From Allomuricauda sp. F6463D (lineage in GTDB: Bacteria; Bacteroidota; Bacteroidia; Flavobacteriales; Flavobacteriaceae), in NCBI RefSeq assembly GCF_023015965.1, contig NZ_JALKAN010000005.1, positions 5,165 through 69,164 of the forward strand: a stretch of DNA of 64,000 nt. The letters run 5' to 3'. This document shows positions 1-64,000 of the stretch, one piece after another. The translations under genes were made by a program, and so were the position numbers. The notes below the pieces were generated by a model. The model did not search any database, was not told the DNA's origin, and saw only the letters and a program-made list of their open reading frames with translations. Each line of letters opens with the position of its first letter. Within the stretch, counting starts at the first letter, position 1.

Positions 1-79
1 TTTTTTTTAACTCCGAAAAACCAAGATATCAATCCCGATCCTCCCTCGTTTACGCCCTGCCTTATCAGCTAAGCGGGTG

Positions 80-112
80 CAAATATACGCACCTTATTTT
101 CTTCCCACAAAA
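80..112 (-). promoter_or_regulatory. Leftward promoter for a gene beyond the window edge
   Basis: Read on the minus strand, a TATATTTG -7 element (80-87) lies 20 nt downstream of a TTTTG -33 element (108-112). The 20 nt from the -7 element onward (TATATTTGCACCCGCTTAGC) are identical to the start of the tRNA-Lys promoter at 18095. This suggests that a strongly expressed stable-RNA gene or operon starts just left of the window. Only the leader is visible here, so the target is inferred. Confidence 0.55.
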
Positions 113-270
113 TGTTTTTCAATATTTTTTTTAAAAAAATGCAAATAATTGATTTTCAACCTCTTAATATACATAAAAAACTAAACACTAGCAAAAAATA
201 CATTCAATTAAATGCTAACATAAGGATAAGTCTCTGATTGATTACAACTTACATTTGAATCACCTTCCTA

Positions 271-301
271 TTGTCAGCATCAAATCAAGGTAGTATCTTT
301 G
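271..301 (+). promoter_or_regulatory. thrS promoter
   Basis: TTG at 271-273, a 20 nt spacer and TATCTTTG at 294-301 match the Bacteroidetes housekeeping promoter. The implied transcript starts some 20-25 nt before the thrS ATG, leaving a short leader with no visible T-box or regulatory hairpin. Confidence 0.6.
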
Positions 302-330
302 CGCACCATCCAAATATTAAAGGAGCGTAG

Positions 331-2271
331 ATGATTGATATTACATTGCCAGATGGCGCAGTAAAGAAAGTTCCAGAAGGAACTACACCCATGGAAGTTG
401 CCAAAAGTATCAGTGAAGGTTTGGCCCGAAACGTTATTTCGGCTAAATTCAATGGTACCACGGTTGAAACCGTAACTCCTCTAAAGGAGAGTGGCACCCT
501 TACTTTATATACATGGAAAGATGATGAGGGCAAGAAAACTTTTTGGCACTCCACATCCCACGTTGTAGCCCAGGCATTGGAAGAACTCTATCCCGGTATT
601 AAACTCACCATTGGTCCTGCCATAGAAAATGGATTCTATTATGATGTTGATTTTGGTGACCAAACAATTTCTGAAAAGGATTTTCCAAAGATTGAAAAAA
701 AGGCTTTGGAAATTGCCCGGGGTAAACATGATTATAAAATGAGGAGTGTATCCAAGGCTGAAGCACTATCATATTATAAGGAACAAGGTAATGAGTATAA
801 AGTAGAGCTAATCGAAAACCTTGATGATGGTATCATCACTTTTTGCGACCACAGCACCTTTACAGATTTATGTCGCGGTGGGCATATTCCAAATACAGGA
901 ATTATAAAAGCAATCAAATTGTTAAGTGTTGCTGGTGCATATTGGAGAGGTGATGAAAACAACACACAGTTGACTAGGGTATATGGTATATCCTTTCCAA
1001 AACAAAAGGAACTTACAGAGTACCTACATCTTTTGGAAGAGGCTAAGAAAAGAGACCACCGAAAATTAGGCAAGGAACTGGAACTCTTCACTTTTTCACA
1101 AAAGGTGGGTCAGGGACTTCCATTATGGTTACCCAATGGCGCCGCTCTTCGTGAGCGCTTGGAACAGTTTTTAAAGAAAGCTCAAAAGAAAGCTGGCTAC
1201 GAAATGGTAGTTACACCACATATTGGTCAAAAGGAACTATACGTTACCTCTGGTCATTACGCTAAATACGGCGAGGACAGCTTCCAACCTATACACACCC
1301 CCAAGGAGGACGAGGAGTTTTTGTTAAAACCTATGAACTGTCCCCACCATTGTGAAATTTATAATAGCAAGCCATTCAGCTATAAAGATTTACCAAAGCG
1401 ATATGCTGAGTTTGGCACTGTATATAGGTACGAACAAAGTGGGGAACTGCATGGATTGACAAGAGTAAGGGGCTTTACTCAAGATGATGCCCATATTTTC
1501 TGCACCACAGAACAATTAAATGATGAGTTTAAAAATGTTATCGACCTTACCTTATTTGTATTAAATTCTTTAGGGTTTGAAGATTTCACCGCACAGGTAT
1601 CCGTAAGAGACCTAGAAAACCCAGAAAAATATATTGGTGATACTAAAGACTGGGAAAAAGCGGAACAAGCCATTATAAATGCTGCAGAAGAAAAAGGTTT
1701 AAACTATGTGGTAGAAAGTGGTGAAGCAGCTTTCTATGGACCAAAGTTGGATTTTATGATTAAAGATGCCCTTGGAAGAAACTGGCAATTGGGCACAATT
1801 CAAGTTGATTATAATCTTCCAAAACGTTTTGATCTAACTTACAAAGGAAGTGACAACGAACTCCACAGACCTGTAATGATTCACCGAGCTCCTTTTGGAA
1901 GTATGGAGCGCTTTGTTGCGCTGCTGCTCGAACATACAGGCGGAAATTTCCCCTTATGGTTGATTCCAACCCAAGCTATCGTACTGCCGGTCAGCGAGAA
2001 ACACGAAAAATATGCAGAAAAAGTTTTGAATTCATTAGAAAATCACGAAATTCGCGCGCTCATTGATAACCGGAACGAGACGGTAGGGAAAAAAATCCGT
2101 GAAGCAGAACTCAAAAAAATCCCTTTCATGATTATTGTTGGGGAACAAGAAGAAGAGTCTGAGAGCATTTCCGTAAGGAGACATGGAGGTGAAGATTTGG
2201 GTAGTTTGAGCGTAGATACATTTTCGGACTTGGTAACTACTGAAATAAATAGTACCTTAAAGTCGTTCTAA
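331..2271 (+). CDS. thrS: Threonyl-tRNA synthetase
   Basis: Cytoplasmic class II synthetase that charges tRNA-Thr. The 646-residue length is normal. An N-terminal TGS domain (about 1-62) is followed by the editing domain with HSTSH (H73, H77) and CRGGH (about 180-185). The catalytic core carries MNCPHH (about 335-340, zinc cysteine), the motif 2 region [24 protein letters not shown] and the motif 3 region [11 protein letters not shown]. The C-terminal anticodon-binding domain begins near [12 protein letters not shown]. It heads the usual thrS-infC-rpmI-rplT cluster. The ATG follows an AGGAG-like sequence. Confidence 0.98.
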
Positions 2272-2302
2272 AAAATTTAAGTTTAATTAAAAAGTTTACG
2301 TC

Positions 2303-2860
2303 ATAGCAATAAGAAGAAGATTTAGACCCCAACCAAGGAGGGAAAACAAAAACCCTCACAACATCAATGAAAAAATTAAAGCCCAAGAAGTTAGGCTTGT
2401 TGGCGACAATGTCGAAGTAGGTGTTTATCCTATTTCCAAGGCTATGGAATTAGCCAACGAACAAGAGTTGGATTTGGTGGAAATTTCACCAAAGGCAGAT
2501 CCGCCGGTCTGTAAGATTATAGATTATAAAAAGTTTCTATACGAACAAAAGAAACGCGACAAGGCCATGAAGGCCAAAGCGAGCAAAGTTGTCGTAAAAG
2601 AAATCAGGTTTGGTCCACAGACGGATGACCATGATTACGAATTCAAGAAAAGACATGCAGAGAAGTTCTTGAAAGATGGTGCAAAACTAAAAGCTTATGT
2701 GTTCTTTAAAGGACGATCCATCGTTTATAAAGACCAAGGCGAAATATTACTGCTCCGACTTGCCCAAGAACTCGAAGAGCTTGGAAAAGTTGAGCAAATG
2801 CCCAAATTAGAGGGTAAGCGTATGACCATGTTCATTGCGCCAAAGACAAACAAAAAATAA
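2303..2860 (+). CDS. infC: Translation initiation factor IF-3, non-AUG start
   Basis: IF-3 binds the 30S subunit and checks start-codon and initiator tRNA pairing. The first in-frame ATG (2444) would remove about 47 residues of the conserved N-terminal domain. Upstream of it the frame is open and encodes typical IF-3 sequence ([12 protein letters not shown], then [17 protein letters not shown]) back to an in-frame stop at 2288. No ATG, GTG or TTG occurs between that stop and the conserved N-terminus, so ATA at 2303 is the likely start, giving 185 residues. Rare start codons in infC are known in E. coli (AUU), where IF-3 represses its own translation. The ATA (rather than ATA at 2309) is inferred from the expected M-A-I-R-R-R start. 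Confidence 0.93.
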
Positions 2861-2907
2861 AAATCGGACGTAGTTCGGTGTAATAAGCGGAGTTAAATAC
2901 TAGGAAA

Positions 2908-3105
2908 ATGCCTAAGATGAAAACAAAATCCAGTGCCAAGAAGCGATTTAAGCTTACAGGAACTGGTAAAATTAAAAGAAAGCACGCCTTTAAGAGTCAC
3001 ATTTTGACAAAAAAATCTAAAAAGCGTAAGCTAAAGTTGACCCATTCCACTTTGGTTCACAAAGCGGATGAGGACAACATCAAAGAACAATTGCGTTTAA
3101 AATAA
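2908..3105 (+). CDS. rpmI: 50S ribosomal protein L35
   Basis: Small basic protein of the large ribosomal subunit, 65 residues, which is the usual length. The start [20 protein letters not shown] and the basic [20 protein letters not shown]-like core are diagnostic. It lies 47 nt after infC and 93 nt before rplT, the order found across bacteria. IF-3 and L20 commonly regulate such operons translationally; no specific L20-binding structure was identified here. Confidence 0.97.
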
Positions 3106-3198
3106 TTGTTCCAACAGGTACATTAATTATTAACCATGGAGTCGGGCCCAAAAAAGTTCTCAATATTTGAGACGCCTGCTACAAAAAAATGACACATT

Positions 3199-3543
3199 AT
3201 GCCAAGATCAGTAAATTCAGTTGCTTCAAGAGCTAGAAGAAAAAAAGTGATGAAGCAAGCCAAAGGTTACTTTGGAAGACGTAAAAACGTTTGGACAGTA
3301 GCCAAAAATGCGGTAGAAAAAGCAATGCTTTATGCTTACCGTGACAGAAGAAACAAAAAACGAACGTTCCGTTCCTTATGGATTACCCGTATCAACGCTG
3401 GTGCCAGAATGCACGGAATGTCTTACTCTCAATTTATGGGCAAAGTAAAAGCCAACGGAATTGAACTTAATAGAAAAGTTCTTGCCGATTTGGCCATGAA
3501 CCACCCAGATGCTTTTAAAGCAATTGTTGAGAAAGTAAAATAA
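3199..3543 (+). CDS. rplT: 50S ribosomal protein L20
   Basis: Ribosomal protein needed for early assembly of the 50S subunit, 114 residues, full length. The sequence shows the basic N-terminal helix ([20 protein letters not shown]), the [10 protein letters not shown] segment and the conserved [20 protein letters not shown] region. It is the last gene of the thrS-infC-rpmI-rplT cluster and is followed by a clear terminator. Confidence 0.98.
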
Positions 3544-3575
3544 AAAAGTTAATATAAACTTACCCCGCTTATTCA

Positions 3576-3602
3576 AATCCCGCCTTGTGCGGGATTTTTT
3601 AT
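3576..3602 (+). terminator. Rho-independent terminator after rplT
   Basis: Eight-base-pair stem AATCCCGC/GCGGGATT around a CTTGT loop, followed by a run of T. It ends the translation-gene cluster before the oppositely oriented yjbQ gene. Confidence 0.85.
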
Positions 3603-3660
3603 TTTAGGTCCTTATTGAATTGACCAAATGGACTGGACTATAATCATTTTGACTGTTTCT

Positions 3661-4089
3661 CTATTGTCCGTAAGCAGTAATTACTATTTTTCTACCCGAA
3701 GCACGATTCCTGTGTTCACATAAATAAATACCCTGCCAAATACCCATATTCAATCTACCGTCTGTTATGGGAACTAGCACCGAAGCCCCCATCAACGAAG
3801 CTTTGATATGGGCAGGCATATCATCTGGCCCTTCATAATTGTGCACATAATACGGTGCATTCTCGGGAACCATTTTATTCATATGGCTTTCAAAATCCGT
3901 TCTCACCGTTGGGTCTGCATTCTCATTGATGGTCAAACTGGCTGAAGTATGCTTAATAAAAACTTGCAGGAATCCAGCACCGATCTTTTGTAATTCCGGA
4001 ACAGCATCCAACACGGTATCCGTAATCAAGTGAAAGCCTCTTGAATATGAAGGCAATTGTATTTCTTTCTGATAAAAATTCATGAACAA
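3661..4089 (-). CDS. YjbQ family protein (UPF0047)
   Basis: Small soluble protein of the YjbQ/UPF0047 family, 142 residues. The motifs HTSASLTINENADP, DFESHMN, EGPDDMPAHIKASLMG and the final GRLNMGIWQGIYLCEHR are the conserved blocks of the family, including its metal-binding histidines. Members have been reported to show weak thiamine-phosphate synthase activity in E. coli; the true role is unsettled. It is convergent with rplT and divergent from the HAD hydrolase. Confidence 0.9.
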   Translation of the reverse strand: MFMNFYQKEIQLPSYSRGFHLITDTVLDAVPELQKIGAGFLQVFIKHTSASLTINENADPTVRTDFESHMNKMVPENAPYYVHNYEGPDDMPAHIKASLMGASVLVPITDGRLNMGIWQGIYLCEHRNRASGRKIVITAYGQ

Positions 4090-4183
4090 TAAAAATATCT
4101 CAAAACGAAATTAATATAAAGTTTACCAAAACGAAGGGGTCGGTTCCTGAATAACAAATAACTTTGTCTTATAATTATTTTAT

Positions 4184-4975
4184 ATGGATCTATCACAGAT
4201 AAAAATGGTTGTTTCCGATATGGACGGAACATTACTGAATTCCAGCCATGAAGTTAGCACTCGGTTTTTTGAAATTTTCCAAGAACTCAAAAAGAAGAAT
4301 ATCATATTTGTTGCCGCCAGCGGAAGACAATACCACAGCATGGTTGATAAGTTGGAATCCATCAAAAATGAAATTATCGTGATTGCCGAGAATGGAGCTT
4401 TGATCAAGAAACAAGAGAAAACCTTACTTACTACACCAATCCACAACGCTGAGATCAACCGCATTCTAGACGCTCTATACCCTCTGAAAAATGTACACCC
4501 TGTCCTTTGTTGCCAGGACAACGCATTTGTAGGTGGCAATTCCGATGAGTTTATCGCTATGCTCCGAGAATACTATTCCGAATTTGAAATTGTAGACGAC
4601 CAAAGAAAAGTTGATGCTGAAGTTTTAAAGGTCGCCGTTTACCATTTTGAAAATTCAGAAAAACACATATACCCAAATGTAAAACATCTGGAAGAAGACT
4701 TAAAGGTAAAGGTATCCGGTGCCAATTGGGTCGATATCTCCAATTTGAATGCACATAAAGGCTATGCACTACAAAAGGTAATGGATCACTATAAAATTGC
4801 CCCTCATGAGATTATGGTCTTTGGTGATTACAACAATGACTTGGAAATGTTGGAACTCTCCGATTACAGTTTTGCCATGGCCAATGCCCACCCCAATATA
4901 TTGAAGACCGCCAAATACACCACCCACAGCAATAATGACTTTGGTGTGGAACGAATCCTGGAAAAGCTCATCTAG
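4184..4975 (+). CDS. Cof-type HAD-IIB family hydrolase
   Basis: Haloacid dehalogenase superfamily phosphatase, 263 residues, probably acting on sugar phosphates or similar small phosphoesters. Motif I is DMDGTLL (about 10-16, nucleophilic Asp), motif II lies in the VAASGR segment and motif IV is FGDYNNDLEML (about 211-221). The C2B-type cap fills the middle, as in Cof proteins. A TAACTTTG -7 element at 4159-4166 gives a very short leader. The substrate cannot be read from the sequence. Confidence 0.92.
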   Translation: MDLSQIKMVVSDMDGTLLNSSHEVSTRFFEIFQELKKKNIIFVAASGRQYHSMVDKLESIKNEIIVIAENGALIKKQEKTLLTTPIHNAEINRILDALYPLKNVHPVLCCQDNAFVGGNSDEFIAMLREYYSEFEIVDDQRKVDAEVLKVAVYHFENSEKHIYPNVKHLEEDLKVKVSGANWVDISNLNAHKGYALQKVMDHYKIAPHEIMVFGDYNNDLEMLELSDYSFAMANAHPNILKTAKYTTHSNNDFGVERILEKLI

Positions 4976-5079
4976 TCAACACTTTATCACTAACGATTTT
5001 TATTTGCTATCTTTATAACTAACAGGTACTTACAAAAGCACCACACTTCCCCCTATTCGTATATCTAAAAATCAACCTT

Positions 5080-5598
5080 CTGAAACGTTTAGGATATCCA
5101 TTCGCAATACTATGTCTCCTTATTGGGTGTGAAACAGAGAAAAAAGCATCAAAAATCAATTATGATAGATCAAAAACCATAATCAATAAAAGTATTGAAT
5201 CATGGGGCAACGCCTGGGAAACCGAAAATGTGGAACAAGCCATTAAATACTATTCCAACGAAACCGATTGGACCAATGCCTTTGAAGACCGAGCTAAAAA
5301 CAAAAAAGAATTGAAAGAACTTTGAGATTTTATATTCGACCTGGATTTTGTCATGGTCGGGGAAAATGATTTCAGTGACAATGAAATTACTTACTTGAAC
5401 GACTCCATTGCTATGGTGAAATCTCAGAATATAAGAAAAAACCAAGAATGGCCAGATGGAAGTAAAATGGATGATAGATATGTAAATCATTTACGAGTGT
5501 ATAAAAATAAAGATGGTGAATGGCTAATTATCAACCATATGATAAGTCAGGCTTGGCCAAAAAGAAGACCTATCATTACTTCGGTAACCGAAAACTGA
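5080..5598 (+). pseudogene. Broken NTF2/SnoaL-like (SgcJ/DUF4440-type) lipoprotein gene
   Basis: A continuous reading frame encodes KRLGYPFAILCLLIGCETE, a lipoprotein signal with lipobox LIGC. An NTF2-like body follows (SWGNAWETENVEQAIKYYSN ... NHLRVYKNKDGEWLIINHMI). Two lesions are visible. An in-frame TGA at 5323-5325 interrupts the body, and the expected start codon is CTG at 5080 with no ATG, GTG or TTG in suitable position. Only the last 81 codons (from ATG 5353) remain open. Family assignment rests on the W-x-x-A-W and final beta-strand pattern. A sequencing error could explain the TGA but not easily both defects. Confidence 0.65.
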
Positions 5599-5702
5599 AC
5601 CATGTATAAGCTTTTCAAATCATTTCTATACTTTTCCAATTTTCAAGAAAGTTCACATTGAGATAATTTGTATCTTAATAGGCAAACAACAATAGCAACA
5701 CT

Positions 5703-6590
5703 ATGGCACCTTTAAAAAAAGATAACATTAAACAAGAGGTTTATGACCTTTACGACAAGTACGCACATAACCAGTTAGACAGGAGAGAGTTTATGGAAAA
5801 ACTTTCCGTTTATGCCGTTGGTGGTATAACAATTGCCTCATTGTTGAGTTTTATTATGCCGAATTACAAGGATACGCTCACCGTATCTCCGAACGACCCA
5901 ACACTGGATTCCAAATTCATCACCTACAATTCCCCAGAGGGAGGTGGGGAGATCAAAGGTTTACTGTCCAAACCTAAGGAAAGCCAAGGCAAAATGGGCG
6001 GCGTAGTTGTGGTTCATGAAAATCGAGGCTTAAATCCATATATTGAAGATGTTGGGAGAAGAGCAGCTAAGGCAGGTTTTATCTCCTTGGCGCCGGATGC
6101 CCTTACACCACTTGGCGGTTACCCAGGCAATGACGATGAGGGCAGAACACTTCAACGTAAAAGAGACCGCAATGAAATGCTTGAAGATTTTATCGCTGCA
6201 TACGAGTACCTCAAAAATAATGAAGATTGTAATGGAAAAGTAGGTGTTGTCGGGTTTTGTTTTGGTGGATGGATTTCCAATATGATGGCGGTAAAAGTTC
6301 CAGATTTGGCAGCTGCCGTACCTTTTTATGGAAGCCAACCTGCCGATGAAGAAGTCGCTCAAATCAAGGCACCTCTAATGATTCACTATGCGGGATTGGA
6401 TGAAAGAGTGAATGCTGGCTGGCCTGATTACGAAGCCAAGCTAAAAGAGTTGGACAAAGCGTATGAGACCCATTTTTATCCAGATGTAAACCATGGGTTC
6501 CATAACAATACCACCCCTCGTTTTGATGAAGCTTCGGCCGATTTGGCTTGGGATAGGACCATCGAGTTCTTTAAAAAACACTTAGGCTAG
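5703..6590 (+). CDS. Dienelactone hydrolase family protein, Tat-type signal
   Basis: Alpha/beta hydrolase of the dienelactone hydrolase family, 295 residues. The nucleophile elbow VGFCFGGW carries the family cysteine near residue 184. The other triad members are probably the Asp in GLDERVNAGW (about 234) and the His in VNHGFHNN (about 265). Residues 25-52 hold a twin-arginine-like segment, DRREFMEKLS followed by a hydrophobic stretch, so export in folded form to the periplasm is likely. The substrate is unknown. Its stop codon TAG overlaps the stop codon of the convergent neighbour in the palindrome CTAG. Confidence 0.88.
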   Translation: MAPLKKDNIKQEVYDLYDKYAHNQLDRREFMEKLSVYAVGGITIASLLSFIMPNYKDTLTVSPNDPTLDSKFITYNSPEGGGEIKGLLSKPKESQGKMGGVVVVHENRGLNPYIEDVGRRAAKAGFISLAPDALTPLGGYPGNDDEGRTLQRKRDRNEMLEDFIAAYEYLKNNEDCNGKVGVVGFCFGGWISNMMAVKVPDLAAAVPFYGSQPADEEVAQIKAPLMIHYAGLDERVNAGWPDYEAKLKELDKAYETHFYPDVNHGFHNNTTPRFDEASADLAWDRTIEFFKKHLG

Positions 6591-7894
6591 GTTTTCTGTT
6601 TCTTTTTTTTGGCAGCAGGAAATAATACATTGTTCAAGATCAATCGATATCCTGGCGAGGTTGGATGCAACTCCAATTCTGTTTTTGGATCACCTACCCG
6701 GTGCTGGTAATCTTCCGGATCGTGGCCACCATAAAAGGTAAAAAAGCCTTTTCCTTTTATGCCATGGATGTATCTAGCTTCTCCATTGATTTTGTTTTCA
6801 CCCAGGACCATCACTGTTGGTTTTACTTGACTTCGGGTAAAAGCCGTGGTCTGTCCCATAAAACCTTTCACCAAACTGGTATGGTTCTGGGTAAGCATGG
6901 TGGGTACAGGATCCCATTTGGCTGAAAATTCCATTAAAGAGAAATAATCCGATTCCTTAGGAACATTGGCTCGCTTGTTCGTCATATCTATTGAAGAGAA
7001 CTCGTATCGGATGGGGTTACGCTCCAAAGTGAAATTGGTAAAAGCAAAAGTTTTACTGTAATCCAATTTGGCCTGGTAATTTGCATCGGAGGGGTCACCA
7101 TCGAACATGGGCTCACAAATATCCACTTCTTCAGCAGCCAATGCAATATCAAAACTATCCGTGGCGGAACACATGGCAAACATAAAACCTCCACCGATTA
7201 CATAGTTCCGAATTTTTAATGCCACTCCTAATTTTTCATCGGACACTTTAGAATACCCCAAGCTCTGCGCAAGGGATTCTGCTTCTGCTTTGGATTTAAT
7301 ATACCAGGGAGCAGCTCTGTAATGTCCATAAAAGCGTCCATATTGACCTGTAAAGTCCTCGTGGTGCAAATGCAACCAATCGTAGAGTGCTAATTTATCG
7401 CCAAGTACTTCTTCATCATAAATGGTGGTATATGGTATTTCTGCATAGGTTAATACCATAGTAACAGCATCGTCCCATGGTTGGTTTTCCTTTGGTGAAT
7501 ACACCGCTATTTTTGGTGCCTTTTCAAGAATTACAGCATCTTGGTTTTGCGACGGACTACTGATATCATCCAAAATCTCTGCCGCTTGTCCATCGGAAAG
7601 CACCTCAAAAGAAACCCCTCTGATTTGGCACTCCTTTCGAATGGCATCGCCATCGGGCAATATAAAGGAGCCTCCGCGATAATTGAGCAACCATTGCACT
7701 TTTTGCTGCTTGGCAAGCACCCAATAGGTGATTCCGTATGCTTTTAAATGATTTTTTTGCCCTTCGGAATCCATTGGAATAAGGATTACAGAGGCAAAAG
7801 ATTGAAAAGTAACTAATAAGAAGAAGGCAAAAATAAGATTTCTAGCATTCGCTCGAGCTGAAATCAATTGCGATATTTTAGAAAGGTACGTCAT
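6587..7894 (-). CDS. Secreted protein of the family labelled 'asparagine synthetase B' in flavobacteria
   Basis: Protein of about 435 residues with an N-terminal hydrophobic signal (NLIFAFFLLVTFQSFAS). From memory, close homologues in Flavobacterium carry the label asparagine synthetase B. No N-terminal Cys-glutaminase domain and no ATP-pyrophosphatase motif of AsnB are visible, so that label looks wrong. Conserved-looking blocks are ILIPMDSEGQKNHLKAYGIT, WLHLHHEDFTGQYGRFYG and GGGFMFAMCSATDSFD; the last could be a nucleophile elbow of a GATase1-like fold (inference). The start was taken at the last of several close ATGs (alternative 7915). It overlaps the dnaB 3' end by 17 nt. Confidence 0.72.
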   Translation of the reverse strand: MTYLSKISQLISARANARNLIFAFFLLVTFQSFASVILIPMDSEGQKNHLKAYGITYWVLAKQQKVQWLLNYRGGSFILPDGDAIRKECQIRGVSFEVLSDGQAAEILDDISSPSQNQDAVILEKAPKIAVYSPKENQPWDDAVTMVLTYAEIPYTTIYDEEVLGDKLALYDWLHLHHEDFTGQYGRFYGHYRAAPWYIKSKAEAESLAQSLGYSKVSDEKLGVALKIRNYVIGGGFMFAMCSATDSFDIALAAEEVDICEPMFDGDPSDANYQAKLDYSKTFAFTNFTLERNPIRYEFSSIDMTNKRANVPKESDYFSLMEFSAKWDPVPTMLTQNHTSLVKGFMGQTTAFTRSQVKPTVMVLGENKINGEARYIHGIKGKGFFTFYGGHDPEDYQHRVGDPKTELELHPTSPGYRLILNNVLFPAAKKKKQKT

Positions 7895-9425
7895 TATCAT
7901 CTGGGCCATCGTCACTGTTCATTGCACTACCAAATGCATCATTCGCACTAGGAAGGTTTGGTGTTGCAAAGGGATTTTCTTCGTCCGCATTCATCTTCGA
8001 TTGGAATTCGAATGGGGAATCAAAGTCATCCAAGTTATCAAATTTACCTAGAGCACCAACAAATTTTAACCTAATATTTTCTAAACCTCCATTACGGTGT
8101 TTCGCTACAATAAACTCTGCCTGTCCTTGTGTGGGGGTACGTTCTTCATCGTCCCACTCATCAATTTTATAATATTCCGGTCTATAGATAAACGAAACAA
8201 TATCCGCATCCTGTTCAATAGCACCTGATTCCCTCAAATCAGAAAGAATAGGTCGTTTGCTGCCTCCACGGGTTTCAACGGCCCTAGATAATTGGGATAG
8301 CGCAATTACCGGAACACTCAATTCCTTGGCCAACGCTTTTAGGTTACGCGAAATAGTCGAAATTTCTTGCTCACGGTTACCGCCTTTTTGGCTACCACCA
8401 GCGGTCATCAATTGTAAATAATCTATTACAATAAGCCTAATATCATGTTGCGAGGCCAATCGTCTTGCTTTGGCCCTTAAATCAAAAATAGATAGCGATG
8501 GGGTATCATCTATAAATAAAGGTGCTTTTTCCAGTGTCTTCACCTTTACATTTAGTTGCTCCCACTCATGCTTTTCAAGTTTTCCTGTTCTCAACTTTTC
8601 AGAAGACAATCCTGTTTCTGAAGAAATCAAACGAGTAATCAACTGTACAGAAGACATTTCCAAAGAGAAGAACGCTACGGGAATATTCGAGTTTACTGCA
8701 ATATTTCGGGCCATGGAAAGCGTCAATGCAGTTTTACCCATACCTGGTCTTGCTGCCACGATTATCAAATCACTGGGCTGCCAACCTGAGGTAAGTTTGT
8801 CCAACTTATCAAATCCGGAGGGGATACCACTGAGTCCTTCCTTATTGGATATTTCCTCTATTCTTTTTTTGGCCTGAATCACCAAATTCTGTGCTGTTTC
8901 AGCAGAACGCTTTAAATTACCTTGAGTAACCTCATACAATTTTGCTTCGGCATTGTCCAATAGATCAAAAACGTCGGTTGCATCGCTGTAAGCATCCTCA
9001 ATTATATCGTTGGATATTTTGATTAGACTTCTTTGGATATATTTTTGAAGTATTATTCTTGCGTGAAACTCAATATGTGCTGAAGAAGCTACTTTTTGAG
9101 TAAGTTTTATCAAATAAAAATCACCGCCCACCGCTTCCAGCTTACCATCCTTTTTTAATTGGGAAGAAACCGTTAATAAATCTACTGGTTCGGAAGATTC
9201 AAACAATTTAAAAATGGCCTCGTAAATGTATTTATGAGCGTCTTTATAGAAAACATCAGGGTGCAGAATATCGATTACTTCGTCGACTCCCTTTTTATCA
9301 ATCATCATAGCCCCCAGCACAACCTCCTCTAAATCAACTGCTTGAGGTGGTATTTTTCCTTTCTCAAGATTGATCAGTGTAGATTTTTCCACACGACGTC
9401 CTACAATGGGGCTGGGTTTTTCCAT
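7878..9425 (-). CDS. dnaB: Replicative DNA helicase DnaB
   Basis: Hexameric 5'-3' helicase of the replication fork, 515 residues, slightly long because of an acidic, Asn/Pro-rich C-terminal tail. The N-terminal DnaB domain spans about 25-130 (PPQAVDLEEVVLGAMMID). The RecA-like core has Walker A AARPGMGKTAL (about 229-239), Walker B LIVIDYLQLM and the LSQLSRAVETR segment. No intein is present. It sits on the minus strand after accA with a 167 nt gap and is probably read into the following gene, which it overlaps. Confidence 0.98.
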   Translation of the reverse strand: MEKPSPIVGRRVEKSTLINLEKGKIPPQAVDLEEVVLGAMMIDKKGVDEVIDILHPDVFYKDAHKYIYEAIFKLFESSEPVDLLTVSSQLKKDGKLEAVGGDFYLIKLTQKVASSAHIEFHARIILQKYIQRSLIKISNDIIEDAYSDATDVFDLLDNAEAKLYEVTQGNLKRSAETAQNLVIQAKKRIEEISNKEGLSGIPSGFDKLDKLTSGWQPSDLIIVAARPGMGKTALTLSMARNIAVNSNIPVAFFSLEMSSVQLITRLISSETGLSSEKLRTGKLEKHEWEQLNVKVKTLEKAPLFIDDTPSLSIFDLRAKARRLASQHDIRLIVIDYLQLMTAGGSQKGGNREQEISTISRNLKALAKELSVPVIALSQLSRAVETRGGSKRPILSDLRESGAIEQDADIVSFIYRPEYYKIDEWDDEERTPTQGQAEFIVAKHRNGGLENIRLKFVGALGKFDNLDDFDSPFEFQSKMNADEENPFATPNLPSANDAFGSAMNSDDGPDDNDVPF

Positions 9426-9542
9426 GAATACGAAAGTAGCTAATTAACTTATGGTTGACTTTAGTTTAGACTGATACGATTTCCACAGGTACTCAACAAT
9501 TGGATTGTTGATAACTTAAAATACCTGTTAACAACATAAAAA

Positions 9543-9594
9543 AAAACTTGGATATAACCTAATGAAAAGGGTGAACCCCTGAAAAACAAGTTTT
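9543..9594 (-). terminator. Possible terminator after accA
   Basis: On the minus strand AAAACTTG pairs with CAAGTTTT around a loop that itself contains AGGGGTT-ACCCTT-type complementarity, and a T run follows. The outer stem reaches into the accA stop codon. The loop is large, so the call is tentative. Confidence 0.4.
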
Positions 9595-10546
9595 ATTCAC
9601 TGTAGACTCCCATATCCGCATATTTTTCCATACGGGTTTTCACTAATTCTTTTGGTGATAACTTTTTAAGTTCTTCAAAATGGGAAGAAATTTTGTTTGC
9701 AACGGTTTCAAATGTTTTCGTCCTATTGGAATGTGCACCGCCCAGTGGTTCTTTTACAATTTCATCCACCAGCTTTTGCTTCTTCATATCAGTTGCGGTC
9801 AATTTTAATGCTTCTGCAGCTTGTTCTTTATATTCCCAACTTCTCCAAAGAATGGATGAACATGATTCGGGTGAAATAACGGAGTACCAAGTGTTTTCCA
9901 ACATTAACACTTTATCCCCTACTCCAATGCCCAATGCACCTCCTGAAGCTCCTTCTCCGATAATGATAACGATGATTGGAACTTTGAGACGTGTCATTTC
10001 CAAAATATTTCTGGCAATTGCCTCGCCTTGTCCTCTTTCTTCCGCCTCAATACCAGGATAAGCACCCGGAGTGTCCACAAAACAAACTACCGGTATTTTA
10101 AATTTTTCCGCAGATTTCATCAACCGAAGCGCTTTTCGATATCCTTCTGGATTGGCCATACCAAAATTTCGGTACTGACGTGTTTTAGTATTGTATCCCT
10201 TTTGTTGACCGACAAACATGTAACTCTGGTCACCAATTTTTCCTAGTCCGCCGACCATGGCCTTATCATCACTTACATTTCTATCGCCATGAAGCTCCAA
10301 AAAGGTGTCTCCACAAATAGCATTAATGTAATCCATGGTATATGGTCGGTTGGGGTGTCTCGACAATTGTACTTTTTGCCAAGCCGTAAGGTTTTTATAG
10401 ATATCCTTTCGGGTCTGCGCTAGTTTTTTTTCGATTTGGGAGCACGTTTCTGTAACGTCCACTTCACTTTCTTCCCCAATCACCATACATTTTTGAAGTT
10501 GGTCTTCAAGTTCTTTGATAGGGAGTTCAAATTCTAGATATTCCAT
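9593..10546 (-). CDS. accA: Acetyl-CoA carboxylase carboxyltransferase subunit alpha
   Basis: Alpha subunit of the carboxyltransferase that makes malonyl-CoA for fatty acid synthesis; it acts with AccD, which is not in this window. At 317 residues it is full length. Diagnostic blocks are the N-terminal [11 protein letters not shown] helix, [48 protein letters not shown] and [15 protein letters not shown] (CoA site oxyanion glycines). A TATATTTG -7 element reads toward it at 10581-10588. Confidence 0.98.
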
Positions 10547-10660
10547 GGGAAGTCTTTTATTTTCACGAAAAACAATGGGGACAAATATATAACTTTATGG
10601 GATACCCTCATGAATTACACAAGTCTTTTAACGCCAGTAACATAATCTATTATTAGTGGT

Positions 10661-11743
10661 TTATCGCTTAGCTTTCATGAGCATATAAACGGCAAAAACA
10701 CCAAAAATGAGGTTTGGAATTACCACGGCAAGCAAGGGTGAAAAGCCAGATTGTTCTGCCAGTGTACCAAAAACTTTATCAAAGAATATGTATACAAAAG
10801 CCACCCCAATACCAAAGGCCAGGTTTAATCCCATACCTCCCCTTCGCTTAACGGAGGAGACGGCTACCGCTATTACTGTAAGGATAAAAGCAGCAATGGG
10901 AAGTGCCCAACGTTTGTACTTTACCAAAACATAGGCATTTATATTGGAAGCACCTTTCCTACGTTGATCATCAATAAAATCGTTAAGCTCGAAAAGGTTC
11001 TTGGTCTCCGCCACATAAGAAACCGGTGTAAGATCATCTATTTTAAATGAAAAAACGGTATCCAAGCGACGCTTTGAGTTGATAAACTCTGTTTCGTTGC
11101 GTATTTCCCGTTTTTCGTAATTCGTCAATCTGTAAATACTATCGTCTTCAATCCATCTGATATTGCTAGCGGAAATTTTATAGTCCAACTTACCAATGGT
11201 ATCGAAATGCTCATAGGTAAAATTATAACCGATTTGGCGGTTTGGATCAAAACTGCTCACATATATATAATCATTTTCGTTCAATTGATTGAAGATATTT
11301 TCCGTTACCCTATCTCTTTTACCTTTTTTAAAATACTTGTACTCAAACTCATTAAAGCCAATACTGGCATGGGGCACAATGAACATTCCCATCATAAAAA
11401 TAAGTATGGCCACCAAGGTTGCACCTACAAAATAAGGTCTTAAAAAACGCCAAAACGACACTCCTGAACTCAAAATAGCTACAATCTCGGTGTTACTGGC
11501 TAGTTTAGAAGTAAAGAATATTATAGATAGAAAAAGAAAAATTGGCAGCAATAGGTTACCAATTACCAAGGTGAAATTGCCATAAAACACAATGACCTCG
11601 GCCAAGGGGGCTTCATTATCTATGATTTTACCTATTTTCTCCGCCAAATTGGCCATGATACCAATAGGGACAAATAGCAACAACATACCCAAAAAAGTAA
11701 TCAGGTAGCGTTTTAGAATATATCTATCAAGTATGGTGAACAT
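10661..11743 (-). CDS. LptF/LptG family permease
   Basis: Inner-membrane permease of the LPS transport machine (YjgP/YjgQ family), 360 residues, pairing with LptB ATPase to move LPS to the periplasmic bridge. Three N-terminal helices (from ILDRYILKRYLITFLGMLLL) and three C-terminal helices (WALPIAAFILTVIAVAV, LNLAFGIGVAFVYIFF, LLAVVIPNLIFGVFAVYML) flank a periplasmic beta-jellyroll. The partner permease is not nearby. It shares one nucleotide with the upstream tgt gene, so the two are likely co-transcribed. Confidence 0.92.
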   Translation of the reverse strand: MFTILDRYILKRYLITFLGMLLLFVPIGIMANLAEKIGKIIDNEAPLAEVIVFYGNFTLVIGNLLLPIFLFLSIIFFTSKLASNTEIVAILSSGVSFWRFLRPYFVGATLVAILIFMMGMFIVPHASIGFNEFEYKYFKKGKRDRVTENIFNQLNENDYIYVSSFDPNRQIGYNFTYEHFDTIGKLDYKISASNIRWIEDDSIYRLTNYEKREIRNETEFINSKRRLDTVFSFKIDDLTPVSYVAETKNLFELNDFIDDQRRKGASNINAYVLVKYKRWALPIAAFILTVIAVAVSSVKRRGGMGLNLAFGIGVAFVYIFFDKVFGTLAEQSGFSPLLAVVIPNLIFGVFAVYMLMKAKR

Positions 11744-12873
11744 TATAGTCTTTTATCCATTTGATTGACCATTTTGGTTTTCCATTCCAAAAAATCTCCA
11801 GCTAAAATACGTTCTCTTGCGGTACGTACCAACCACAAATAAAAGCCTAAGTTATGAATTGTGGCAATTTGCTTACCCAAATATTCATTGGCGGCGAATA
11901 AATGTCGAAGATAGGCCTTGGAATATTCAGTATCCACATAGGTTATATCCATTTCATCAATCGGGGAAAAATCGTTTTCCCATTTTTTATTTTTGATGTT
12001 GATGGTTCCGTGTGCAGTAAACAGCATACCATTTCTGGCATTCCGGGTAGGCATCACACAATCAAACATATCCACGCCCAATGCTATATTCTCCAAAATA
12101 TTGATTGGTGTTCCAACTCCCATCAGGTATCTTGGTTTATCTTCTGGAAGAATATCACAGACCAACTCAGCCATTTCATACATTTCTTCAGCCGGCTCAC
12201 CCACTGAAAGTCCACCAATGGCGTTTCCTTCAGCTTCGACAGAGGCAATGTATTCTGCGGATTGTTTCCTTAAATCTTTGTAAGTAGAACCTTGGACAAT
12301 AGGAAAAAAAGTTTGTGAATAACCATATTTGAACGGAAGTTTCTCCAAGTGATTAATACATCTATCCAACCACCTGTGCGTCATATGCATGGAGCGTTTG
12401 GCATATTGATAATCACATGGGTATGGAGTGCACTCATCAAAAGCCATAATGATGTCCGCACCTATGGTACGTTGTATTTCCATTACATTTTCAGGTGTAA
12501 AAAAATGTTTGGACCCATCAATATGGGATTTGAAATTCACTCCTTCTTCCTTAATCTTTCTATTATTCGATAATGAATAGACTTGGTAGCCGCCGCTGTC
12601 CGTCAAAATAGGTCGGTCCCACCCCATAAACTTATGTAGACCTCCAGCTTCTTCCAAAATTTCCGTTTTCGGCCTCAAATAAAGATGGTAGGTATTTCCC
12701 AAAATTATATCGGGATTAATCTCATCTTTTAATTCTCGTTGGTGCACTCCCTTTACCGTGGCCACCGTTCCCACTGGCATAAATATTGGGGTCTGGATAG
12801 TACCGTGATCGGTAGTAAGCTCCCCTGCCCTAGCCTTAGTTTTACTATCCTTCTGTAATAAGGTATAATCCAA
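11743..12873 (-). CDS. tgt: tRNA-guanine transglycosylase, zinc cysteines replaced
   Basis: Exchanges guanine-34 for preQ1 in tRNAs with GUN anticodons; 376 residues, full length. Conserved blocks include TDSGGYQVYSLS, FDECTPYP, GGLSVGE, YLMGVGTP and DCVMPTRNARNG. In bacterial enzymes the segment before SRAYLRHL has a C-x-C-x2-C zinc site (PECDCYTC). Here the aligned stretch (about 304-314) reads PIDEMDITYVD, so all three cysteines are Asp, Thr and Asp, although the later histidine (TIHNLGFYL) remains. A TATATTTG -7 element lies at 12892-12899. Confidence 0.95.
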   Translation of the reverse strand: MDYTLLQKDSKTKARAGELTTDHGTIQTPIFMPVGTVATVKGVHQRELKDEINPDIILGNTYHLYLRPKTEILEEAGGLHKFMGWDRPILTDSGGYQVYSLSNNRKIKEEGVNFKSHIDGSKHFFTPENVMEIQRTIGADIIMAFDECTPYPCDYQYAKRSMHMTHRWLDRCINHLEKLPFKYGYSQTFFPIVQGSTYKDLRKQSAEYIASVEAEGNAIGGLSVGEPAEEMYEMAELVCDILPEDKPRYLMGVGTPINILENIALGVDMFDCVMPTRNARNGMLFTAHGTINIKNKKWENDFSPIDEMDITYVDTEYSKAYLRHLFAANEYLGKQIATIHNLGFYLWLVRTARERILAGDFLEWKTKMVNQMDKRL

Positions 12874-12978
12874 TTGATTGTTTTAGAACCGCAAATATAA
12901 CCAACTCAATTTCGTTGATCCTTAACAAAAAAATAAAGTTATCAAGCATAAGCCCTTAGATAAGTGCAGGTTTTACAC

Positions 12979-13009
12979 TTGTTTTCCACGAATAATGCCA
13001 TTACATTTG
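12979..13009 (+). promoter_or_regulatory. Transketolase gene-pair promoter
   Basis: TTG at 12979-12981, a 20 nt spacer and TACATTTG at 13002-13009 form a good Bacteroidetes-type promoter just upstream of the first transketolase gene. It is divergent from the tgt promoter. Confidence 0.55.
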
Positions 13010-13029
13010 AGGTCTAAATTAAACACACA

Positions 13030-13875
13030 ATGCCGAACACGCAAGAAATACAAGACCTGGTAGTTCAGGTAAGAAGGGACATTTTACGAATGGTCCATAA
13101 AGTAAATTCGGGACACCCGGGAGGCTCTTTGGGCTGTACTGAATTTTTGGTAGCACTCTATAACGAGATAATGGATTTAAAAGACGGCTTTGATATGGAT
13201 GGAGTCGGAGAAGACCTCTTCTTCTTATCGAATGGCCATATTTCTCCACTATTTTATAGTGTTTTGGCCCGTAGAGGCTACTTTCCTATCGATGAGCTAA
13301 ATACTTTTAGGCTAATTGATTCCAGACTACAAGGACACCCTACCACACATGAGGGATTGCCAGGTATTCGCGTGGCATCTGGCTCTTTGGGCCAGGGAAT
13401 GTCCGTTGCAATTGGTGCGGCTTTGGCAAAAAAATTGAACGGTGACGACCATTTGGTTTTCAGTCTTCATGGAGACGGGGAATTGCAAGAAGGCCAGAAC
13501 TGGGAGGCCATTATGTATGCGGCAGGTAATAAAGTAGACAATCTTATCGCTACGGTTGACCGAAATGGACAGCAAATAGATGGTAGTACCGAAGATGTAC
13601 TTCCATTAGGAGATATCGGAGAAAAATTCAAAGTATTTGGATGGGATGTTCTGGAAATTGAGAATGGAAATGACCTGGAACAAGTAATCGCTGGTTTGCA
13701 AGAAGCTAAAGGAAGAACTGGTAAAGGAAAGCCTGTTTGTATTGTTATGACAACCGAAATGGGCAACGGTGTAGATTTTATGATGCACACCCATGCTTGG
13801 CATGGCAAAGCTCCAAGTGATGAACAATTAGCCATCGCATTGGAACAAAACCCAGAAACTTTAGGCGACTACTAA
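13030..13875 (+). CDS. Transketolase, N-terminal (thiamine diphosphate-binding) subunit
   Basis: First half of a split transketolase for the non-oxidative pentose phosphate pathway, 281 residues. It carries the phosphate and thiamine diphosphate-binding parts: HPGGSLGCTEFLVALY, SNGHISPLFYSVLA, LGQGMSVAIGAAL and the GDGELQEGQNWEA motif (GDG-x-N type, about 150-162) that holds the metal. It ends about where the pyrimidine-binding domain would begin and is followed after 17 nt by the gene for that domain. Confidence 0.95.
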   Translation: MPNTQEIQDLVVQVRRDILRMVHKVNSGHPGGSLGCTEFLVALYNEIMDLKDGFDMDGVGEDLFFLSNGHISPLFYSVLARRGYFPIDELNTFRLIDSRLQGHPTTHEGLPGIRVASGSLGQGMSVAIGAALAKKLNGDDHLVFSLHGDGELQEGQNWEAIMYAAGNKVDNLIATVDRNGQQIDGSTEDVLPLGDIGEKFKVFGWDVLEIENGNDLEQVIAGLQEAKGRTGKGKPVCIVMTTEMGNGVDFMMHTHAWHGKAPSDEQLAIALEQNPETLGDY

Positions 13876-13892
13876 CATAGAATAAAGACACA

Positions 13893-14846
13893 ATGACTAA
13901 ATATACAGATCAAGGAAAACAAGATACCCGAAGCGGATATGGCGCGGGAATGACAGAACTGGGAAGAACCAATCCGAATGTAGTGGCCCTTTGTGCTGAC
14001 CTCATCGGTTCACTTAAAATTGATACGTTTATCAAGGAAAATCCTGAACGTTTCTTTCAAGTGGGAATCGCAGAAGCCAATATGATGGGAATAGCTGCCG
14101 GTCTAACCATTGGAGGAAAGATTCCTTTTGCTTCTACCTTTGCCAATTTTGCAACAGGTAGGGTTTACGATCAAATCCGTCAATCCATTGCATATTCCGA
14201 TAAAAATGTTAAAATATGTGCTTCGCACGCTGGATTGACTTTAGGCGAGGATGGTGCTACGCATCAAATTTTGGAGGACATAGGATTGATGAAAATGTTA
14301 CCTGGAATGACGGTAATAAATCCATGTGATTTTAACCAGACCAAAGCTGCTACCATTGCAATCGCAGAACACCATGGCCCAGTCTACTTACGTTTTGGAA
14401 GGCCCAAAGTAGCCAATTTCACACCTGTTGACCAAAAATTTGAAATTGGAAAGGCACTTATGCTCAACGAAGGTACCGATGTGACCATTTTGGCCACAGG
14501 GCATTTGGTATGGCAATCGCTACTTGCCGCTGAAAGTTTGGAAAACCAAGGCATATCTGCAGAAGTAATTAATATCCACACCATAAAACCTTTGGATGAC
14601 AAGGCAATTTTGGATTCTGTAAAGAAAACAGGTTGTGTTGTAACTGCTGAAGAACACAATTATTTGGGCGGACTAGGCGAAAGTGTAGCACGTGTTTTGG
14701 CAACCCATAATCCTACACCCCAAGAGTTTGTGGCCACACAAGATACTTTTGGCGAAAGTGGAACACCAGAACAACTTATGGAGAAGTATGGTTTGAACAA
14801 TAAAGCCATCGAAGCGGCCGTTTTAAAAGTGTTGAAGCGAAAATAG
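13893..14846 (+). CDS. Transketolase, C-terminal subunit
   Basis: Second half of the split transketolase, 317 residues. It contains the pyrimidine-binding domain with the catalytic glutamate region (FFQVGIAEANMMGIAAGL) and ASHAGLTLGEDGATHQILED. The C-terminal domain begins at about residue 185 and includes TAEEHNYLGGLGE. With the upstream gene it rebuilds an enzyme normally made as a single chain of about 650 residues; two-gene versions are known in archaea and several bacterial phyla including Bacteroidota. Confidence 0.95.
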   Translation: MTKYTDQGKQDTRSGYGAGMTELGRTNPNVVALCADLIGSLKIDTFIKENPERFFQVGIAEANMMGIAAGLTIGGKIPFASTFANFATGRVYDQIRQSIAYSDKNVKICASHAGLTLGEDGATHQILEDIGLMKMLPGMTVINPCDFNQTKAATIAIAEHHGPVYLRFGRPKVANFTPVDQKFEIGKALMLNEGTDVTILATGHLVWQSLLAAESLENQGISAEVINIHTIKPLDDKAILDSVKKTGCVVTAEEHNYLGGLGESVARVLATHNPTPQEFVATQDTFGESGTPEQLMEKYGLNNKAIEAAVLKVLKRK

Positions 14847-14897
14847 TTTCAATAGAATATCCCTATGGATATTTTTCAACCTTTTAAAACAACACTT

Positions 14898-15509
14898 ATG
14901 AAAAAAACGTTTTTAGTCGCAGTACTCACCTTAATAGGGACGGCTGCAATGGCCCAAAGTGGTTCAGGATTTGGTGTCAAAGCCGGTCTGTCGTACAACA
15001 AGAATGGTGATTTAATCAGTTCTGTTGGGGATGGAGGTTCGGATATCGTAGAAGGGGCCGAAGGTAAAACCGGTTATCATTTTGGATTTTGGGGCAAATT
15101 GGACTTTCCTAAGATTTACTTAAGACCGGAGTTGGTCTATTCCAAAACAAAAAGTTCGTATGATGTGGATGGTGATTCACAAGACTACGATGTTTCCAAA
15201 TTGGATTTGCCCGTGCTTTTAGGTTATAAGTTAATCGGCCCATTACACATTTTTGCGGGACCTGCTTTTCAATATACCTTAAACAATGATTTAGGTGACA
15301 TTGAAGTAGAAGATGTTGAAAATGACTTTACCGTTGGCTTAAACGCCGGTGTAGGGGTCAATCTTGGCAAATTGGGCTTGGATGTAAGATATGAGCGGGG
15401 CTTCTCTGAAAATGAAGCAGAAATTATAGGAGAAAGCGTTACGGATATATCCGGTAGAGTTGATTCGAGACCATCTCAAATCATCTTTGCCCTCTCTCTT
15501 AAATTGTAA
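14898..15509 (+). CDS. Outer membrane beta-barrel protein (PorT-like)
   Basis: Secreted protein of about 203 residues. The signal peptide MKKTFLVAVLTLIGTAAMAQ ends at a typical AMAQ site, which is why this ATG was preferred over the in-frame ATG at 14865. The mature part alternates short amphipathic strands (GFGVKAGLSYN, YHFGFWGKLDFP, LRPELVYSKTK, LDLPVLLGYKL, LHIFAGPAFQYTL) and ends in a strand with terminal Leu (IIFALSLKL), as expected of an eight- to ten-strand barrel. The function is unknown. Confidence 0.82.
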   Translation: MKKTFLVAVLTLIGTAAMAQSGSGFGVKAGLSYNKNGDLISSVGDGGSDIVEGAEGKTGYHFGFWGKLDFPKIYLRPELVYSKTKSSYDVDGDSQDYDVSKLDLPVLLGYKLIGPLHIFAGPAFQYTLNNDLGDIEVEDVENDFTVGLNAGVGVNLGKLGLDVRYERGFSENEAEIIGESVTDISGRVDSRPSQIIFALSLKL

Positions 15510-15531
15510 CTCATATCATAATTAGGTATAA

Positions 15532-15566
15532 AAAAATCCCCGTTGCGTGCAACGGGGATTTTTATT
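15532..15566. terminator. Bidirectional terminator
   Basis: Long perfect stem AAAAATCCCCGTTG/CAACGGGGATTTTT around CGTG, with A and T runs on either side. It can end both the rightward barrel gene and the leftward FKBP-like gene. Confidence 0.88.
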
Positions 15567-15583
15567 TTATAGCATTCTAGCAA

Positions 15584-16534
15584 CTAGTTTGTGTCTGGGT
15601 CTAAATAATCCGGAATACCATCTCCATCAGAATCTGGATATGGAAATATGATATTACCATCGTCATCAGTTATCTCATTCCTAGTGGAAACTCCATCGCC
15701 ATCGTCGTCTGGATCTAAATAATTTGGTAATAGATTAAAGGTTTCTTCATCTGCATTTGTATTATCATCTCGAAGATATCTATTCCCGTTTAAATCCTCT
15801 TGGATAGAAGGAATCCCATCATTATCGCTATCCGTATCTTCAACAAACAATCCCAATTCAACTTTAAAAAGCAAAGGAGCATAGGTACCTGCCGTACCCA
15901 CAGACCCATTAAAGGCAGCCAAACCTGACGGCATTACAATGATGCCCAAACCACTATTAGTAATTTGATAGGTTCCATCGGAATTATCAACTACTTGGTC
16001 TGAAGTTCCCGCCTTCAAATTAGAAACACCATCTCCATAGCCCCTATATGTCGAGGGTAGCTCTTGCCAAACAAAATCTTGACTTTCATCAAACAATGTA
16101 CCGTCCAATGTAGATCCTTGATACCTTACCAAAGTAGAGTCTGCGTAAGTAGGGCTTTCCCCTCCCCCTTCTCGTACCTGAATAAAATAATAGGTATGTG
16201 GTATATCTTCTTCATCTTCGCTCAAACCTAAATGATCAGAAGATACGTTGAGTGTAAACGCCTCGGCATCTTCCATCAACGATTTTTTATCTGCATTCGC
16301 ACCAGCGATGGTATCAATGGTGATTTTATAATCAAAACCTTCAGGCGGTGCATCAAAATCTTCGTAATTATAAAAATGGGTGTTTAAAAATTCCCTGATT
16401 GTTTCATCATCTTCGGGTTCCACATCACTTAACAAACTTGGTGGTATAACAACAACGTCATCATCGTCATCTTTCTTACAGGAGGTGAATGTTACCGCAA
16501 AACATATAAAAACTAAAATTCCGAATCTCATCAA
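15584..16534 (-). CDS. FKBP-like lipoprotein with C-terminal TSP3-type calcium repeats
   Basis: Lipoprotein of 316 residues: signal and lipobox at FAVTFTSCKKDDDDD (Cys near 19), followed by an acidic linker. Residues about 110-225 look like an FKBP-type isomerase domain (VRYQGSTLDGTLFDES, then GIIVMPSGLAAFN). This resembles the peptidyl-prolyl isomerases found with gliding genes in flavobacteria, though the active-site residues cannot be confirmed by eye. The C-terminus holds thrombospondin type 3-like repeats (DTDSDNDGIPSIQEDLNG, DPDDDGDGVSTRNE, DSDGDGIPDYLDPDTN) that should bind calcium. The location is probably the outer membrane or surface. Confidence 0.78.
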   Translation of the reverse strand: MMRFGILVFICFAVTFTSCKKDDDDDVVVIPPSLLSDVEPEDDETIREFLNTHFYNYEDFDAPPEGFDYKITIDTIAGANADKKSLMEDAEAFTLNVSSDHLGLSEDEEDIPHTYYFIQVREGGGESPTYADSTLVRYQGSTLDGTLFDESQDFVWQELPSTYRGYGDGVSNLKAGTSDQVVDNSDGTYQITNSGLGIIVMPSGLAAFNGSVGTAGTYAPLLFKVELGLFVEDTDSDNDGIPSIQEDLNGNRYLRDDNTNADEETFNLLPNYLDPDDDGDGVSTRNEITDDDGNIIFPYPDSDGDGIPDYLDPDTN

Positions 16535-16609
16535 GTGTGATATTTAGGGGCGCAAGATACAATTTTCCGTTATTTTTGTTCTGTCCATTAACAAAGATTT
16601 GCAAAGACC

Positions 16610-16981
16610 ATGCGGATAGACAAGTACCTTTGGTGTGTTAGATACTTTAAAACTAGGAGCATTGCATCCAATGCTGTGAAAAAAGGACACGTTAAAGTGA
16701 ACGGAAGTGCTGTAAAACCATCCCGCGATGTATATCCGATGGATAAAATAATAGTCCGAAAAAACCAGATTGATTATCAACTCACTGTCTTGGACATTCC
16801 AGAAAGTAGGGTTGGTGCCAAATTGGTGGATATCTATCGCAAGGATACCACTCCTAAAGAAGCATTTGAACACAACGAACTGTTGCAATACGCCAAAAAA
16901 CATTATCGTAAAAAGGGTTTGGGCAGACCTACAAAAAAAGACCGTAGGGATTTGGATGATTTTATTGACGAATCGGAATAA
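16610..16981 (+). CDS. S4 domain RNA-binding protein (Hsp15-like)
   Basis: Small basic protein, 123 residues. The N-terminal S4 domain is clear (MRIDKYLWCVRYFKTRSIASNAVKKGHVKVNG, then PSRDVYPMDKIIVRK). A C-terminal basic tail with YRKKGLGRPTKKDRRDLDDF matches the Hsp15 family, which in E. coli recovers stalled 50S subunits carrying nascent tRNA. A TATTTTTG -7 element at 16571-16578 probably drives this gene and the next one, 36 nt away. Confidence 0.9.
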   Translation: MRIDKYLWCVRYFKTRSIASNAVKKGHVKVNGSAVKPSRDVYPMDKIIVRKNQIDYQLTVLDIPESRVGAKLVDIYRKDTTPKEAFEHNELLQYAKKHYRKKGLGRPTKKDRRDLDDFIDESE

Positions 16982-17017
16982 ACTGTTTTTATATCTTTGA
17001 ACCAAGCATTAAGCACT

Positions 17018-17515
17018 ATGATAAACCGTATCCTTACCCACGACCAGATTCAACATATTGCAAAGCGGATTGCCTATCAAATCTACGAAACAAATGTGGA
17101 TGAAAAGGAAATCGTAGTTGCTGGAATCAAAGGAAGTGGTGAAAGTTTTGCCAAAAAAATCATTACAGTCCTCAGAAATATCACAGATGCAAGGATTATT
17201 TTGTGCGTAGTGGACATGAACAAAAAGAACCCTTTGGAAAGTGGGGTGAAAACTTCTCTTCCATCTGAAGAATACACCAATAAGTCCATCGTATTGGTAG
17301 ACGACGTGCTAAATTCTGGTACCACATTGATTTATGGTACATACCACTTTCTTAAAACTCCCATAAAGCGATTAAAAACTGCCGTATTGGTAAATAGAAA
17401 CCATAAAAAATACCCCATTAAGGCAGATTTTAAGGGAATTTCGCTCTCTACTTCCTTAAACGAACATATTAAGGTTGACTTTGAGCCAAAAAACAATGCT
17501 GTATATTTAGAGTAA
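17018..17515 (+). CDS. Phosphoribosyltransferase family protein
   Basis: Type I phosphoribosyltransferase fold, 165 residues from ATG 17018 (a TTG 21 nt upstream is also in frame). The PRPP-binding loop is IVLVDDVLNSGTTL (about 95-108), preceded by an ILCVVDMNKK strand. The architecture is closest to PyrR/hypoxanthine-type transferases. The base specificity is unclear. Its last 9 nt overlap the end of the convergent aroK. Confidence 0.85.
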   Translation: MINRILTHDQIQHIAKRIAYQIYETNVDEKEIVVAGIKGSGESFAKKIITVLRNITDARIILCVVDMNKKNPLESGVKTSLPSEEYTNKSIVLVDDVLNSGTTLIYGTYHFLKTPIKRLKTAVLVNRNHKKYPIKADFKGISLSTSLNEHIKVDFEPKNNAVYLE

Positions 17516-18019
17516 CTTCTTTACTTCTCCCACTACCGTTTCTACTCCCAAACTATTACAATCCAGAACATGTTTAGCCTTAAGGTAAAAAGGGCTACGT
17601 TCAAAAAGGTGCTTTCCAACAAATTCTGGAAGCTCTGTATCTGGAATATTTTTTACTAAGGGCCGATTTTCCTTTTCTTTGGAAATTCTATCAACCAAAT
17701 TTGGAATACTTAAGTTTAAATAGATAGAATGATCAGATTCCTGTAAAATAGTAGTCATATTGTTTCCGTAGCAAGGGGTGCCACCACCAGTTGAAAGCAC
17801 AAGGTGTTCTTCATTTTCCAAAACTTGTAATAGCATTTCATGTTCTAACTGTCTAAAATATATTTCTCCTTTTTCAGAAAAAATACTTTTTATGGATTTT
17901 TGTTGATGCTCCTCAATATATTCATCCAAATCAATAAACGTCGCATCTAATTGCCTGGCCAACAACCTCCCAACAGTCGACTTACCGCTTGCCATATACC
18001 CCACTAAAACAATTTTCAT
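17507..18019 (-). CDS. aroK: Shikimate kinase
   Basis: Phosphorylates shikimate in the chorismate pathway, 170 residues, the normal size. Walker A is GYMASGKSTVG (7-17), followed by FIDLDEYIEE (shikimate-binding Asp), the FRQLEHEML segment, STGGGTPC and the lid ENRPLV with the conserved Arg. A TAAATTTG -7 element reads toward it at 18052-18059, close to the divergent tRNA-Lys promoter. Confidence 0.96.
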   Translation of the reverse strand: MKIVLVGYMASGKSTVGRLLARQLDATFIDLDEYIEEHQQKSIKSIFSEKGEIYFRQLEHEMLLQVLENEEHLVLSTGGGTPCYGNNMTTILQESDHSIYLNLSIPNLVDRISKEKENRPLVKNIPDTELPEFVGKHLFERSPFYLKAKHVLDCNSLGVETVVGEVKKLL

Positions 18020-18072
18020 ATTGAAGAATTTTATGTGATTTCAAAAAAACACAAATTTATCATTAATTCAAC

Positions 18073-18102
18073 TTGGAAAATAGATTATTGATGTTATATT
18101 TG
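18073..18102 (+). promoter_or_regulatory. tRNA-Lys promoter
   Basis: TTG (18073-18075), a 19 nt spacer and TATATTTG (18095-18102), close to consensus. It shares a 20 nt block starting at the -7 element with the leftward promoter at the window's left edge. Confidence 0.7.
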
Positions 18103-18137
18103 CACCCGCTTAGCCAAACTGCTAAGCACAACTTGAA

Positions 18138-18210
18138 GACCTGATAGCTCAGTTGGTAGAGCATCTCCCTTTTAAGGAGAGGGTCCTGGGTTCGAGCCCC
18201 AGTCAGGTCA
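18138..18210 (+). tRNA. tRNA-Lys (anticodon TTT)
   Basis: Complete cloverleaf of 73 nt including the discriminator base. The acceptor stem is GACCTGA/TCAGGTC, the D arm is GCTC-AGTTGGTA-GAGC, and the anticodon stem TCTCC/GGAGA encloses loop CTTTTAA with TTT at 34-36. The T arm CTGGG-TTCGAGC-CCCAG is intact. CCA is not encoded. Confidence 0.97.
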
Positions 18211-18235
18211 CTTTTTAAAAAATAAGTTTATTTCT

Positions 18236-18272
18236 AAATCCCGTAATCCAATTGGTTTACGGGATTTTTTTT
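18236..18272 (+). terminator. Terminator after tRNA-Lys
   Basis: Eleven-base-pair stem AAATCCCGTAA/TTACGGGATTT with a short loop, followed by T residues. Confidence 0.8.
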
Positions 18273-18546
18273 AATACAATACAGCTTAAAAAAATATAAA
18301 TAGTTAGCCAACTTAATACATCTTCTAGTTAGTGCTAAAGCAATTACCTTCTCAATAAAACAACAACCAAAAAATGTAATTGGGACTAAGATTAGTTTAC
18401 AGATTCGAATAACAATCAAAAAAGTATTTGAATAATATCCAAGTATAATCCTTTTCCAACTAAGTCGGTACAGTGATTTTCTTCAGCATAGTAATACTGA
18501 ATTAGCGAGATAAAAGATATAGTAATTGAATATCACGTACAGTAGG
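18273..18546. other. AT-rich spacer without a recognisable gene
   Basis: Short frames only and no conserved protein, RNA or repeat recognised. It separates tRNA-Lys from the decayed regulator and may be part of the same decaying sequence. Confidence 0.5.
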
Positions 18547-18975
18547 TTAAATAGGAAAAAATACCTGAATATTCTGTTTTCCCTCAATCAAATCCAATAT
18601 GGTCGTGTTCTCCAGCCCTTTGATAAACTCGGTTTTGATGGCAACTATTAATTATTCATGCAAGGATTGTCCATACCATAATCTTTTAGGCCTAATACAC
18701 ATGACTCCACCCATTTTTCACCATCGATTACCTTAACAATATCCATCAGTATATGTTGATTGCCCCCTTGTATTTAAATAGAAACCACCTTTTTGGTTTC
18801 TAGTGGAAGATAGGACACCGTGCCGGAATAGATTTTGTAACAGCCTGGCTAGATATGTCGCAGACACCTAGATTGTTTTAAACATATTGCTAACCAAAAT
18901 CTTATGATTCTCGTTAGAGATCAAATCCAGAAAAAGTACTCCCTTAATCGCATATTTGGAAGAATTGAACAACAG
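18547..18975 (-). pseudogene. Decayed Rrf2-family transcriptional regulator
   Basis: Minus-strand translation gives recognisable Rrf2 pieces in order, but in more than one frame and with internal stops. First comes KYAIKGVLFLDLIS with an in-frame TAG, then YLARLLQNLFRHGVLSSTRN and QKGGFYLNT. After a frameshift follow MDIVKVIDGEKWVESCVLGL and NPC, then a stop, then FIKGLENTTILDLIEGKQNI. These match the helix-turn-helix, wing (GGFxL) and cysteine region (C-x-L-G-L ... PC) of the family. Only the first two of the usual three cluster cysteines are readable. It is clearly nonfunctional and lies directly upstream of, and divergent from, the nos operon. Confidence 0.8.
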
Positions 18976-19020
18976 AGGTAAATCGTATTAAAAAGAATTA
19001 AAAGACCCTTTTATCTTTTT

Positions 19021-19065
19021 TATGATTAAAATCATATTTTTAATATCCAATGCTATATACATTTG
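19021..19065 (+). promoter_or_regulatory. nos operon promoter with FNR-like box
   Basis: The palindrome TATGATTAAAATCATA (19021-19036) has the TGAT-N4-ATCA core bound by Crp/Fnr-family activators. Its centre is 36.5 nt before the last base of a TACATTTG -7 element (19058-19065), which puts it near -41.5 relative to the expected start, the class II activation position. No -33 TTG is visible, consistent with activator dependence. The identity of the regulator is inferred; none is encoded in the window. Confidence 0.65.
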
Positions 19066-19090
19066 ATAAGAAATTTTAAACATTCACCAC

Positions 19091-19603
19091 ATGAAAACAA
19101 TACTAAAAGGAATAGCCCTACTCTTTGCGCTAACCATGATAAGCTGTGGAGGTAAAAAAGAAGAAAAAAAGGAGGATGGGTTTAGCGTACAACGCAAAAA
19201 AGCCCCTACAGAACAAACTGTAGAGACTCCAGAGACTAATGAAGTGAAACCTTCTGAACGTGTTGATATGAGCACAAAGGGAGTTGGCCCCATTAAGGCT
19301 GTTGAACTGGCTCCTGAAATTGATCAGGCCATGGCTGCAAACGGTAAGGAGGTATATGATCAAATGTGCCTAGCCTGTCACAGAATTGGGAAAAAATTCA
19401 TTGGCCCACCACCCAATGGCATATTGGAACGAAGAACTCCTGAATGGGTCATGAACATGATTTTGAACCCTCAGGAAATGGTTCAACAAGATCCCTTGGC
19501 CAAAGAACTACTACAAGAGTTCAACGGATCTCCCATGGCCAACCAAGGGTTGACCGAAGATCAGGCTCGTGCAATTCTCGAATACTTTAGAACGCTAGAA
19601 TAA
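19091..19603 (+). CDS. c-type cytochrome lipoprotein of the nos operon
   Basis: Periplasm-facing lipoprotein of 170 residues with lipobox TMISCGG (Cys near 19) and a Lys/Glu-rich linker. A single haem-binding site, CLACH (93-97), is followed by IGPP and a likely Met ligand in GSPMANQG (about 152). It probably delivers electrons to NosZ. As the first gene of the nos operon, 5 nt before the FAS1 gene, its role in N2O reduction is a strong inference. Clade II nos clusters often carry such a cytochrome. Confidence 0.9.
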   Translation: MKTILKGIALLFALTMISCGGKKEEKKEDGFSVQRKKAPTEQTVETPETNEVKPSERVDMSTKGVGPIKAVELAPEIDQAMAANGKEVYDQMCLACHRIGKKFIGPPPNGILERRTPEWVMNMILNPQEMVQQDPLAKELLQEFNGSPMANQGLTEDQARAILEYFRTLE

Positions 19604-19608
19604 ATACT

Positions 19609-20187
19609 ATGAGCTCAATCATTAAATCATGTATGATGGGGTTATTCCTGCTGTCCGCACTTAGTGGCTGTAAGGATAGGGTTGAAAACGAAACTACGGC
19701 ATCCGATTCAAATGCGTCAGAGGTTATCTCGGAAAGCAATAAGGGTCAAGCCTTTATAGAGGATGATGCATCTACTCCCAATGTATTGCAAATAGCCCTA
19801 GGTTCAGCAGAACATAGCACCTTGGTTAAAGCCATACAAGCCGCTGAATTGGAGAATGCACTGGTAAATGCAGGACCATTAATGGTATTTGCACCAACCA
19901 ATGAAGCATTTGATGCATTGCCCGATGGTACCGTGGAAGACCTATTAAAACCTGAGAACAAAGATGCCTTGGCAAACATTCTCAAGTATCATGTAACTCC
20001 TGGGAATTATACCAAAGATTTTTTGAAAAAGTTCAAAAAACTGGGACAGGCCAATAATCAGAATGTTCCTGTAGAAGTCAAAGGTGATGATGTATTTATC
20101 GGGGGTGCCAAAATAATTGCCAGCATACCCGGAGGAAATGGGATTGTCCATGTAGTGGACAAAGTAATTCTTCCGCCATCAGAATAA
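19609..20187 (+). CDS. Fasciclin (FAS1) domain lipoprotein
   Basis: Lipoprotein of 192 residues with lipobox LSALSGCKD (Cys near 21). The single FAS1 domain spans about 62-190: the first block is STLVKAIQAAELENAL, then GPLMVFAPTNEAFDALPDG (H1-like box) and the second block NGIVHVVDKVILPP. FAS1 domains mediate adhesion or protein contact. Its place between the cytochrome and nosZ suggests a structural or scaffolding role in the periplasm, but this is inference. Confidence 0.9.
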   Translation: MSSIIKSCMMGLFLLSALSGCKDRVENETTASDSNASEVISESNKGQAFIEDDASTPNVLQIALGSAEHSTLVKAIQAAELENALVNAGPLMVFAPTNEAFDALPDGTVEDLLKPENKDALANILKYHVTPGNYTKDFLKKFKKLGQANNQNVPVEVKGDDVFIGGAKIIASIPGGNGIVHVVDKVILPPSE

Positions 20188-20226
20188 ATAATCAAAATCA
20201 GAGTAAAAAATTAAATAGAAAGACAA

Positions 20227-22188
20227 ATGAAAAAGTACAATTTTCTTATAACCGCACTTATGGCCTCAGTGTTACTGATGACCAGTTGCGGTAATCAAAA
20301 TGGTAATGGGGGTACCAATAGTGCACTTGCCTCCAACAATGCAGAGAAGGTCTATGTAGCTCCAGGAGAACAAGATGAATTTTACGCCTTTATGTCCGGT
20401 GGTTACAGCGGTAACTTGACCGTTTACGGACTTCCCTCAGGAAGAATGTTCAAAGAGATTCCTGTATTCTCTCAATTTCCAACTTCTGGGTATGGATATT
20501 CAGAAGAGACAAAACCAATGTTGGAAACTTCCTTTGGTTTCGTTCCTTGGGACGATTCTCACCACCCTGATATTTCCCAAACCAATGGAGAGTTGGACGG
20601 TAGATGGATTTTCATCAACGGGAACAACACACCGAGGATTGCCCGTATCAGTCTGAGTACTTTTGAGACCGAAGAAATTATAGAAGTGCCCAATAGTGCG
20701 GGTAATCACAGTTCTTCGTTCATTACCGAGAACACCGAATATGTAGTGGCCGGCACGCGTTTTTCAGTGCCCGTACCACAACGAGATATGCCAATCAACG
20801 AGTATAAAAGTAACTTCAAGGGGGCGCTTTCGTTTATTAGCGTAGACCCTGAACATGGTCATTTAGACCTAAAGTTCCAGTTGATGATGCCAGGGTTCAA
20901 TTATGACCTATCTCACCCAGGAAGGGGCAAATCCCATGGATGGTTCTTCTTTACTACCTATAATACAGAAGAGGCCAATTCCCTTCTAGAAGTGAATGCC
21001 TCCCAAAACGACAAGGATTTTATTGCAGCTGTTAACTGGAAAAAAATAGAAGAGTATGTAAACAACGGCGGTGGAACGAAGATGCCCGCCAACTATGCAC
21101 ATAACGTATATGACGAATCAACCCATATGGCTACTTCAACCATGAAGAAGGAAGTATTGACAGTGGATCCGTTAAAAGTACCTGGTGCAGTTTATTTCTT
21201 GCCTACACCAAAATCTCCTCACGGTTGTGATGTTGACCCAACAGGTCAGTATATTATCGGTAACGGTAAATTGTCTGCTGATTTAACGGTACATTCCTTT
21301 GATAAGATGATCGCTGCCATTGAAGGTGAAAAATTTGATGGTGAGGCTTATGGTATTCCTATTCTAAAATTTGAAGATGTACTGGCCGGACAGGTGAAAA
21401 GTGGTGGTTTAGGCCCCCTACATACCGAGTTTGATGGCGCAGGCAATGCATACACCACCTTTTTTATCTCCTCTGAAGTGGTAAAATGGAAATTAGGTAC
21501 TTGGGAGGTAATCGACAGAAAACCTACCTATTATTCCGTAGGACACTTGATGATTCCCGGAGGTAATTCCAGAAAACCCTTTGGAAAATACGTAGTAGCC
21601 ATGAACAAGATTACCAAAGATCGTTATCTGCCCACTGGCCCAGAAATGGAGCATTCAGCGCAGTTGTATGACATCTCTGGGGACAAAATGGAGTTGATCT
21701 ATGACTTCCCTACACATGGAGAGCCACATTACGCTGCAGGAATACCTGCAGAGCTATTAGCACCTAAATCTAAAAAGATTTACCGATTGGATGAAAACAA
21801 ACACCCGTATGCCGTAACATCCCCTACCGGTTCCAAAGTAGTCCGTGATGGTAATGAGGTACATATATACATGTCCACAATCCGAAGTCATTTTACGCCG
21901 GATAATATTGAGGGAGTCAAAGTGGGCGACAAAGTATATTTCCATGTTACCAACCAAGAACAAGATTTTGATGTACCCCACGGCTTCGCAATCCTAGGTC
22001 AGAATACATCCGAACTTTTAGTGATGCCCGGTCAAACAAAGTCATCGGTTTGGGAACCTAAACAGGTTGGGGTATGGCCGTTCTATTGTACCGATTTCTG
22101 TTCTGCACTGCACCAAGAAATGCAAGGATATGTCAGGGTTTCCCCTGCCGATTCCGATATAGAATTAAAATGGTCACTAGGTGAATAA
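20227..22188 (+). CDS. nosZ: Nitrous-oxide reductase, Sec-type (clade II)
   Basis: Terminal reductase converting N2O to N2, 653 residues. The N-terminus is a lipoprotein-type Sec signal (VLLMTSCGNQ), not a Tat signal, which marks clade II. The propeller domain has the copper-cluster histidine segments DDSHHPDIS, GKSHGWFFF, SPHGCDVDP, GHLMIPGG, MEHSAQ and GEPHYA. The cupredoxin domain has the CuA site FYCTDFCSALHQEM: C621, C625, H629 and M632, with an upstream His in VPHGF. All expected ligands are visible. A terminator follows. Confidence 0.98.
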   Translation: MKKYNFLITALMASVLLMTSCGNQNGNGGTNSALASNNAEKVYVAPGEQDEFYAFMSGGYSGNLTVYGLPSGRMFKEIPVFSQFPTSGYGYSEETKPMLETSFGFVPWDDSHHPDISQTNGELDGRWIFINGNNTPRIARISLSTFETEEIIEVPNSAGNHSSSFITENTEYVVAGTRFSVPVPQRDMPINEYKSNFKGALSFISVDPEHGHLDLKFQLMMPGFNYDLSHPGRGKSHGWFFFTTYNTEEANSLLEVNASQNDKDFIAAVNWKKIEEYVNNGGGTKMPANYAHNVYDESTHMATSTMKKEVLTVDPLKVPGAVYFLPTPKSPHGCDVDPTGQYIIGNGKLSADLTVHSFDKMIAAIEGEKFDGEAYGIPILKFEDVLAGQVKSGGLGPLHTEFDGAGNAYTTFFISSEVVKWKLGTWEVIDRKPTYYSVGHLMIPGGNSRKPFGKYVVAMNKITKDRYLPTGPEMEHSAQLYDISGDKMELIYDFPTHGEPHYAAGIPAELLAPKSKKIYRLDENKHPYAVTSPTGSKVVRDGNEVHIYMSTIRSHFTPDNIEGVKVGDKVYFHVTNQEQDFDVPHGFAILGQNTSELLVMPGQTKSSVWEPKQVGVWPFYCTDFCSALHQEMQGYVRVSPADSDIELKWSLGE

Positions 22189-22211
22189 TCCGAAGTGATA
22201 TACCATTAAAC

Positions 22212-22244
22212 AAAGCGGGCCGCGTCCTTGACCTGCCCGCTTTT
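22212..22244 (+). terminator. Terminator after nosZ
   Basis: Stem AAGCGGGC/GCCCGCTT around a 14 nt loop, followed by TTTT. It may reduce read-through into the downstream nos genes, so that NosZ is made in excess of the maturation factors. Confidence 0.75.
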
Positions 22245-22252
22245 CTTACAAA

Positions 22253-22300
22253 TTGACAAAAATCAATCTTCCAAAAAACCGTACTCAGTTTGTAACTTTT
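22253..22300 (+). promoter_or_regulatory. Possible second FNR-like box and internal nos promoter
   Basis: TTGACAAAAATCAA (22253-22266) differs from the FNR consensus TTGAT-N4-ATCAA at one base. It follows the nosZ terminator and precedes TAACTTTT (22293-22300), a poor -7 element 40.5 nt from the palindrome centre. It could drive the maturation genes separately. The promoter match is weak. Confidence 0.35.
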
Positions 22301-22312
22301 AAATCTTGAAAA

Positions 22313-22933
22313 ATGAAAAAGGCTAGTATATTAATGATTGTTGGCCCGCTCTTCTTATTGGGATTGTACATTTTCCCACTTTGGAACATTATGTTAGGTG
22401 CCCCCCAATACCCCGATCCATTGGGGATGAACATCCATATCAGCGGCTTGCAAGGAGTCAATGAATTTGACATCCAAAACATCGATGGCCTAAACCATTA
22501 TATTGGCATGCACACGCTCCCAAAGCCCGAGGATATGTGGGAATTCAGTACTTTTCCTATAGTTATCGGCATTATGGTGGCCTTGGGTGTATTAGTCGGT
22601 ATTCTAGGGTACTTGAAAAAAGTAAGTTACAAGTGGTTTATTGGTTGGTTCCTATTGATGTCTATCCTTGGCATATTGGGCATGTACGATTTCAATCAAT
22701 GGTTGGTTGATTACGGCACCAATCTTGACCCCAACGCAATCATGAAGTTGACCAATCCCGATGGTACACCCATGACCTATAAACCCCCATTATTGGGGCA
22801 TGTAAAGATGCTCAACTTTGATGTTACCTCTATGCCGGCCACCGGAGGATGGCTTATGTTCGCAGGTATGATGTTTACATTGACCGCGGGATTTTTGGGG
22901 TGGAAAAACAGTAAAAAACCAGTAAAAAATTGA
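22313..22933 (+). CDS. Four-helix membrane protein of the nos operon
   Basis: Not assigned to a named family. The protein has 206 residues and four predicted membrane helices: about 5-25, 80-101, 106-125 and 178-197. Between helices 1 and 2 lies a periplasmic or cytoplasmic loop with HISGLQGVNEFDIQNIDGLN and HYIGMH, and another loop sits before helix 4. It is encoded between nosZ and nosL, and its end touches the nosL start region. Similar proteins accompany clade II nosZ in Bacteroidota, as far as I recall, so a role in NosZ maturation or electron supply is likely but unproven. Confidence 0.8.
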   Translation: MKKASILMIVGPLFLLGLYIFPLWNIMLGAPQYPDPLGMNIHISGLQGVNEFDIQNIDGLNHYIGMHTLPKPEDMWEFSTFPIVIGIMVALGVLVGILGYLKKVSYKWFIGWFLLMSILGILGMYDFNQWLVDYGTNLDPNAIMKLTNPDGTPMTYKPPLLGHVKMLNFDVTSMPATGGWLMFAGMMFTLTAGFLGWKNSKKPVKN

Positions 22934-22935
22934 AA

Positions 22936-23370
22936 ATGAAATCATCCATTATATTATTGCTTGCAGTCTTTGGCTTTATCGCTGGTTGTACCGTAAGTCC
23001 AAAACCTATTGATTATGGAAGCGTTGGCTGTCATTATTGCAGTATGACCATTGTGGACAAACAACATGCCGCGCAATTGGTGACCAAAAAAGGCAAGGTC
23101 TTTAATTTTGATGCCATTGAATGTATGATGAACCAATTAAAGGAGGAAGATGAATCCGCCATGGCTCTTTTCTTGGTCAATGATTTTGGACAACCCGGGA
23201 CCTTGGTAGATGCCACAGCTGCCACCTATTTGATCAGTGAGAACATTCCCAGTCCCATGGGTGAATATCTAAGTGCCTTTAAAAATGAAGAAGCTGCTAA
23301 GGAAACTATGGCCAATCAAGGTGGCGAACTTTTTACATGGGCGGAAATTAAAAACCGATTTAAACTTTGA
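22936..23370 (+). CDS. nosL: NosL copper chaperone lipoprotein
   Basis: Lipoprotein of 144 residues with lipobox FIAGCTV (Cys near 18), which delivers copper for NosZ cluster assembly. The metal-binding region reads GCHYCSMTIVDKQHAAQL, and the second conserved block is KVFNFDAIECMM. Both are typical of NosL. The ATG at 22936 was chosen over a TTG 6 nt upstream. The next gene follows after 2 nt. Confidence 0.92.
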   Translation: MKSSIILLLAVFGFIAGCTVSPKPIDYGSVGCHYCSMTIVDKQHAAQLVTKKGKVFNFDAIECMMNQLKEEDESAMALFLVNDFGQPGTLVDATAATYLISENIPSPMGEYLSAFKNEEAAKETMANQGGELFTWAEIKNRFKL

Positions 23371-23372
23371 AC

Positions 23373-23840
23373 ATGAGTACAATCGCAGATTTGGAATTAA
23401 TAAAATGCACCGGACTTTTAACAGACAATTATGTGGGACACTTGGCCTACATTGCCAACAATGAACCACATGTAGTACCATCGACCTATTTTTTTGACAA
23501 GGATGAAAAGAGTATTTTATGTTTTGCATCCAACGGACATAGGATAAACGCTCTCAGAAAATGCAATACAGTTTCTTTTCAAGTGGATAGTATCAAATCG
23601 TTTCGTAATTGGCAATCGGTACAAGTACATGGTACTTTTCAAGAGCTTACTGGAGATTGCGCCAAATTATGTTTAAAACGTTTTGCGGAAGGCGTACAGC
23701 GAACCATAGACCATAAAAATGATGAACGCCCCCATTTTTTAAGTCACTTTTCCGGAAAATTGCAAGAAGTGGAAATGCCCGTGGTATACCGTATTGCAGT
23801 ATCCAAAATAACAGGAAAGTCAGTAGAGGATTATACATAA
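23373..23840 (+). CDS. Pyridoxamine 5'-phosphate oxidase-fold protein in the nos operon
   Basis: Flavin-reductase-like split-barrel protein of 155 residues. The pattern VGHLAYIANNEPHVVPSTYFFD ... ILCFASNGHRINALRKCNTVSFQVD matches the PNPOx-like family (FMN or haem binding), including the G-H-x-I-N-A-L-R segment. It has no signal peptide, so it is cytoplasmic. It is wedged between nosL and nosD, which is unusual among nos operons. An FMN-dependent redox or NO-related role is possible; no specific substrate can be named. Confidence 0.82.
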   Translation: MSTIADLELIKCTGLLTDNYVGHLAYIANNEPHVVPSTYFFDKDEKSILCFASNGHRINALRKCNTVSFQVDSIKSFRNWQSVQVHGTFQELTGDCAKLCLKRFAEGVQRTIDHKNDERPHFLSHFSGKLQEVEMPVVYRIAVSKITGKSVEDYT

Positions 23841-23860
23841 ACAAAATAGAAACTAGGCTC

Positions 23861-23938
23861 TTGGTATGGCATATCAGCGGGGCCACCATTGTTTTGTTCT
23901 TGTTTATGTTGGTGGAATTTAGTGCACGAAGGTTATAG
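23861..23938 (+). CDS. Possible single-helix membrane peptide upstream of nosD
   Basis: A 25-codon frame from TTG 23861 encodes a peptide ending in a hydrophobic helix (HISGATIVLFLFMLVEFSA) and a basic tail. Its TAG ends 1 nt before the nosD ATG, the spacing of translationally coupled genes, and it fills an otherwise empty gap. It has no ATG start and no known family, so it may be chance or the remains of a larger membrane protein. Confidence 0.28.
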   Translation: MVWHISGATIVLFLFMLVEFSARRL

Positions 23939-23939
23939 T

Positions 23940-25190
23940 ATGAAACTAGATATACAACATATAAAACGTATTTTAGGATTTGCTTTTTTGATGGGCTTTC
24001 AAATGGGTTTGGCAAATACCTGGACCGTTTGTAGTAACTGCGAAAACAGTTCCATCAAGGAAACAATTTTACGTGCTGCTCCCCACGACACCCTATTGAT
24101 TGAAAAAGGTACGTACAAAGAGTTTGAGATTTTGGTGGACAAACCCTTGGTCATCAAAGGGATTGGTTATCCCATTGTTGATGGCGAAAAAAAGGGAGAA
24201 ATCTTTAGGATTACATCGGATGATGTTACACTGGATGGGCTGTTCGTCATCAATGTAGGGGTTAGTTACACCAAGGACAATGCAGCCATTCGGGTGGTGC
24301 AAAGCAAAAATTTCCTCATTCAGAATATGGTATTGGAGCAATTGTTCTTCGGTATTTATTTGGAAAAATCATCCCATGGCAAAGTCTACCACAATAGGAT
24401 CATCGGAGACGCCGTGGATGAATATAATTCAGGCAATGGTATCCAATTATGGTATTCTTCGGATATCGAAGTAACAAAAAATCATGTACAGGGAACTAGA
24501 GACGGTATTTATTTGGAGTTTTCCGATAAAATTACCATTACCGATAATGTGAGCAGGGACAATCTTAGGTACGGACTACATTTCATGTTCTCCGATAATG
24601 ATATCTACACCAACAATCTCTTTGAGAACAATGGTGCAGGAGTGGCGGTCATGTTCTCCAAGTTCATTACGATGAAAAACAATACGTTTCGAAAAAACTG
24701 GGGTACCGCTGCTTATGGGATGTTGCTAAAAGAAATCAATGATGCCGAAATCATAGGGAACACTTTTGAAGAAAATACCATTGGCATCAACATCGAAGGG
24801 TCTAACCGAATCGAATATGCGAATAATGATTTTATAGGCAACGGTTGGGCCATCCGCGTTATTGGCGCATGCTATACCAATAGTTTCAAGGGCAATAATT
24901 TCTTGTACAATTCCTTCGACATTTCATATAACAGTAAATTGAATGATAATGTGTTTGAAGGGAATTTTTGGAGCAGCTATACGGGTTATGATTTGGACAA
25001 GGATGGTATCGGCGATGTTCCCTATCGTCCTGTAAAGTTGTTTTCCTATGTTGTGAACCGCACCCCGGAAACCATCATCCTGTTACGGAGCCTGTTCATG
25101 GATATCATTGATTTCTCCGAACGGGTCTCACCTGTGTTTACACCCGATAATTTAAAAGATGCCCAACCTTTAATGAAAATAAGATCATGA
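23940..25190 (+). CDS. nosD: NosD, periplasmic copper-site assembly protein
   Basis: Protein of 416 residues with a signal sequence (ILGFAFLMGFQMGLAN). The body is a right-handed parallel beta-helix built of NosD/CASH repeats, seen as recurring N-x-I/F ... G-I-x-L/I units (KNFLIQNMVLEQLFFGIYLE, DGIYLEFSDKITITDN, GTAAYGMLLKEINDAEIIGN). It works with the ABC proteins NosF and NosY in NosZ maturation. The ATG at 23940 was chosen because an upstream in-frame ATG gives a cysteine-rich start without a signal. It overlaps nosF by 4 nt. Confidence 0.95.
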   Translation: MKLDIQHIKRILGFAFLMGFQMGLANTWTVCSNCENSSIKETILRAAPHDTLLIEKGTYKEFEILVDKPLVIKGIGYPIVDGEKKGEIFRITSDDVTLDGLFVINVGVSYTKDNAAIRVVQSKNFLIQNMVLEQLFFGIYLEKSSHGKVYHNRIIGDAVDEYNSGNGIQLWYSSDIEVTKNHVQGTRDGIYLEFSDKITITDNVSRDNLRYGLHFMFSDNDIYTNNLFENNGAGVAVMFSKFITMKNNTFRKNWGTAAYGMLLKEINDAEIIGNTFEENTIGINIEGSNRIEYANNDFIGNGWAIRVIGACYTNSFKGNNFLYNSFDISYNSKLNDNVFEGNFWSSYTGYDLDKDGIGDVPYRPVKLFSYVVNRTPETIILLRSLFMDIIDFSERVSPVFTPDNLKDAQPLMKIRS

Positions 25191-25900
25191 TCATTGAAAT
25201 AGACAATCTCCATAAAAAATTCGGAAAGAATGAAGTACTGAAAGGTGTGGACCTAACCATTGATGAAGGTCGCATTTATGCAATACTTGGCCCCAACGGT
25301 TCGGGGAAGACCACCTTGATCAAGAGTATCCTAGGTATGGTGATTCCCGATAAAGGGAATATATCGGTGCTGGACAAACCCATTAAAAAAGAGTGGAAAT
25401 ATCGAAAAAAAATTGACTATCTACCCCAGATTGCCAACTTTCCCCCGAACATAAAGGTCAAGGAATTGATCCATATGATCAAAGACCTGAGGAACAGCGC
25501 AAGTGCCGAGAAAGAACTAATCCAGCTATTTGGTTTGGAACCCTTTTTAAGTAAAAAACTGTCTACCTTGTCAGGGGGTACCAAACAAAAAGTGAACATT
25601 GTCCTGACCTTTATGTTTGATAGTCCTTTAATTATCCTCGATGAACCAACAACAGGCTTGGACCCCAGAGCTTTGATTCGTTTAAAAGAATTAATACAAA
25701 AAGAAAAAGCCCTTGGCAAAACCATTTTGATTACCACCCACATCATGCAATTTGTGGAAGAGATGGCCGATGAAATACTCTACCTACTGGAAGGGGAAAT
25801 TTATTTTAAAGGGAGCATCAAGAAATTACTGGAACAGACCAGACAAACCAATTTTGAACATGCCATTGCGGCCATAACGACTTCGGACAGCCATGCTTAA
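25187..25900 (+). CDS. nosF: NosF, ABC transporter ATP-binding protein
   Basis: ATPase of the NosDFY complex, 237 residues. Walker A is GPNGSGKTTL (about 34-43), the signature is LSGGTKQKVNI, Walker B is LIILDEPTTGLDP and the switch histidine lies in ITTHIMQF. The N-terminus begins MIIEIDNLHKKFGKNEVLKG. The gene overlaps nosD by 4 nt and nosY by 8 nt, showing tight coupling. Confidence 0.95.
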   Translation: MIIEIDNLHKKFGKNEVLKGVDLTIDEGRIYAILGPNGSGKTTLIKSILGMVIPDKGNISVLDKPIKKEWKYRKKIDYLPQIANFPPNIKVKELIHMIKDLRNSASAEKELIQLFGLEPFLSKKLSTLSGGTKQKVNIVLTFMFDSPLIILDEPTTGLDPRALIRLKELIQKEKALGKTILITTHIMQFVEEMADEILYLLEGEIYFKGSIKKLLEQTRQTNFEHAIAAITTSDSHA

Positions 25901-26675
25901 AATATTGAAATACAGTTTTTACGACCTTATTCGAAGCCGTTGGAGCTACGTTTATTTTCTGTTTTATCTTGCCCTTGGGTTTGTTTTGTTGTTTTTGAAC
26001 AATGATGTCTCCAAGGCTGTGATCACCTTAATGAACGTGATCATCATCCTTATTCCTTTGATCGGAACCATTTTTGGGGTAATGTACTTTTACAATTCCC
26101 GTGAGTTTACAGAGCTTTTATTGGCGCAGCCCATCAAAAGGAGTTCCATTTTTCTAGGACAGTACTTCGGTGTTGCAGGCTCCCTTACCCTTAGTTTGGT
26201 GCTTGGCCTCGGCATTCCGTTTTTGTTGTACGGCCTCTTGCGGAGCAATGCAATTTTTAATTTCTCCCTTTTACTGGTCACGGGAGCATTCCTCACCTTT
26301 ATATTTGTAGGCCTATCCTTTGTTATTGCCATATCCAATGAAAATAAAATCAAGGGTTTTGGCTATGCTGTATTGTTATGGCTTTTCTTGGCTGTTGTTT
26401 ACGATGGCCTTTTTCTGATGTCCCTTATTATTTTTGAGGAATACCCACTGGACACATTTTCTCTGGTGGCCACTATGCTCAATCCAATTGATCTTTCACG
26501 TATATTGATACTCCTCAAATTGGATATTTCCGCGCTTTTGGGATATACTGGTGCTATTTTTAGAAAGTTTTTTGGCACTGATCTGGGCTTCTTGGTATCC
26601 ATGGCCATATTATTGCTTTGGACGTTGTTGCCCATACTAAGTTTGGGGTACAAAGCAAAAAGAAAGGATTTTTAA
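25893..26675 (+). CDS. nosY: NosY, ABC transporter permease
   Basis: Membrane partner of NosF, 260 residues with six predicted helices, starting with VYFLFYLALGFVLLFLN. It has the ABC-2-like motif YFYNSREFTELLLAQPIKRSSIFLGQY in the first loop, typical of NosY. The NosDFY complex supplies a maturation factor, probably sulfur or copper related, to NosZ in the periplasm. Confidence 0.93.
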   Translation: MLKILKYSFYDLIRSRWSYVYFLFYLALGFVLLFLNNDVSKAVITLMNVIIILIPLIGTIFGVMYFYNSREFTELLLAQPIKRSSIFLGQYFGVAGSLTLSLVLGLGIPFLLYGLLRSNAIFNFSLLLVTGAFLTFIFVGLSFVIAISNENKIKGFGYAVLLWLFLAVVYDGLFLMSLIIFEEYPLDTFSLVATMLNPIDLSRILILLKLDISALLGYTGAIFRKFFGTDLGFLVSMAILLLWTLLPILSLGYKAKRKDF

Positions 26676-26711
26676 TGTGAGCCACGGGATGATGACAGCA
26701 AACAATACCAC

Positions 26712-27911
26712 ATGAAAGATAACCTTTATCATAAACATGTACGGATTGCCGTAATCTATTTTGGTATAGCCGCTTTGTTGGGAGTACTGCTGCGCTCCTA
26801 CTCTATTTTCTCTTTCGAATTCAACTATAAATATATAGTGCACGCCCATTCACACATTGCATTATTGGGCTGGGTGTACGTGGCCCTGACCACGCTACTC
26901 CATTATTGCTTTATAAAAAAACCAGCCAGTAAAAGCTATAAAAAGATATTTTGGGCAACCCAGATTACCTTGATAGGTATGTTGCTTACCTTTCCATTTC
27001 AGGGATATGCGCTGTTTTCCATAATTTTTTCCACTCTTTTCCTAATCGTTTCCTATATCTATGCCCATCATTTCTGGAAAAACATTGACCCAAAGTACAA
27101 ACACCTTAAAAGTGTGCTTTGCGCCAAAACAGCGCTGATCTATATGGTAATTTCCAGTATAGGGCCTTGGGCCTTGGGAGCCATCATGAGTACCTTGGGT
27201 GCCCAATCCATTTGGTATCGATTGTCGATTTATTTTTACCTGCACTTTCAATACAACGGTTGGATGATACTTGCCTTGGTTGGATTGTTTATTTACGGCA
27301 TGGAACAACGTGGATGGGAACTTTCCCAAAGAAGCTTTGCTCCTTTTTTTTGGTCACTGAATACTGGAATTGTGCTTACCTTTTTCCTATCCACGTTATG
27401 GACAGAACCAACACGGTGGCTATATATACTGGGAGGTTTTGGAGCCATATTACAGCTTTATGCTTTTATACTCCTATGGATGATGGTCAAAAACAAGGAC
27501 ACAGCATTGTTTACTACTAAAATCCAGCAGTTTGTCTTTAGATTGGTCATCATTCTGGGAGCGATTAAAATTATGTTACAACTACTTACCGCCCTCCCCT
27601 ATTTTGCTCGCATGGCGACCACCTATCTTGACCTGACCATTGGTTATCTACATCTGACTTTTTTGGGAGTCATTAGTTTAGGGTTGTTCCTATTAATGGA
27701 TTATTCTCAGTTATTTCGTATATCAAAAACAACGCTAGCATGGTATCTTTTTGGATTTCTATTTACAGAGGTCCTCATTTTTTATAAAGGTTTAGCGGCT
27801 TTTCTGCAATGGGATATTTTTAACCATTACTCATCGATTTTAACCATTTGTTCCCTTTTGATTCTATTTGGTTTATTAGGTATGATTAAACAAAACCTAT
27901 CTAAATCTTGA
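26712..27911 (+). CDS. Histidine-containing polytopic membrane protein at the end of the nos operon
   Basis: Unnamed protein of 399 residues with about eleven or twelve membrane helices and hardly any soluble part. Several helices carry histidines near their ends: YIVHAHSHIALLGWVYVAL (about 40-60), IYFYLHFQYNGWMI (about 175-188) and IGYLHLTFLGVISL (about 310-325). The HAHSH-x5-GW helix recalls haem-copper oxidase/NO reductase subunit I and related proteins. The full set of six metal ligands was not established, so catalytic activity is not claimed. It starts 36 nt after nosY, so it is probably in the same operon. Confidence 0.75.
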   Translation: MKDNLYHKHVRIAVIYFGIAALLGVLLRSYSIFSFEFNYKYIVHAHSHIALLGWVYVALTTLLHYCFIKKPASKSYKKIFWATQITLIGMLLTFPFQGYALFSIIFSTLFLIVSYIYAHHFWKNIDPKYKHLKSVLCAKTALIYMVISSIGPWALGAIMSTLGAQSIWYRLSIYFYLHFQYNGWMILALVGLFIYGMEQRGWELSQRSFAPFFWSLNTGIVLTFFLSTLWTEPTRWLYILGGFGAILQLYAFILLWMMVKNKDTALFTTKIQQFVFRLVIILGAIKIMLQLLTALPYFARMATTYLDLTIGYLHLTFLGVISLGLFLLMDYSQLFRISKTTLAWYLFGFLFTEVLIFYKGLAAFLQWDIFNHYSSILTICSLLILFGLLGMIKQNLSKS

Positions 27912-27997
27912 GCCTTTTTACAACATTGGATATAGTCTAAGTTCATAAATGGTTATTTTTGGTCTCTCCTATTTTTTTCTTTGAAATAAAAATAATA

Positions 27998-28037
27998 AAA
28001 GACAATTTTGTCCGATTTAAATTTTACCTTATCTTTG
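27998..28037 (+). promoter_or_regulatory. Promoter and operator of the Rrf2 regulator
   Basis: TTG (28008-28010), a 19 nt spacer and TATCTTTG (28030-28037) make a near-consensus promoter. The perfect inverted repeat GACAATTTTGTC (28001-28012) covers the -33 element. A near copy of the same 22 nt stretch precedes ric (28511-28532). This suggests that the Rrf2 protein represses itself and ric. Confidence 0.7.
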
Positions 28038-28055
28038 TCATAATTTAAGTTCCCA

Positions 28056-28493
28056 ATGATGTTTTCAAAAGCTTGTGAATACGGTATTAGGGCAGCGGTT
28101 TATATTGCGCTGCAATCTTTAGAAGGTAGACGCGTAAGTGTTACTGAAATTGCAGAGGAAATAGATTCTCCCGTAGCTTTCACTGCAAAAATACTGCAGC
28201 AGCTTAACCGAAATAAGATTGTACATTCAGTAAAAGGTCCTACTGGCGGATTCGAGATTGAAAGAGAAGATATGGATTCCGTAAAATTGAATATGATAGT
28301 TAAAGCCATAGACGGAGACCAAATTTACAAGGGGTGTGGTCTAGGGCTCAAAGAATGTAATGCGTTGCAACCTTGTCCCCTGCACGACAAATTTGTTGAT
28401 ATCAGAACCAACCTTAAAAAAATGTTGCAGAATACCAGTTTATATGAACTTGCCATGGGCTTGGAAGTGGGCTTAACCTATTTGAAACGGTAA
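28056..28493 (+). CDS. Rrf2 family transcriptional regulator (NsrR/IscR-like)
   Basis: Iron-sulfur-dependent regulator of 145 residues. The N-terminal winged helix includes YGIRAAVYIALQS, SPVAFTAKILQQLNRNKIV and the wing VKGPTGGFEI. Three cysteines in GCGLGLKEC and LQPCPLH (about 93-110) form the cluster-binding set. Its position before ric, hemerythrin and haemoglobin genes argues for NO sensing, as with NsrR, but an IscR-like or RsrR-like ligand is possible. It is the intact counterpart of the decayed copy at 18.5 kb. Confidence 0.92.
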   Translation: MMFSKACEYGIRAAVYIALQSLEGRRVSVTEIAEEIDSPVAFTAKILQQLNRNKIVHSVKGPTGGFEIEREDMDSVKLNMIVKAIDGDQIYKGCGLGLKECNALQPCPLHDKFVDIRTNLKKMLQNTSLYELAMGLEVGLTYLKR

Positions 28494-28510
28494 AAAAATT
28501 TAAATTAATA

Positions 28511-28532
28511 AAGGACAATTTTATCCGATTTA
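28511..28532 (+). promoter_or_regulatory. Rrf2-type operator before ric
   Basis: The imperfect inverted repeat GGACAATTTTATCC, with flanking sequence CGATTTA, matches the operator in front of the Rrf2 gene at 20 of 22 positions. No good -7 element follows it; read-through from the Rrf2 gene is also possible because only 61 nt separate the genes. Confidence 0.6.
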
Positions 28533-28554
28533 TAAAAAATAAAAATTAATTATT

Positions 28555-29280
28555 ATGAACAACACCCTAGAAAAAACAATAGGGCAAATGGTAGCCGAAG
28601 ATTACCGTACCGCCCAAGTCTTTAAGGAGCACAAAATAGATTTTTGTTGTAAAGGTAACAGAACCATCTCCGAGGTTGTAGCAAAAAAAGGTTTGGATCT
28701 TCAACCCTTGTTGCAAGAACTTGATGCGGTGAAAGAAAGTAATCAAGGAGACCTCCCTGATTTTAAAACCTGGCCCCTAGATCTACTGATAGACTATATC
28801 GAAAAAAAACATCATCGCTATGTTGAGCAACAAATCCCTATTTTAAACCAATACTTGGTCAAACTTTGTAAGGTACATGGGGAACGCCATCCCGAACTGC
28901 TTAAAATTTTCGAACATTTCAACACCTCTGCCGGTGAATTGGCCATGCATATGAAAAAGGAGGAACTGGTCCTATTTCCATGGATCCGTAAAATGGTAAG
29001 CACCCCAGAAAATAAAAATTTGGAACCGCCCCATTTTGGAGCTGTAAAAAACCCAATCCAGATGATGATGCAGGAACATGACAATGAAGGGGAGCGGTTT
29101 AGAAAAATTGCTGAGCTGAGCAGTGACTACACTCCGCCAGCAGATGCATGCAATACCTATAAGGTAACATTCTCACTATTACAAGAATTTGAGGAAGACC
29201 TGCACAGACATATCCATTTAGAGAACAACATATTGTTCCCGAAAGCGGAAATACTGGAGAATAGATTGTTTAACAACTAA
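28555..29280 (+). CDS. ric: Iron-sulfur cluster repair di-iron protein RIC (ScdA/YtfE)
   Basis: Protein of 241 residues that repairs iron-sulfur clusters after nitric oxide or oxidative damage. The N-terminal ScdA domain has TIGQMVAEDYRTAQVFKEH and the cysteine motif DFCCKGNRT (about 29-37). The C-terminal hemerythrin-like domain provides the di-iron ligands in KKHHRYVEQQIPIL, HFNTSAGELAMHMKKEELVLFP, MMQEHDNEGERF and HRHIHLENNILFP. It is preceded by the Rrf2-type operator and followed after 5 nt by another hemerythrin gene. Confidence 0.95.
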   Translation: MNNTLEKTIGQMVAEDYRTAQVFKEHKIDFCCKGNRTISEVVAKKGLDLQPLLQELDAVKESNQGDLPDFKTWPLDLLIDYIEKKHHRYVEQQIPILNQYLVKLCKVHGERHPELLKIFEHFNTSAGELAMHMKKEELVLFPWIRKMVSTPENKNLEPPHFGAVKNPIQMMMQEHDNEGERFRKIAELSSDYTPPADACNTYKVTFSLLQEFEEDLHRHIHLENNILFPKAEILENRLFNN

Positions 29281-29285
29281 TTTTT

Positions 29286-29747
29286 ATGGGACATACTCCT
29301 ATTAAACGTCATAATGCCCTTCAAGGAGTAAGCCGTGAACATCATCAGGGCCTACTCCTCTGTTGGAAAATAAGGACAGGGCTATCAAAAAACATTCAAC
29401 CGGAACGTATAAAAACATATGTTGACTGGTTTTACAAGACATATTTTATTCCGCATTTTAAACTGGAAGAAACATACATTTTCCCAATACTAGGCCCGAA
29501 TCATCCCTGGATAAAAAAAGCACTTACCGATCACCGAAGATTAACCCGGTTGTTCACCGATCCGAAGGGTGACATGAAAGTATTGGGCCAAATCGAAGAA
29601 GAACTAGAACAACACATACGGTTCGAGGAACGAAAGCTATTCAATCACGTTCAACAAGTGGCCAATGAGGTACAGATGGACATAATAGAAAAACAGCACA
29701 ATAATGAAAAATTCAACGACAATACCGATGACCCATTCTGGATCTAA
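29286..29747 (+). CDS. Hemerythrin domain-containing protein
   Basis: Cytoplasmic four-helix protein of 153 residues. Ligand-type residues are seen in SREHHQGLLLCWKIR, YIPHFKLEETYIFPIL-like (FIPHFKLEETYIFPIL), LTDHRRLTRLF and EQHIRFEERKLFNH, fitting a di-iron hemerythrin centre. It probably binds O2 or NO or stores iron next to RIC. Its end overlaps the start of the next gene by 20-44 nt depending on the start used. Confidence 0.88.
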   Translation: MGHTPIKRHNALQGVSREHHQGLLLCWKIRTGLSKNIQPERIKTYVDWFYKTYFIPHFKLEETYIFPILGPNHPWIKKALTDHRRLTRLFTDPKGDMKVLGQIEEELEQHIRFEERKLFNHVQQVANEVQMDIIEKQHNNEKFNDNTDDPFWI

Positions 29748-30051
29748 ATACAAAACCAGTAGACTTAAAAAAGTGTACAAACAGACGTTCAACGAGTTCA
29801 AAAAAAGACAAATTGGGTATTCGACCATTGCAATTATTGGACAAAGTTGCCTAGGTTCGGCAGCCGCCATGGTTATATTAATGGGAGAAATAGATATAGC
29901 TATTAAAATGATACTCCTCTTTTTTGTCACCATCCTCTGTATGGCTTTTAATGCATCTGTATTGGCCCAACTTAAATCAATAACCATATTCAATCTTTTG
30001 ATTTTAAGTATTGTCTTCAGTACCTTGGTCATTGTGATTCACCTAGTATAA
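29704..30051 (+). CDS. Small membrane protein in the nitrosative stress cluster
   Basis: Unrecognised protein of 115 residues (107 if the second ATG at 29728 is used). A basic N-terminal tail (KTSRLKKVYKQTFNEFKKRQ) precedes three likely membrane helices: about 43-62, 66-84 and 92-112. It overlaps the hemerythrin gene, so the two are translationally linked. The order regulator-ric-hemerythrin-this gene-haemoglobin suggests involvement in NO stress, but no function is known. Confidence 0.7.
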   Translation: MKNSTTIPMTHSGSKYKTSRLKKVYKQTFNEFKKRQIGYSTIAIIGQSCLGSAAAMVILMGEIDIAIKMILLFFVTILCMAFNASVLAQLKSITIFNLLILSIVFSTLVIVIHLV

Positions 30052-30090
30052 TTTTATAGAAGAGTACGCTGATCCAAGGACAAAACAGAA

Positions 30091-30471
30091 ATGAAGAAAA
30101 AAAAGGAAATAGAAAATCTCGAAGATATTCAGCAAATGGTAGACATGTTTTACGGCAAAGTTCGTAACGATGATTTACTGGCGGATATTTTCAACGGGGT
30201 CATCAAAGATAATTGGCCAATCCATTTGGAAAAAATGTATCGGTTTTGGCAAACCATTCTATTAGAGGAACATACATACAGCGGTAGTCCTTTCGCCCCT
30301 CATGTAAAACTACCCATCCAAAAAAAACACTTTGATCGATGGAAAAAATTGTTTTTTGAGACCGTTGATGAGCATTTTTCAGGTGATAAAGCAAAAGAAG
30401 CTAAGTTACGGGCAACCAAAATGGCAGAAATGTTTCAATTGAAGATTGAATATTTTCAAAACAAAAGCTAA
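30091..30471 (+). CDS. Group III truncated haemoglobin
   Basis: Single-domain 2-on-2 globin of 126 residues. Features of group III are the VDMFYGKVRNDDLLADIF start, the WPIHLEKMYRFWQTIL helix and the proximal histidine in LPIQKKHFDRWKKLF (about 77). Such globins bind O2 or NO and are found in NO-stress clusters. The next gene starts 1 nt after its stop. Confidence 0.92.
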   Translation: MKKKKEIENLEDIQQMVDMFYGKVRNDDLLADIFNGVIKDNWPIHLEKMYRFWQTILLEEHTYSGSPFAPHVKLPIQKKHFDRWKKLFFETVDEHFSGDKAKEAKLRATKMAEMFQLKIEYFQNKS

Positions 30472-30472
30472 T

Positions 30473-30784
30473 ATGAAAGTTACGCTTTCAGAGATTTTCA
30501 TCCACAATGGTAATCAACAAAAATTTAGCAAGGAAGCTCTATTGAACTTAGATATTAAGACAGAATTTGTAAAACGTTTGGCACATCATTTAGGATTGGG
30601 ACATAGAGAGGACGAAGTGTCGGAAAGTAATCTATGTTATGCCTTTGAAACCAATATAAACCCTGATTATAAGGTTGTACTATCCAAGCTTGATATCATC
30701 AACTATCTAAAAAAGACCTTAAAACCTATTGAATATGACTTGGAATCCGACACCATTGAATTCCCAAAATCGTTGAATCCTTAA
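30473..30784 (+). CDS. Conserved-context small protein after the truncated haemoglobin
   Basis: Unrecognised soluble protein of 103 residues (MKVTLSEIFIHNGNQQKF...). It is charged, has no signal or membrane segment, and contains one cysteine and HHLGLGH (about 40-46). It begins 1 nt after the haemoglobin stop codon, which implies coupled translation and a linked role, possibly haem or globin related. That is inference from position only. Confidence 0.65.
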   Translation: MKVTLSEIFIHNGNQQKFSKEALLNLDIKTEFVKRLAHHLGLGHREDEVSESNLCYAFETNINPDYKVVLSKLDIINYLKKTLKPIEYDLESDTIEFPKSLNP

Positions 30785-30943
30785 AACGCTTCAAACTTCC
30801 ATTTTATATAGCATATCAATTAAAATGGTTCTATCCGTTGAGATAAGCCTTATCTAAATGATAACCTATGCTATCAGGCCCTTACAAAAGCATCGTAACT
30901 GCTTACTTTTTAGTCCTATGTCCTTTCTTCATTCTCCTTTTTA

Positions 30944-30959
30944 TATGACTTAGATCATT
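30944..30959 (+). promoter_or_regulatory. FNR-like palindrome before the WG-repeat gene
   Basis: TATGACTTAGATCATT has the same arms as the ftsH site (TATGAC-N4-ATCATT). No -7 element is found at the spacing seen at the other sites, so activator function here is doubtful. Confidence 0.3.
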
Positions 30960-31011
30960 TGATTTGTACCGAACACCCACGACCTTAGTACTCCACTATA
31001 AAGAAATAGTC

Positions 31012-31632
31012 ATGAAAAAAATTACAACATTGATCGCTGCTTTCATATGCATGGGCATAAGTGCCCAACTTCCTGACAATTTGGATTATGTAAGCCCGTT
31101 CCATGAAGGATTTGCAGCAATACAGAAAGAAAACAAATGGGCTTTTGTAGATGAAACCGGAAACATCGCCATTGATTTTAGGGATGATTTTTATTGGAAC
31201 AAAAATGCCAAAGCGTCCTTCAATGACATTAGGAACACGGCGTACCCTCAATTTTCCGATGGTAGATGCGTCGTTCAAACCATGGTGGATGACATACCTG
31301 TATTCGGTTTTATTGATACCACTGGAAAATTGGTGATCAAACATCAATTTTTAAATGTTGCCCCGTTCCAAAATGGTTTGACCACTGGTATTATTTATGA
31401 AAAAGTACTCCGGGGCAAAAATGAATTCAACCTCGATATTTATGAGTTCAAATTCCATGAGGTTTTGATGGATACAGATGGTAACATTATTGAATTCTTA
31501 AACCGTAGGTATAACATTCAAATGACAAAAAGGAGGTATGAAATTCCAGAGATAAGGTCCAAAATTTTGAACAACCATCTTATTGCGGTGAAAAAAGACA
31601 ACCATTGGGAAATTATCAAAACGGATCTTTGA
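31012..31632 (+). CDS. Secreted WG repeat-containing protein
   Basis: Protein of 206 residues with signal peptide MKKITTLIAAFICMGISAQ; the signal decides this start over an in-frame ATG 48 nt upstream. Residues about 25-135 contain WG (KWG-type) beta repeats: VSPFHEGFAAIQKENKWAFVDETGNIAI and a second unit ending FGFIDTTGKLVIKHQF. WG repeats form small beta units of unknown function. The last 60 residues end with DNHWEIIKTDL. A role in the neighbouring stress cluster is not shown. Confidence 0.78.
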   Translation: MKKITTLIAAFICMGISAQLPDNLDYVSPFHEGFAAIQKENKWAFVDETGNIAIDFRDDFYWNKNAKASFNDIRNTAYPQFSDGRCVVQTMVDDIPVFGFIDTTGKLVIKHQFLNVAPFQNGLTTGIIYEKVLRGKNEFNLDIYEFKFHEVLMDTDGNIIEFLNRRYNIQMTKRRYEIPEIRSKILNNHLIAVKKDNHWEIIKTDL

Positions 31633-31961
31633 GTAAGGTGGAAAATTGACAAACAGCATTAAATAAAGAAAGGGATTACCCAAAATTTTAAGAATTGGGT
31701 AATCCCGTTCAATCAAACCAGATCTTCTTTCAAATACCGTCCTCTATTTACCGATCCTACCTGCCGACAAAAACTGGACCTCACGCTATTTGACCACCAA
31801 AAAGGAACTAAGGAAAGGGGGCGCAATTTTTCATACCTATACACTCCCAATGGATCATTTAAAATTGATACATTTTATTGAGGTCCATTACATACTGATC
31901 TAACTCATATTTCAAATCAGTTTTTAATCGGTAATTTGATGACTGTAAGATCTTGGCACCC
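31633..31961 (+). other. Spacer with hairpin and an unexplained open frame
   Basis: A 12 bp inverted repeat GGGATTACCCAA/TTGGGTAATCCC (31672-31683 and 31695-31706) follows the WG gene; without a T run it is at best a weak terminator. Beyond it a frame from about 31660 to 31880 stays open and encodes a hydrophilic stretch (LDLTLFDHQKGTKERGRNFS), but it has no start codon and no known family. It may be the remains of a gene. Confidence 0.4.
31896..31938 (+). promoter_or_regulatory. Weak FNR-like box and promoter of the export operon
   Basis: TGATCTAACTCA has one mismatch to TGAT-N4-ATCA. Its centre is 36.5 nt before the final G of GTAATTTG, which resembles a -7 element with one base missing. 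The geometry equals that of the better FNR-like sites, which is the main reason to list it. Confidence 0.35.
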
Positions 31962-33047
31962 ATGAACAAATTGTTATTTCTTAATGTCTTTCTTTTCACT
32001 CTTTTTTCATGCAGCGATAATAAAGAGAAAACCTACCCTACCAAAATGCCCTTAACGGAGTCTGTATATGCTTCGGCCACGGTACAACCGGACAGTCTGT
32101 ACCAAGCATATTCCATAGTAATGGGCATATTGGACAAAACATGGCTAGAAGAAGGCGATACGGTAAAAAAAGGTGACCCGATCCTTCAAATTACAAACAC
32201 TTCGCCAGAACTGAACGTGGAAAATGCAAAATTGGCACTACAACTGGCTAAAGAAAATTACAATGGCAGGGCTGCCGTTCTCGCCAGCATTCAGGATGAA
32301 ATACAAGCCTCGGAACTACGATTGACCAATGATTCCATTAACTATTTCCGACAAAAAAATCTTTGGGATCAACATATAGGCTCAGAAGCAGAATACGATA
32401 ATAGAAAATTAGCCTTTGAGCTGTCACAAAACAACTTGAATCTGCTCAAAAGAAAATATAGGCAAACAAAAAATGAGTTGGAAACACAGTTAAAGCAAGC
32501 AGAGAACAACTATAAAACCTCAATGACCACTTCCGGTGATTTTACAATTACAAGTAAAATAAATGGAACGGTCTACGCCCTTTACAAAAATCCGGGAGAA
32601 ATTGTAACTACCCAACAACCTGTAGCGGCAGTGGGTAAAACCCGTGCATTTGTAATTGAGTTGTTGGTGGACGAAGTGGATATTGTAAAGTTAAAAAAGG
32701 GACAACAAGTGTTCCTGACGCTTGATTCCTACGGTAGCAATGTATTTGAGGCCACTTTGAACAAGATTTACCCAAGAAAAGATGAAAGATCACAAACCTT
32801 TAAGGTTGAAGCACTGTTCAAAAAACCTCCGAACACACTATATCCCGGGCTTTCCGGTGAAGGCAATATCGTAATTTCACAGAAAGAAGAAACACTTACT
32901 ATTCCAAAAGATTATCTTTTTGATGCGTCAAAAGTAATTACCGAAGATGGTGAAATAGAAGTTTCCGTTGGACTTCAAAATTTGGACAGGGTTGAAATTT
33001 TAGATGGTTTGGATGAAGGTACGGCAATATATAAACCTGAACAATGA
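31962..33047 (+). CDS. HlyD-family periplasmic adaptor lipoprotein
   Basis: Membrane fusion protein of 361 residues with lipobox LFTLFSCSDN (Cys near 14). The order is a first half of the lipoyl domain (GILDKTWLEEGDTVKKGDPILQI), a coiled-coil hairpin (about 75-185), the second half of the lipoyl domain (INGTVYALYKNPGEIV) and a beta-barrel (AFVIELLVDEVDIVKLKKGQ). It links an inner-membrane transporter to an outer-membrane exit. The next two genes encode a MacB/DevC-like permease and ATPase, so the three form one export system with unknown cargo. Confidence 0.88.
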   Translation: MNKLLFLNVFLFTLFSCSDNKEKTYPTKMPLTESVYASATVQPDSLYQAYSIVMGILDKTWLEEGDTVKKGDPILQITNTSPELNVENAKLALQLAKENYNGRAAVLASIQDEIQASELRLTNDSINYFRQKNLWDQHIGSEAEYDNRKLAFELSQNNLNLLKRKYRQTKNELETQLKQAENNYKTSMTTSGDFTITSKINGTVYALYKNPGEIVTTQQPVAAVGKTRAFVIELLVDEVDIVKLKKGQQVFLTLDSYGSNVFEATLNKIYPRKDERSQTFKVEALFKKPPNTLYPGLSGEGNIVISQKEETLTIPKDYLFDASKVITEDGEIEVSVGLQNLDRVEILDGLDEGTAIYKPEQ

Positions 33048-34306
33048 CCAATTGGAACGTTATATTGGGTATAGCCAAAACACATCTTGTTACCAAGATG
33101 AAGTCCACTGCTACGGCAACACTCGGGGTTACTTTTGGGATTGGTGCTTACATTACCATGGTAAGTTTTATGACAGGGCTAAATACAATGCTGGATGATT
33201 TGGTGTTGAACCAAACGCCCCACATCCATTTGTACAACGAAATCCGACCATCGGAAACCCAGCCCATTTCCCGTTATCAGGATTTTGAAAATGCCCTGAA
33301 TTTTGTGCATTCCATCAAACCAAAGCAAAATCAGGAAAAAATCCATAACGCCCTTCCCATTCTAAATTACCTAAAAAAACATCCCAATGTAAAGGGCGCC
33401 ACTCCTCAGTTGAGGGCTCAGATTTTTTATCTTTCTGGCTCCATAGAACTGGGAGGCAACCTTGTAGGGGTAGATATCTTGGAGGAAGCACGACTCTCCA
33501 ATATGGAAGATAATATTGTCCAAGGATCGGCAAGAGCGTTAAAAAGCAGTAATAATGGGATTTTATTAGGGTCCGGATTGGCAAAAAAAATGTCCCTGGA
33601 TATTGGTGATAGGGTCCAGGTAAGTACCGTGTCGGGCGATATTTTCCCTTTAAAAATAGTAGGGGTCTATCAAAGTGGTATCGCAGAAATCGACAATGTA
33701 CAGAGCTTTGCCAATCTAAACACCGTTCAGCGGATACTTGGGGAATCAGCAAATTACGTTACCGACATCAATATTAAGTTGCTGGATATTTTGAAATCCG
33801 AACCCATGGCACGTAGCCTTGAGAAACAATTTAACATAAAGGCCGTCGATATTAATGAAGCCAATGCCCAGTTCGAGACCGGAACAAGTGTCAGAAATTT
33901 AATCACCTATGCGGTTTCCATTACCCTGCTCATCGTTGCCGGTTTTGGGATTTACAACATATTGAACATGCTCATTTATGAAAAAATGAAAGACATCGCC
34001 ATTTTAAAGGCCACTGGGTTTTCCGGAAAGGATGTGCAATATATTTTTATGGCACAAGCCATGATCATAGGATTGGCAGGTGGTATTTTGGGATTGGTAA
34101 TCGGTTTTGGGCTTTCGCATCTTATAGACAACACACCTTTTGAAACGGATGCGCTCCCCACAATCAATACTTATCCGGTAAACTACAATATAAACTCTTA
34201 TTTAATTGGGATTTCCTTTGCTTTATTATCAACATTCATTGCCGGATATCTGCCATCCAACAAAGCAAAAAAAATTGATCCTGTTAAAATCATTAGAGGA
34301 ACCTAG
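33044..34306 (+). CDS. ABC transporter permease (MacB/DevC-like)
   Basis: Permease of 420 residues. One N-terminal helix (TATATLGVTFGIGAYITMVSF) is followed by a large periplasmic MacB-type domain (about 45-270) and three C-terminal helices (NLITYAVSITLLIVAGFGIYN, IFMAQAMIIGLAGGILGLV, YLIGISFALLSTFIAGYLP). The ending KAKKIDPVKIIRGT is typical of FtsX/MacB permeases. It overlaps the adaptor gene by 4 nt. Such systems export substrates from the periplasm rather than across the inner membrane. Confidence 0.9.
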   Translation: MTNWNVILGIAKTHLVTKMKSTATATLGVTFGIGAYITMVSFMTGLNTMLDDLVLNQTPHIHLYNEIRPSETQPISRYQDFENALNFVHSIKPKQNQEKIHNALPILNYLKKHPNVKGATPQLRAQIFYLSGSIELGGNLVGVDILEEARLSNMEDNIVQGSARALKSSNNGILLGSGLAKKMSLDIGDRVQVSTVSGDIFPLKIVGVYQSGIAEIDNVQSFANLNTVQRILGESANYVTDINIKLLDILKSEPMARSLEKQFNIKAVDINEANAQFETGTSVRNLITYAVSITLLIVAGFGIYNILNMLIYEKMKDIAILKATGFSGKDVQYIFMAQAMIIGLAGGILGLVIGFGLSHLIDNTPFETDALPTINTYPVNYNINSYLIGISFALLSTFIAGYLPSNKAKKIDPVKIIRGT

Positions 34307-34313
34307 CATAATT

Positions 34314-34991
34314 ATGAACTTTGTATTAGAAGCCAAAAAAATTAACAAGCATTTCCACAAACCCAAGGATTTCCATGTCCTAAAAGATATTTCCTTTGGG
34401 GTAAGGTCAGGGGAGTTTGTTTCCATTATGGGCAAATCAGGTTCGGGCAAGTCCACCTTATTATATATTCTCTCCACAATGGATACGGATTATACCGGAG
34501 ACCTATACCTTAATGATCAATTGATATCGGGCAAACCACAAAAAGAACTATCACGGATAAGAAATAAAAACATTGGGTTTGTATTTCAATTTCATTATCT
34601 CCTGTCCGAATTCAGTGTATTGGAAAATGTAATGCTTCCCGCCAAAAAACTCGCCGAAAAATCGCTGGTCGAAATAGAGCGTAATGCCCACCAAAAATTG
34701 GAAATGTTACACATTGGTCATTTAGCCCATCAGAAAGCCTCACGTATTTCGGGTGGTGAAAAACAACGGGTGGCCATCGCGCGGGCGTTGATCAACGACC
34801 CTGCTATTTTAATGGGCGATGAGCCCACAGGAAATCTAGATAGTCATAACTCAGAGAACGTGTTCAATATCTTTAAAAATTTAAAGAAAGAACAGGGGTT
34901 ATCTCTTTTGGTGGTTACCCATGATGAAGATTTTGCCAAAAGAACAGACAGAATCATAGAAATGGAAGACGGTATGATCATCCATCAATAA
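34314..34991 (+). CDS. ABC transporter ATP-binding protein (LolD/MacB-type)
   Basis: ATPase of 225 residues. The ATG at 34314 was chosen because the conserved domain begins there; an upstream frame runs back into the permease gene. Walker A is GKSGSGKSTLLY, the Q-loop lies in FVFQFHYLLSEFSV, the signature is ISGGEKQRVAIARAL and Walker B is ILMGDEPTGNLD. It completes the adaptor-permease-ATPase operon. Confidence 0.93.
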   Translation: MNFVLEAKKINKHFHKPKDFHVLKDISFGVRSGEFVSIMGKSGSGKSTLLYILSTMDTDYTGDLYLNDQLISGKPQKELSRIRNKNIGFVFQFHYLLSEFSVLENVMLPAKKLAEKSLVEIERNAHQKLEMLHIGHLAHQKASRISGGEKQRVAIARALINDPAILMGDEPTGNLDSHNSENVFNIFKNLKKEQGLSLLVVTHDEDFAKRTDRIIEMEDGMIIHQ

Positions 34992-35070
34992 ACCAACAAC
35001 CATCATTTAATCCTTCCTTTGCTTCTATACAATTAAGCATCCAACTGATTGTAGCTATTGCTTTAAAAAT

Positions 35071-35298
35071 ATGATCCGTATTCAATCAATCAAAATTTGT
35101 TTAAAGGATGGTGGATTGCAAAAAGGTATTATCTATTTGACAACATTCCGGCAGGTTGGTCATGTACCCAAGATATTAGTGTGTAAACAACTTCATGATT
35201 ATCACATTGAGCACAACCATTATCGCAATTTCCGTATTAGCGTGAACAAAAAAAAGCAAGTAAGAGCAATGATTGCATCTCGAGGCAACTTGAATTAA
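35071..35298 (+). CDS. Small hypothetical protein, doubtful
   Basis: Frame of 75 codons (MIRIQSIKICLKDGG...) with a basic composition and no recognised domain. It lies in an otherwise empty 375 nt gap between the ATPase gene and the terB-like gene. It has no good promoter and could be a chance frame or a gene fragment. Confidence 0.25.
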   Translation: MIRIQSIKICLKDGGLQKGIIYLTTFRQVGHVPKILVCKQLHDYHIEHNHYRNFRISVNKKKQVRAMIASRGNLN

Positions 35299-35299
35299 C

Positions 35300-35343
35300 T
35301 TGATCAATATCATAAAAACTACGTAACAATAGCTTTATTTTTA
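35300..35343 (+). promoter_or_regulatory. FNR-like box and promoter for the terB-like/deoC pair
   Basis: TTGATCAATATCAT (35300-35313) matches TTGAT-N4-ATCAA with one mismatch at the end. Its centre is 36.5 nt before the last base of TATTTTTA (35336-35343), a -7 element with one mismatch. The geometry is the same as at the nos and ftsH promoters. Confidence 0.55.
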
Positions 35344-35367
35344 ATTATTGACTAAAACTATGATGTT

Positions 35368-35772
35368 ATGCTAAATTCTGAGAAAACAGGAAATGAATTC
35401 TACCAAAACCTTGGAAAATTATTCTATGCTGTGGCCATGGCAGATAATAATGTTAGACCAAAAGAAGTGAAACGATTGCGAAAATATGTGCGGCAATTTT
35501 GGTTGGATGTTGACGACTTTGAAGATGAATTTCATACGGATTCCGCCTATCAGATCGAAATTGTATTTGATTGGTTGGATGGAGAGGAAAAAAATGGTGA
35601 CGAATACTTCAATGAGTTCAAGGATTTTTATAAAGAACATCCTGAGAAATTTTCGAATCAACTCAAAAAATTGATTATTGAGACTGCCGATTCAATTGCC
35701 AATTCGTTCGCGGGAAAAAATAGATCGGAGATGTTAACTATCTTTAAACTTAAGCAACTTTTTAACCATTAA
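35368..35772 (+). CDS. TerB-like protein
   Basis: All-helical soluble protein of 134 residues. The segment LGKLFYAVAMADNNVRPKEVKRLRKYVRQFW resembles the first metal-binding motif of TerB-like domains (A-x-A-D-x-x-x-x-x-E). No signal or membrane segment is seen. TerB-like domains are linked to stress responses and tellurite resistance, but this is a weak functional guide. The gene ends 1 nt before deoC. Confidence 0.65.
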   Translation: MLNSEKTGNEFYQNLGKLFYAVAMADNNVRPKEVKRLRKYVRQFWLDVDDFEDEFHTDSAYQIEIVFDWLDGEEKNGDEYFNEFKDFYKEHPEKFSNQLKKLIIETADSIANSFAGKNRSEMLTIFKLKQLFNH

Positions 35773-35773
35773 T

Positions 35774-36412
35774 ATGGCATTGGAAAATTTTATTGACCAT
35801 ACCAACCTAAAACCTACCGCCACTATTGCGGATATAAAAAAATTATGCGAAGAAGCTAAAAGCTACGGTTTTTATGCAGTTTGTGTAAACGGTTGCCAAG
35901 TGCCGATCGCTAAGGAGGCATTAAAAAACACCTCTGTAAAAGTGGCTGCCGTAATTGGCTTTCCACTGGGAGCTATGTCCACTAAAGCTAAAGTATTTGA
36001 AGCGATGGACTGTATTGAAAATGGTGCTGATGAAATTGATATGGTAATCAATATAGGATGGTTAAAATCAGAATTGTACGATACCGTTCGCGAGGAGATT
36101 ACAGCTATAAAAAAGGCCATTGGGGATAAAATACTCAAGGTAATCATTGAAACCTGTTACCTCACCGAAGAAGAAAAAGCAAAAGCATGTATTTTGGCAA
36201 TTGAAGGCCAAGCAGATTTTGTAAAGACCTCAACTGGGTTTGGAACTGGAGGAGCTACTTTTGAAGATGTAAAGCTCATGAAACGAATTGTGGGGGAGAA
36301 TTCAAAAATAAAAGCCTCCGGGGGAATCAAAGACAAAGAGACCGCCCTAAAATACCTTGAGCTAGGCGTAACAAGGATAGGCACATCTTCCGGTCCTAAT
36401 ATAACAATTTAA
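35774..36412 (+). CDS. deoC: Deoxyribose-phosphate aldolase
   Basis: Class I aldolase of 212 residues that splits deoxyribose 5-phosphate into acetaldehyde and glyceraldehyde 3-phosphate. Motifs are FIDHTNLKPTAT, VAAVIGFPLGAMSTKAKVFE, ADEIDMVINIGWL and the Schiff-base lysine region ADFVKTSTGFGTGGAT (Lys near 154), then KASGGIKD and RIGTSSG at the phosphate site. It is coupled to the terB-like gene; there is no other nucleoside catabolism gene nearby. Confidence 0.95.
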   Translation: MALENFIDHTNLKPTATIADIKKLCEEAKSYGFYAVCVNGCQVPIAKEALKNTSVKVAAVIGFPLGAMSTKAKVFEAMDCIENGADEIDMVINIGWLKSELYDTVREEITAIKKAIGDKILKVIIETCYLTEEEKAKACILAIEGQADFVKTSTGFGTGGATFEDVKLMKRIVGENSKIKASGGIKDKETALKYLELGVTRIGTSSGPNITI

Positions 36413-36733
36413 CTAAATCCATAAGAACATCTATAGAGTCAAAAATGGAAGAAACTGCTTAAACGGTACTGATGTGGAAAGGTTCTTAATAACGAAATGT
36501 ACCTCAAAATATTTTTTGAACACTTTCCAGCCACAACCGGACATAAAGTTTTAGTTATACCTGTATTTGAGAAAAAAATCACGCTCCCCTTTTCATCGCT
36601 GTAGACATAAAAACAGCAGTGTTTACTATGACCTAAATCATTTCAATTAACTGTATTGCACCCTAGTTTTGAAATAGTGAATTGTTATCATATTTACCTG
36701 TGAAAACTATTCATCTCCAAAAATGAAAATGCA
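36413..36733 (+). promoter_or_regulatory. ftsH upstream region with FNR-like box
   Basis: Apart from the regulatory elements nothing was recognised in this 321 nt gap. TATGACCTAAATCATT (36627-36642) is a TGAC-N4-ATCA palindrome whose centre lies 36.5 nt before the end of TAGTTTTG (36664-36671), a good -7 element. No TTG -33 element is present. The layout is the same as at the nos promoter. Confidence 0.55.
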
Positions 36734-38719
36734 ATGTCTACCAGTCAAAAAGATAATAGCAGTAATACCGATGAGAAAAAATCATCCACTCCAAAACCAC
36801 CGTTTGGAGGAAAAAATATTGGGTGGGTGTATTGGGTTGTAATCCTATTGTTCCTGCTTCCATTTTTCACCAACAATCTAGGAGGTCCACAAGAAATTAG
36901 TTGGTCAAAACTAGAGAATACCCTTTTGGCAAAAAATGCCGTTGACAAGATTGTTGTAATCAACAAAGAGGTTGCCCAGATTTATATTAATGAGGAAGCT
37001 TTGACCGATATAGATATAAATAATGAACCTAACGGAATTATATCATCAAATAAAAATCCTAGATATTATATAACCATTGGTTCTGTAGAAAGTTTTGAAA
37101 ACAAACTACAGCAAGCACAAGAGCAAGCGGGAATTTCAGAAAAAATAGATGTTAGGTATGAAAACAAAACGAGTTGGACCACTATTTTGTCATGGTTGCT
37201 ACCTTTACTTTTCTTCGTTTTTATTTGGATGTTCCTACTCAGGAGCATGGGTGGTGGCAAAGGTGGAAACCCAATGTTCAATTTTGGAAAATCAACGGCC
37301 AAGCTCACCGACAAGGGAACCAAAAGTAAAATAACCTTTAAGGACATTGCGGGTTTAAAAGAAGCCAAATCGGAGGTTGTGGAGGTTGTGGACTTTCTTA
37401 AAAATCCAAAAGATTATACCAGATTGGGTGCGAAAATACCCAAAGGGGTACTTTTAGTGGGACCCCCGGGTACTGGGAAAACCCTGATGGCAAAAGCTGT
37501 TGCTGGTGAAGCGCAAGTACCTTTTTATTCCATGTCCGGTTCCGAATTTGTGGAAATGTTCGTTGGTGTTGGTGCATCACGTGTTCGGGACCTTTTTAAA
37601 AAGGCAAAAGCTAAAGCACCAAGCATCATTTTTATTGATGAGATTGATGCTGTTGGGCGTTCCCGTGGTAAGGTCAATGCATTTCAGGCCAATGATGAAC
37701 GCGAAAGCACTTTGAACCAATTGCTCACGGAACTGGATGGGTTTGGAGATAATACCGGGGTAATCGTTCTTGCTGCCACCAACCGGCCAGACGTGTTGGA
37801 CAAAGCATTATTACGCCCAGGAAGGTTCGACCGTCATATTTACTTGGAACTTCCAAACCAATCAGAACGTATCGAAATTTTTCAGGTTCATCTTCGTCCA
37901 TTAAAACTTTCAAAAAATATAAATATTGAAATTTTAGCAAAGCTGAGCCCTGGTTTTTCGGGTGCAGATATCGCCAATATTTGTAATGAAGCCGCACTAA
38001 TTGCCGCTAGGAAGAAAAAAGATGAGGTGGAACAAGAGGATTTTATGGCCGCCAGGGACAGGATCATTGTTGGCATGGAGCGTAAAAGCAAGATCATTTC
38101 ACCAAAAGAAAAAGAAATTGTGGCGTACCATGAAGCTGGACATGCCGTAGTAAGTTGGTATTTAAAACATGTGGATTCTTTGGTAAAGGTTTCCATAATT
38201 CCACGGGGCAAGTCCTTGGGAGCAGCATGGTATTTACCTAAAGAGCGACAAATAGTTACCAAATCACAATTCATAGACCAGATTTGCGCATCGCTTGGTG
38301 GCCGAGCAGCTGAGGAGGTTGTATTCGATGAAATATCATCGGGCGCCTTGGATGATCTAGAAAAAGTAACCAAACAAGCCTATACCATGGTCTCCTATTA
38401 TGGTTTGGATGAAGAAATTGGGCCTATCAGCTATTACGATTCTTCAGGAAACAACGATAGATTAGTAGGTAAACCATATAGCGAAGAAATGGCCAAACAA
38501 ATCGACCATGAAGTACGTGACTTAATCATATCGTCCTATGAACGAACCAAAAAATTATTGGTGCAACATAGAGGTGAATTGGAAAAATTGGCACAATTAC
38601 TCTTAAAACAAGAGGTGGCGGACAAAGATGACCTCGAAGAAATCTTAGGTAAAAGAGGTGAAAATTTATTAAAAGACGGAAAAGAAAGACTTATCAATCC
38701 TAGTTCATTTACCAGCTAA
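36734..38719 (+). CDS. ftsH: ATP-dependent zinc metalloprotease FtsH
   Basis: Membrane AAA protease of 661 residues that degrades misfolded membrane proteins and regulators. There are two helices (about 28-46 and 153-172) around a periplasmic domain. The AAA core has Walker [11 protein letters not shown] (about 242-251), Walker [14 protein letters not shown] and the second region of homology ([20 protein letters not shown]). The zinc site is HEAGH (466-470). Its isolation from other core genes and its FNR-like promoter suggest it may be a second, stress-related copy, but only the whole genome could show that. Confidence 0.96.
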
Positions 38720-38861
38720 GTCAAATTAAATTATAATAAAACCAAGAGTAAGCACTGTTGATAGTCAAATAACATGATCAATCATAAAATAAAGTGATAC
38801 TATCGACAATATGTATGTGAAGATAGTATTAAGTCATAAAAATAGATTACTATTTTTTGCA

Positions 38862-40103
38862 TTAGTCAGTTAGGGAAGCAGGCAACTCAAATACCTCTAA
38901 AGAAAAATAGGGCATAGCTGCAAGCAGATGATCAAAAATATCGGCCATAACATATTCGTAATTTTCCCAACGCTTATCCGAACTGAACGCATAAATTTCC
39001 AAAGGTATACCTTGTGGTGTCGGTTGTAATTGCCTCACCATTAAGGTCATATTTTTGTTGATTGCTGAATGACTTTCCAAATAGTTTTTTACATATTTTC
39101 GGAACAATCCGAAATTGGTCATGTTTCTTCCATTCACCAATAGCTCCTTATTGATATTGTTTGATTCGTTGTAAGAGTTTATTTGCTCGTCCCTATTAGT
39201 GATATATGATTCCACCAGTTGAATTTTTTTCAATGTTTCCAGATCTTCGACCGTTAAAAACCGAATACTTTTTTGCCTTATGATCAAAGACCTTTTAATC
39301 CTTCTGCCCCCCGATACCTGCATACCCCGCCAGTTTATAAACGAATCGGAAATTAAAGCATAGGTGGGTATGGTTGTAATGGTCATATCAAAATTCTGAA
39401 CTTTCACAGTAGCCAAGCTTATCTCAATAACATCGCCATCCGCACCATATTTTTCGAAAGTAATCCAATCCCCGATACGGACCATATCATTTATTGTGAC
39501 TTGGATACTGGCTACAAAACCAAGAATTGAATCCTTAAATATGAGAAGGATAACGGCGGAAGCAGCACCTAGTGCCGTAAAAAATTTCCAAACGGTAGTA
39601 TCTGTAATGACGGCGAAAATGGTTAATATACCCACCGCCCAAGCAAAAATCATAAATACTTGGAAATAACTATCTATAGGCTTGTCTTTGAACCTAGTAC
39701 GTGTCTTAAGGTATCCATTGATACTACTAAATAACTTACGAAAAATCATCAGAATCAATAGAACGAACAAAATTTTGATGATCTTCATTGCAATACCCTC
39801 CGCATAATCAAAATCTGCAAAGGCCACTGGGACAAACTCGAGCAAGATGGTCAACGGAACCACATGGGCCACATAACGAGGCACTTGATTGGCCACCAAA
39901 AAATTATCAAAATTATTTTTGGACTTTCGAGCCAATCTTACGGACAATGCCCGAAGTACTTTCCAAAGGAGAAGGTCCAATATAAATACAATGATAAGCA
40001 CACCTATCAGTAGAAGAAACAAATTGAGATAGGAGGCCAATTCCTCACCCATTCCAGTTTTTAAAAGGTAATTGTACAGTAAACGACCGTAATCTTTATC
40101 CAT
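38862..40103 (-). CDS. Mechanosensitive ion channel family protein (MscS-like)
   Basis: Inner-membrane protein of 413 residues with about five N-terminal helices and an MscS domain. The pore-lining helix appears as WKFFTALGAASAVILLIFKDSILGF. The beta domain follows (GDWITFEKYGADGDVIEISLATVKVQNFDMTITTIPTYALIS). The long C-terminal part resembles the YbdG subtype. It protects against osmotic downshock. The start at 40103 (MDKDYGRLL) was preferred over an upstream ATG whose extension has no helix. Confidence 0.9.
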   Translation of the reverse strand: MDKDYGRLLYNYLLKTGMGEELASYLNLFLLLIGVLIIVFILDLLLWKVLRALSVRLARKSKNNFDNFLVANQVPRYVAHVVPLTILLEFVPVAFADFDYAEGIAMKIIKILFVLLILMIFRKLFSSINGYLKTRTRFKDKPIDSYFQVFMIFAWAVGILTIFAVITDTTVWKFFTALGAASAVILLIFKDSILGFVASIQVTINDMVRIGDWITFEKYGADGDVIEISLATVKVQNFDMTITTIPTYALISDSFINWRGMQVSGGRRIKRSLIIRQKSIRFLTVEDLETLKKIQLVESYITNRDEQINSYNESNNINKELLVNGRNMTNFGLFRKYVKNYLESHSAINKNMTLMVRQLQPTPQGIPLEIYAFSSDKRWENYEYVMADIFDHLLAAMPYFSLEVFELPASLTD

Positions 40104-40364
40104 AGTTTGAAATTCAGGTAAATCCGTTACAAAACTACGGGATTTGATGCAGCTTTTAAAAGTCAATGAATCTGTCTTTTTATTGAAAATTCCATTAAAC
40201 CGATCACTCGTCCCGAAGGATCTATTTGATATGTGTTCTTTAACTGGACTTACTACATTTGACTGGACTATGAAATAGGAGCATATTGACTGTTTGAATT
40301 AACTTTGAAACATACCTTCTTAAAGGAAATAAACACCAAGTAGCCCATTTTTGGAAAGTCCAAA

Positions 40365-42134
40365 TTAATTGTTTTTTAAGAGCTTCAAAATCGTGTTAAA
40401 TATATCTGTATTTTCATAAACGCCATTGAAGTTTTCTGCCTGCGGCCCATATGCAAATAGTGGCACCATGATCCCAGTGTGGTCAACGGATAAAAAGTCG
40501 CCTTGCACAGTACCTTCTTCCAAATTTCCACCAACAATTCCAAAACCTGAGGTTTCGTGATCAGCAGTAATTATGACCAAGGTGTTTTTATGGGCATCAG
40601 CGAATTTCAAAACTTCTGCTATGGTTTGGTCAAAATCCAACATTTCTTGTACAATTGTACTCGTACTGTTGGAGTGTCCCCCGTTATCGATTTGTGCACC
40701 TTCCACCATAAGAAAAAATGGATTGGTTTTTGAATCTAAAACATTTAGGGCCCTTGCCACACTTTCTGGAAGTGCATTCCCCCTACCGTTGGCAACGGCA
40801 GGTGCTTTTCCTTCACCTAAATAGACTGCCGTCGGGGAGGTAAAATCTTCAAAAGATTCTAGTGTCTGGGTTTTAAACACCCCTTCTATTGCACTCTTAT
40901 CATTTTCTCCTCCTGCGATGAAAAAATCAAGCTTGCTTTTTTTCAGGTCATTGATCAATCCCGATGTATCATCTCGTTCTACTCTATGGGCATAAAACGA
41001 AGATGGAGTGGCACCATAAATTGCATCTGTAGAAACAATGGCCGTATTAAATCCTTTTTCACTAACCACTTCGATTAAATTCTTCAAAGGTTTTCCATCT
41101 GGCCCTACACCTATGGCTCTGTTATCTGCCTTATGCCCTGTGGCCATTGCTGTTGCCCCAGCTGCTGAATCTGTGATCAAATCATCATAAGAGGCTGTTT
41201 TTACCAATCCGATATTTTTTAATCCGGTTACGGTAAGCTTACCCCTATTGGCAATCATGGCCGAAGTAATTTGTGCCAACCCATTGCCGTCACCAATCAT
41301 TAAAACAATGTTCTTCGGTTTGGCGCTTTCATCATAGTCGTATTTTGGGTGGTACACTTCAACAGGTGTATCTAGAACAAATGTGTTCTTCTTCAAATCA
41401 TACAAATATATTTTTGCCTCCACTGGCTTATCGGTGTTAATGTAATCTACACCTAATTTGGCCAAACGGGACCAGGCAGTTTTAGTATCAGGAGTGGCCC
41501 AGAACCTAAAAGGTTTATGTACTGATCTTGCCTTTTCTATCGCATATTTTACTTTTTCAAGATCAGGAGCGATCATTCTTCCGTAACCATTCCACTTCGA
41601 GAAATTTTTATAACTCACACTCACCAAAGCAACCTTTTCCAAATTGATATGCTCCAATTCCTCTAAATTTTGATGGTCGAACCAAATGAATTCAGGATAG
41701 TTTTTATACTCATCAGGTTTTGGTCGATTGCCCGAAACCACAAATTTGACTTTCCCTCCATTGATGAGGCTTGGATATTCTTTTAATTCTTCTTCCAGTT
41801 TTTCCAATGTGGCATAAGCTTCGGACTTAAGGTCTATAAGCAATTGAAGTTCCTTTAGTTTGCCTGACATCTCTAGACCTTTAAGCTTGTCCAAGTATAA
41901 TTTGCTCAAGGTGTGCCCCTCAACGATTTCCTCTTCTGCATGGGTAACGTACAAGGAATCATTTTTTAAGAACACATCCGCTTCTATGGATGAGGCCCCG
42001 TTACTGTATGCAAACCAAAAGGGTAGTTCTTGTGCATAATCGTTGTGGGAATGGACGTCATAACTTTTCTGACAATAAAGGAACGTACTTGACCCCATAC
42101 ACAACCCTATAAAAAATTTAAGAACCACTCTCAT
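40365..42134 (-). CDS. GDPD-like and alkaline phosphatase two-domain secreted protein
   Basis: Exported protein of 589 residues (signal FFIGLCMGSSTFLYCQ). Residues about 24-245 resemble a glycerophosphodiester phosphodiesterase/PLC-like barrel: VHSHNDYAQ, ASSIEADVFL, LYVTHAEEE and a final INTDKP. Residues about 275-589 are an alkaline phosphatase: MIGDGNGLAQ, the phosphoserine site TDSAAGATAMATGHK, GGENDKS, EGAQIDNGGHSN, ITADHETSGF and DHTG. The pair would release phosphate from phosphodiesters in two steps on one chain. Activity of the first domain is not certain. Confidence 0.88.
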   Translation of the reverse strand: MRVVLKFFIGLCMGSSTFLYCQKSYDVHSHNDYAQELPFWFAYSNGASSIEADVFLKNDSLYVTHAEEEIVEGHTLSKLYLDKLKGLEMSGKLKELQLLIDLKSEAYATLEKLEEELKEYPSLINGGKVKFVVSGNRPKPDEYKNYPEFIWFDHQNLEELEHINLEKVALVSVSYKNFSKWNGYGRMIAPDLEKVKYAIEKARSVHKPFRFWATPDTKTAWSRLAKLGVDYINTDKPVEAKIYLYDLKKNTFVLDTPVEVYHPKYDYDESAKPKNIVLMIGDGNGLAQITSAMIANRGKLTVTGLKNIGLVKTASYDDLITDSAAGATAMATGHKADNRAIGVGPDGKPLKNLIEVVSEKGFNTAIVSTDAIYGATPSSFYAHRVERDDTSGLINDLKKSKLDFFIAGGENDKSAIEGVFKTQTLESFEDFTSPTAVYLGEGKAPAVANGRGNALPESVARALNVLDSKTNPFFLMVEGAQIDNGGHSNSTSTIVQEMLDFDQTIAEVLKFADAHKNTLVIITADHETSGFGIVGGNLEEGTVQGDFLSVDHTGIMVPLFAYGPQAENFNGVYENTDIFNTILKLLKNN

Positions 42135-42334
42135 TGTTTGTTGGATAGCTATTTAAAATAGTGTTATGAACTTCCGATAATCAGATACATTGCAAATAGC
42201 AACAAAAATTCTCAACACACCAATGAAGAGCTATTATGTTTATGTAAATTTTGAGCAAAGTCTTTTCCGTGAAGCCCTGTAGAAACAACAATGATAAAAA
42301 GCCATTAAAGTCCTTTCATTTTGGTCAAAAAAAT

Positions 42335-42342
42335 TATATTTG
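42335..42342 (+). promoter_or_regulatory. tRNA-Leu promoter -7 element
   Basis: TATATTTG followed by GCAC, as at tRNA-Lys. No well-spaced -33 TTG is present. Confidence 0.5.
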
Positions 42343-42361
42343 CACACTTAAAATTCCAAAG

Positions 42362-42445
42362 GCCCACGTGGTGGAATTGGTAGACACGCTACCTTGAGGG
42401 GGTAGTGTTCGAAAGGACGTGCTGGTTCGACTCCAGTCGTGGGCA
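42362..42445 (+). tRNA. tRNA-Leu (anticodon GAG)
   Basis: Class II tRNA of 84 nt. The acceptor stem is GCCCACG/CGTGGGC. The anticodon stem CTACC/GGTAG encloses loop TTGAGGG with GAG at 34-36. A variable arm around TGTTCGAAAGGACG and the T arm CTGG-TTCGACT-CCAG complete the fold. CCA is not encoded. Confidence 0.95.
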
Positions 42446-42450
42446 CAGAA

Positions 42451-42477
42451 AAAAACCGCAATTATTGCGGTTTTTTT
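42451..42477 (+). terminator. Terminator after tRNA-Leu
   Basis: Stem AAAAACCGCAA/TTGCGGTTTTT around TTA, followed by more T. Confidence 0.85.
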
Positions 42478-42587
42478 GTTTATAAACGCTATCCACAAAA
42501 TACTCAATACCTTTCTTAAAGGACTGAAACCCTTGAACAACGTTCTAAAATTTATGATAAAAAACTAGGATAGCATCTTTTTAATTG

Positions 42588-42616
42588 TAAATTTGTTTAA
42601 CGTTTAAATTAAAAAG
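42588..42616 (+). promoter_or_regulatory. Promoter of the carotenoid operon
   Basis: TAAATTTG -7 element (42588-42595) just before a repeated GTTTAA-CGTTTAAA segment (42595-42608) and the regulator's ATG. The repeated segment is a candidate autoregulatory operator for the MerR protein; this is inference from position. Confidence 0.45.
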
Positions 42617-43516
42617 ATGAACAATGTAAAAACTTCCTTCAGTATTCGGGATATGGAAAATCTGTCTGGAATTAAGGCCCATACCATTCGAATTTGGGAA
42701 AAAAGATACAATTTGTTCAGTCCAGAAAGAACAGATACCAACATCCGCACGTACAATCTCGAAAGCCTTCAAAAACTATTGAACGTTACCCTACTGTATA
42801 AAAACGGATATAAAATTTCCAAAATTGCCAAGCTGGGAGATGAGAAAATACCATCATTGGTAAACGAAATTGTTACATCAAAAAGTGAAAAAAGCGGTGC
42901 TATCAATTCATTTAAATTGGCAATGCTCAATTTTGACCAATCCTTGTTTCTAAATACCTATAATGAATTGATGGTTGAAAAGTCGTTCACCCAAATTTTT
43001 AACGACATTTTCATCCCGTTGCTGAACGAACTTGGAATGTTATGGCAAACTAATACTATTAGTCCTGCGCACGAACATTTTATATCTAATTTAATCAAGC
43101 AAAAAATATATATCCATACGGAGCAAATTCAATTTAATGCTCCCACTAAAAAAGATGAAATTTACGTGCTCTTTTTACCTGAGAACGAGATTCACGAGTT
43201 GGGACTGTTGTACATCAACTATCAATTGGCGCTGCATGGACACAAAACTATTTATTTAGGTCAGACCATGCCTATTGAAAGTCTAGGGGACCTGCTCAAA
43301 TATTACAGTAATATTAGGTTTGTTTCCTACTTTACCGTTTCGCCCACCAAAGCTGATTTAGATGATTATTTTGAAAAATTCGAAGTTTTATTAAAAAGGT
43401 CCACAAGTTGTAAACTTTGGGTTCTTGGACATCAGATTCAAGAAATATCGGAAGATAAACCCGGTGGCCCGATTAAAATATTTAAGACCATTGATCAACT
43501 GATAGAAACACTTTAA
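42617..43516 (+). CDS. MerR-family regulator with B12-binding domain (CarH/LitR-like)
   Basis: Protein of 299 residues. The N-terminal MerR helix-turn-helix has FSIRDMENLSGIKAHTIRIWEKRYNLFSPERT (about 6-38). A four-helix bundle carries the motif W-x9-EH (W143, E153, H154). The Rossmann-like cobalamin domain carries E-x-H-x-x-G (E191, H193, G196). Both motifs are those of CarH, which uses adenosylcobalamin to sense light and controls carotenoid genes. The gene heads crtI-crtB-crtZ with a 7 nt gap, so it probably regulates that operon by light. Confidence 0.9.
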   Translation: MNNVKTSFSIRDMENLSGIKAHTIRIWEKRYNLFSPERTDTNIRTYNLESLQKLLNVTLLYKNGYKISKIAKLGDEKIPSLVNEIVTSKSEKSGAINSFKLAMLNFDQSLFLNTYNELMVEKSFTQIFNDIFIPLLNELGMLWQTNTISPAHEHFISNLIKQKIYIHTEQIQFNAPTKKDEIYVLFLPENEIHELGLLYINYQLALHGHKTIYLGQTMPIESLGDLLKYYSNIRFVSYFTVSPTKADLDDYFEKFEVLLKRSTSCKLWVLGHQIQEISEDKPGGPIKIFKTIDQLIETL

Positions 43517-43523
43517 TGTTAAC

Positions 43524-44984
43524 ATGAAAAAAGTAATTGTCATTGGTTCCGGTTTCTCCTCCCTCTCCGCCTCTTGCTATTTGGCAAAAGCGGGATATGA
43601 GGTGGAAATATTCGAAAAAAATGACACTGTCGGTGGTAGGGCAAGGCAATTTTTAAAGGATGGTTTTACATTTGACATAGGTCCAAGCTGGTATTGGATG
43701 CCGGATATATTTGAAAAGTTTTTTAGGGACTTTAATAAACAGGTTTCCGATTATTACCAGTTGGACAAATTAAACCCTGCATATAAAATTTTCTTCGAAG
43801 ACGATGTTATCACCATTGGGGATTGTATGGAAAATATTTGTGCAGAGTTTGAACGTATTGAGGCCGGGAGCAGCAAACATTTAAAGGAGTTTATAGGCCA
43901 GGCGCAAGAAAACTATGATATCGCCATTAATAAAGTGGTCCTTCGTCCAGGCTTGTCCCCATTGGAATTGGTTACTAAGGAAACCGTTTTAAAGGTTGAC
44001 CAATTTTTCAAGACCATAAGCCAACAAGTGCGTAAACGGTTCAAAAACCAAAAATTGGTGTCCACTTTGGAGTTTCCCGTACTTTTCTTGGGAGCCAAGC
44101 CAAGCAAGACCCCATCCTTTTACAATTTTATGAATTTTGCAGATTTTGGTTTGGGCACATGGCACCCTAAGGGTGGCATGTACGAAATAATCAAGGCGAT
44201 GAAGAGCTTGGCCGAAGAATTGGGTGTAATCATTCATACCAATAGTCCCGCAAGCCACATTTTAGTCTCTGATGGGAACATTTTGGGTATACGCAGCATG
44301 GATAAAAACCACATTGCCGACTATGTGGTAAGTGGCGCGGATTACCATCATTCCGAAACCCTTTTGGATAAAAAGTACAGGCAATATTCGGAATCGTATT
44401 GGGAAAATAAAACCTATGCTCCTTCTTCCCTGCTTTTTTATATTGGTTTTGATAAAAAGTTACAATGTGTAGAACATCATAATTTATTCTTTGACACGGA
44501 TTTTGAAAAGCATGCGGAAGAAATTTATGATAATCCACAATGGCCCAGTAACCCATTGTTCTATGCCAATTTTCCATCTGTAACAGATGCTTCAATGGCA
44601 CCAAGCGGAAAAGAAACAGGATTTTTCCTGGTGCCCATCGCCCCTGGGTTGGAAGATACACCCCAACTCCGGGACCAATATTTTGATATTGTGATGGATA
44701 GATTTGAGCATTTAACCCATCAATCTGTAAAAAAATATGTACTTTTTAGGGAAAGTTTCTGTGTAAACGACTTTGTTGACCAGTACAATTCCTATAAAGG
44801 CAATGCTTATGGTTTGGCAAACACCTTGCGTCAAACTGCTTTTTTAAGACCCAACCTCAAAAGTAGCAAGGTAAAAAACTTATTCTTTACCGGTCAGTTG
44901 ACCGTTCCCGGACCAGGGGTGCCACCATCCTTGATCTCAGGCAAACTGGTGGCGGATTTAATCATTAAAGAAGTAAAAAGATGA
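43524..44984 (+). CDS. crtI: Phytoene desaturase
   Basis: FAD enzyme of 486 residues converting phytoene to lycopene. The N-terminal dinucleotide fold is VIGSGFSSLSASCYLAKAGYEVEIFEKNDTVGGRARQF, followed by FDIGPSWYWMPDIFEKFF. The C-terminal flavin-binding block is NLFFTGQLTVPGPGVPPSLISGKLVADLI. Second gene-pair of the operon; it overlaps crtB by 4 nt. Confidence 0.96.
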   Translation: MKKVIVIGSGFSSLSASCYLAKAGYEVEIFEKNDTVGGRARQFLKDGFTFDIGPSWYWMPDIFEKFFRDFNKQVSDYYQLDKLNPAYKIFFEDDVITIGDCMENICAEFERIEAGSSKHLKEFIGQAQENYDIAINKVVLRPGLSPLELVTKETVLKVDQFFKTISQQVRKRFKNQKLVSTLEFPVLFLGAKPSKTPSFYNFMNFADFGLGTWHPKGGMYEIIKAMKSLAEELGVIIHTNSPASHILVSDGNILGIRSMDKNHIADYVVSGADYHHSETLLDKKYRQYSESYWENKTYAPSSLLFYIGFDKKLQCVEHHNLFFDTDFEKHAEEIYDNPQWPSNPLFYANFPSVTDASMAPSGKETGFFLVPIAPGLEDTPQLRDQYFDIVMDRFEHLTHQSVKKYVLFRESFCVNDFVDQYNSYKGNAYGLANTLRQTAFLRPNLKSSKVKNLFFTGQLTVPGPGVPPSLISGKLVADLIIKEVKR

Positions 44985-45823
44985 AAACTATTTTTGACGA
45001 GGTTTCTTATGATTGCAGTAAGATTGTAACCCAGTCCTACAGCACATCATTTTCATTGGCAACCAAAATGTTGGCTCCTTCAATCCGTCCAGATATTTAC
45101 AACATCTATGGTTTTGTGCGTTTTGCCGATGAAATCGTGGACAGCTTTCACGATTACGACAAAAGAAAACTGTTCGATGCCTTTGAAAAGGATATGGAAC
45201 AGGCTCTAGCCGATAAAATTAGTCTCAATCCTATTTTAAATGCTTTTCAATACACCTATCACAAATATGAAATCCCTCATCATTTGGTGGAGTCCTTTAT
45301 GAAGAGTATGCGAATGGACCTAACCAAAAAAAGTTACGAGACCTTTGAGGAGTATCGTGAGTACATTTATGGTTCGGCAGATGTTGTTGGTTTGATGTGT
45401 CTGTGTGTTTTTGTAAAAGGAGACAAGGAGAAATATGATGCATTGAAAGAGTCGGCCATGGCCTTGGGTTCCGCTTTTCAGAAAGTAAATTTTCTACGAG
45501 ATTTGAAAGCTGATTATGAAGGTCTGAACCGGTCATATTTTCCAAACACAGATTTGATGCAGCTCGATGAAGTATCCAAAAAATGTATCGTTGATGAAAT
45601 AAAAGCAGATTTTGCACTAGGATATTCCGGCATAATCCAATTACCTGAACAGGCAAAGTTCGGTGTTTACACAGCTTACCGATATTATAAAAAATTGCTT
45701 CAAAAATTACAGAGTACGCCCCCTTTGGAAATTAAAAATACACGGATTCGTGTACCCAACTATCAAAAATTAGGGCTTCTGGCACAATCATACGTTAATT
45801 ATAAATTACAACTTGTACAATGA
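44981..45823 (+). CDS. crtB: Phytoene synthase
   Basis: Squalene/phytoene synthase family enzyme of 280 residues that joins two geranylgeranyl diphosphates. The two Asp-rich sites are FADEIVDSFHDYD (about 46-58) and NFLRDLKADYEGLNRSYFP (about 169-187). The SYSTSFSLATKML start is also typical. It overlaps both neighbours by 4 nt. Confidence 0.96.
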   Translation: MKTIFDEVSYDCSKIVTQSYSTSFSLATKMLAPSIRPDIYNIYGFVRFADEIVDSFHDYDKRKLFDAFEKDMEQALADKISLNPILNAFQYTYHKYEIPHHLVESFMKSMRMDLTKKSYETFEEYREYIYGSADVVGLMCLCVFVKGDKEKYDALKESAMALGSAFQKVNFLRDLKADYEGLNRSYFPNTDLMQLDEVSKKCIVDEIKADFALGYSGIIQLPEQAKFGVYTAYRYYKKLLQKLQSTPPLEIKNTRIRVPNYQKLGLLAQSYVNYKLQLVQ

Positions 45824-46272
45824 AGGTAGTGCTTTGGATATTCATATTTTTGGCCACTTTTTGTTTTATGGAATTTATGGCGTGGTTTACCCATAAATAT
45901 GTGATGCACGGTTTCCTTTGGAGCCTCCATAAAGATCACCACAAAAAGGACCACAACTCTTGGTTCGAGCGGAACGATGCCTTTTTTATTTTCTACGCTG
46001 TAATCAGCATGACCCTTTTTTATCTAGGCAGTTACACCTCATTTTGGTACGGATGGCCGTTGGGTTTTGGCATACTCGCCTACGGAATTGCCTACTTTAT
46101 GGTCCATGATATATTTATCCACCAACGTTTCAAAATATTTAGAAATGCCAACAATTGGTATGCACGTGGCGTACGCCGTGCCCATAAAATACATCATAAA
46201 CATTTAGGTAAAGAAGAAGGGGAATGTTTCGGAATGCTGGTTGTACCCTTTAAGTATTTTAAGAAAAAATAA
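45820..46272 (+). CDS. crtZ: Beta-carotene hydroxylase
   Basis: Membrane di-iron hydroxylase of 150 residues that adds the 3 and 3' hydroxyls, giving zeaxanthin. The histidine motifs are HKYVMHG, HKDHHKKDH, HDIFIHQRF and RRAHKIHHKH. Two or more helices separate them. A lycopene cyclase gene is needed for the pathway but was not found in this window. The stop codon directly abuts the end of the convergent TlpA gene. Confidence 0.93.
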   Translation: MKVVLWIFIFLATFCFMEFMAWFTHKYVMHGFLWSLHKDHHKKDHNSWFERNDAFFIFYAVISMTLFYLGSYTSFWYGWPLGFGILAYGIAYFMVHDIFIHQRFKIFRNANNWYARGVRRAHKIHHKHLGKEEGECFGMLVVPFKYFKKK

Positions 46273-46839
46273 TTATTCAGAAATAAGATCGTCCAACAAG
46301 GCCCTTGTGTTATCTGAATTCCAGTTGGCCGCCCCTGTCTTGTCCACTACAATGTTACCTTGCTTGTCCAGTATATATGTAACAGGAATGCTATTGCTGT
46401 CCAATTCCGGTGGTGCATTAGAGACCTGAAAATAGACGGGCAGTGTATATCCTTTTTTAGTTAGGAACGCCTCAACTTTTTGTCTTTCATCATTAGCAAC
46501 GAAGGCAAATGTAACCTTATCCTTATAATCATCGTACAGTTCCACAAAGCCCGGTAATTCCGCAACGCACGGTGGGCACCAAGTTGCCCAAACATTAATC
46601 AGTATTACCTCTCCTTTGTTGGATTCTAGATTGGTCCGTTCACCGTTCAACCCAACAAGGCTCCAATCATAGTTCTTTAAATTGGCTCGGTCGTCCTCGT
46701 CCACAGTTCCCGGACTTATAACAGTTGCCACCACTTTATTCACCCAAACACGAACATGGAAACCTACTGGGGTGAATAGAATAATCAATATGGCCAAAAT
46801 CCATATTCCATTGCTGATTTGTTCCTTGGTAATTCTCAT
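46273..46839 (-). CDS. TlpA-family thiol-disulfide oxidoreductase
   Basis: Periplasmic membrane-anchored thioredoxin-like protein of 188 residues. An N-terminal helix (ISNGIWILAILIILFTPVGFHVR) precedes the redoxin domain with active site WATWCPPCVAEL (about 84-95) and the cis-Pro region NSIPVTYILDKQGNIV. It probably reduces disulfides in the periplasm. Its start overlaps the stop of the upstream paralogue by 4 nt, and the two share the PVGFHVRVWVNKV/PIGQYGKIWLNRI membrane-exit segment, so they arose by tandem duplication. Confidence 0.92.
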   Translation of the reverse strand: MRITKEQISNGIWILAILIILFTPVGFHVRVWVNKVVATVISPGTVDEDDRANLKNYDWSLVGLNGERTNLESNKGEVILINVWATWCPPCVAELPGFVELYDDYKDKVTFAFVANDERQKVEAFLTKKGYTLPVYFQVSNAPPELDSNSIPVTYILDKQGNIVVDKTGAANWNSDNTRALLDDLISE

Positions 46840-47396
46840 TCCGCAATCAATTGATCCATTAGTTCATATACATTTCTTGTACTCCAATCGGATATTCCTT
46901 CTTCATATATCACAATATTCCCCGACCTATCAATCAAGTAGGAGGCGGGTACTTTACTGGTGTCAATGGGCATTTTTTCACCTATAATCAAATACGTTAT
47001 AGGAAATGTAAATTCATGTTCTTCCATAAACACCTCAACAGGTTCACGTTCTTCATTTGTAATGATATAAAAATCCACTTCACCTTTGTATTTGTCGTAT
47101 AATTCCTGAATACTTGCAAGCTCCGCTTCTGATGGCAATCGCCACGAAGCCCATAGATTGATAAAGATTATGTTTCCCTTAGATTTTTTAAAATTGAAAA
47201 AATCCCATTGTTCATCCTTTAATTTCCAATCGTAATCGGTAATCTTTTCTTGTTCCGATGTTTTTATCACATCTGGGGAAACTGCAATAATCCGATTCAA
47301 CCATATTTTTCCATATTGACCTATAGGAGTAACAAAAAATGAAATGACAAAAAGAATCAATACTACATTGAGAATGGTCTTTTTATTAATCTTCAT
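46836..47396 (-). CDS. TlpA-like protein without active-site cysteines
   Basis: Paralogue of the next gene, 186 residues. The layout is the same: an N-terminal helix (TILNVVLILFVISFFVTPIG), then a thioredoxin fold with INLWASWRLPSEAELAS where the active site WCPPC should be (about 80-84). Both catalytic cysteines are replaced (Arg and Ser), while the proline and surrounding fold are kept, as is the cis-Pro region KVPASYLIDRSGNIV. It cannot act as a dithiol reductase. It may be a chaperone or a partner of the active copy. Confidence 0.88.
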   Translation of the reverse strand: MKINKKTILNVVLILFVISFFVTPIGQYGKIWLNRIIAVSPDVIKTSEQEKITDYDWKLKDEQWDFFNFKKSKGNIIFINLWASWRLPSEAELASIQELYDKYKGEVDFYIITNEEREPVEVFMEEHEFTFPITYLIIGEKMPIDTSKVPASYLIDRSGNIVIYEEGISDWSTRNVYELMDQLIAE

Positions 47397-47417
47397 TGAA
47401 CTTTATTTATCAGAAAA

Positions 47418-47455
47418 AAAAACTCCTGATATCTTTTACAACGTCAGGAGTTTTT
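47418..47455 (-). terminator. Terminator after aconitase
   Basis: Twelve-base-pair stem AAAAACTCCTGA/TCAGGAGTTTTT with a 14 nt loop and a T run on the minus strand. It separates the aconitase gene from the TlpA pair. Confidence 0.85.
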
Positions 47456-47476
47456 ACATTTTATAGTTAGATACGA

Positions 47477-49744
47477 TTAAGCATTCTGCTTTTTGATCAA
47501 GTTCAGGGCAGAACCCTCATTAAACCATTTGATTTGCGCATCGTTGTATGAGTGGTTTGCAATGATGGTATCCTTGTTACCATCGGCATGTACCACTTCG
47601 ATTGTCAAAGGTTTATCCGGTGCAAACTCGGAGGCATCCACGATGTTGAACGTGTCATCCTCTTGAATTAGGTCGTAATCATTCTCATTGGCAAAGGTTA
47701 ACGCCAACATTCCTTGCTTTTTCAGGTTTGTTTCGTGAATCCTAGCAAAGGATTTTACAAGAACAGCTGCAACACCAAGGTGCCTTGGTTGCATTGCGGC
47801 ATGTTCTCTTGATGACCCCTCTCCGTAATTGTGATCTCCCACAACAACCGTCATAATACCATTTTTCTTGTATTCACGTTGTGTATCCGGAACTCCGCCA
47901 TACTCACCTGTCAACTGGTTTTTAACAAAGTTTGTCTTTTGATTGTATGCATTTACCGCACCAATCAATGTGTTATTGGCAATATTGTCCAAATGCCCTC
48001 TAAATCGTAACCATGGTCCTGCCATGGAAATATGATCCGTAGTACATTTCCCAAATGCCTTGATCAAAAGTTTCATCCCTTGCAGGTCTTCTGCTGTAAT
48101 GGGCACAAACGGCTCTAACAATTGCAAACGCTCAGATTCTGGAGAAACTTTAACCTCTACTCCACTTCCATCTTCAAGTGGGTCTTCGTAGCCATTATCT
48201 TTAACTTCAAATCCTTTTGGAGGCAATTCCCATCCTGTTGGCTCATCCAACATTACTTCCTCTCCATCTTCATTTATAAGTTTATCGGTAAGTGGGTTAA
48301 AATCCAAACGACCAGCAATTGCTATTGCAGCAGTCATTTCTGGTGAAGCAACAAATGCGTGCGTGTTTGGATTACCATCTGCACGTTTTGCAAAGTTACG
48401 GTTGAAGGAATGTACAATACTGTTTTTCGGAGCATTCTTTGGGTCTTTGTAACGTGCCCATTGACCAATACATGGCCCGCATGCGTTGGTAAATATCTTG
48501 GCATCCAATTTTTCAAAAATTTCCAGAATACCGTCTCGTTCCGTCGTATACCTAACTTGCTCCGAACCTGGATTGATACCAAATTCTGCTTTTGTTTTTA
48601 GCTTTTTATCCAAAGCTTGTTGGGCTATCGAAGAGGCTCGTGATAAGTCTTCATAAGAAGAGTTGGTACAAGATCCTATCAATCCCCATTCCACAGCCAA
48701 TGGCCATCCATTTTTCTCCGCTTTATCCTTCATTGTCCCTACTTCCGTCGCCAAATCAGGCGTGAAAGGACCGTTCAGAAGAGGTTTCAATTCAGATAAA
48801 TTAATTTCGATTACCTGATCAAAATATTGTTCTGGGCTGGCATAGACCTCTGGGTCTGCAGTTAAGTGTTGTTTTACTTTATTTGCTTCATCGGCAACGT
48901 CTTCCCTGTCCGTGGCCCTTAGATAACGCTCCATGGATTCATCGTAACCAAATGTTGATGTGGTAGCCCCAATTTCGGCTCCCATATTACAGATGGTTCC
49001 TTTACCCGTACAGGACATGGAAGTAGCGCCTGGGCCAAAATATTCAACAATAGCTCCTGTTCCCCCTTTTACGGTAAGAATTTCGGCCACTTTTAAAATT
49101 ACATCTTTGGGTGCGGTCCAACCGGATAATGTACCCGTTAATTTTACACCTATGAGCTTAGGGAATTTAAGCTCCCAAGCCATTCCGGCCATTACATCCA
49201 CTGCATCTGCACCACCAACTCCAATGGCTACCATTCCCAAACCACCGGCATTCACCGTATGGGAATCGGTTCCTATCATCATTCCACCAGGAAATGCGTA
49301 ATTCTCCAATACTACTTGGTGAATAATACCAGCTCCTGGTTTCCAAAACCCAATTCCGTATTTATTTGATACAGAACCCAAGAAGTTAAATACCTCACTA
49401 CTGGTTTCATTGGCATGCTTTAAATCTACCTCGGCACCGTCTTTGGCTTGAATCAGGTGATCACAGTGCACTGTGGTTGGCACCGCTACTTTATCCTTAC
49501 CAGCTTGCATAAATTGAAGCAAAGCCATTTGTGCTGTTGCATCTTGACAAGCAATTCTGTCAGGAGCGAAATCAACGTAATCCTTGCCTCTAGTATAGGC
49601 TGTTTCCGGACTACCGTCCCAAAGGTGGGAATATAAAATCTTTTCAGAAAGTGTTAGAGGCTTACCTACTAGTTTCCGAGCTTTTTCTACACGTTCTCCC
49701 ATGGAAGCGTAGACGCCTTTAATCATGTCTATATCAAATGCCAT
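47477..49744 (-). CDS. acn: Aconitate hydratase
   Basis: TCA-cycle enzyme of 755 residues that isomerises citrate to isocitrate, of the mitochondrial-like type common in flavobacteria. Cluster cysteines lie in [11 protein letters not shown] (about 352) and [10 protein letters not shown] (about 415-418). Other conserved blocks are [49 protein letters not shown] and [15 protein letters not shown] (active-site Ser/Arg). It is a single-gene transcript bounded by a terminator. Confidence 0.96.
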
Positions 49745-49848
49745 TCTACAATTGAGTTTTTTAGATTTTCGTAATTTGGTAAATTTACTAAATCGTGAAG
49801 TATTTTGGAATTAGAATCGTACTAAATAAGTGTTGCTTTTCTTATTTT

Positions 49849-50802
49849 TTATAATAATTCCGTGATAATTTTTTCTTCGGTGATACCTTCAGCTTCCGCT
49901 TTGTAGTTTTTTAGTATTCTGTGACGAAGAATTCCCAACGCGATTGCTTTAACATCTTCGATGTCCGGAGAATATTTTTTGTGAATGACTGCATGGGCCT
50001 TAGCCGCTAAAACAAGGTTTTGGGACGCCCTTGGACCCGCACCCCAATCAATATAATTTTTAACGTAGTCGGAAGCACCTTCTTGATCCGGCCGGGTTTT
50101 ATTGACCAACCTTACGGCATAATCAACAACATTGTCCGGCACAGGTATTCGTCTGATCAAATGTTGTACTTCTATTATCTCCTCTGCATTGAAAAGTGTA
50201 TCTATCTGAACATCATTATCTGTGGTGGTTGATTTTACCACTTGAATTTCTTCTTCGATTGAAGGGTACTTAAGTTCTATGGCGAACATAAAACGATCTA
50301 ACTGTGCCTCTGGCAATGGATATGTTCCTTCTTGTTCTATTGGGTTTTGTGTGGCCAAAACAAAATATGGTCGCTTTAGTTGATGTTGCTTCCCTGCAAT
50401 GGTAACTGCTCTTTCCTGCATGGCTTCGAGCAAAGCCGCTTGTGTTTTGGGTGGTGTTCTATTGATTTCATCTGCTAAGATGATGTTCCCAAAAACAGGT
50501 CCCTTTATAAATTTGAAGTTACGGTTTTGGTCCAACACTTCGCTTCCCAAAATATCGCTGGGCATTAAATCCGGGGTAAATTGTATTCTTTTAAAATCCA
50601 AGCCCAAGGTTTGTGCAATGGTATTTACCATCAACGTCTTTGCTAAACCGGGGACACCGATCAATAAGGAATGCCCTCCAGTGTATATGGATAGTAGTAT
50701 TTGTTCAATTACCTCTTCTTGGCCTACGATGACCTTGGCAATTTCATTTTTTAAGTCTTGGTGTTTTTTTACCAGTTTTTCAACTGCAACTACATCCGAC
50801 AT
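49849..50802 (-). CDS. MoxR family AAA+ ATPase
   Basis: Cytoplasmic AAA+ protein of 317 residues. Walker A is GVPGLAKTLM (about 38-47), Walker B is ILADEINRTPPKTQAALLEAMQE and sensor 1 is VLATQNPIEQEGTYPLPEAQLDRF. MoxR ATPases usually act with von Willebrand factor A proteins in maturation of enzymes or in stress response. Such partners are not in the window. It follows the surA-like gene by 3 nt, so the two are co-transcribed. Confidence 0.94.
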   Translation of the reverse strand: MSDVVAVEKLVKKHQDLKNEIAKVIVGQEEVIEQILLSIYTGGHSLLIGVPGLAKTLMVNTIAQTLGLDFKRIQFTPDLMPSDILGSEVLDQNRNFKFIKGPVFGNIILADEINRTPPKTQAALLEAMQERAVTIAGKQHQLKRPYFVLATQNPIEQEGTYPLPEAQLDRFMFAIELKYPSIEEEIQVVKSTTTDNDVQIDTLFNAEEIIEVQHLIRRIPVPDNVVDYAVRLVNKTRPDQEGASDYVKNYIDWGAGPRASQNLVLAAKAHAVIHKKYSPDIEDVKAIALGILRHRILKNYKAEAEGITEEKIITELL

Positions 50803-50805
50803 ACA

Positions 50806-52206
50806 TTATTCCTTTACCCAATTGTTAGCAAAATCACAACCTCTACTTTCAACATCCACATGGATATAGGCATCATCAATATGCTCATCCATCCATTCTT
50901 TTATAGCATTAAACTGCTTTTCTCTTAATGCCAATTCTTGGATTTTCATGTAATCTTTTGCAAAATCGGCCACATGTTCATCATATCGATTGGAAATCTT
51001 CATGATCTTGAATTTGGGTGGCCCACCTCTTTGATCATCTTCTCTAATAGGTTTTGAAATTTCACCATCCTTTAAATCCCTTACTTGGTTATAAAGGGTT
51101 GGATCCATCTTAGTAAGTTCAAAACGGGAATCGAAATTGATTGGGTTACGCAACAATCCACCATCAAACTTAGTTTCTTTTTCATCGGAAAAGTTAAGCG
51201 CCGCGTCGGCAAAGGTGTATTTCCCATCCATAATTTGTTGGCGGATAGTATCCAACTCCTTTACAGCTTTGTCAATCGCACTTTGAGGAATATCGGGAAT
51301 CATTAGAATGTGTCGAAGGTCCAATTCCTGACCTCTTATTTTTTCTATATATATAATATGGTAACCGAAGCTGGTTTCGAAAGGTTCGGAGATTTCTCCT
51401 TCCCGCAGACTGAAAGCCACATCCTTGAACTCTTTAACAAAGGGAGTCTCTTTGGTCATACTGTAGAATCCTCCTTTGGATTTTGACCCAGGATCCTGAG
51501 AATACAATATTGCTTTTACATTAAAGCTGGCATCGTTTTCCAATACGTCCTGACGAATTTCCTTTAGTTGATTGATGACCTTTTGTTTTTCCTCTTCTGG
51601 GGCTTCAGGTTGTTTTGCAATCTGGGCAATTTCCAACTCTGCACCAAAAACTGGTCTTTCATCTTCCGGAATTTTATAAAAAAACTGTCGTACTTCTTCT
51701 GGAGTCACTTCAATTTCTTCAACAATCTTACTTTGCATTTTTTCAGAGAGCATGCGCAGTTTGTTAATTTCAAAAAGTTCTTCACGGAAGCTTTCCATAT
51801 CAGCCTTTTTGTAGTAACTCAACATTTTTTCAACACTGCCTATTTGTTGGGTAAGCTGTTGTATTTGCCTGTCGCTTTGAGCATTTACCATATCGTCGGA
51901 CACCAATAAACTATCCTGTACCGCTTGGTGTGCATATAGTCTATCCTCCATAAGTTTTCCCAAAAGACTACAACGCGTTATATCTTCTGTTGATGCACCT
52001 TGGTTTTTAAGGTCGATCAAGGTTTTGTCTATGTCAGACTCCAAGATCACATAATCCCCAACTACAGCGGCAATACCATCCAATTTCACTCTTTTGGCAT
52101 TACTTGTTGAGTCTATTCCGCCCAATGCCTGATCTGTTTCCTGCGCTTGAACCATTCCTACCATAACAAATAATGCTATGGCAAGTCCTTTAATTCTGTT
52201 TTTCAT
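50806..52206 (-). CDS. SurA-like periplasmic peptidyl-prolyl isomerase
   Basis: Chaperone of 466 residues with signal MKNRIKGLAIALFVMVGMVQAQ, which decides the start. A SurA N-terminal helical domain (about 40-160) is followed by two parvulin domains: about 175-275 (LYSQDPGSKSKGGFYSMTKE ... SFGYHIIYIEKIRG) and about 280-380 (LDLRHILMIPDIP ... FDGGLLRN). It should assist folding of outer-membrane proteins. It overlaps the upstream PpiC-type lipoprotein gene by 17 nt. Confidence 0.92.
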   Translation of the reverse strand: MKNRIKGLAIALFVMVGMVQAQETDQALGGIDSTSNAKRVKLDGIAAVVGDYVILESDIDKTLIDLKNQGASTEDITRCSLLGKLMEDRLYAHQAVQDSLLVSDDMVNAQSDRQIQQLTQQIGSVEKMLSYYKKADMESFREELFEINKLRMLSEKMQSKIVEEIEVTPEEVRQFFYKIPEDERPVFGAELEIAQIAKQPEAPEEEKQKVINQLKEIRQDVLENDASFNVKAILYSQDPGSKSKGGFYSMTKETPFVKEFKDVAFSLREGEISEPFETSFGYHIIYIEKIRGQELDLRHILMIPDIPQSAIDKAVKELDTIRQQIMDGKYTFADAALNFSDEKETKFDGGLLRNPINFDSRFELTKMDPTLYNQVRDLKDGEISKPIREDDQRGGPPKFKIMKISNRYDEHVADFAKDYMKIQELALREKQFNAIKEWMDEHIDDAYIHVDVESRGCDFANNWVKE

Positions 52207-53071
52207 AAACCTCAAATTCATTCTTCTTAATCGCTTCATCAATAATTTCAGTTTCCAGCCTCTTTACGTAATTCAAACGTCTCCTGTTCAATATCAATTG
52301 CTTTATATCTGGCTCTACATAATCAAAAGGAGCTGTTTCATTGACTTCCAGCACATTGGTCACCAAGCCCAAATATACTTCTAAGGAATCTTGTAACTCA
52401 AAAAATTGTGATTTTTTTAAGTGGGTTTCTTCATTTGCTCTGGTCAACGGAGGGATTTCCTCTATAACTCGTGCCGTACTTACCCAAATGGAGTCATTAA
52501 AATGTATTTTTTGGAACTGCACTGCTATCGAATCCAAATATTGTTTATCGGATTCGTCCCAATTTCTTATTCTATCCTCTACACCGTCCCTATCCAAAAA
52601 TTGATTGGACATCCCTACAAACCTAAGTTGTACCAATTTTTCATTCAGTTTGAAATTTTCTTTTTCACGTTCGTAAAATTCTTCAAGCTGATTTTTAGTA
52701 ACAGAGGTATCCCTGGATTGATTTACTAATGCCTCAATGTAAGCCCGGGTATATAAATCTGCACGGTAATCCGAAACCAAACGATCAAACTCTGCCAACT
52801 TTTCTTCGGGCAAGTTTATTTTAGATTTGGACAACAACAACTGCTTGGATGCCCAATTATTAATATAATTGGTCACAAAAACCGTACTGTCTTCCTCGGT
52901 CATGTCCTCCCTTATAAAGGTTGCGACATCTTCTTTATACAAATACGTATCACCTACCCGTGCAAGTGGTTCCTTTTTTTCATCCTGTTCAAACATTCCT
53001 TCACAAGAAGAAAATAGGATGGCCGCCAATGTATAAAATAGAAAAAGTGTATTTTTTTGGAGCTTAAGCAT
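52190..53071 (-). CDS. SurA/PpiC-type lipoprotein
   Basis: Lipoprotein of 293 residues with lipobox AAILFSSCEG (Cys near 23), taken from ATG 53071. Residues about 35-150 look like the helical N-terminal domain of SurA/PpiC chaperones (ARVGDTYLYKEDVATFI, YINNWASKQLLLSKSK). The rest is charged and helical, and no clear parvulin domain is visible. Position before the surA-like gene with overlap supports a joint role in outer-membrane protein folding. Confidence 0.8.
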   Translation of the reverse strand: MLKLQKNTLFLFYTLAAILFSSCEGMFEQDEKKEPLARVGDTYLYKEDVATFIREDMTEEDSTVFVTNYINNWASKQLLLSKSKINLPEEKLAEFDRLVSDYRADLYTRAYIEALVNQSRDTSVTKNQLEEFYEREKENFKLNEKLVQLRFVGMSNQFLDRDGVEDRIRNWDESDKQYLDSIAVQFQKIHFNDSIWVSTARVIEEIPPLTRANEETHLKKSQFFELQDSLEVYLGLVTNVLEVNETAPFDYVEPDIKQLILNRRRLNYVKRLETEIIDEAIKKNEFEVYEKQN

Positions 53072-53188
53072 CACGCAAAAATAACAATTACAAAATGCCC
53101 GACAAGAAGGTTCTAATTTCATTAACAGATTTTTTCGTTAGAACCAGATGGCAATAAATTGCTACATTAGTGCAAAACCAAACCAGAG

Positions 53189-53644
53189 ATGAAATACACT
53201 ACCGAAATAGTTGTGGATGTTCCTCGCGAAGAATTCATCAAAATAATGGATGATCCCGAAAACATGAAGCATTGGCAGGATGGGCTTATTGGCTACGAAC
53301 AACTGTCCAAAAATCCAAATCAAGATGGCGCCCAGATGAGCCTTAGTTACAAAATGGGCAAAGGTGAAATGAAGTTGGTGGAAACTATTATGAAAAGGAA
53401 TTTGCCACATGAATTATTTATGACCTACGACGCTAAAGGCGTACACAACATTCAAAGGAATTATTTTAAAGAAGAAGAAGGAGACAAGACACGTTGGGTA
53501 TCCGAATCAGAATTTCAATTCTCCGGATTTGGGATGAAGCTTATGGGTTTTTTTATGCCCGGAGCTTTTAAAAAACAATCATTAAAATATATGCAAGATT
53601 TTAAGACCTTTGCCGAAACGGGAAAATCCGTAACCGACTCATAA
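53189..53644 (+). CDS. SRPBCC family protein
   Basis: START-like fold of 151 residues without a signal peptide. The pattern MKYTTEIVVDVPREEFIKIMDDPENMKHWQDGL is the first strand and helices of polyketide cyclase/SRPBCC proteins, and the long C-terminal helix FKKQSLKYMQDFKTFAE closes the cavity. It probably binds a hydrophobic ligand, of unknown identity. It starts a two-gene unit with the next gene 4 nt downstream. Confidence 0.85.
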   Translation: MKYTTEIVVDVPREEFIKIMDDPENMKHWQDGLIGYEQLSKNPNQDGAQMSLSYKMGKGEMKLVETIMKRNLPHELFMTYDAKGVHNIQRNYFKEEEGDKTRWVSESEFQFSGFGMKLMGFFMPGAFKKQSLKYMQDFKTFAETGKSVTDS

Positions 53645-53648
53645 AACC

Positions 53649-53906
53649 ATGGAAAAACTTTTGGATAGAAAAATTAAGATTATTTGGGACTTTAGAGGAC
53701 CAAGTGCTGCACATATTGCCGAACACTACTTAAAACACCTTAAGGAATTTGTTGAAGTGGAAGAATTAAAATACGACCTTTCGGGGGTAGAGCATTTTAG
53801 CCCTAGCCATAGCACCGCATTTTTAGTCGTTGCCGAATTTGAACTCAAAGAGGTCAAAAATATTCTTAAACCACACAGGGGCGAGGTTTATACCGAAGAC
53901 GTTTAA
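53649..53906 (+). CDS. Small hypothetical cytoplasmic protein
   Basis: Protein of 85 residues with no family recognised. It is soluble and mixed alpha/beta, beginning KLLDRKIKIIWDFRGPSAAHIAEHYLKHL and ending ILKPHRGEVYTEDV. Immediate linkage to the SRPBCC gene (4 nt) suggests co-expression. Histidine-rich positions (AAHIAEHYLKH) may be of interest but no metal site can be claimed. Confidence 0.75.
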   Translation: MEKLLDRKIKIIWDFRGPSAAHIAEHYLKHLKEFVEVEELKYDLSGVEHFSPSHSTAFLVVAEFELKEVKNILKPHRGEVYTEDV

Positions 53907-54533
53907 ACAATCTACTCAGTATACAAATGGGATATTGCCTTAGGAAAAATTTCCTGCGGGCAACACCCCATTTTCCGGACTAGAGTCCTTAAAAATCATG
54001 AAACCTCAACCAACCATTTCTGATTGTATCTTCAAATTTTCGTTCGCCAATAGCACTTGATCAAAATCAATACCCTCAATGGGTTTTAAGCTTTGGCTAG
54101 CGGCATTCTATTTTTCTGACTAATTTCCAAGACAAACCTAACAAGCTTGCTGGTATGGCTTCATCAAAACCTTATTTCACTCCACTCTTTCAAATAAAAA
54201 GCACCACTCAATCAAAACACGAATCAAGGTAACACTGCATTTCAGTTTATTTTGATTTTAATCGGTTATCATTAGGGTTAATTTAAAAAGTAGCTATACT
54301 CATCCTTGCAACCAAAATTTAGACAACAACACTATTAGTCACCACTTTAAAAGTACTTATAACCAGCACCATAAACCATGATGAATATCAAATTCTAGAT
54401 TTATGTAATCCGAAGAAATCTACATTGATAGTCGACTTAAAAATATTTTTTACGTTTTGGACAATTAGGAATCAATCAAGATGAACACGGAATTTTAGAA
54501 ATTTCACTATCTCGGTACAGTCATTTTTCCATA
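53907..54533. other. 627 nt spacer with a possible gene relic
   Basis: No intact gene or RNA was recognised. On the minus strand, about 54010-54100 is open between stops and encodes LKPIEGIDFDQVLLANENLK, which looks protein-like, while fragments in other frames precede it. This could be a decayed gene. The same stretch contains TTGATCAAAATCAA (54057-54070), a perfect FNR-box match, but it lies inside the relic and no -7 element stands at the expected distance on either strand. Confidence 0.35.
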
Positions 54534-57200
54534 TTGGTTTTTATTTCAAAATACTTTCGTCATCTGCTTTTTTTTAGTGAAGTTAACCGTACCGAACCAT
54601 ACTTAAAAAGGCTTGTGAACCAGATTGAAGAGGATTTAGATTATCTTAAAAAACAGTTCCCCAACGGAACGGTTTCCTTATACGAAAAGGGACATATTAT
54701 TTGCAACATTCATAGCAAGGTGAACACATTTAGATGGTTGCTCAAAGGCTCTTTTGATTACTACACCACCTCGGTAGATCCCGACGAAGAAGTGCCTGTG
54801 TGTCAAATTTCCAAACCCTTGAGCACCTTGGGACTTAATGGATTGAACGAGCGTAAAAGGTATACCTACAAAATTACGGTTGCATCGGAACAGGCCACTT
54901 TTTATGAAGTTCCTATAGACCAAATGATCGACCATCTTGAAAACGAAAAGGACAACTTGACCATATGCAAAGTGGGGCGATCGCTTTACCATCAGTTGAG
55001 ACAAGCACTTTTACGACAGACTGATTTATTACAGGCTGCCCGCCATCGACCTTTACAAAAAGACCGTGAATTTTTTATAGGACCCAATACAGAACAAGCC
55101 GAAGTGGTCTCATTGATGCGCCGTTCTCCTTTCTTGGATTATTTTGACGATCAACAGCTATCCCAAATAGCTACCATTGCAGAGCGGCGCGAATACGAAC
55201 CCGACGAAGTGCTCTACATACAGGACAGGCTTACCAATGGCCTTTTTATCCTTATCAACGGTGAGGTAGCCATTAAACGATTGGAAGGTAATATTGAAAT
55301 TCGTCAACGCTCCATCAACAATCCAGGGTTTATTTTTGGTTGGTCCTGTTCAATGGGTGAAAAAGACATTTGCTCTGCGGTCACTACACAAAAAACCTCC
55401 ATATATTTTATCCATCAAAAAGACCTGTTGCAACTTTTGGACAAATGTTCGGTATTTGAACAAAACTTTTTCATGCGCCTGTTATGGCTGATGAGCAATC
55501 AAATCAATGCAGCCTTCGCTCGATACTTGGGCCTACTGGGAAAACATAATTTACAGGCGGTTCACCAACTGATCGAGAACAATAAATCAAGATTGGCACT
55601 ATCCTCTCCCTTTCATCAGGTCCAACATTTATTATCAAATACCAACACAAAACAATTAGGGTATGATGCCCTATCCAGGTTAATCGGAAGTGGCTCGCAT
55701 TTAGAGCGCCATATCGCTTCCTTAAGCTTGGAACTTCTGCAAGAGGATATGCAAGAGCTGAAATTTATAAAAGGGCTTCAGGACATCTACGAGACCGTTG
55801 CAGAACAAAAAAACAAATCGGAATCCGATGTCAGAAAGGCATGTGCATCGGCCACAAAGAAAGCTTTTGAAAACGTGCAACATCATATTGAAGGTATGGA
55901 TAAACTGCCAGAGAAAGGTGGCTGTATCTTTATTTACAATCACCTCTCCAACCACCCTTTTTATACCCTAAACAACAAGTTTCAGATAACGTTGGATTCA
56001 CATTATATCAGTGCGGGCATTTTGGACAATAAGTACAGTGACCCCGGTATACGAACGGTAAGAATTGGTCGCGGGCAGGAATATGGCCATCAAAACTATT
56101 ATAATAGCCTGGGACATATAAATGTGTACACCAAGGAATCTGAGGAGGTGGATAAAACAAGTAAAAAAGTAACACGCAGTATTTTTTATAGAACCGCTGC
56201 CGACTACTTGCAAAAGGGGCATAATTTGGTAATCAGCCCAGAGGGCACTTCTTATTCCACAGAAGAATCCCCAGGTCCATTTAAAATGGGCGTTTTTAAA
56301 CTGGCCCATTCCTTAGCCCCTGAACCCTATATAGTCCCCATAGTATTGGTCAATTTTGACCGACGTATTTCGGAAGGTTTTTTTTATTGCAAAATCCATA
56401 CACCTTTTAAATTGAGTGAAAAAATGTCCGAGTATGGAACCAAAGATTTGTACGATTTTGTAAAACAGTATCAAAAAACATATGCAAGATATGTTGAAGA
56501 AGCTAGGCAAAGGGCCGAGGAGCTTTATATGAAGCCTGCCACAACAGTACTGGAAGAGCCTCCAGAAATTTGGCGCAACGAGATCAACCGCCTTAAGAGG
56601 AGAATCATAAAATTGGAAGACCAGAACGATCTCATTATTTTCTACGGTAGTTCATCGGTTCGATTGTGGGTAGGGATGAAAAAAGACCTAAGCCCGTTCA
56701 ACGTGCTCAATTTAGGGTTCGGGGGATCAACCTACGCATGGTGCATCCATTATTTTGACGAAATCTTTAAAGAGGCCAAACCCGCTAAAATTGTGCTCTA
56801 TGCAGGAGAAAATGATTTGGCTCAAGGAAAATCTCCCCAAGAGGTTTTGAACGATTGTAATAGATTGGTACAGCTGATCTTTAAGAAATACCCTAAGGTG
56901 GAATTGGCCTTCATAAGCTTAAAACCCAGTTTGGAGCGTGAAGAAATGATACCTCAAATCATTGAGACCAACCTTCTAATGTCCAAATATGTGATTGGCG
57001 AACTCAACGCACAATTCATCAACGTTTTTGGCCAAATGATCACTGCGGACAACCGCCCAAAACCAGAACTATACATGTCCGATGGGCTTCACTTGAACAA
57101 AAAAGGATATGTAATATGGAGCGACGTCATAAAAACAGCCTTACTATCGGCGGAAAACCCCTTGGAAAAGGAAAATATTAATTTATTAGAGGAATCTTAA
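54534..57200 (+). CDS. cNMP-binding / acyltransferase / SGNH-hydrolase fusion protein
   Basis: An 888-residue chain with four recognisable parts. Two cyclic-nucleotide-binding-like domains come first (about 35-140 and 185-310, the second with GLFILINGEVAIKRLEG). A PlsC-like acyltransferase follows (about 455-640), with IYNHLSNHPFY near 468 and SPEGTSYS near 567. The C-terminus is an SGNH/GDSL hydrolase (about 700-870): GSSS (block I), NLGFGGSTY (II), YAGENDL (III) and DGLHLNKKGY (V), a complete catalytic set. The acyltransferase H-x4-D motif lacks the Asp at the usual place. The start is TTG 54534 (GTG 54615 is an alternative). A ligand-gated lipid-remodelling enzyme is a reasonable inference. 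Confidence 0.85.
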   Translation: MVFISKYFRHLLFFSEVNRTEPYLKRLVNQIEEDLDYLKKQFPNGTVSLYEKGHIICNIHSKVNTFRWLLKGSFDYYTTSVDPDEEVPVCQISKPLSTLGLNGLNERKRYTYKITVASEQATFYEVPIDQMIDHLENEKDNLTICKVGRSLYHQLRQALLRQTDLLQAARHRPLQKDREFFIGPNTEQAEVVSLMRRSPFLDYFDDQQLSQIATIAERREYEPDEVLYIQDRLTNGLFILINGEVAIKRLEGNIEIRQRSINNPGFIFGWSCSMGEKDICSAVTTQKTSIYFIHQKDLLQLLDKCSVFEQNFFMRLLWLMSNQINAAFARYLGLLGKHNLQAVHQLIENNKSRLALSSPFHQVQHLLSNTNTKQLGYDALSRLIGSGSHLERHIASLSLELLQEDMQELKFIKGLQDIYETVAEQKNKSESDVRKACASATKKAFENVQHHIEGMDKLPEKGGCIFIYNHLSNHPFYTLNNKFQITLDSHYISAGILDNKYSDPGIRTVRIGRGQEYGHQNYYNSLGHINVYTKESEEVDKTSKKVTRSIFYRTAADYLQKGHNLVISPEGTSYSTEESPGPFKMGVFKLAHSLAPEPYIVPIVLVNFDRRISEGFFYCKIHTPFKLSEKMSEYGTKDLYDFVKQYQKTYARYVEEARQRAEELYMKPATTVLEEPPEIWRNEINRLKRRIIKLEDQNDLIIFYGSSSVRLWVGMKKDLSPFNVLNLGFGGSTYAWCIHYFDEIFKEAKPAKIVLYAGENDLAQGKSPQEVLNDCNRLVQLIFKKYPKVELAFISLKPSLEREEMIPQIIETNLLMSKYVIGELNAQFINVFGQMITADNRPKPELYMSDGLHLNKKGYVIWSDVIKTALLSAENPLEKENINLLEES

Positions 57201-58498
57201 GCAGGTTCTCCAAACAAATCGTAATCCGAAGCATCTGTGATTTTAATAGTCACAAAATCCCCAATTTTCACATAGTGTTTTGTCGCATCAATAAGGACTT
57301 CGTTGTCTACATCGGGTGAATCAAATTCGGTTCGGCCCACAAAGTGGTTTCCTTCCTTTCTATCGATGATACAACGGAAAGTTTGTCCAATTTTAGTTTG
57401 ATTGAGCTCCCAAGAAATCTGTGATTGGATTTCCATAATAGCGTTCGCCCTTTCCTGTTTCACCTCTTCAGGGACATCGTCCTCCAAATTATAGGCATGC
57501 GTATTCTCCTCATGACTGTAGGTAAAGCAACCCAGACGTTCAAAACGCATTTCCTTGACCCATTGCTTCAAAGTTTCAAAATCCGCTTCCGTTTCCCCAG
57601 GGTATCCTACGATCAATGTAGTTCTTATGGCCATTTCGGGGACTGCCTCTCTAAAATCCTTCAACAACTTTGTGGTCTTGGCCTGGGTAGTACCGCGACG
57701 CATACTTTTTAGAATGGAATCTGAAATATGCTGTAACGGGATATCAATATAATTACAGATTTTGGGTTCGTTGCGCATTACTTCCAACACATCCATTGGA
57801 AAACCTGTTGGGAATGCATAGTGCAAACGGATCCACTCGATCCCTTCAACCTTGGCCAATGCTTTTAGCAATTCCGCCAAGTTTCGTTTTTTATAAAGAT
57901 CGAGCCCGTAATAGGTAAGGTCTTGGGCTATTAAAATAAGCTCTTTTACCCCGTTGGCTGCCAGTTTTTCAGCTTCGGCAACTAGCTCTTCTATAGGCGT
58001 GCTCTTATGTTTACCACGCATCAAAGGGATGGCGCAAAACGAACATGGTCTATCACAACCTTCTGCAATTTTTAGGTAAGCATAGTTCTTAGGCGTGGTC
58101 GTCAACCGTTCCCCAATCAATTCATGTTTATAATCCGCACCAAGCGCTTTTAATAAATTGGGAAGGTCGCTTGTACCAAAATAGGCATCCACATTGGGAA
58201 TTTCCTTCTCCAAATCCGGTTTGTACCGTTCACTCAAACATCCTGTCACAAAAACCTTGTCCACATCACCAGCTTCCTTGCGCTGCACATAATCCAAAAT
58301 GGTATTAACACTTTCCTCCTTTGCATTGGCAATAAATCCACAGGTATTGATCACAACAACATTGCCTTCCTCTTCATGCGCCACCTCTTTATTGTTGGCA
58401 CGCAGTTGCCCCATCAATACTTCCGAGTCATAAACATTTTTGCTACAACCCAAGGTTACCACATTTATTTTATTCTTTTTAAGCGATTTTGTGCGCAT
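57197..58498 (-). CDS. rimO: Ribosomal protein S12 methylthiotransferase RimO
   Basis: Radical SAM enzyme of 433 residues that methylthiolates Asp-88/89 of protein S12. The N-terminal UPF0004 domain holds TLGCSKNVYDSE, VINTCGFI and VTGCLSERY, the three cysteines for the second cluster. The radical SAM motif is GCDRPCSFCAIP (CxxxCxxC), with YIDIPLQHIS later; a TRAM domain ends the chain. The start at 58498 fits the family length. A TATTTTTG -7 element lies at 58518-58525. Its stop overlaps that of the convergent fusion gene in TTAA. Confidence 0.96.
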   Translation of the reverse strand: MRTKSLKKNKINVVTLGCSKNVYDSEVLMGQLRANNKEVAHEEEGNVVVINTCGFIANAKEESVNTILDYVQRKEAGDVDKVFVTGCLSERYKPDLEKEIPNVDAYFGTSDLPNLLKALGADYKHELIGERLTTTPKNYAYLKIAEGCDRPCSFCAIPLMRGKHKSTPIEELVAEAEKLAANGVKELILIAQDLTYYGLDLYKKRNLAELLKALAKVEGIEWIRLHYAFPTGFPMDVLEVMRNEPKICNYIDIPLQHISDSILKSMRRGTTQAKTTKLLKDFREAVPEMAIRTTLIVGYPGETEADFETLKQWVKEMRFERLGCFTYSHEENTHAYNLEDDVPEEVKQERANAIMEIQSQISWELNQTKIGQTFRCIIDRKEGNHFVGRTEFDSPDVDNEVLIDATKHYVKIGDFVTIKITDASDYDLFGEPA

Positions 58499-58625
58499 AG
58501 TTCCGTTTAATGGAGTGCAAAAATACAATAACACAAGGCATTACATCGAATTGACCGCATATTTTTAGTGCTTCTTCGTTAAACCAATAGTCCCTATGAA
58601 AGTCAAAAGTCTAAATTTTAGCTTT

Positions 58626-59714
58626 ATGAAGCATACTTCAATATCATTTCTAGTAGCCTCATTAATTATAATTGGTTGTAGTTCAGATGAAGTGATTACA
58701 GACCCTACTCCAGAACCAGAAGAAAGTCAATTGTATTTTCCTCCTTCAGGTTCGGCGGAATGGGAAACAGTGTCGCCTTCCGATTTATCTTGGAATGCCG
58801 ATGCGGAACAAGAGCTTAAAGATTTATTGGAAGAGAAATCCACAAAAGCGTTCATCATTTTAAAAGATGGAAAAATAGTTGTGGAATGGTATTTTGATGA
58901 ACACGACCAAAACACCAGTTGGTATTGGGCTTCTGCTGGCAAAACATTAACCGCTTTTACGGTTGGATTGGCCCAAGAAGAAGGGTTGCTGGATACCGAA
59001 GATAAATCATCCGATTATTTAGGAGAGGGATGGACCGGTTTAACTACTGAAAAGGAAAACTTGATCACCCTTTGGCACCAATTGACAATGACCAGCGGAT
59101 TAGATGATGAAGATTTAGATTGTGTTACTCCAGATTGCCTTACCTATGTGGCAGATGCCGGTACACGATGGGCATACCACAATGGTCCGTATACGCTGTT
59201 ACAAAGTGTTGTGGCCAATGCCGCGGAAATGGAATGGAAAGACTACTTCAATTCAAATTTGAGGGATAAAATAGGAATGGACGGTTTTTGGTTTTCCACA
59301 AGCGGCACCAATAATGTATATTTCAGCACAGCACGAAGCATGGCGAGGTTTGGTCTTTTGAACTTGAACAACGGCGTTTGGGACGGCGAAACTATATTAA
59401 GTGATACGGAGTACTTATCCGACATGAAGAACACTTCGCAAAACCTGAACAAATCCTATGGATATTTATGGTGGTTGAACGGTAAGGACAGTTATCGTAT
59501 GCCCAGTCTTCAAATTGAGTTTGATGGTATGATGATTCCGAATGCCCCAAGCGATTTATATGCAGGTTTGGGCAAAAACGATCAGAAACTCTACATTATA
59601 CCCAGCCAAAACCTAGTAGTGCTACGAATGGGGGTAGATGCCGGAGAAAGTTCTCTTGGACTCTCGTCCTTTGACAATCAGCTTTGGGAAAAATTAAGTA
59701 CCTATATTGATTAA
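58626..59714 (+). CDS. Serine hydrolase lipoprotein (class C beta-lactamase family)
   Basis: Lipoprotein of 362 residues; lipobox ASLIIIGCSSD (Cys near 19). The active-site motif S-x-x-K is SAGKT (about 103-106), the Tyr motif is YHN in RWAYHNGPYTLLQ, and the third motif is replaced by a Gly-rich C-terminal part. Members include esterases, D-amino acid peptidases and PBP4*-like proteins. True beta-lactamase activity is unlikely. An in-frame ATG 30 nt upstream exists. The stop codon overlaps that of the convergent amidase gene in TTAA. Confidence 0.9.
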   Translation: MKHTSISFLVASLIIIGCSSDEVITDPTPEPEESQLYFPPSGSAEWETVSPSDLSWNADAEQELKDLLEEKSTKAFIILKDGKIVVEWYFDEHDQNTSWYWASAGKTLTAFTVGLAQEEGLLDTEDKSSDYLGEGWTGLTTEKENLITLWHQLTMTSGLDDEDLDCVTPDCLTYVADAGTRWAYHNGPYTLLQSVVANAAEMEWKDYFNSNLRDKIGMDGFWFSTSGTNNVYFSTARSMARFGLLNLNNGVWDGETILSDTEYLSDMKNTSQNLNKSYGYLWWLNGKDSYRMPSLQIEFDGMMIPNAPSDLYAGLGKNDQKLYIIPSQNLVVLRMGVDAGESSLGLSSFDNQLWEKLSTYID

Positions 59715-61372
59715 TCCTTATATGCTTCCGGAATTTTTCGGGCCTTTGTCAAATCTTCAAAGGCTTTTCCAATGCGCAGCAAGTGTGCTTCGGAAAATGG
59801 TTTTCCTATAAACGTCAAATTTTCTGGTTCACCGTCAGGTTTATATCCCATTGGCACCGTCAAAGCAGGAAACTCTGCTACGGCCGCATAGCCAGCGTGA
59901 TAATTATTGATGCTCAACAAGGCATCCAGCTGCTTTTCCTCCATTATTTTGAAGAAGGCCCTTCCCGATGTTTTTAACCCTTGTTTTATTTTTTCAAATT
60001 GTTCCGCTGTGGTAGAATCGGACAAAATACCATCAAAACGGGCTTGCCCATATGGTATTCTCATCAAAGAATCCTGTTTGTTGAATGTAACCACATCTTC
60101 CACAGATTCCACTTTTACACCATCCCTATTTTTAACCTGAGATTCCAAATATGCAGATAAATCCTTTTTCATATCCAAATTCAACAAAGTGGTAAATCCT
60201 TCTAAAGTAATGTTCTCGGGTTCAAACACAACTATCTGTATCCCTGCTTCTCGCAACATTTCAACATTGGCTGCATATATGGAATCTCTCTCCATCAAAT
60301 TGGCCATCACTCCCAAACGGGTTTCCTTGAAGGGTTCAGGATTCAACCATGCTGATAAAATGCCTGGTTCGGGGTTTACCGATTTGTGATCCATCCCATC
60401 TTTACCCAACATGGCATCCAACAAAATAGCGTTGTCCGCAACACTTTTGGTCATGGGGCCGGGCGTGTCCAAAGTACTGGAAATAGGGACAACTCCTGTT
60501 CTACTCAACAAACCGATGGTCGGTTTTAGTCCTACCACGGAACTTTGGCTAGAAGGTGAAAGTATGGAGCCCGAAGTTTCGGTTCCTACGGCACCTACAG
60601 CATAATTCGCAGCTGTAGATGTACCACTACCTGCACTGGAACCACCGGTATCAAATACTTTTCTGCCATAAGGGTTCAATGTTTGACCGCCTACGGCACT
60701 TTGACCATTGGGACAAACCCCACAGATAAAATTGGCCCATTCGCTAAGGTTCACCTTTCCCAAGATCAACGCTCCTTTCGACTTTAAACGCTCCACGATA
60801 AAAGCATCATTGGTCTGGTTTTCTTTGAGGGCAATGGCTCCGGCCGTGGTCCTCATATCAGCAGTTCCGATATTGTCCTTCAATAAAATGGGCATACCAT
60901 AAATAGGGTGATGTACCTCCTTGTTTTCATCTCGTTGACGCGCTTCTTCAAGCACATTGGGATTTAATGCAATTACAGTGTTGAGCGTGGTATTGTTGGG
61001 CAATTCGTATTTATAGATTCTATGTAGATAGAACAGCACTAATTCTTCATAAGTAAACGTTCCTGCATCAATCTGGTTTTGAATGCTTGGTATATCCTGT
61101 TCCAAAACCAAAGGTTTCATCGTTTCATAACGTTCTTTGGAAAATTTTGATACCTCACCGTACAATGGAAGAAAGACCTCATTTTTATCCAAAACTTTAC
61201 TTTGGATGAATTTGTAACGCATTCTTCGGTTCTCGTGTTCTGCATTGGCAGCTACTTCGGCAGAATCATTATATGGTGTCCAAAGTACGATCTCTTTCTT
61301 GGTGTCCGTATTTTTCTGTTTACATGAAATGAATCCAATCAACAAAAAAACAATCGAGAGGTACCGATACAT
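59711..61372 (-). CDS. Amidase signature family lipoprotein
   Basis: Exported amidase of 553 residues with lipobox LLIGFISCKQ (Cys near 17). The Ser-Ser-Lys centre is seen: Lys in PILLKDNIGTADM (about 163), the glycine/serine stretch FDTGGSSAGSGTSTAANYAVGAVGTETSGSI (about 240-270) and the following PSSQSSVVGLKPT. It is related to GatA/6-aminohexanoate amidases but with a lipid anchor, so it hydrolyses amides in the periplasm or at the surface. It ends 3 nt after ftsY, probably in one transcript. Confidence 0.93.
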   Translation of the reverse strand: MYRYLSIVFLLIGFISCKQKNTDTKKEIVLWTPYNDSAEVAANAEHENRRMRYKFIQSKVLDKNEVFLPLYGEVSKFSKERYETMKPLVLEQDIPSIQNQIDAGTFTYEELVLFYLHRIYKYELPNNTTLNTVIALNPNVLEEARQRDENKEVHHPIYGMPILLKDNIGTADMRTTAGAIALKENQTNDAFIVERLKSKGALILGKVNLSEWANFICGVCPNGQSAVGGQTLNPYGRKVFDTGGSSAGSGTSTAANYAVGAVGTETSGSILSPSSQSSVVGLKPTIGLLSRTGVVPISSTLDTPGPMTKSVADNAILLDAMLGKDGMDHKSVNPEPGILSAWLNPEPFKETRLGVMANLMERDSIYAANVEMLREAGIQIVVFEPENITLEGFTTLLNLDMKKDLSAYLESQVKNRDGVKVESVEDVVTFNKQDSLMRIPYGQARFDGILSDSTTAEQFEKIKQGLKTSGRAFFKIMEEKQLDALLSINNYHAGYAAVAEFPALTVPMGYKPDGEPENLTFIGKPFSEAHLLRIGKAFEDLTKARKIPEAYKD

Positions 61373-61375
61373 AAT

Positions 61376-62332
61376 CTATAATTTAAAAAAGGAATCTACG
61401 AACTCAAACTTATTGAACACCTGAAGATCTTCGATACCCTCACCTACTCCAATATATTTGACAGGAATCTGAAATTGGTCCGAAATACCAATGACGACCC
61501 CTCCTTTGGCTGTTCCGTCCAATTTGGTCACTGCCAAGCTTGTAACTTCGGTTGCCTTGGTAAATTGTTTGGCCTGTTCAAATGCGTTTTGTCCAGTAGA
61601 GCCATCCAAAACTAAAAGTACTTCGTGCGGGGCATCGGGAACTACTTTCTGCATCACCCGTTTTACCTTGGAAAGTTCGTTCATTAAATTGACCTTGTTA
61701 TGCAGACGACCCGCGGTATCCACCAAAACCACATCGGCTCCTTCGGAGACGGCAGAACTTAAGGTATCAAAAGCAACGGAAGCTGGATCGCTCCCCATTT
61801 TTTGCTTTACAATGGGAACATCCACACGCTTTGCCCAAACTTCCAATTGATCTATTGCCGCGGCACGGAAGGTATCAGCGGCACCCAAGACCACTTTCAT
61901 CCCATTGTTCTTAAATTTATGGGCCAATTTTCCAATGGTGGTGGTTTTACCAACACCATTTACACCAACTACCATGATTACATAGGGTTTTTTGTCTTTT
62001 GGAATGGCAATCTCACTATCTTCTCCTGTTTGGGTTTCGGAAAGTAATCCGGCTATTTCTTCACGTAAAATGGTGTTAAGTTCATCCGTACCCATATATT
62101 TATCGCGCGAAACACGCGCCTCAATACGATCTATAATTTTAAGGGTAGTGTTAACGCCAACATCGGAGGTGACCAAAATTTCTTCCAGACTATCCAATAC
62201 CTCATCATCCACTTTGGACTTGCCTGCTACGGCTTTACCTAACTTACTAAAGAAACTGGTCTTGGATTTTTCCAGTCCTTTATCCAAAGTATCTTTTTTA
62301 TCCTTTGAAAATATATTTTTAAATAAGCTCAT
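61376..62332 (-). CDS. ftsY: Signal recognition particle receptor FtsY
   Basis: GTPase of 318 residues that docks the ribosome-nascent-chain-SRP complex at the membrane. The N domain is short, without the long acidic A domain of E. coli. The G domain contains VVGVNGVGKTTTIGKLA (G1), DTFRAAAIDQLEVWA, DTAGRLHNK (G3) and TKLDGTAKGG (G4). ATG 62332 (MSLFKNIFSKDKK) was chosen; an upstream ATG adds eight residues. A TATCTTTG -7 element reads toward it at 62354-62361. Confidence 0.97.
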   Translation of the reverse strand: MSLFKNIFSKDKKDTLDKGLEKSKTSFFSKLGKAVAGKSKVDDEVLDSLEEILVTSDVGVNTTLKIIDRIEARVSRDKYMGTDELNTILREEIAGLLSETQTGEDSEIAIPKDKKPYVIMVVGVNGVGKTTTIGKLAHKFKNNGMKVVLGAADTFRAAAIDQLEVWAKRVDVPIVKQKMGSDPASVAFDTLSSAVSEGADVVLVDTAGRLHNKVNLMNELSKVKRVMQKVVPDAPHEVLLVLDGSTGQNAFEQAKQFTKATEVTSLAVTKLDGTAKGGVVIGISDQFQIPVKYIGVGEGIEDLQVFNKFEFVDSFFKL

Positions 62333-62559
62333 CCTGTGTTCTTTGATAATGGTCAAAGATAGGAAAGTAAGGGCAGTTATTTTATCCTAATTACACCTAT
62401 CAAACAAGTATCCCCTAAATCTGGATTTAATTAGCAAAAAAAAACGCAAACCTCAATTAATCAGAATTTTACCCATTCAATATACCGCTACACAACAATT
62501 ATTAGAGTTCTATGATCCACTTGGTTATTTTTACCTTGGATTAGCTGTCTTAAAATTTT

Positions 62560-64000
62560 ATGAAGAATTCTATCAAAAAGATATCAATATTACTCCTGAC
62601 GTTGTTTTCGATGGCAATTACTGCACAGGACACCTATTCCGATACATTTAGCGCTATTTCCTATACGAATAACGATGGTACCGAAAATTGGTCCACGAAC
62701 TGGTTGGAGTACAATGATAACAATAGCGCTTCCAACGGATACATTCGAGTATCGGGAGACCAACTTTTTTTCTATTATATCTGGAGTGAAAATATTAGAA
62801 GGTCGGCAGATTTAAGTGGATATACCTCAGCCACACTTTCGTTTGATTGGCAAACATCCAGTCTTGAATCAGGTGAAACCTTGGCAATACAGATTTCGTC
62901 AGATGGGTCTACCTTTACGACTTTGGATACTTTTACAGGAAGTCAAAGCGGTGTTTTTAACCAAGACATATCAAGTCACATTTCGAACAACACGACAATA
63001 CGATTTATAAAAAGTGGAAATAATTGGAACCAAGGCAACGACCGTGCCTATATCGATAATATTCTGATAACTGCCACAGCGCTAACAGATACCGACGGAG
63101 ACGGGATTAGCGATATTGTGGACCTCGATGACGACAATGATGGCATTACAGACGAAGAAGAGTATTGCTCTTCGATCAATGCCACCTTCCTGACATCATC
63201 GAATGTTGGGGAAAGATCGGTTGTGGTCAACCATACAGATACAGGATATTTGAGAATTGATTTTTCATCCATGGACAATTCATTTCAATTGGACATTAAT
63301 GGTACTACGGTCCATCCTTCCGTTTTGGAGTTTGAAAATGGGGCATTGGATGCTGGTGACGAATATTTTGTCTTTCAATCAGATGGTAGTTTTATAAATT
63401 CTCCCTGGGTGGCCAATTCAAATGGCATACCCAGATTAAGGTTGATAGTAAACGAAAATGGGGAAATTAACTTATATGGAACACGAAATTCTTCTTCCTC
63501 GACTTTGGAGCTCATGGAAGCCCAAGGAGGCACAGCATTCAACACTATTAGCTGGACACCCGGTAACAACAACACTTTTACCGTTACCAATCAAGCAGGT
63601 CCAGGTCCAGAAGGATTTACAGGTGAGTTATTCGCCAGTTCAATATGTGATACCGATGGTGATGGAATCCCAAACCATCTTGATTTAGATTCCGACAATG
63701 ATGGAATTTATGACATTGTTGAGTCCGGTGTCTTGAACGAAAGTGGTGTTTCGGACAGCAATAATGATGGTAGAATTGACGGGGCTACTTCGGGCTCAGG
63801 CTCTAATGGGCTTTTTAATGCTATTGAGGATATTGATACGCAGTATGCGATTCTCTCTTATTCCATTTTGGATTCGGACTCGAACGGAAGCTATGACGCC
63901 TATGTTCTGGACGCTGACGGTGACGGGTGCAATGATGTCCATGAAGCAGGATTTACCGATGACAACGATGATGGTTATTTGGGGGCAAACCCCGTTACCG
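62560..64000 (+). CDS. Large secreted protein with TSP3-type calcium repeats, cut by the window edge
   Basis: An open frame of 480 codons with no stop before the right edge. The signal peptide is KKISILLLTLFSMAITAQ. Residues about 22-170 form a beta-sandwich-like domain (DTFSAISYTNNDGTENWSTN ... IRFIKSGNNWNQGNDRAYIDNILI), as in adhesin or glycoside-binding modules. Aspartate-rich repeats follow: DTDGDGISDIVDLDDDND (about 177-194), DTDGDGIPNHLDLDSDND (about 364-381) and further copies to the end. Such flavobacterial proteins usually end in a type IX secretion signal, but that part lies outside the window. Confidence 0.82.
   Translation, partial: MKNSIKKISILLLTLFSMAITAQDTYSDTFSAISYTNNDGTENWSTNWLEYNDNNSASNGYIRVSGDQLFFYYIWSENIRRSADLSGYTSATLSFDWQTSSLESGETLAIQISSDGSTFTTLDTFTGSQSGVFNQDISSHISNNTTIRFIKSGNNWNQGNDRAYIDNILITATALTDTDGDGISDIVDLDDDNDGITDEEEYCSSINATFLTSSNVGERSVVVNHTDTGYLRIDFSSMDNSFQLDINGTTVHPSVLEFENGALDAGDEYFVFQSDGSFINSPWVANSNGIPRLRLIVNENGEINLYGTRNSSSSTLELMEAQGGTAFNTISWTPGNNNTFTVTNQAGPGPEGFTGELFASSICDTDGDGIPNHLDLDSDNDGIYDIVESGVLNESGVSDSNNDGRIDGATSGSGSNGLFNAIEDIDTQYAILSYSILDSDSNGSYDAYVLDADGDGCNDVHEAGFTDDNDDGYLGANPVT

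Follow-up and report, generated by a model that had tools for sequence, protein, structure and literature searches.

The gene at positions 54615..57200 (+) of the window, the whole stretch of 64,000 nucleotides from the marine flavobacterium Allomuricauda sp. F6463D that was analysed, encodes an intact protein of 861 residues. It belongs to a family of which little is known and which occurs in several groups of bacteria; the core of this family is a PlsC-fold acyltransferase (AT) together with an SGNH hydrolase. In the F6463D protein, these two domains are preceded by a pair of cNMP-binding-like domains (cNBDs). We tentatively propose, at somewhat less than an even chance, that the protein is a trehalose-linked acyl transferase/esterase; its substrate, reaction and sensor ligand are what we infer from the observations described below.

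Reading frame and domain organization

The frame from 54534 to 57200 (+) was open throughout in the open-reading-frame check. The initial annotation had started the protein at the TTG at 54534, which lies 27 codons upstream of the GTG at 54615 (861 aa plus stop). Six congeneric copies (L002, L003, L004, L005, L006 and L022) gave no support to this start: in each of them the frame opens just 2-12 codons ahead of the counterpart of the GTG, with no earlier start codon. The TTG start is thus probably wrong and was rejected in favour of the better placed, conserved GTG. Residue numbers refer to the 861-residue protein, except for Pfam limits, which follow the earlier 888-residue numbering.

A split frame or a pseudogene was also rejected for the F6463D gene. 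The frame is intact, and in a search of 59 relatives full-length matches were found in six genomes, its own and five others of the genus, whose copies are 74-86% identical. Moreover, 52 of the 78 loci fetched from named genomes carry intact fusions. The claim that two cNMP-binding domains, an acyltransferase and an SGNH hydrolase share one chain was confirmed by hmmscan against Pfam, with all matches above their cut-offs: two cNMP_binding stretches (PF00027), the best at 218-304 (E 1.7e-13, 50.8 bits versus a cut-off of 27.5), Acyltransferase (PF01553) at 451-605 (E 8.8e-8) and Lipase_GDSL_2 at 710-859 (E 9.3e-10). The features are listed in Table 1.

Table 1. Features of the F6463D gene and its product, in window coordinates.
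Feature	Position	Strand	Residues	Basis
First cNMP-binding-like domain	54648..54950	+	~12-112	Pfam, model strands, column counts; limits by eye
Second cNMP-binding-like domain	55185..55445	+	191-277	Pfam, column counts, Foldseek
Mostly helical linker	55449..55760	+	279-382	Alignment and model; missing from short forms
PlsC/LPLAT-fold acyltransferase (AT) domain	55761..56495	+	383-627	Pfam, alignment, AT model, structure matches
Catalytic-type His, motif I (YNH)	55941..55943	+	443	Invariant in 42 sequences
Asp at His+18 (FQITLDSH)	55995..55997	+	461	Invariant in 42 sequences; candidate displaced acid
Motif III PEG	56238..56246	+	542-544	Invariant in 42 sequences
SGNH/GDSL domain	56571..57149	+	653-845	Pfam and structure matches
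SGNH nucleophile position, Ser (YGSSS)	56652..56654	+	680	Alignment, structure match
SGNH block V, Asp-Gly-Leu-His	57081..57092	+	823-826	Alignment, structure match

The full-length structure model was middling (pLDDT 77.4, pTM 0.55), so no claim is made on the packing of the domains. The full-chain VIA structure-match table was filled mostly by the SGNH part, and the AT was afterwards folded alone.

The gene had been described as isolated, and this fits the F6463D locus. When the neighbours at 35 loci were clustered, no cluster apart from the family itself occurred in more than 4 loci, and the shared clusters came mostly from a single genus or group; the context of the long form therefore yields no functional lead. 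No RNA element reached the gathering threshold in the scanned region from 53000 to 58700. The ~970 bp upstream of the gene (53645-54614) hold no ORF of at least 100 aa. The matching place is occupied by two divergent genes in L051 and L058, encoding in L051 a GFO_IDH_MocA oxidoreductase and a DoxX-type protein, and the F6463D lineage may have lost both. Downstream, a convergent gene of 445 aa (57197-58534, minus strand), MiaB/RimO-like by eye, overlaps the last four bases of the F6463D gene.

Catalytic and sensor domains

The AT matches the LPLAT/PF01553 profile and fold, and its best solved-structure relatives are PlsC and GPATs, but it does not carry the HX4D motif. The initial annotation had pointed out the absent motif-I Asp, and the comparison bears it out as a family trait: none of the 81 counted members has Asp at His+5, while all 81 have one at His+18. 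The count omitted at least seven fetched members (L062, L064, L065, L080, L122, L123 and L127), in which the same His+18 spacing was seen by eye. The motif-I His, Asp461 and the PEG of motif III were invariant in 42 aligned sequences; the alignments of 42 and, for the SGNH domain, 24 sequences consist of chosen rows, and as relatives were searched with the peptides FQITLDSH and YGSS[ST][IV]RLW, this conservation is partly by construction.

The model of the AT alone was confident (pLDDT 94.7) and places Asp461 as the second residue of helix 78-92, the next long helix after motif I. This position and its invariance make Asp461 a likely candidate for the displaced acid of an HX17D His-Asp dyad. 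A weak profile match with the PlsC structure 5kym (E 0.004 over the whole chain, 0.64 over the motif-I stretch) aligned His443 to its NH, and a global hhalign against two PlsC-type rows put Asp461 on their motif-I Asp with low confidence. The family thus shares the fold of PlsC/LPLAT acyltransferases (PF01553; 5kym) and differs from them by the invariant Asp at His+18 with none at His+5; unlike them, its AT has an SGNH partner, either on its own chain or encoded by an adjacent gene. The possibility of a dead acyltransferase is weakened, since with an invariant Asp at His+18 the missing His+5 Asp does not look like a loss of activity.

In the SGNH domain, Ser680, Gly703/704, Asn733, Asp823 and His826 were invariant in the 24 aligned sequences, in agreement with the complete catalytic set noted initially. 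Both the Ser, Gly, Asn and His blocks and the fold of SGNH/GDSL enzymes are present, and Ser680 superposes on the Ser in a G-N-S stretch of 6njc. The closest structure matches are sialate O-acetylesterases, which are sugar-ester enzymes; PAF acetylhydrolase and lysophospholipase-type enzymes are also among the relatives.

The top Foldseek matches of the sensor region are tandem PKA/PKG regulatory domains. The canonical cNMP pocket has a Glu and an Arg in its phosphate-binding cassette, a pair that was not found here. Among the 65 long proteins, the pocket Glu is replaced in both domains wherever a row has a letter (64; L085 is disrupted), by Trp, Leu, Ile, Val or Met in domain 1 (G-L in F6463D) and by Trp or Ser in domain 2 (Trp in F6463D). 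Arg82 of domain 1 is kept in 64/64 rows with a letter. In domain 2 the matching column lacks Arg, and four rows, including the two Marinomonas rows printed, have one a column off. With the pocket Glu missing from both domains, ordinary cAMP/cGMP binding is doubtful.

The individual folds of the protein are already known, and several known enzymes combine some of them. The PNPLA6/7 (NTE) lysophospholipases also bear cNMP-type domains on a lipid hydrolase but, unlike the F6463D protein, they have a patatin catalytic domain and a membrane anchor and are not known to carry an acyltransferase; no patatin domain was matched by Pfam in the F6463D protein at E up to 1. AT3-SGNH (OafA-type) proteins likewise carry an acyltransferase and an SGNH domain on one chain, but the former is an AT3 domain, integral to the membrane and not of the PlsC fold, and they are not known to carry a cNBD. 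No match to the membrane acyltransferase-3 domain was found by Pfam at E up to 1. A further comparison is OctT (Rv2418c), which is not known to have an LPLAT partner on its chain. In the part of its description available, OctT is an SGNH-fold sugar octanoyltransferase that acylates glucosylglycerate and diglucosylglycerate, transfer to trehalose itself being called insignificant (PMC4555173); it shares the SGNH catalytic set with the F6463D protein, and shows that compatible-solute sugars can be acylated by an enzyme of the SGNH fold. Mycobacterial PatA is described as a mannose 6-O-acyltransferase with partner residue E200, and the available part of that description presents it without the SGNH domain or cNBD that are both present in the F6463D protein (PMC4792965).

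Fused, split and sensorless relatives and their link to trehalose synthesis

The initial annotation had presented the architecture as novel. It is not unique, since fused, split and sensorless relatives were found in named genomes, and the fusion is a conserved kind; at the same time, no description of the architecture was found among the titles and abstract beginnings of the literature covered, which consists of open-access papers other than preprints. The named-genome scan took the best 80 of 407 confirmed relatives, corresponding to 78 loci. The intact fusions among these occur in Muricauda/Allomuricauda/Flagellimonas, Maribacter, Zobellia, Kriegella, Leeuwenhoekiella and Reichenbachiella, as well as in Dadabacteria bins, one delta bin, Marinomonas and a few others. 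In 16/78 loci the protein is split into adjacent genes for cNBD-cNBD-AT and SGNH (L111 being cut by a contig end), in Marinoscillum, Sphingobacterium, other Bacteroidota, one delta bin and one bin titled Rickettsiales. That the split pairs are kept adjacent supports a joint action of AT and SGNH. AT-SGNH without cNBDs was found in 9/78 loci, and one locus (L085, Maribacter litopenaei) holds a disrupted long-form copy.

Of 397 genomes drawn from the family, 10 had the long form; another 11 carried a short AT-SGNH form (~460 residues), interrupted in one of them (L139 of G078). This copy and that of L085 suggest that some strains have recently lost the gene. Among 296 genomes drawn from the phylum, only that of F6463D matched at E 1e-12; the 21 genomes listed were all of the same family, and this draw has little bearing on other classes. 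Plasmid matches came from 52 records, of which a single one (Persicobacter, 1.58 Mb) spans 80% or more of the query, as two pieces; the other nine of the ten matches listed are confined to the SGNH part.

In a tree of the AT (83 rows, L122 and L127 being absent), the 17 short forms included cluster together (100/99). The Marinomonas copies (L115, L117, L118 and L119) are gammaproteobacterial members on a branch of length 1.43, and the tool warns that some long branches meet. The copy in the bin titled Rickettsiales (L110) groups with Marinoscillum (98/81) and probably represents a mis-binned contig.

In 9 of 20 short-form loci, the AT-SGNH gene directly follows that for a bifunctional trehalose-6-phosphate synthase/phosphatase (OtsAB), at a distance of -17 to +8 bp, and in the same nine a divergent GH15 trehalase-like gene lies on the other side of otsAB; the linkage is missing in the remaining 11. 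The neighbours were identified in L128 by Pfam and NCBIfam, OtsAB scoring 970 bits against a cut-off of 634 and the GH15 protein being most like archaeal trehalases, under their NCBIfam cut-offs. Compared with L128, the other eight copies are 59-63% identical in OtsAB and 65-72% in GH15. Identity among the nine AT-SGNH proteins is 42-86%, which implies that the gene order was kept over a long divergence. The F6463D gene is not next to otsAB, which lies elsewhere in the genome, and no otsAB was found beside long-form loci within the flanks examined.

The co-occurrence of OtsAB with the family was counted at E 1e-60 in the family and phylum draws, in comparisons whose carrier sets overlap, some genomes being in more than one, and whose p values are uncorrected for phylogeny. 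In the family draw, OtsAB was found in 20/21 carriers (10/10 long-form and 10/11 short-form genomes) versus 111/376 others (p 1.2e-9), or 13/13 versus 68/224 when counted by genus (p 4.4e-7), and in a phylum draw around a Dadabacterium in 13/14 carriers versus 13/43 others (p 4.3e-5). Catalase, the single control gene in the same 397 genomes, had no such association (3/21 versus 77/376, p 0.78). Through named loci (39 of the 78, leaving out the Flavobacteriaceae long-form loci L051-L087, L089 and L090), OtsAB was found at E 1e-10 in 33/39 carrier genomes; the six without a match at this threshold are four Marinomonas, one delta bin and the genome of L121. Some of these absences may come from incomplete genomes, but hardly those in all four Marinomonas. 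As OtsAB is also common in non-carriers, it would be necessary at most. The two Marinomonas copies printed (L115 and L119) have FRFSMDAQF after motif I, versus the otherwise constant FQITLDSHF. The changed stretch and the missing OtsAB would fit a role of this stretch in reading the acceptor, perhaps with a different substrate in Marinomonas.

Possible functions of the protein

If the protein is trehalose-linked, the AT would use acyl-CoA or acyl-ACP as donor and acylate a sugar hydroxyl, either on trehalose or on a product derived from it, most likely in the cytosol or at the inner membrane face. The SGNH domain would then take the acyl group off again or, like OctT, re-transfer it. The tandem cNBDs with their altered pockets could tune this cycle by binding a ligand other than ordinary cAMP/cGMP, or by working as a folded switch or a module for dimerisation. 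Under osmotic or desiccation stress, such a cycle would link the trehalose pool of the cell with acylated sugars or glycolipids. In its full form, this scheme is decidedly speculative and on the unlikely side: marine Bacteroidota and Dadabacteria would acylate and deacylate trehalose, or a trehalose glycolipid, in a ligand-controlled cycle run by an HX17D AT, with repurposed cNMP-type sensors that bind a non-cyclic-nucleotide ligand. No trehalose-linked acyltransferase of Bacteroidota or marine Bacteroidota was found among the literature matches listed (titles and abstract beginnings).

The main rival is the remodelling of membrane phospholipids, in which the SGNH domain would deacylate a phospholipid or lysophospholipid and the AT reacylate it, the trehalose genes merely sharing a response to osmotic or cold stress. 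Such a shared regulon could account for both the operon and the co-occurrence, and the PlsC and GPAT relatives of the AT and the PAF acetylhydrolase and lysophospholipase-type relatives of the SGNH domain agree with it. However, the closest SGNH matches are the sialate O-acetylesterases, motif I is rebuilt relative to PlsC, no neighbour cluster recurs in more than 4/35 loci, and none of the 23 Pfam-scanned neighbours, a minority of all neighbours, is a phospholipid-synthesis gene. We regard this explanation as rather unlikely. The lipid remodelling first suggested, with removal and addition of acyl chains, is possible, but the context of the sensorless relatives and the co-occurrence point to trehalose.

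The association of AT and SGNH, fused or adjacent in the fused, split and short classes, would suit a net acyltransferase, with the SGNH domain delivering to the final acceptor the acyl group that the AT has loaded or handed over, as proposed for AT3-SGNH proteins and as OctT does. OctT offers a precedent in the available part of its description (PMC4555173). This two-step scheme seems improbable: the acyltransferase of AT3-SGNH proteins is an integral membrane domain, and none was matched in the F6463D protein. Still less probable is a lipid enzyme gated by cAMP or cGMP, the allosteric control originally envisaged. The two cNMP_binding stretches behind that model stand, and so does their likeness to tandem PKA/PKG regulatory domains; in addition, the only PF00211 (class III cyclase) match in the genome is a partial one (L159, C19:64533-64850), a 146-aa open frame covering positions 75-178 of the 183-position profile. 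Nevertheless, the model is weakened by the loss of the pocket Glu from both domains in all rows with a letter and by an Arg kept in domain 1 and not in domain 2, apart from the four rows with Arg one column away.

To return to the trehalose-linked proposal, acyl-trehalose metabolism is well known in mycobacteria. A sensor-controlled making and breaking of trehalose esters, if true, would tie a major osmoprotectant to the envelope or to an acyl store. The family is also a clean example of how an acyltransferase motif can be rebuilt (HX17D) and of cNMP-type domains with altered pockets, and since it has fused, split and sensorless members, each part can be tested directly for its role.
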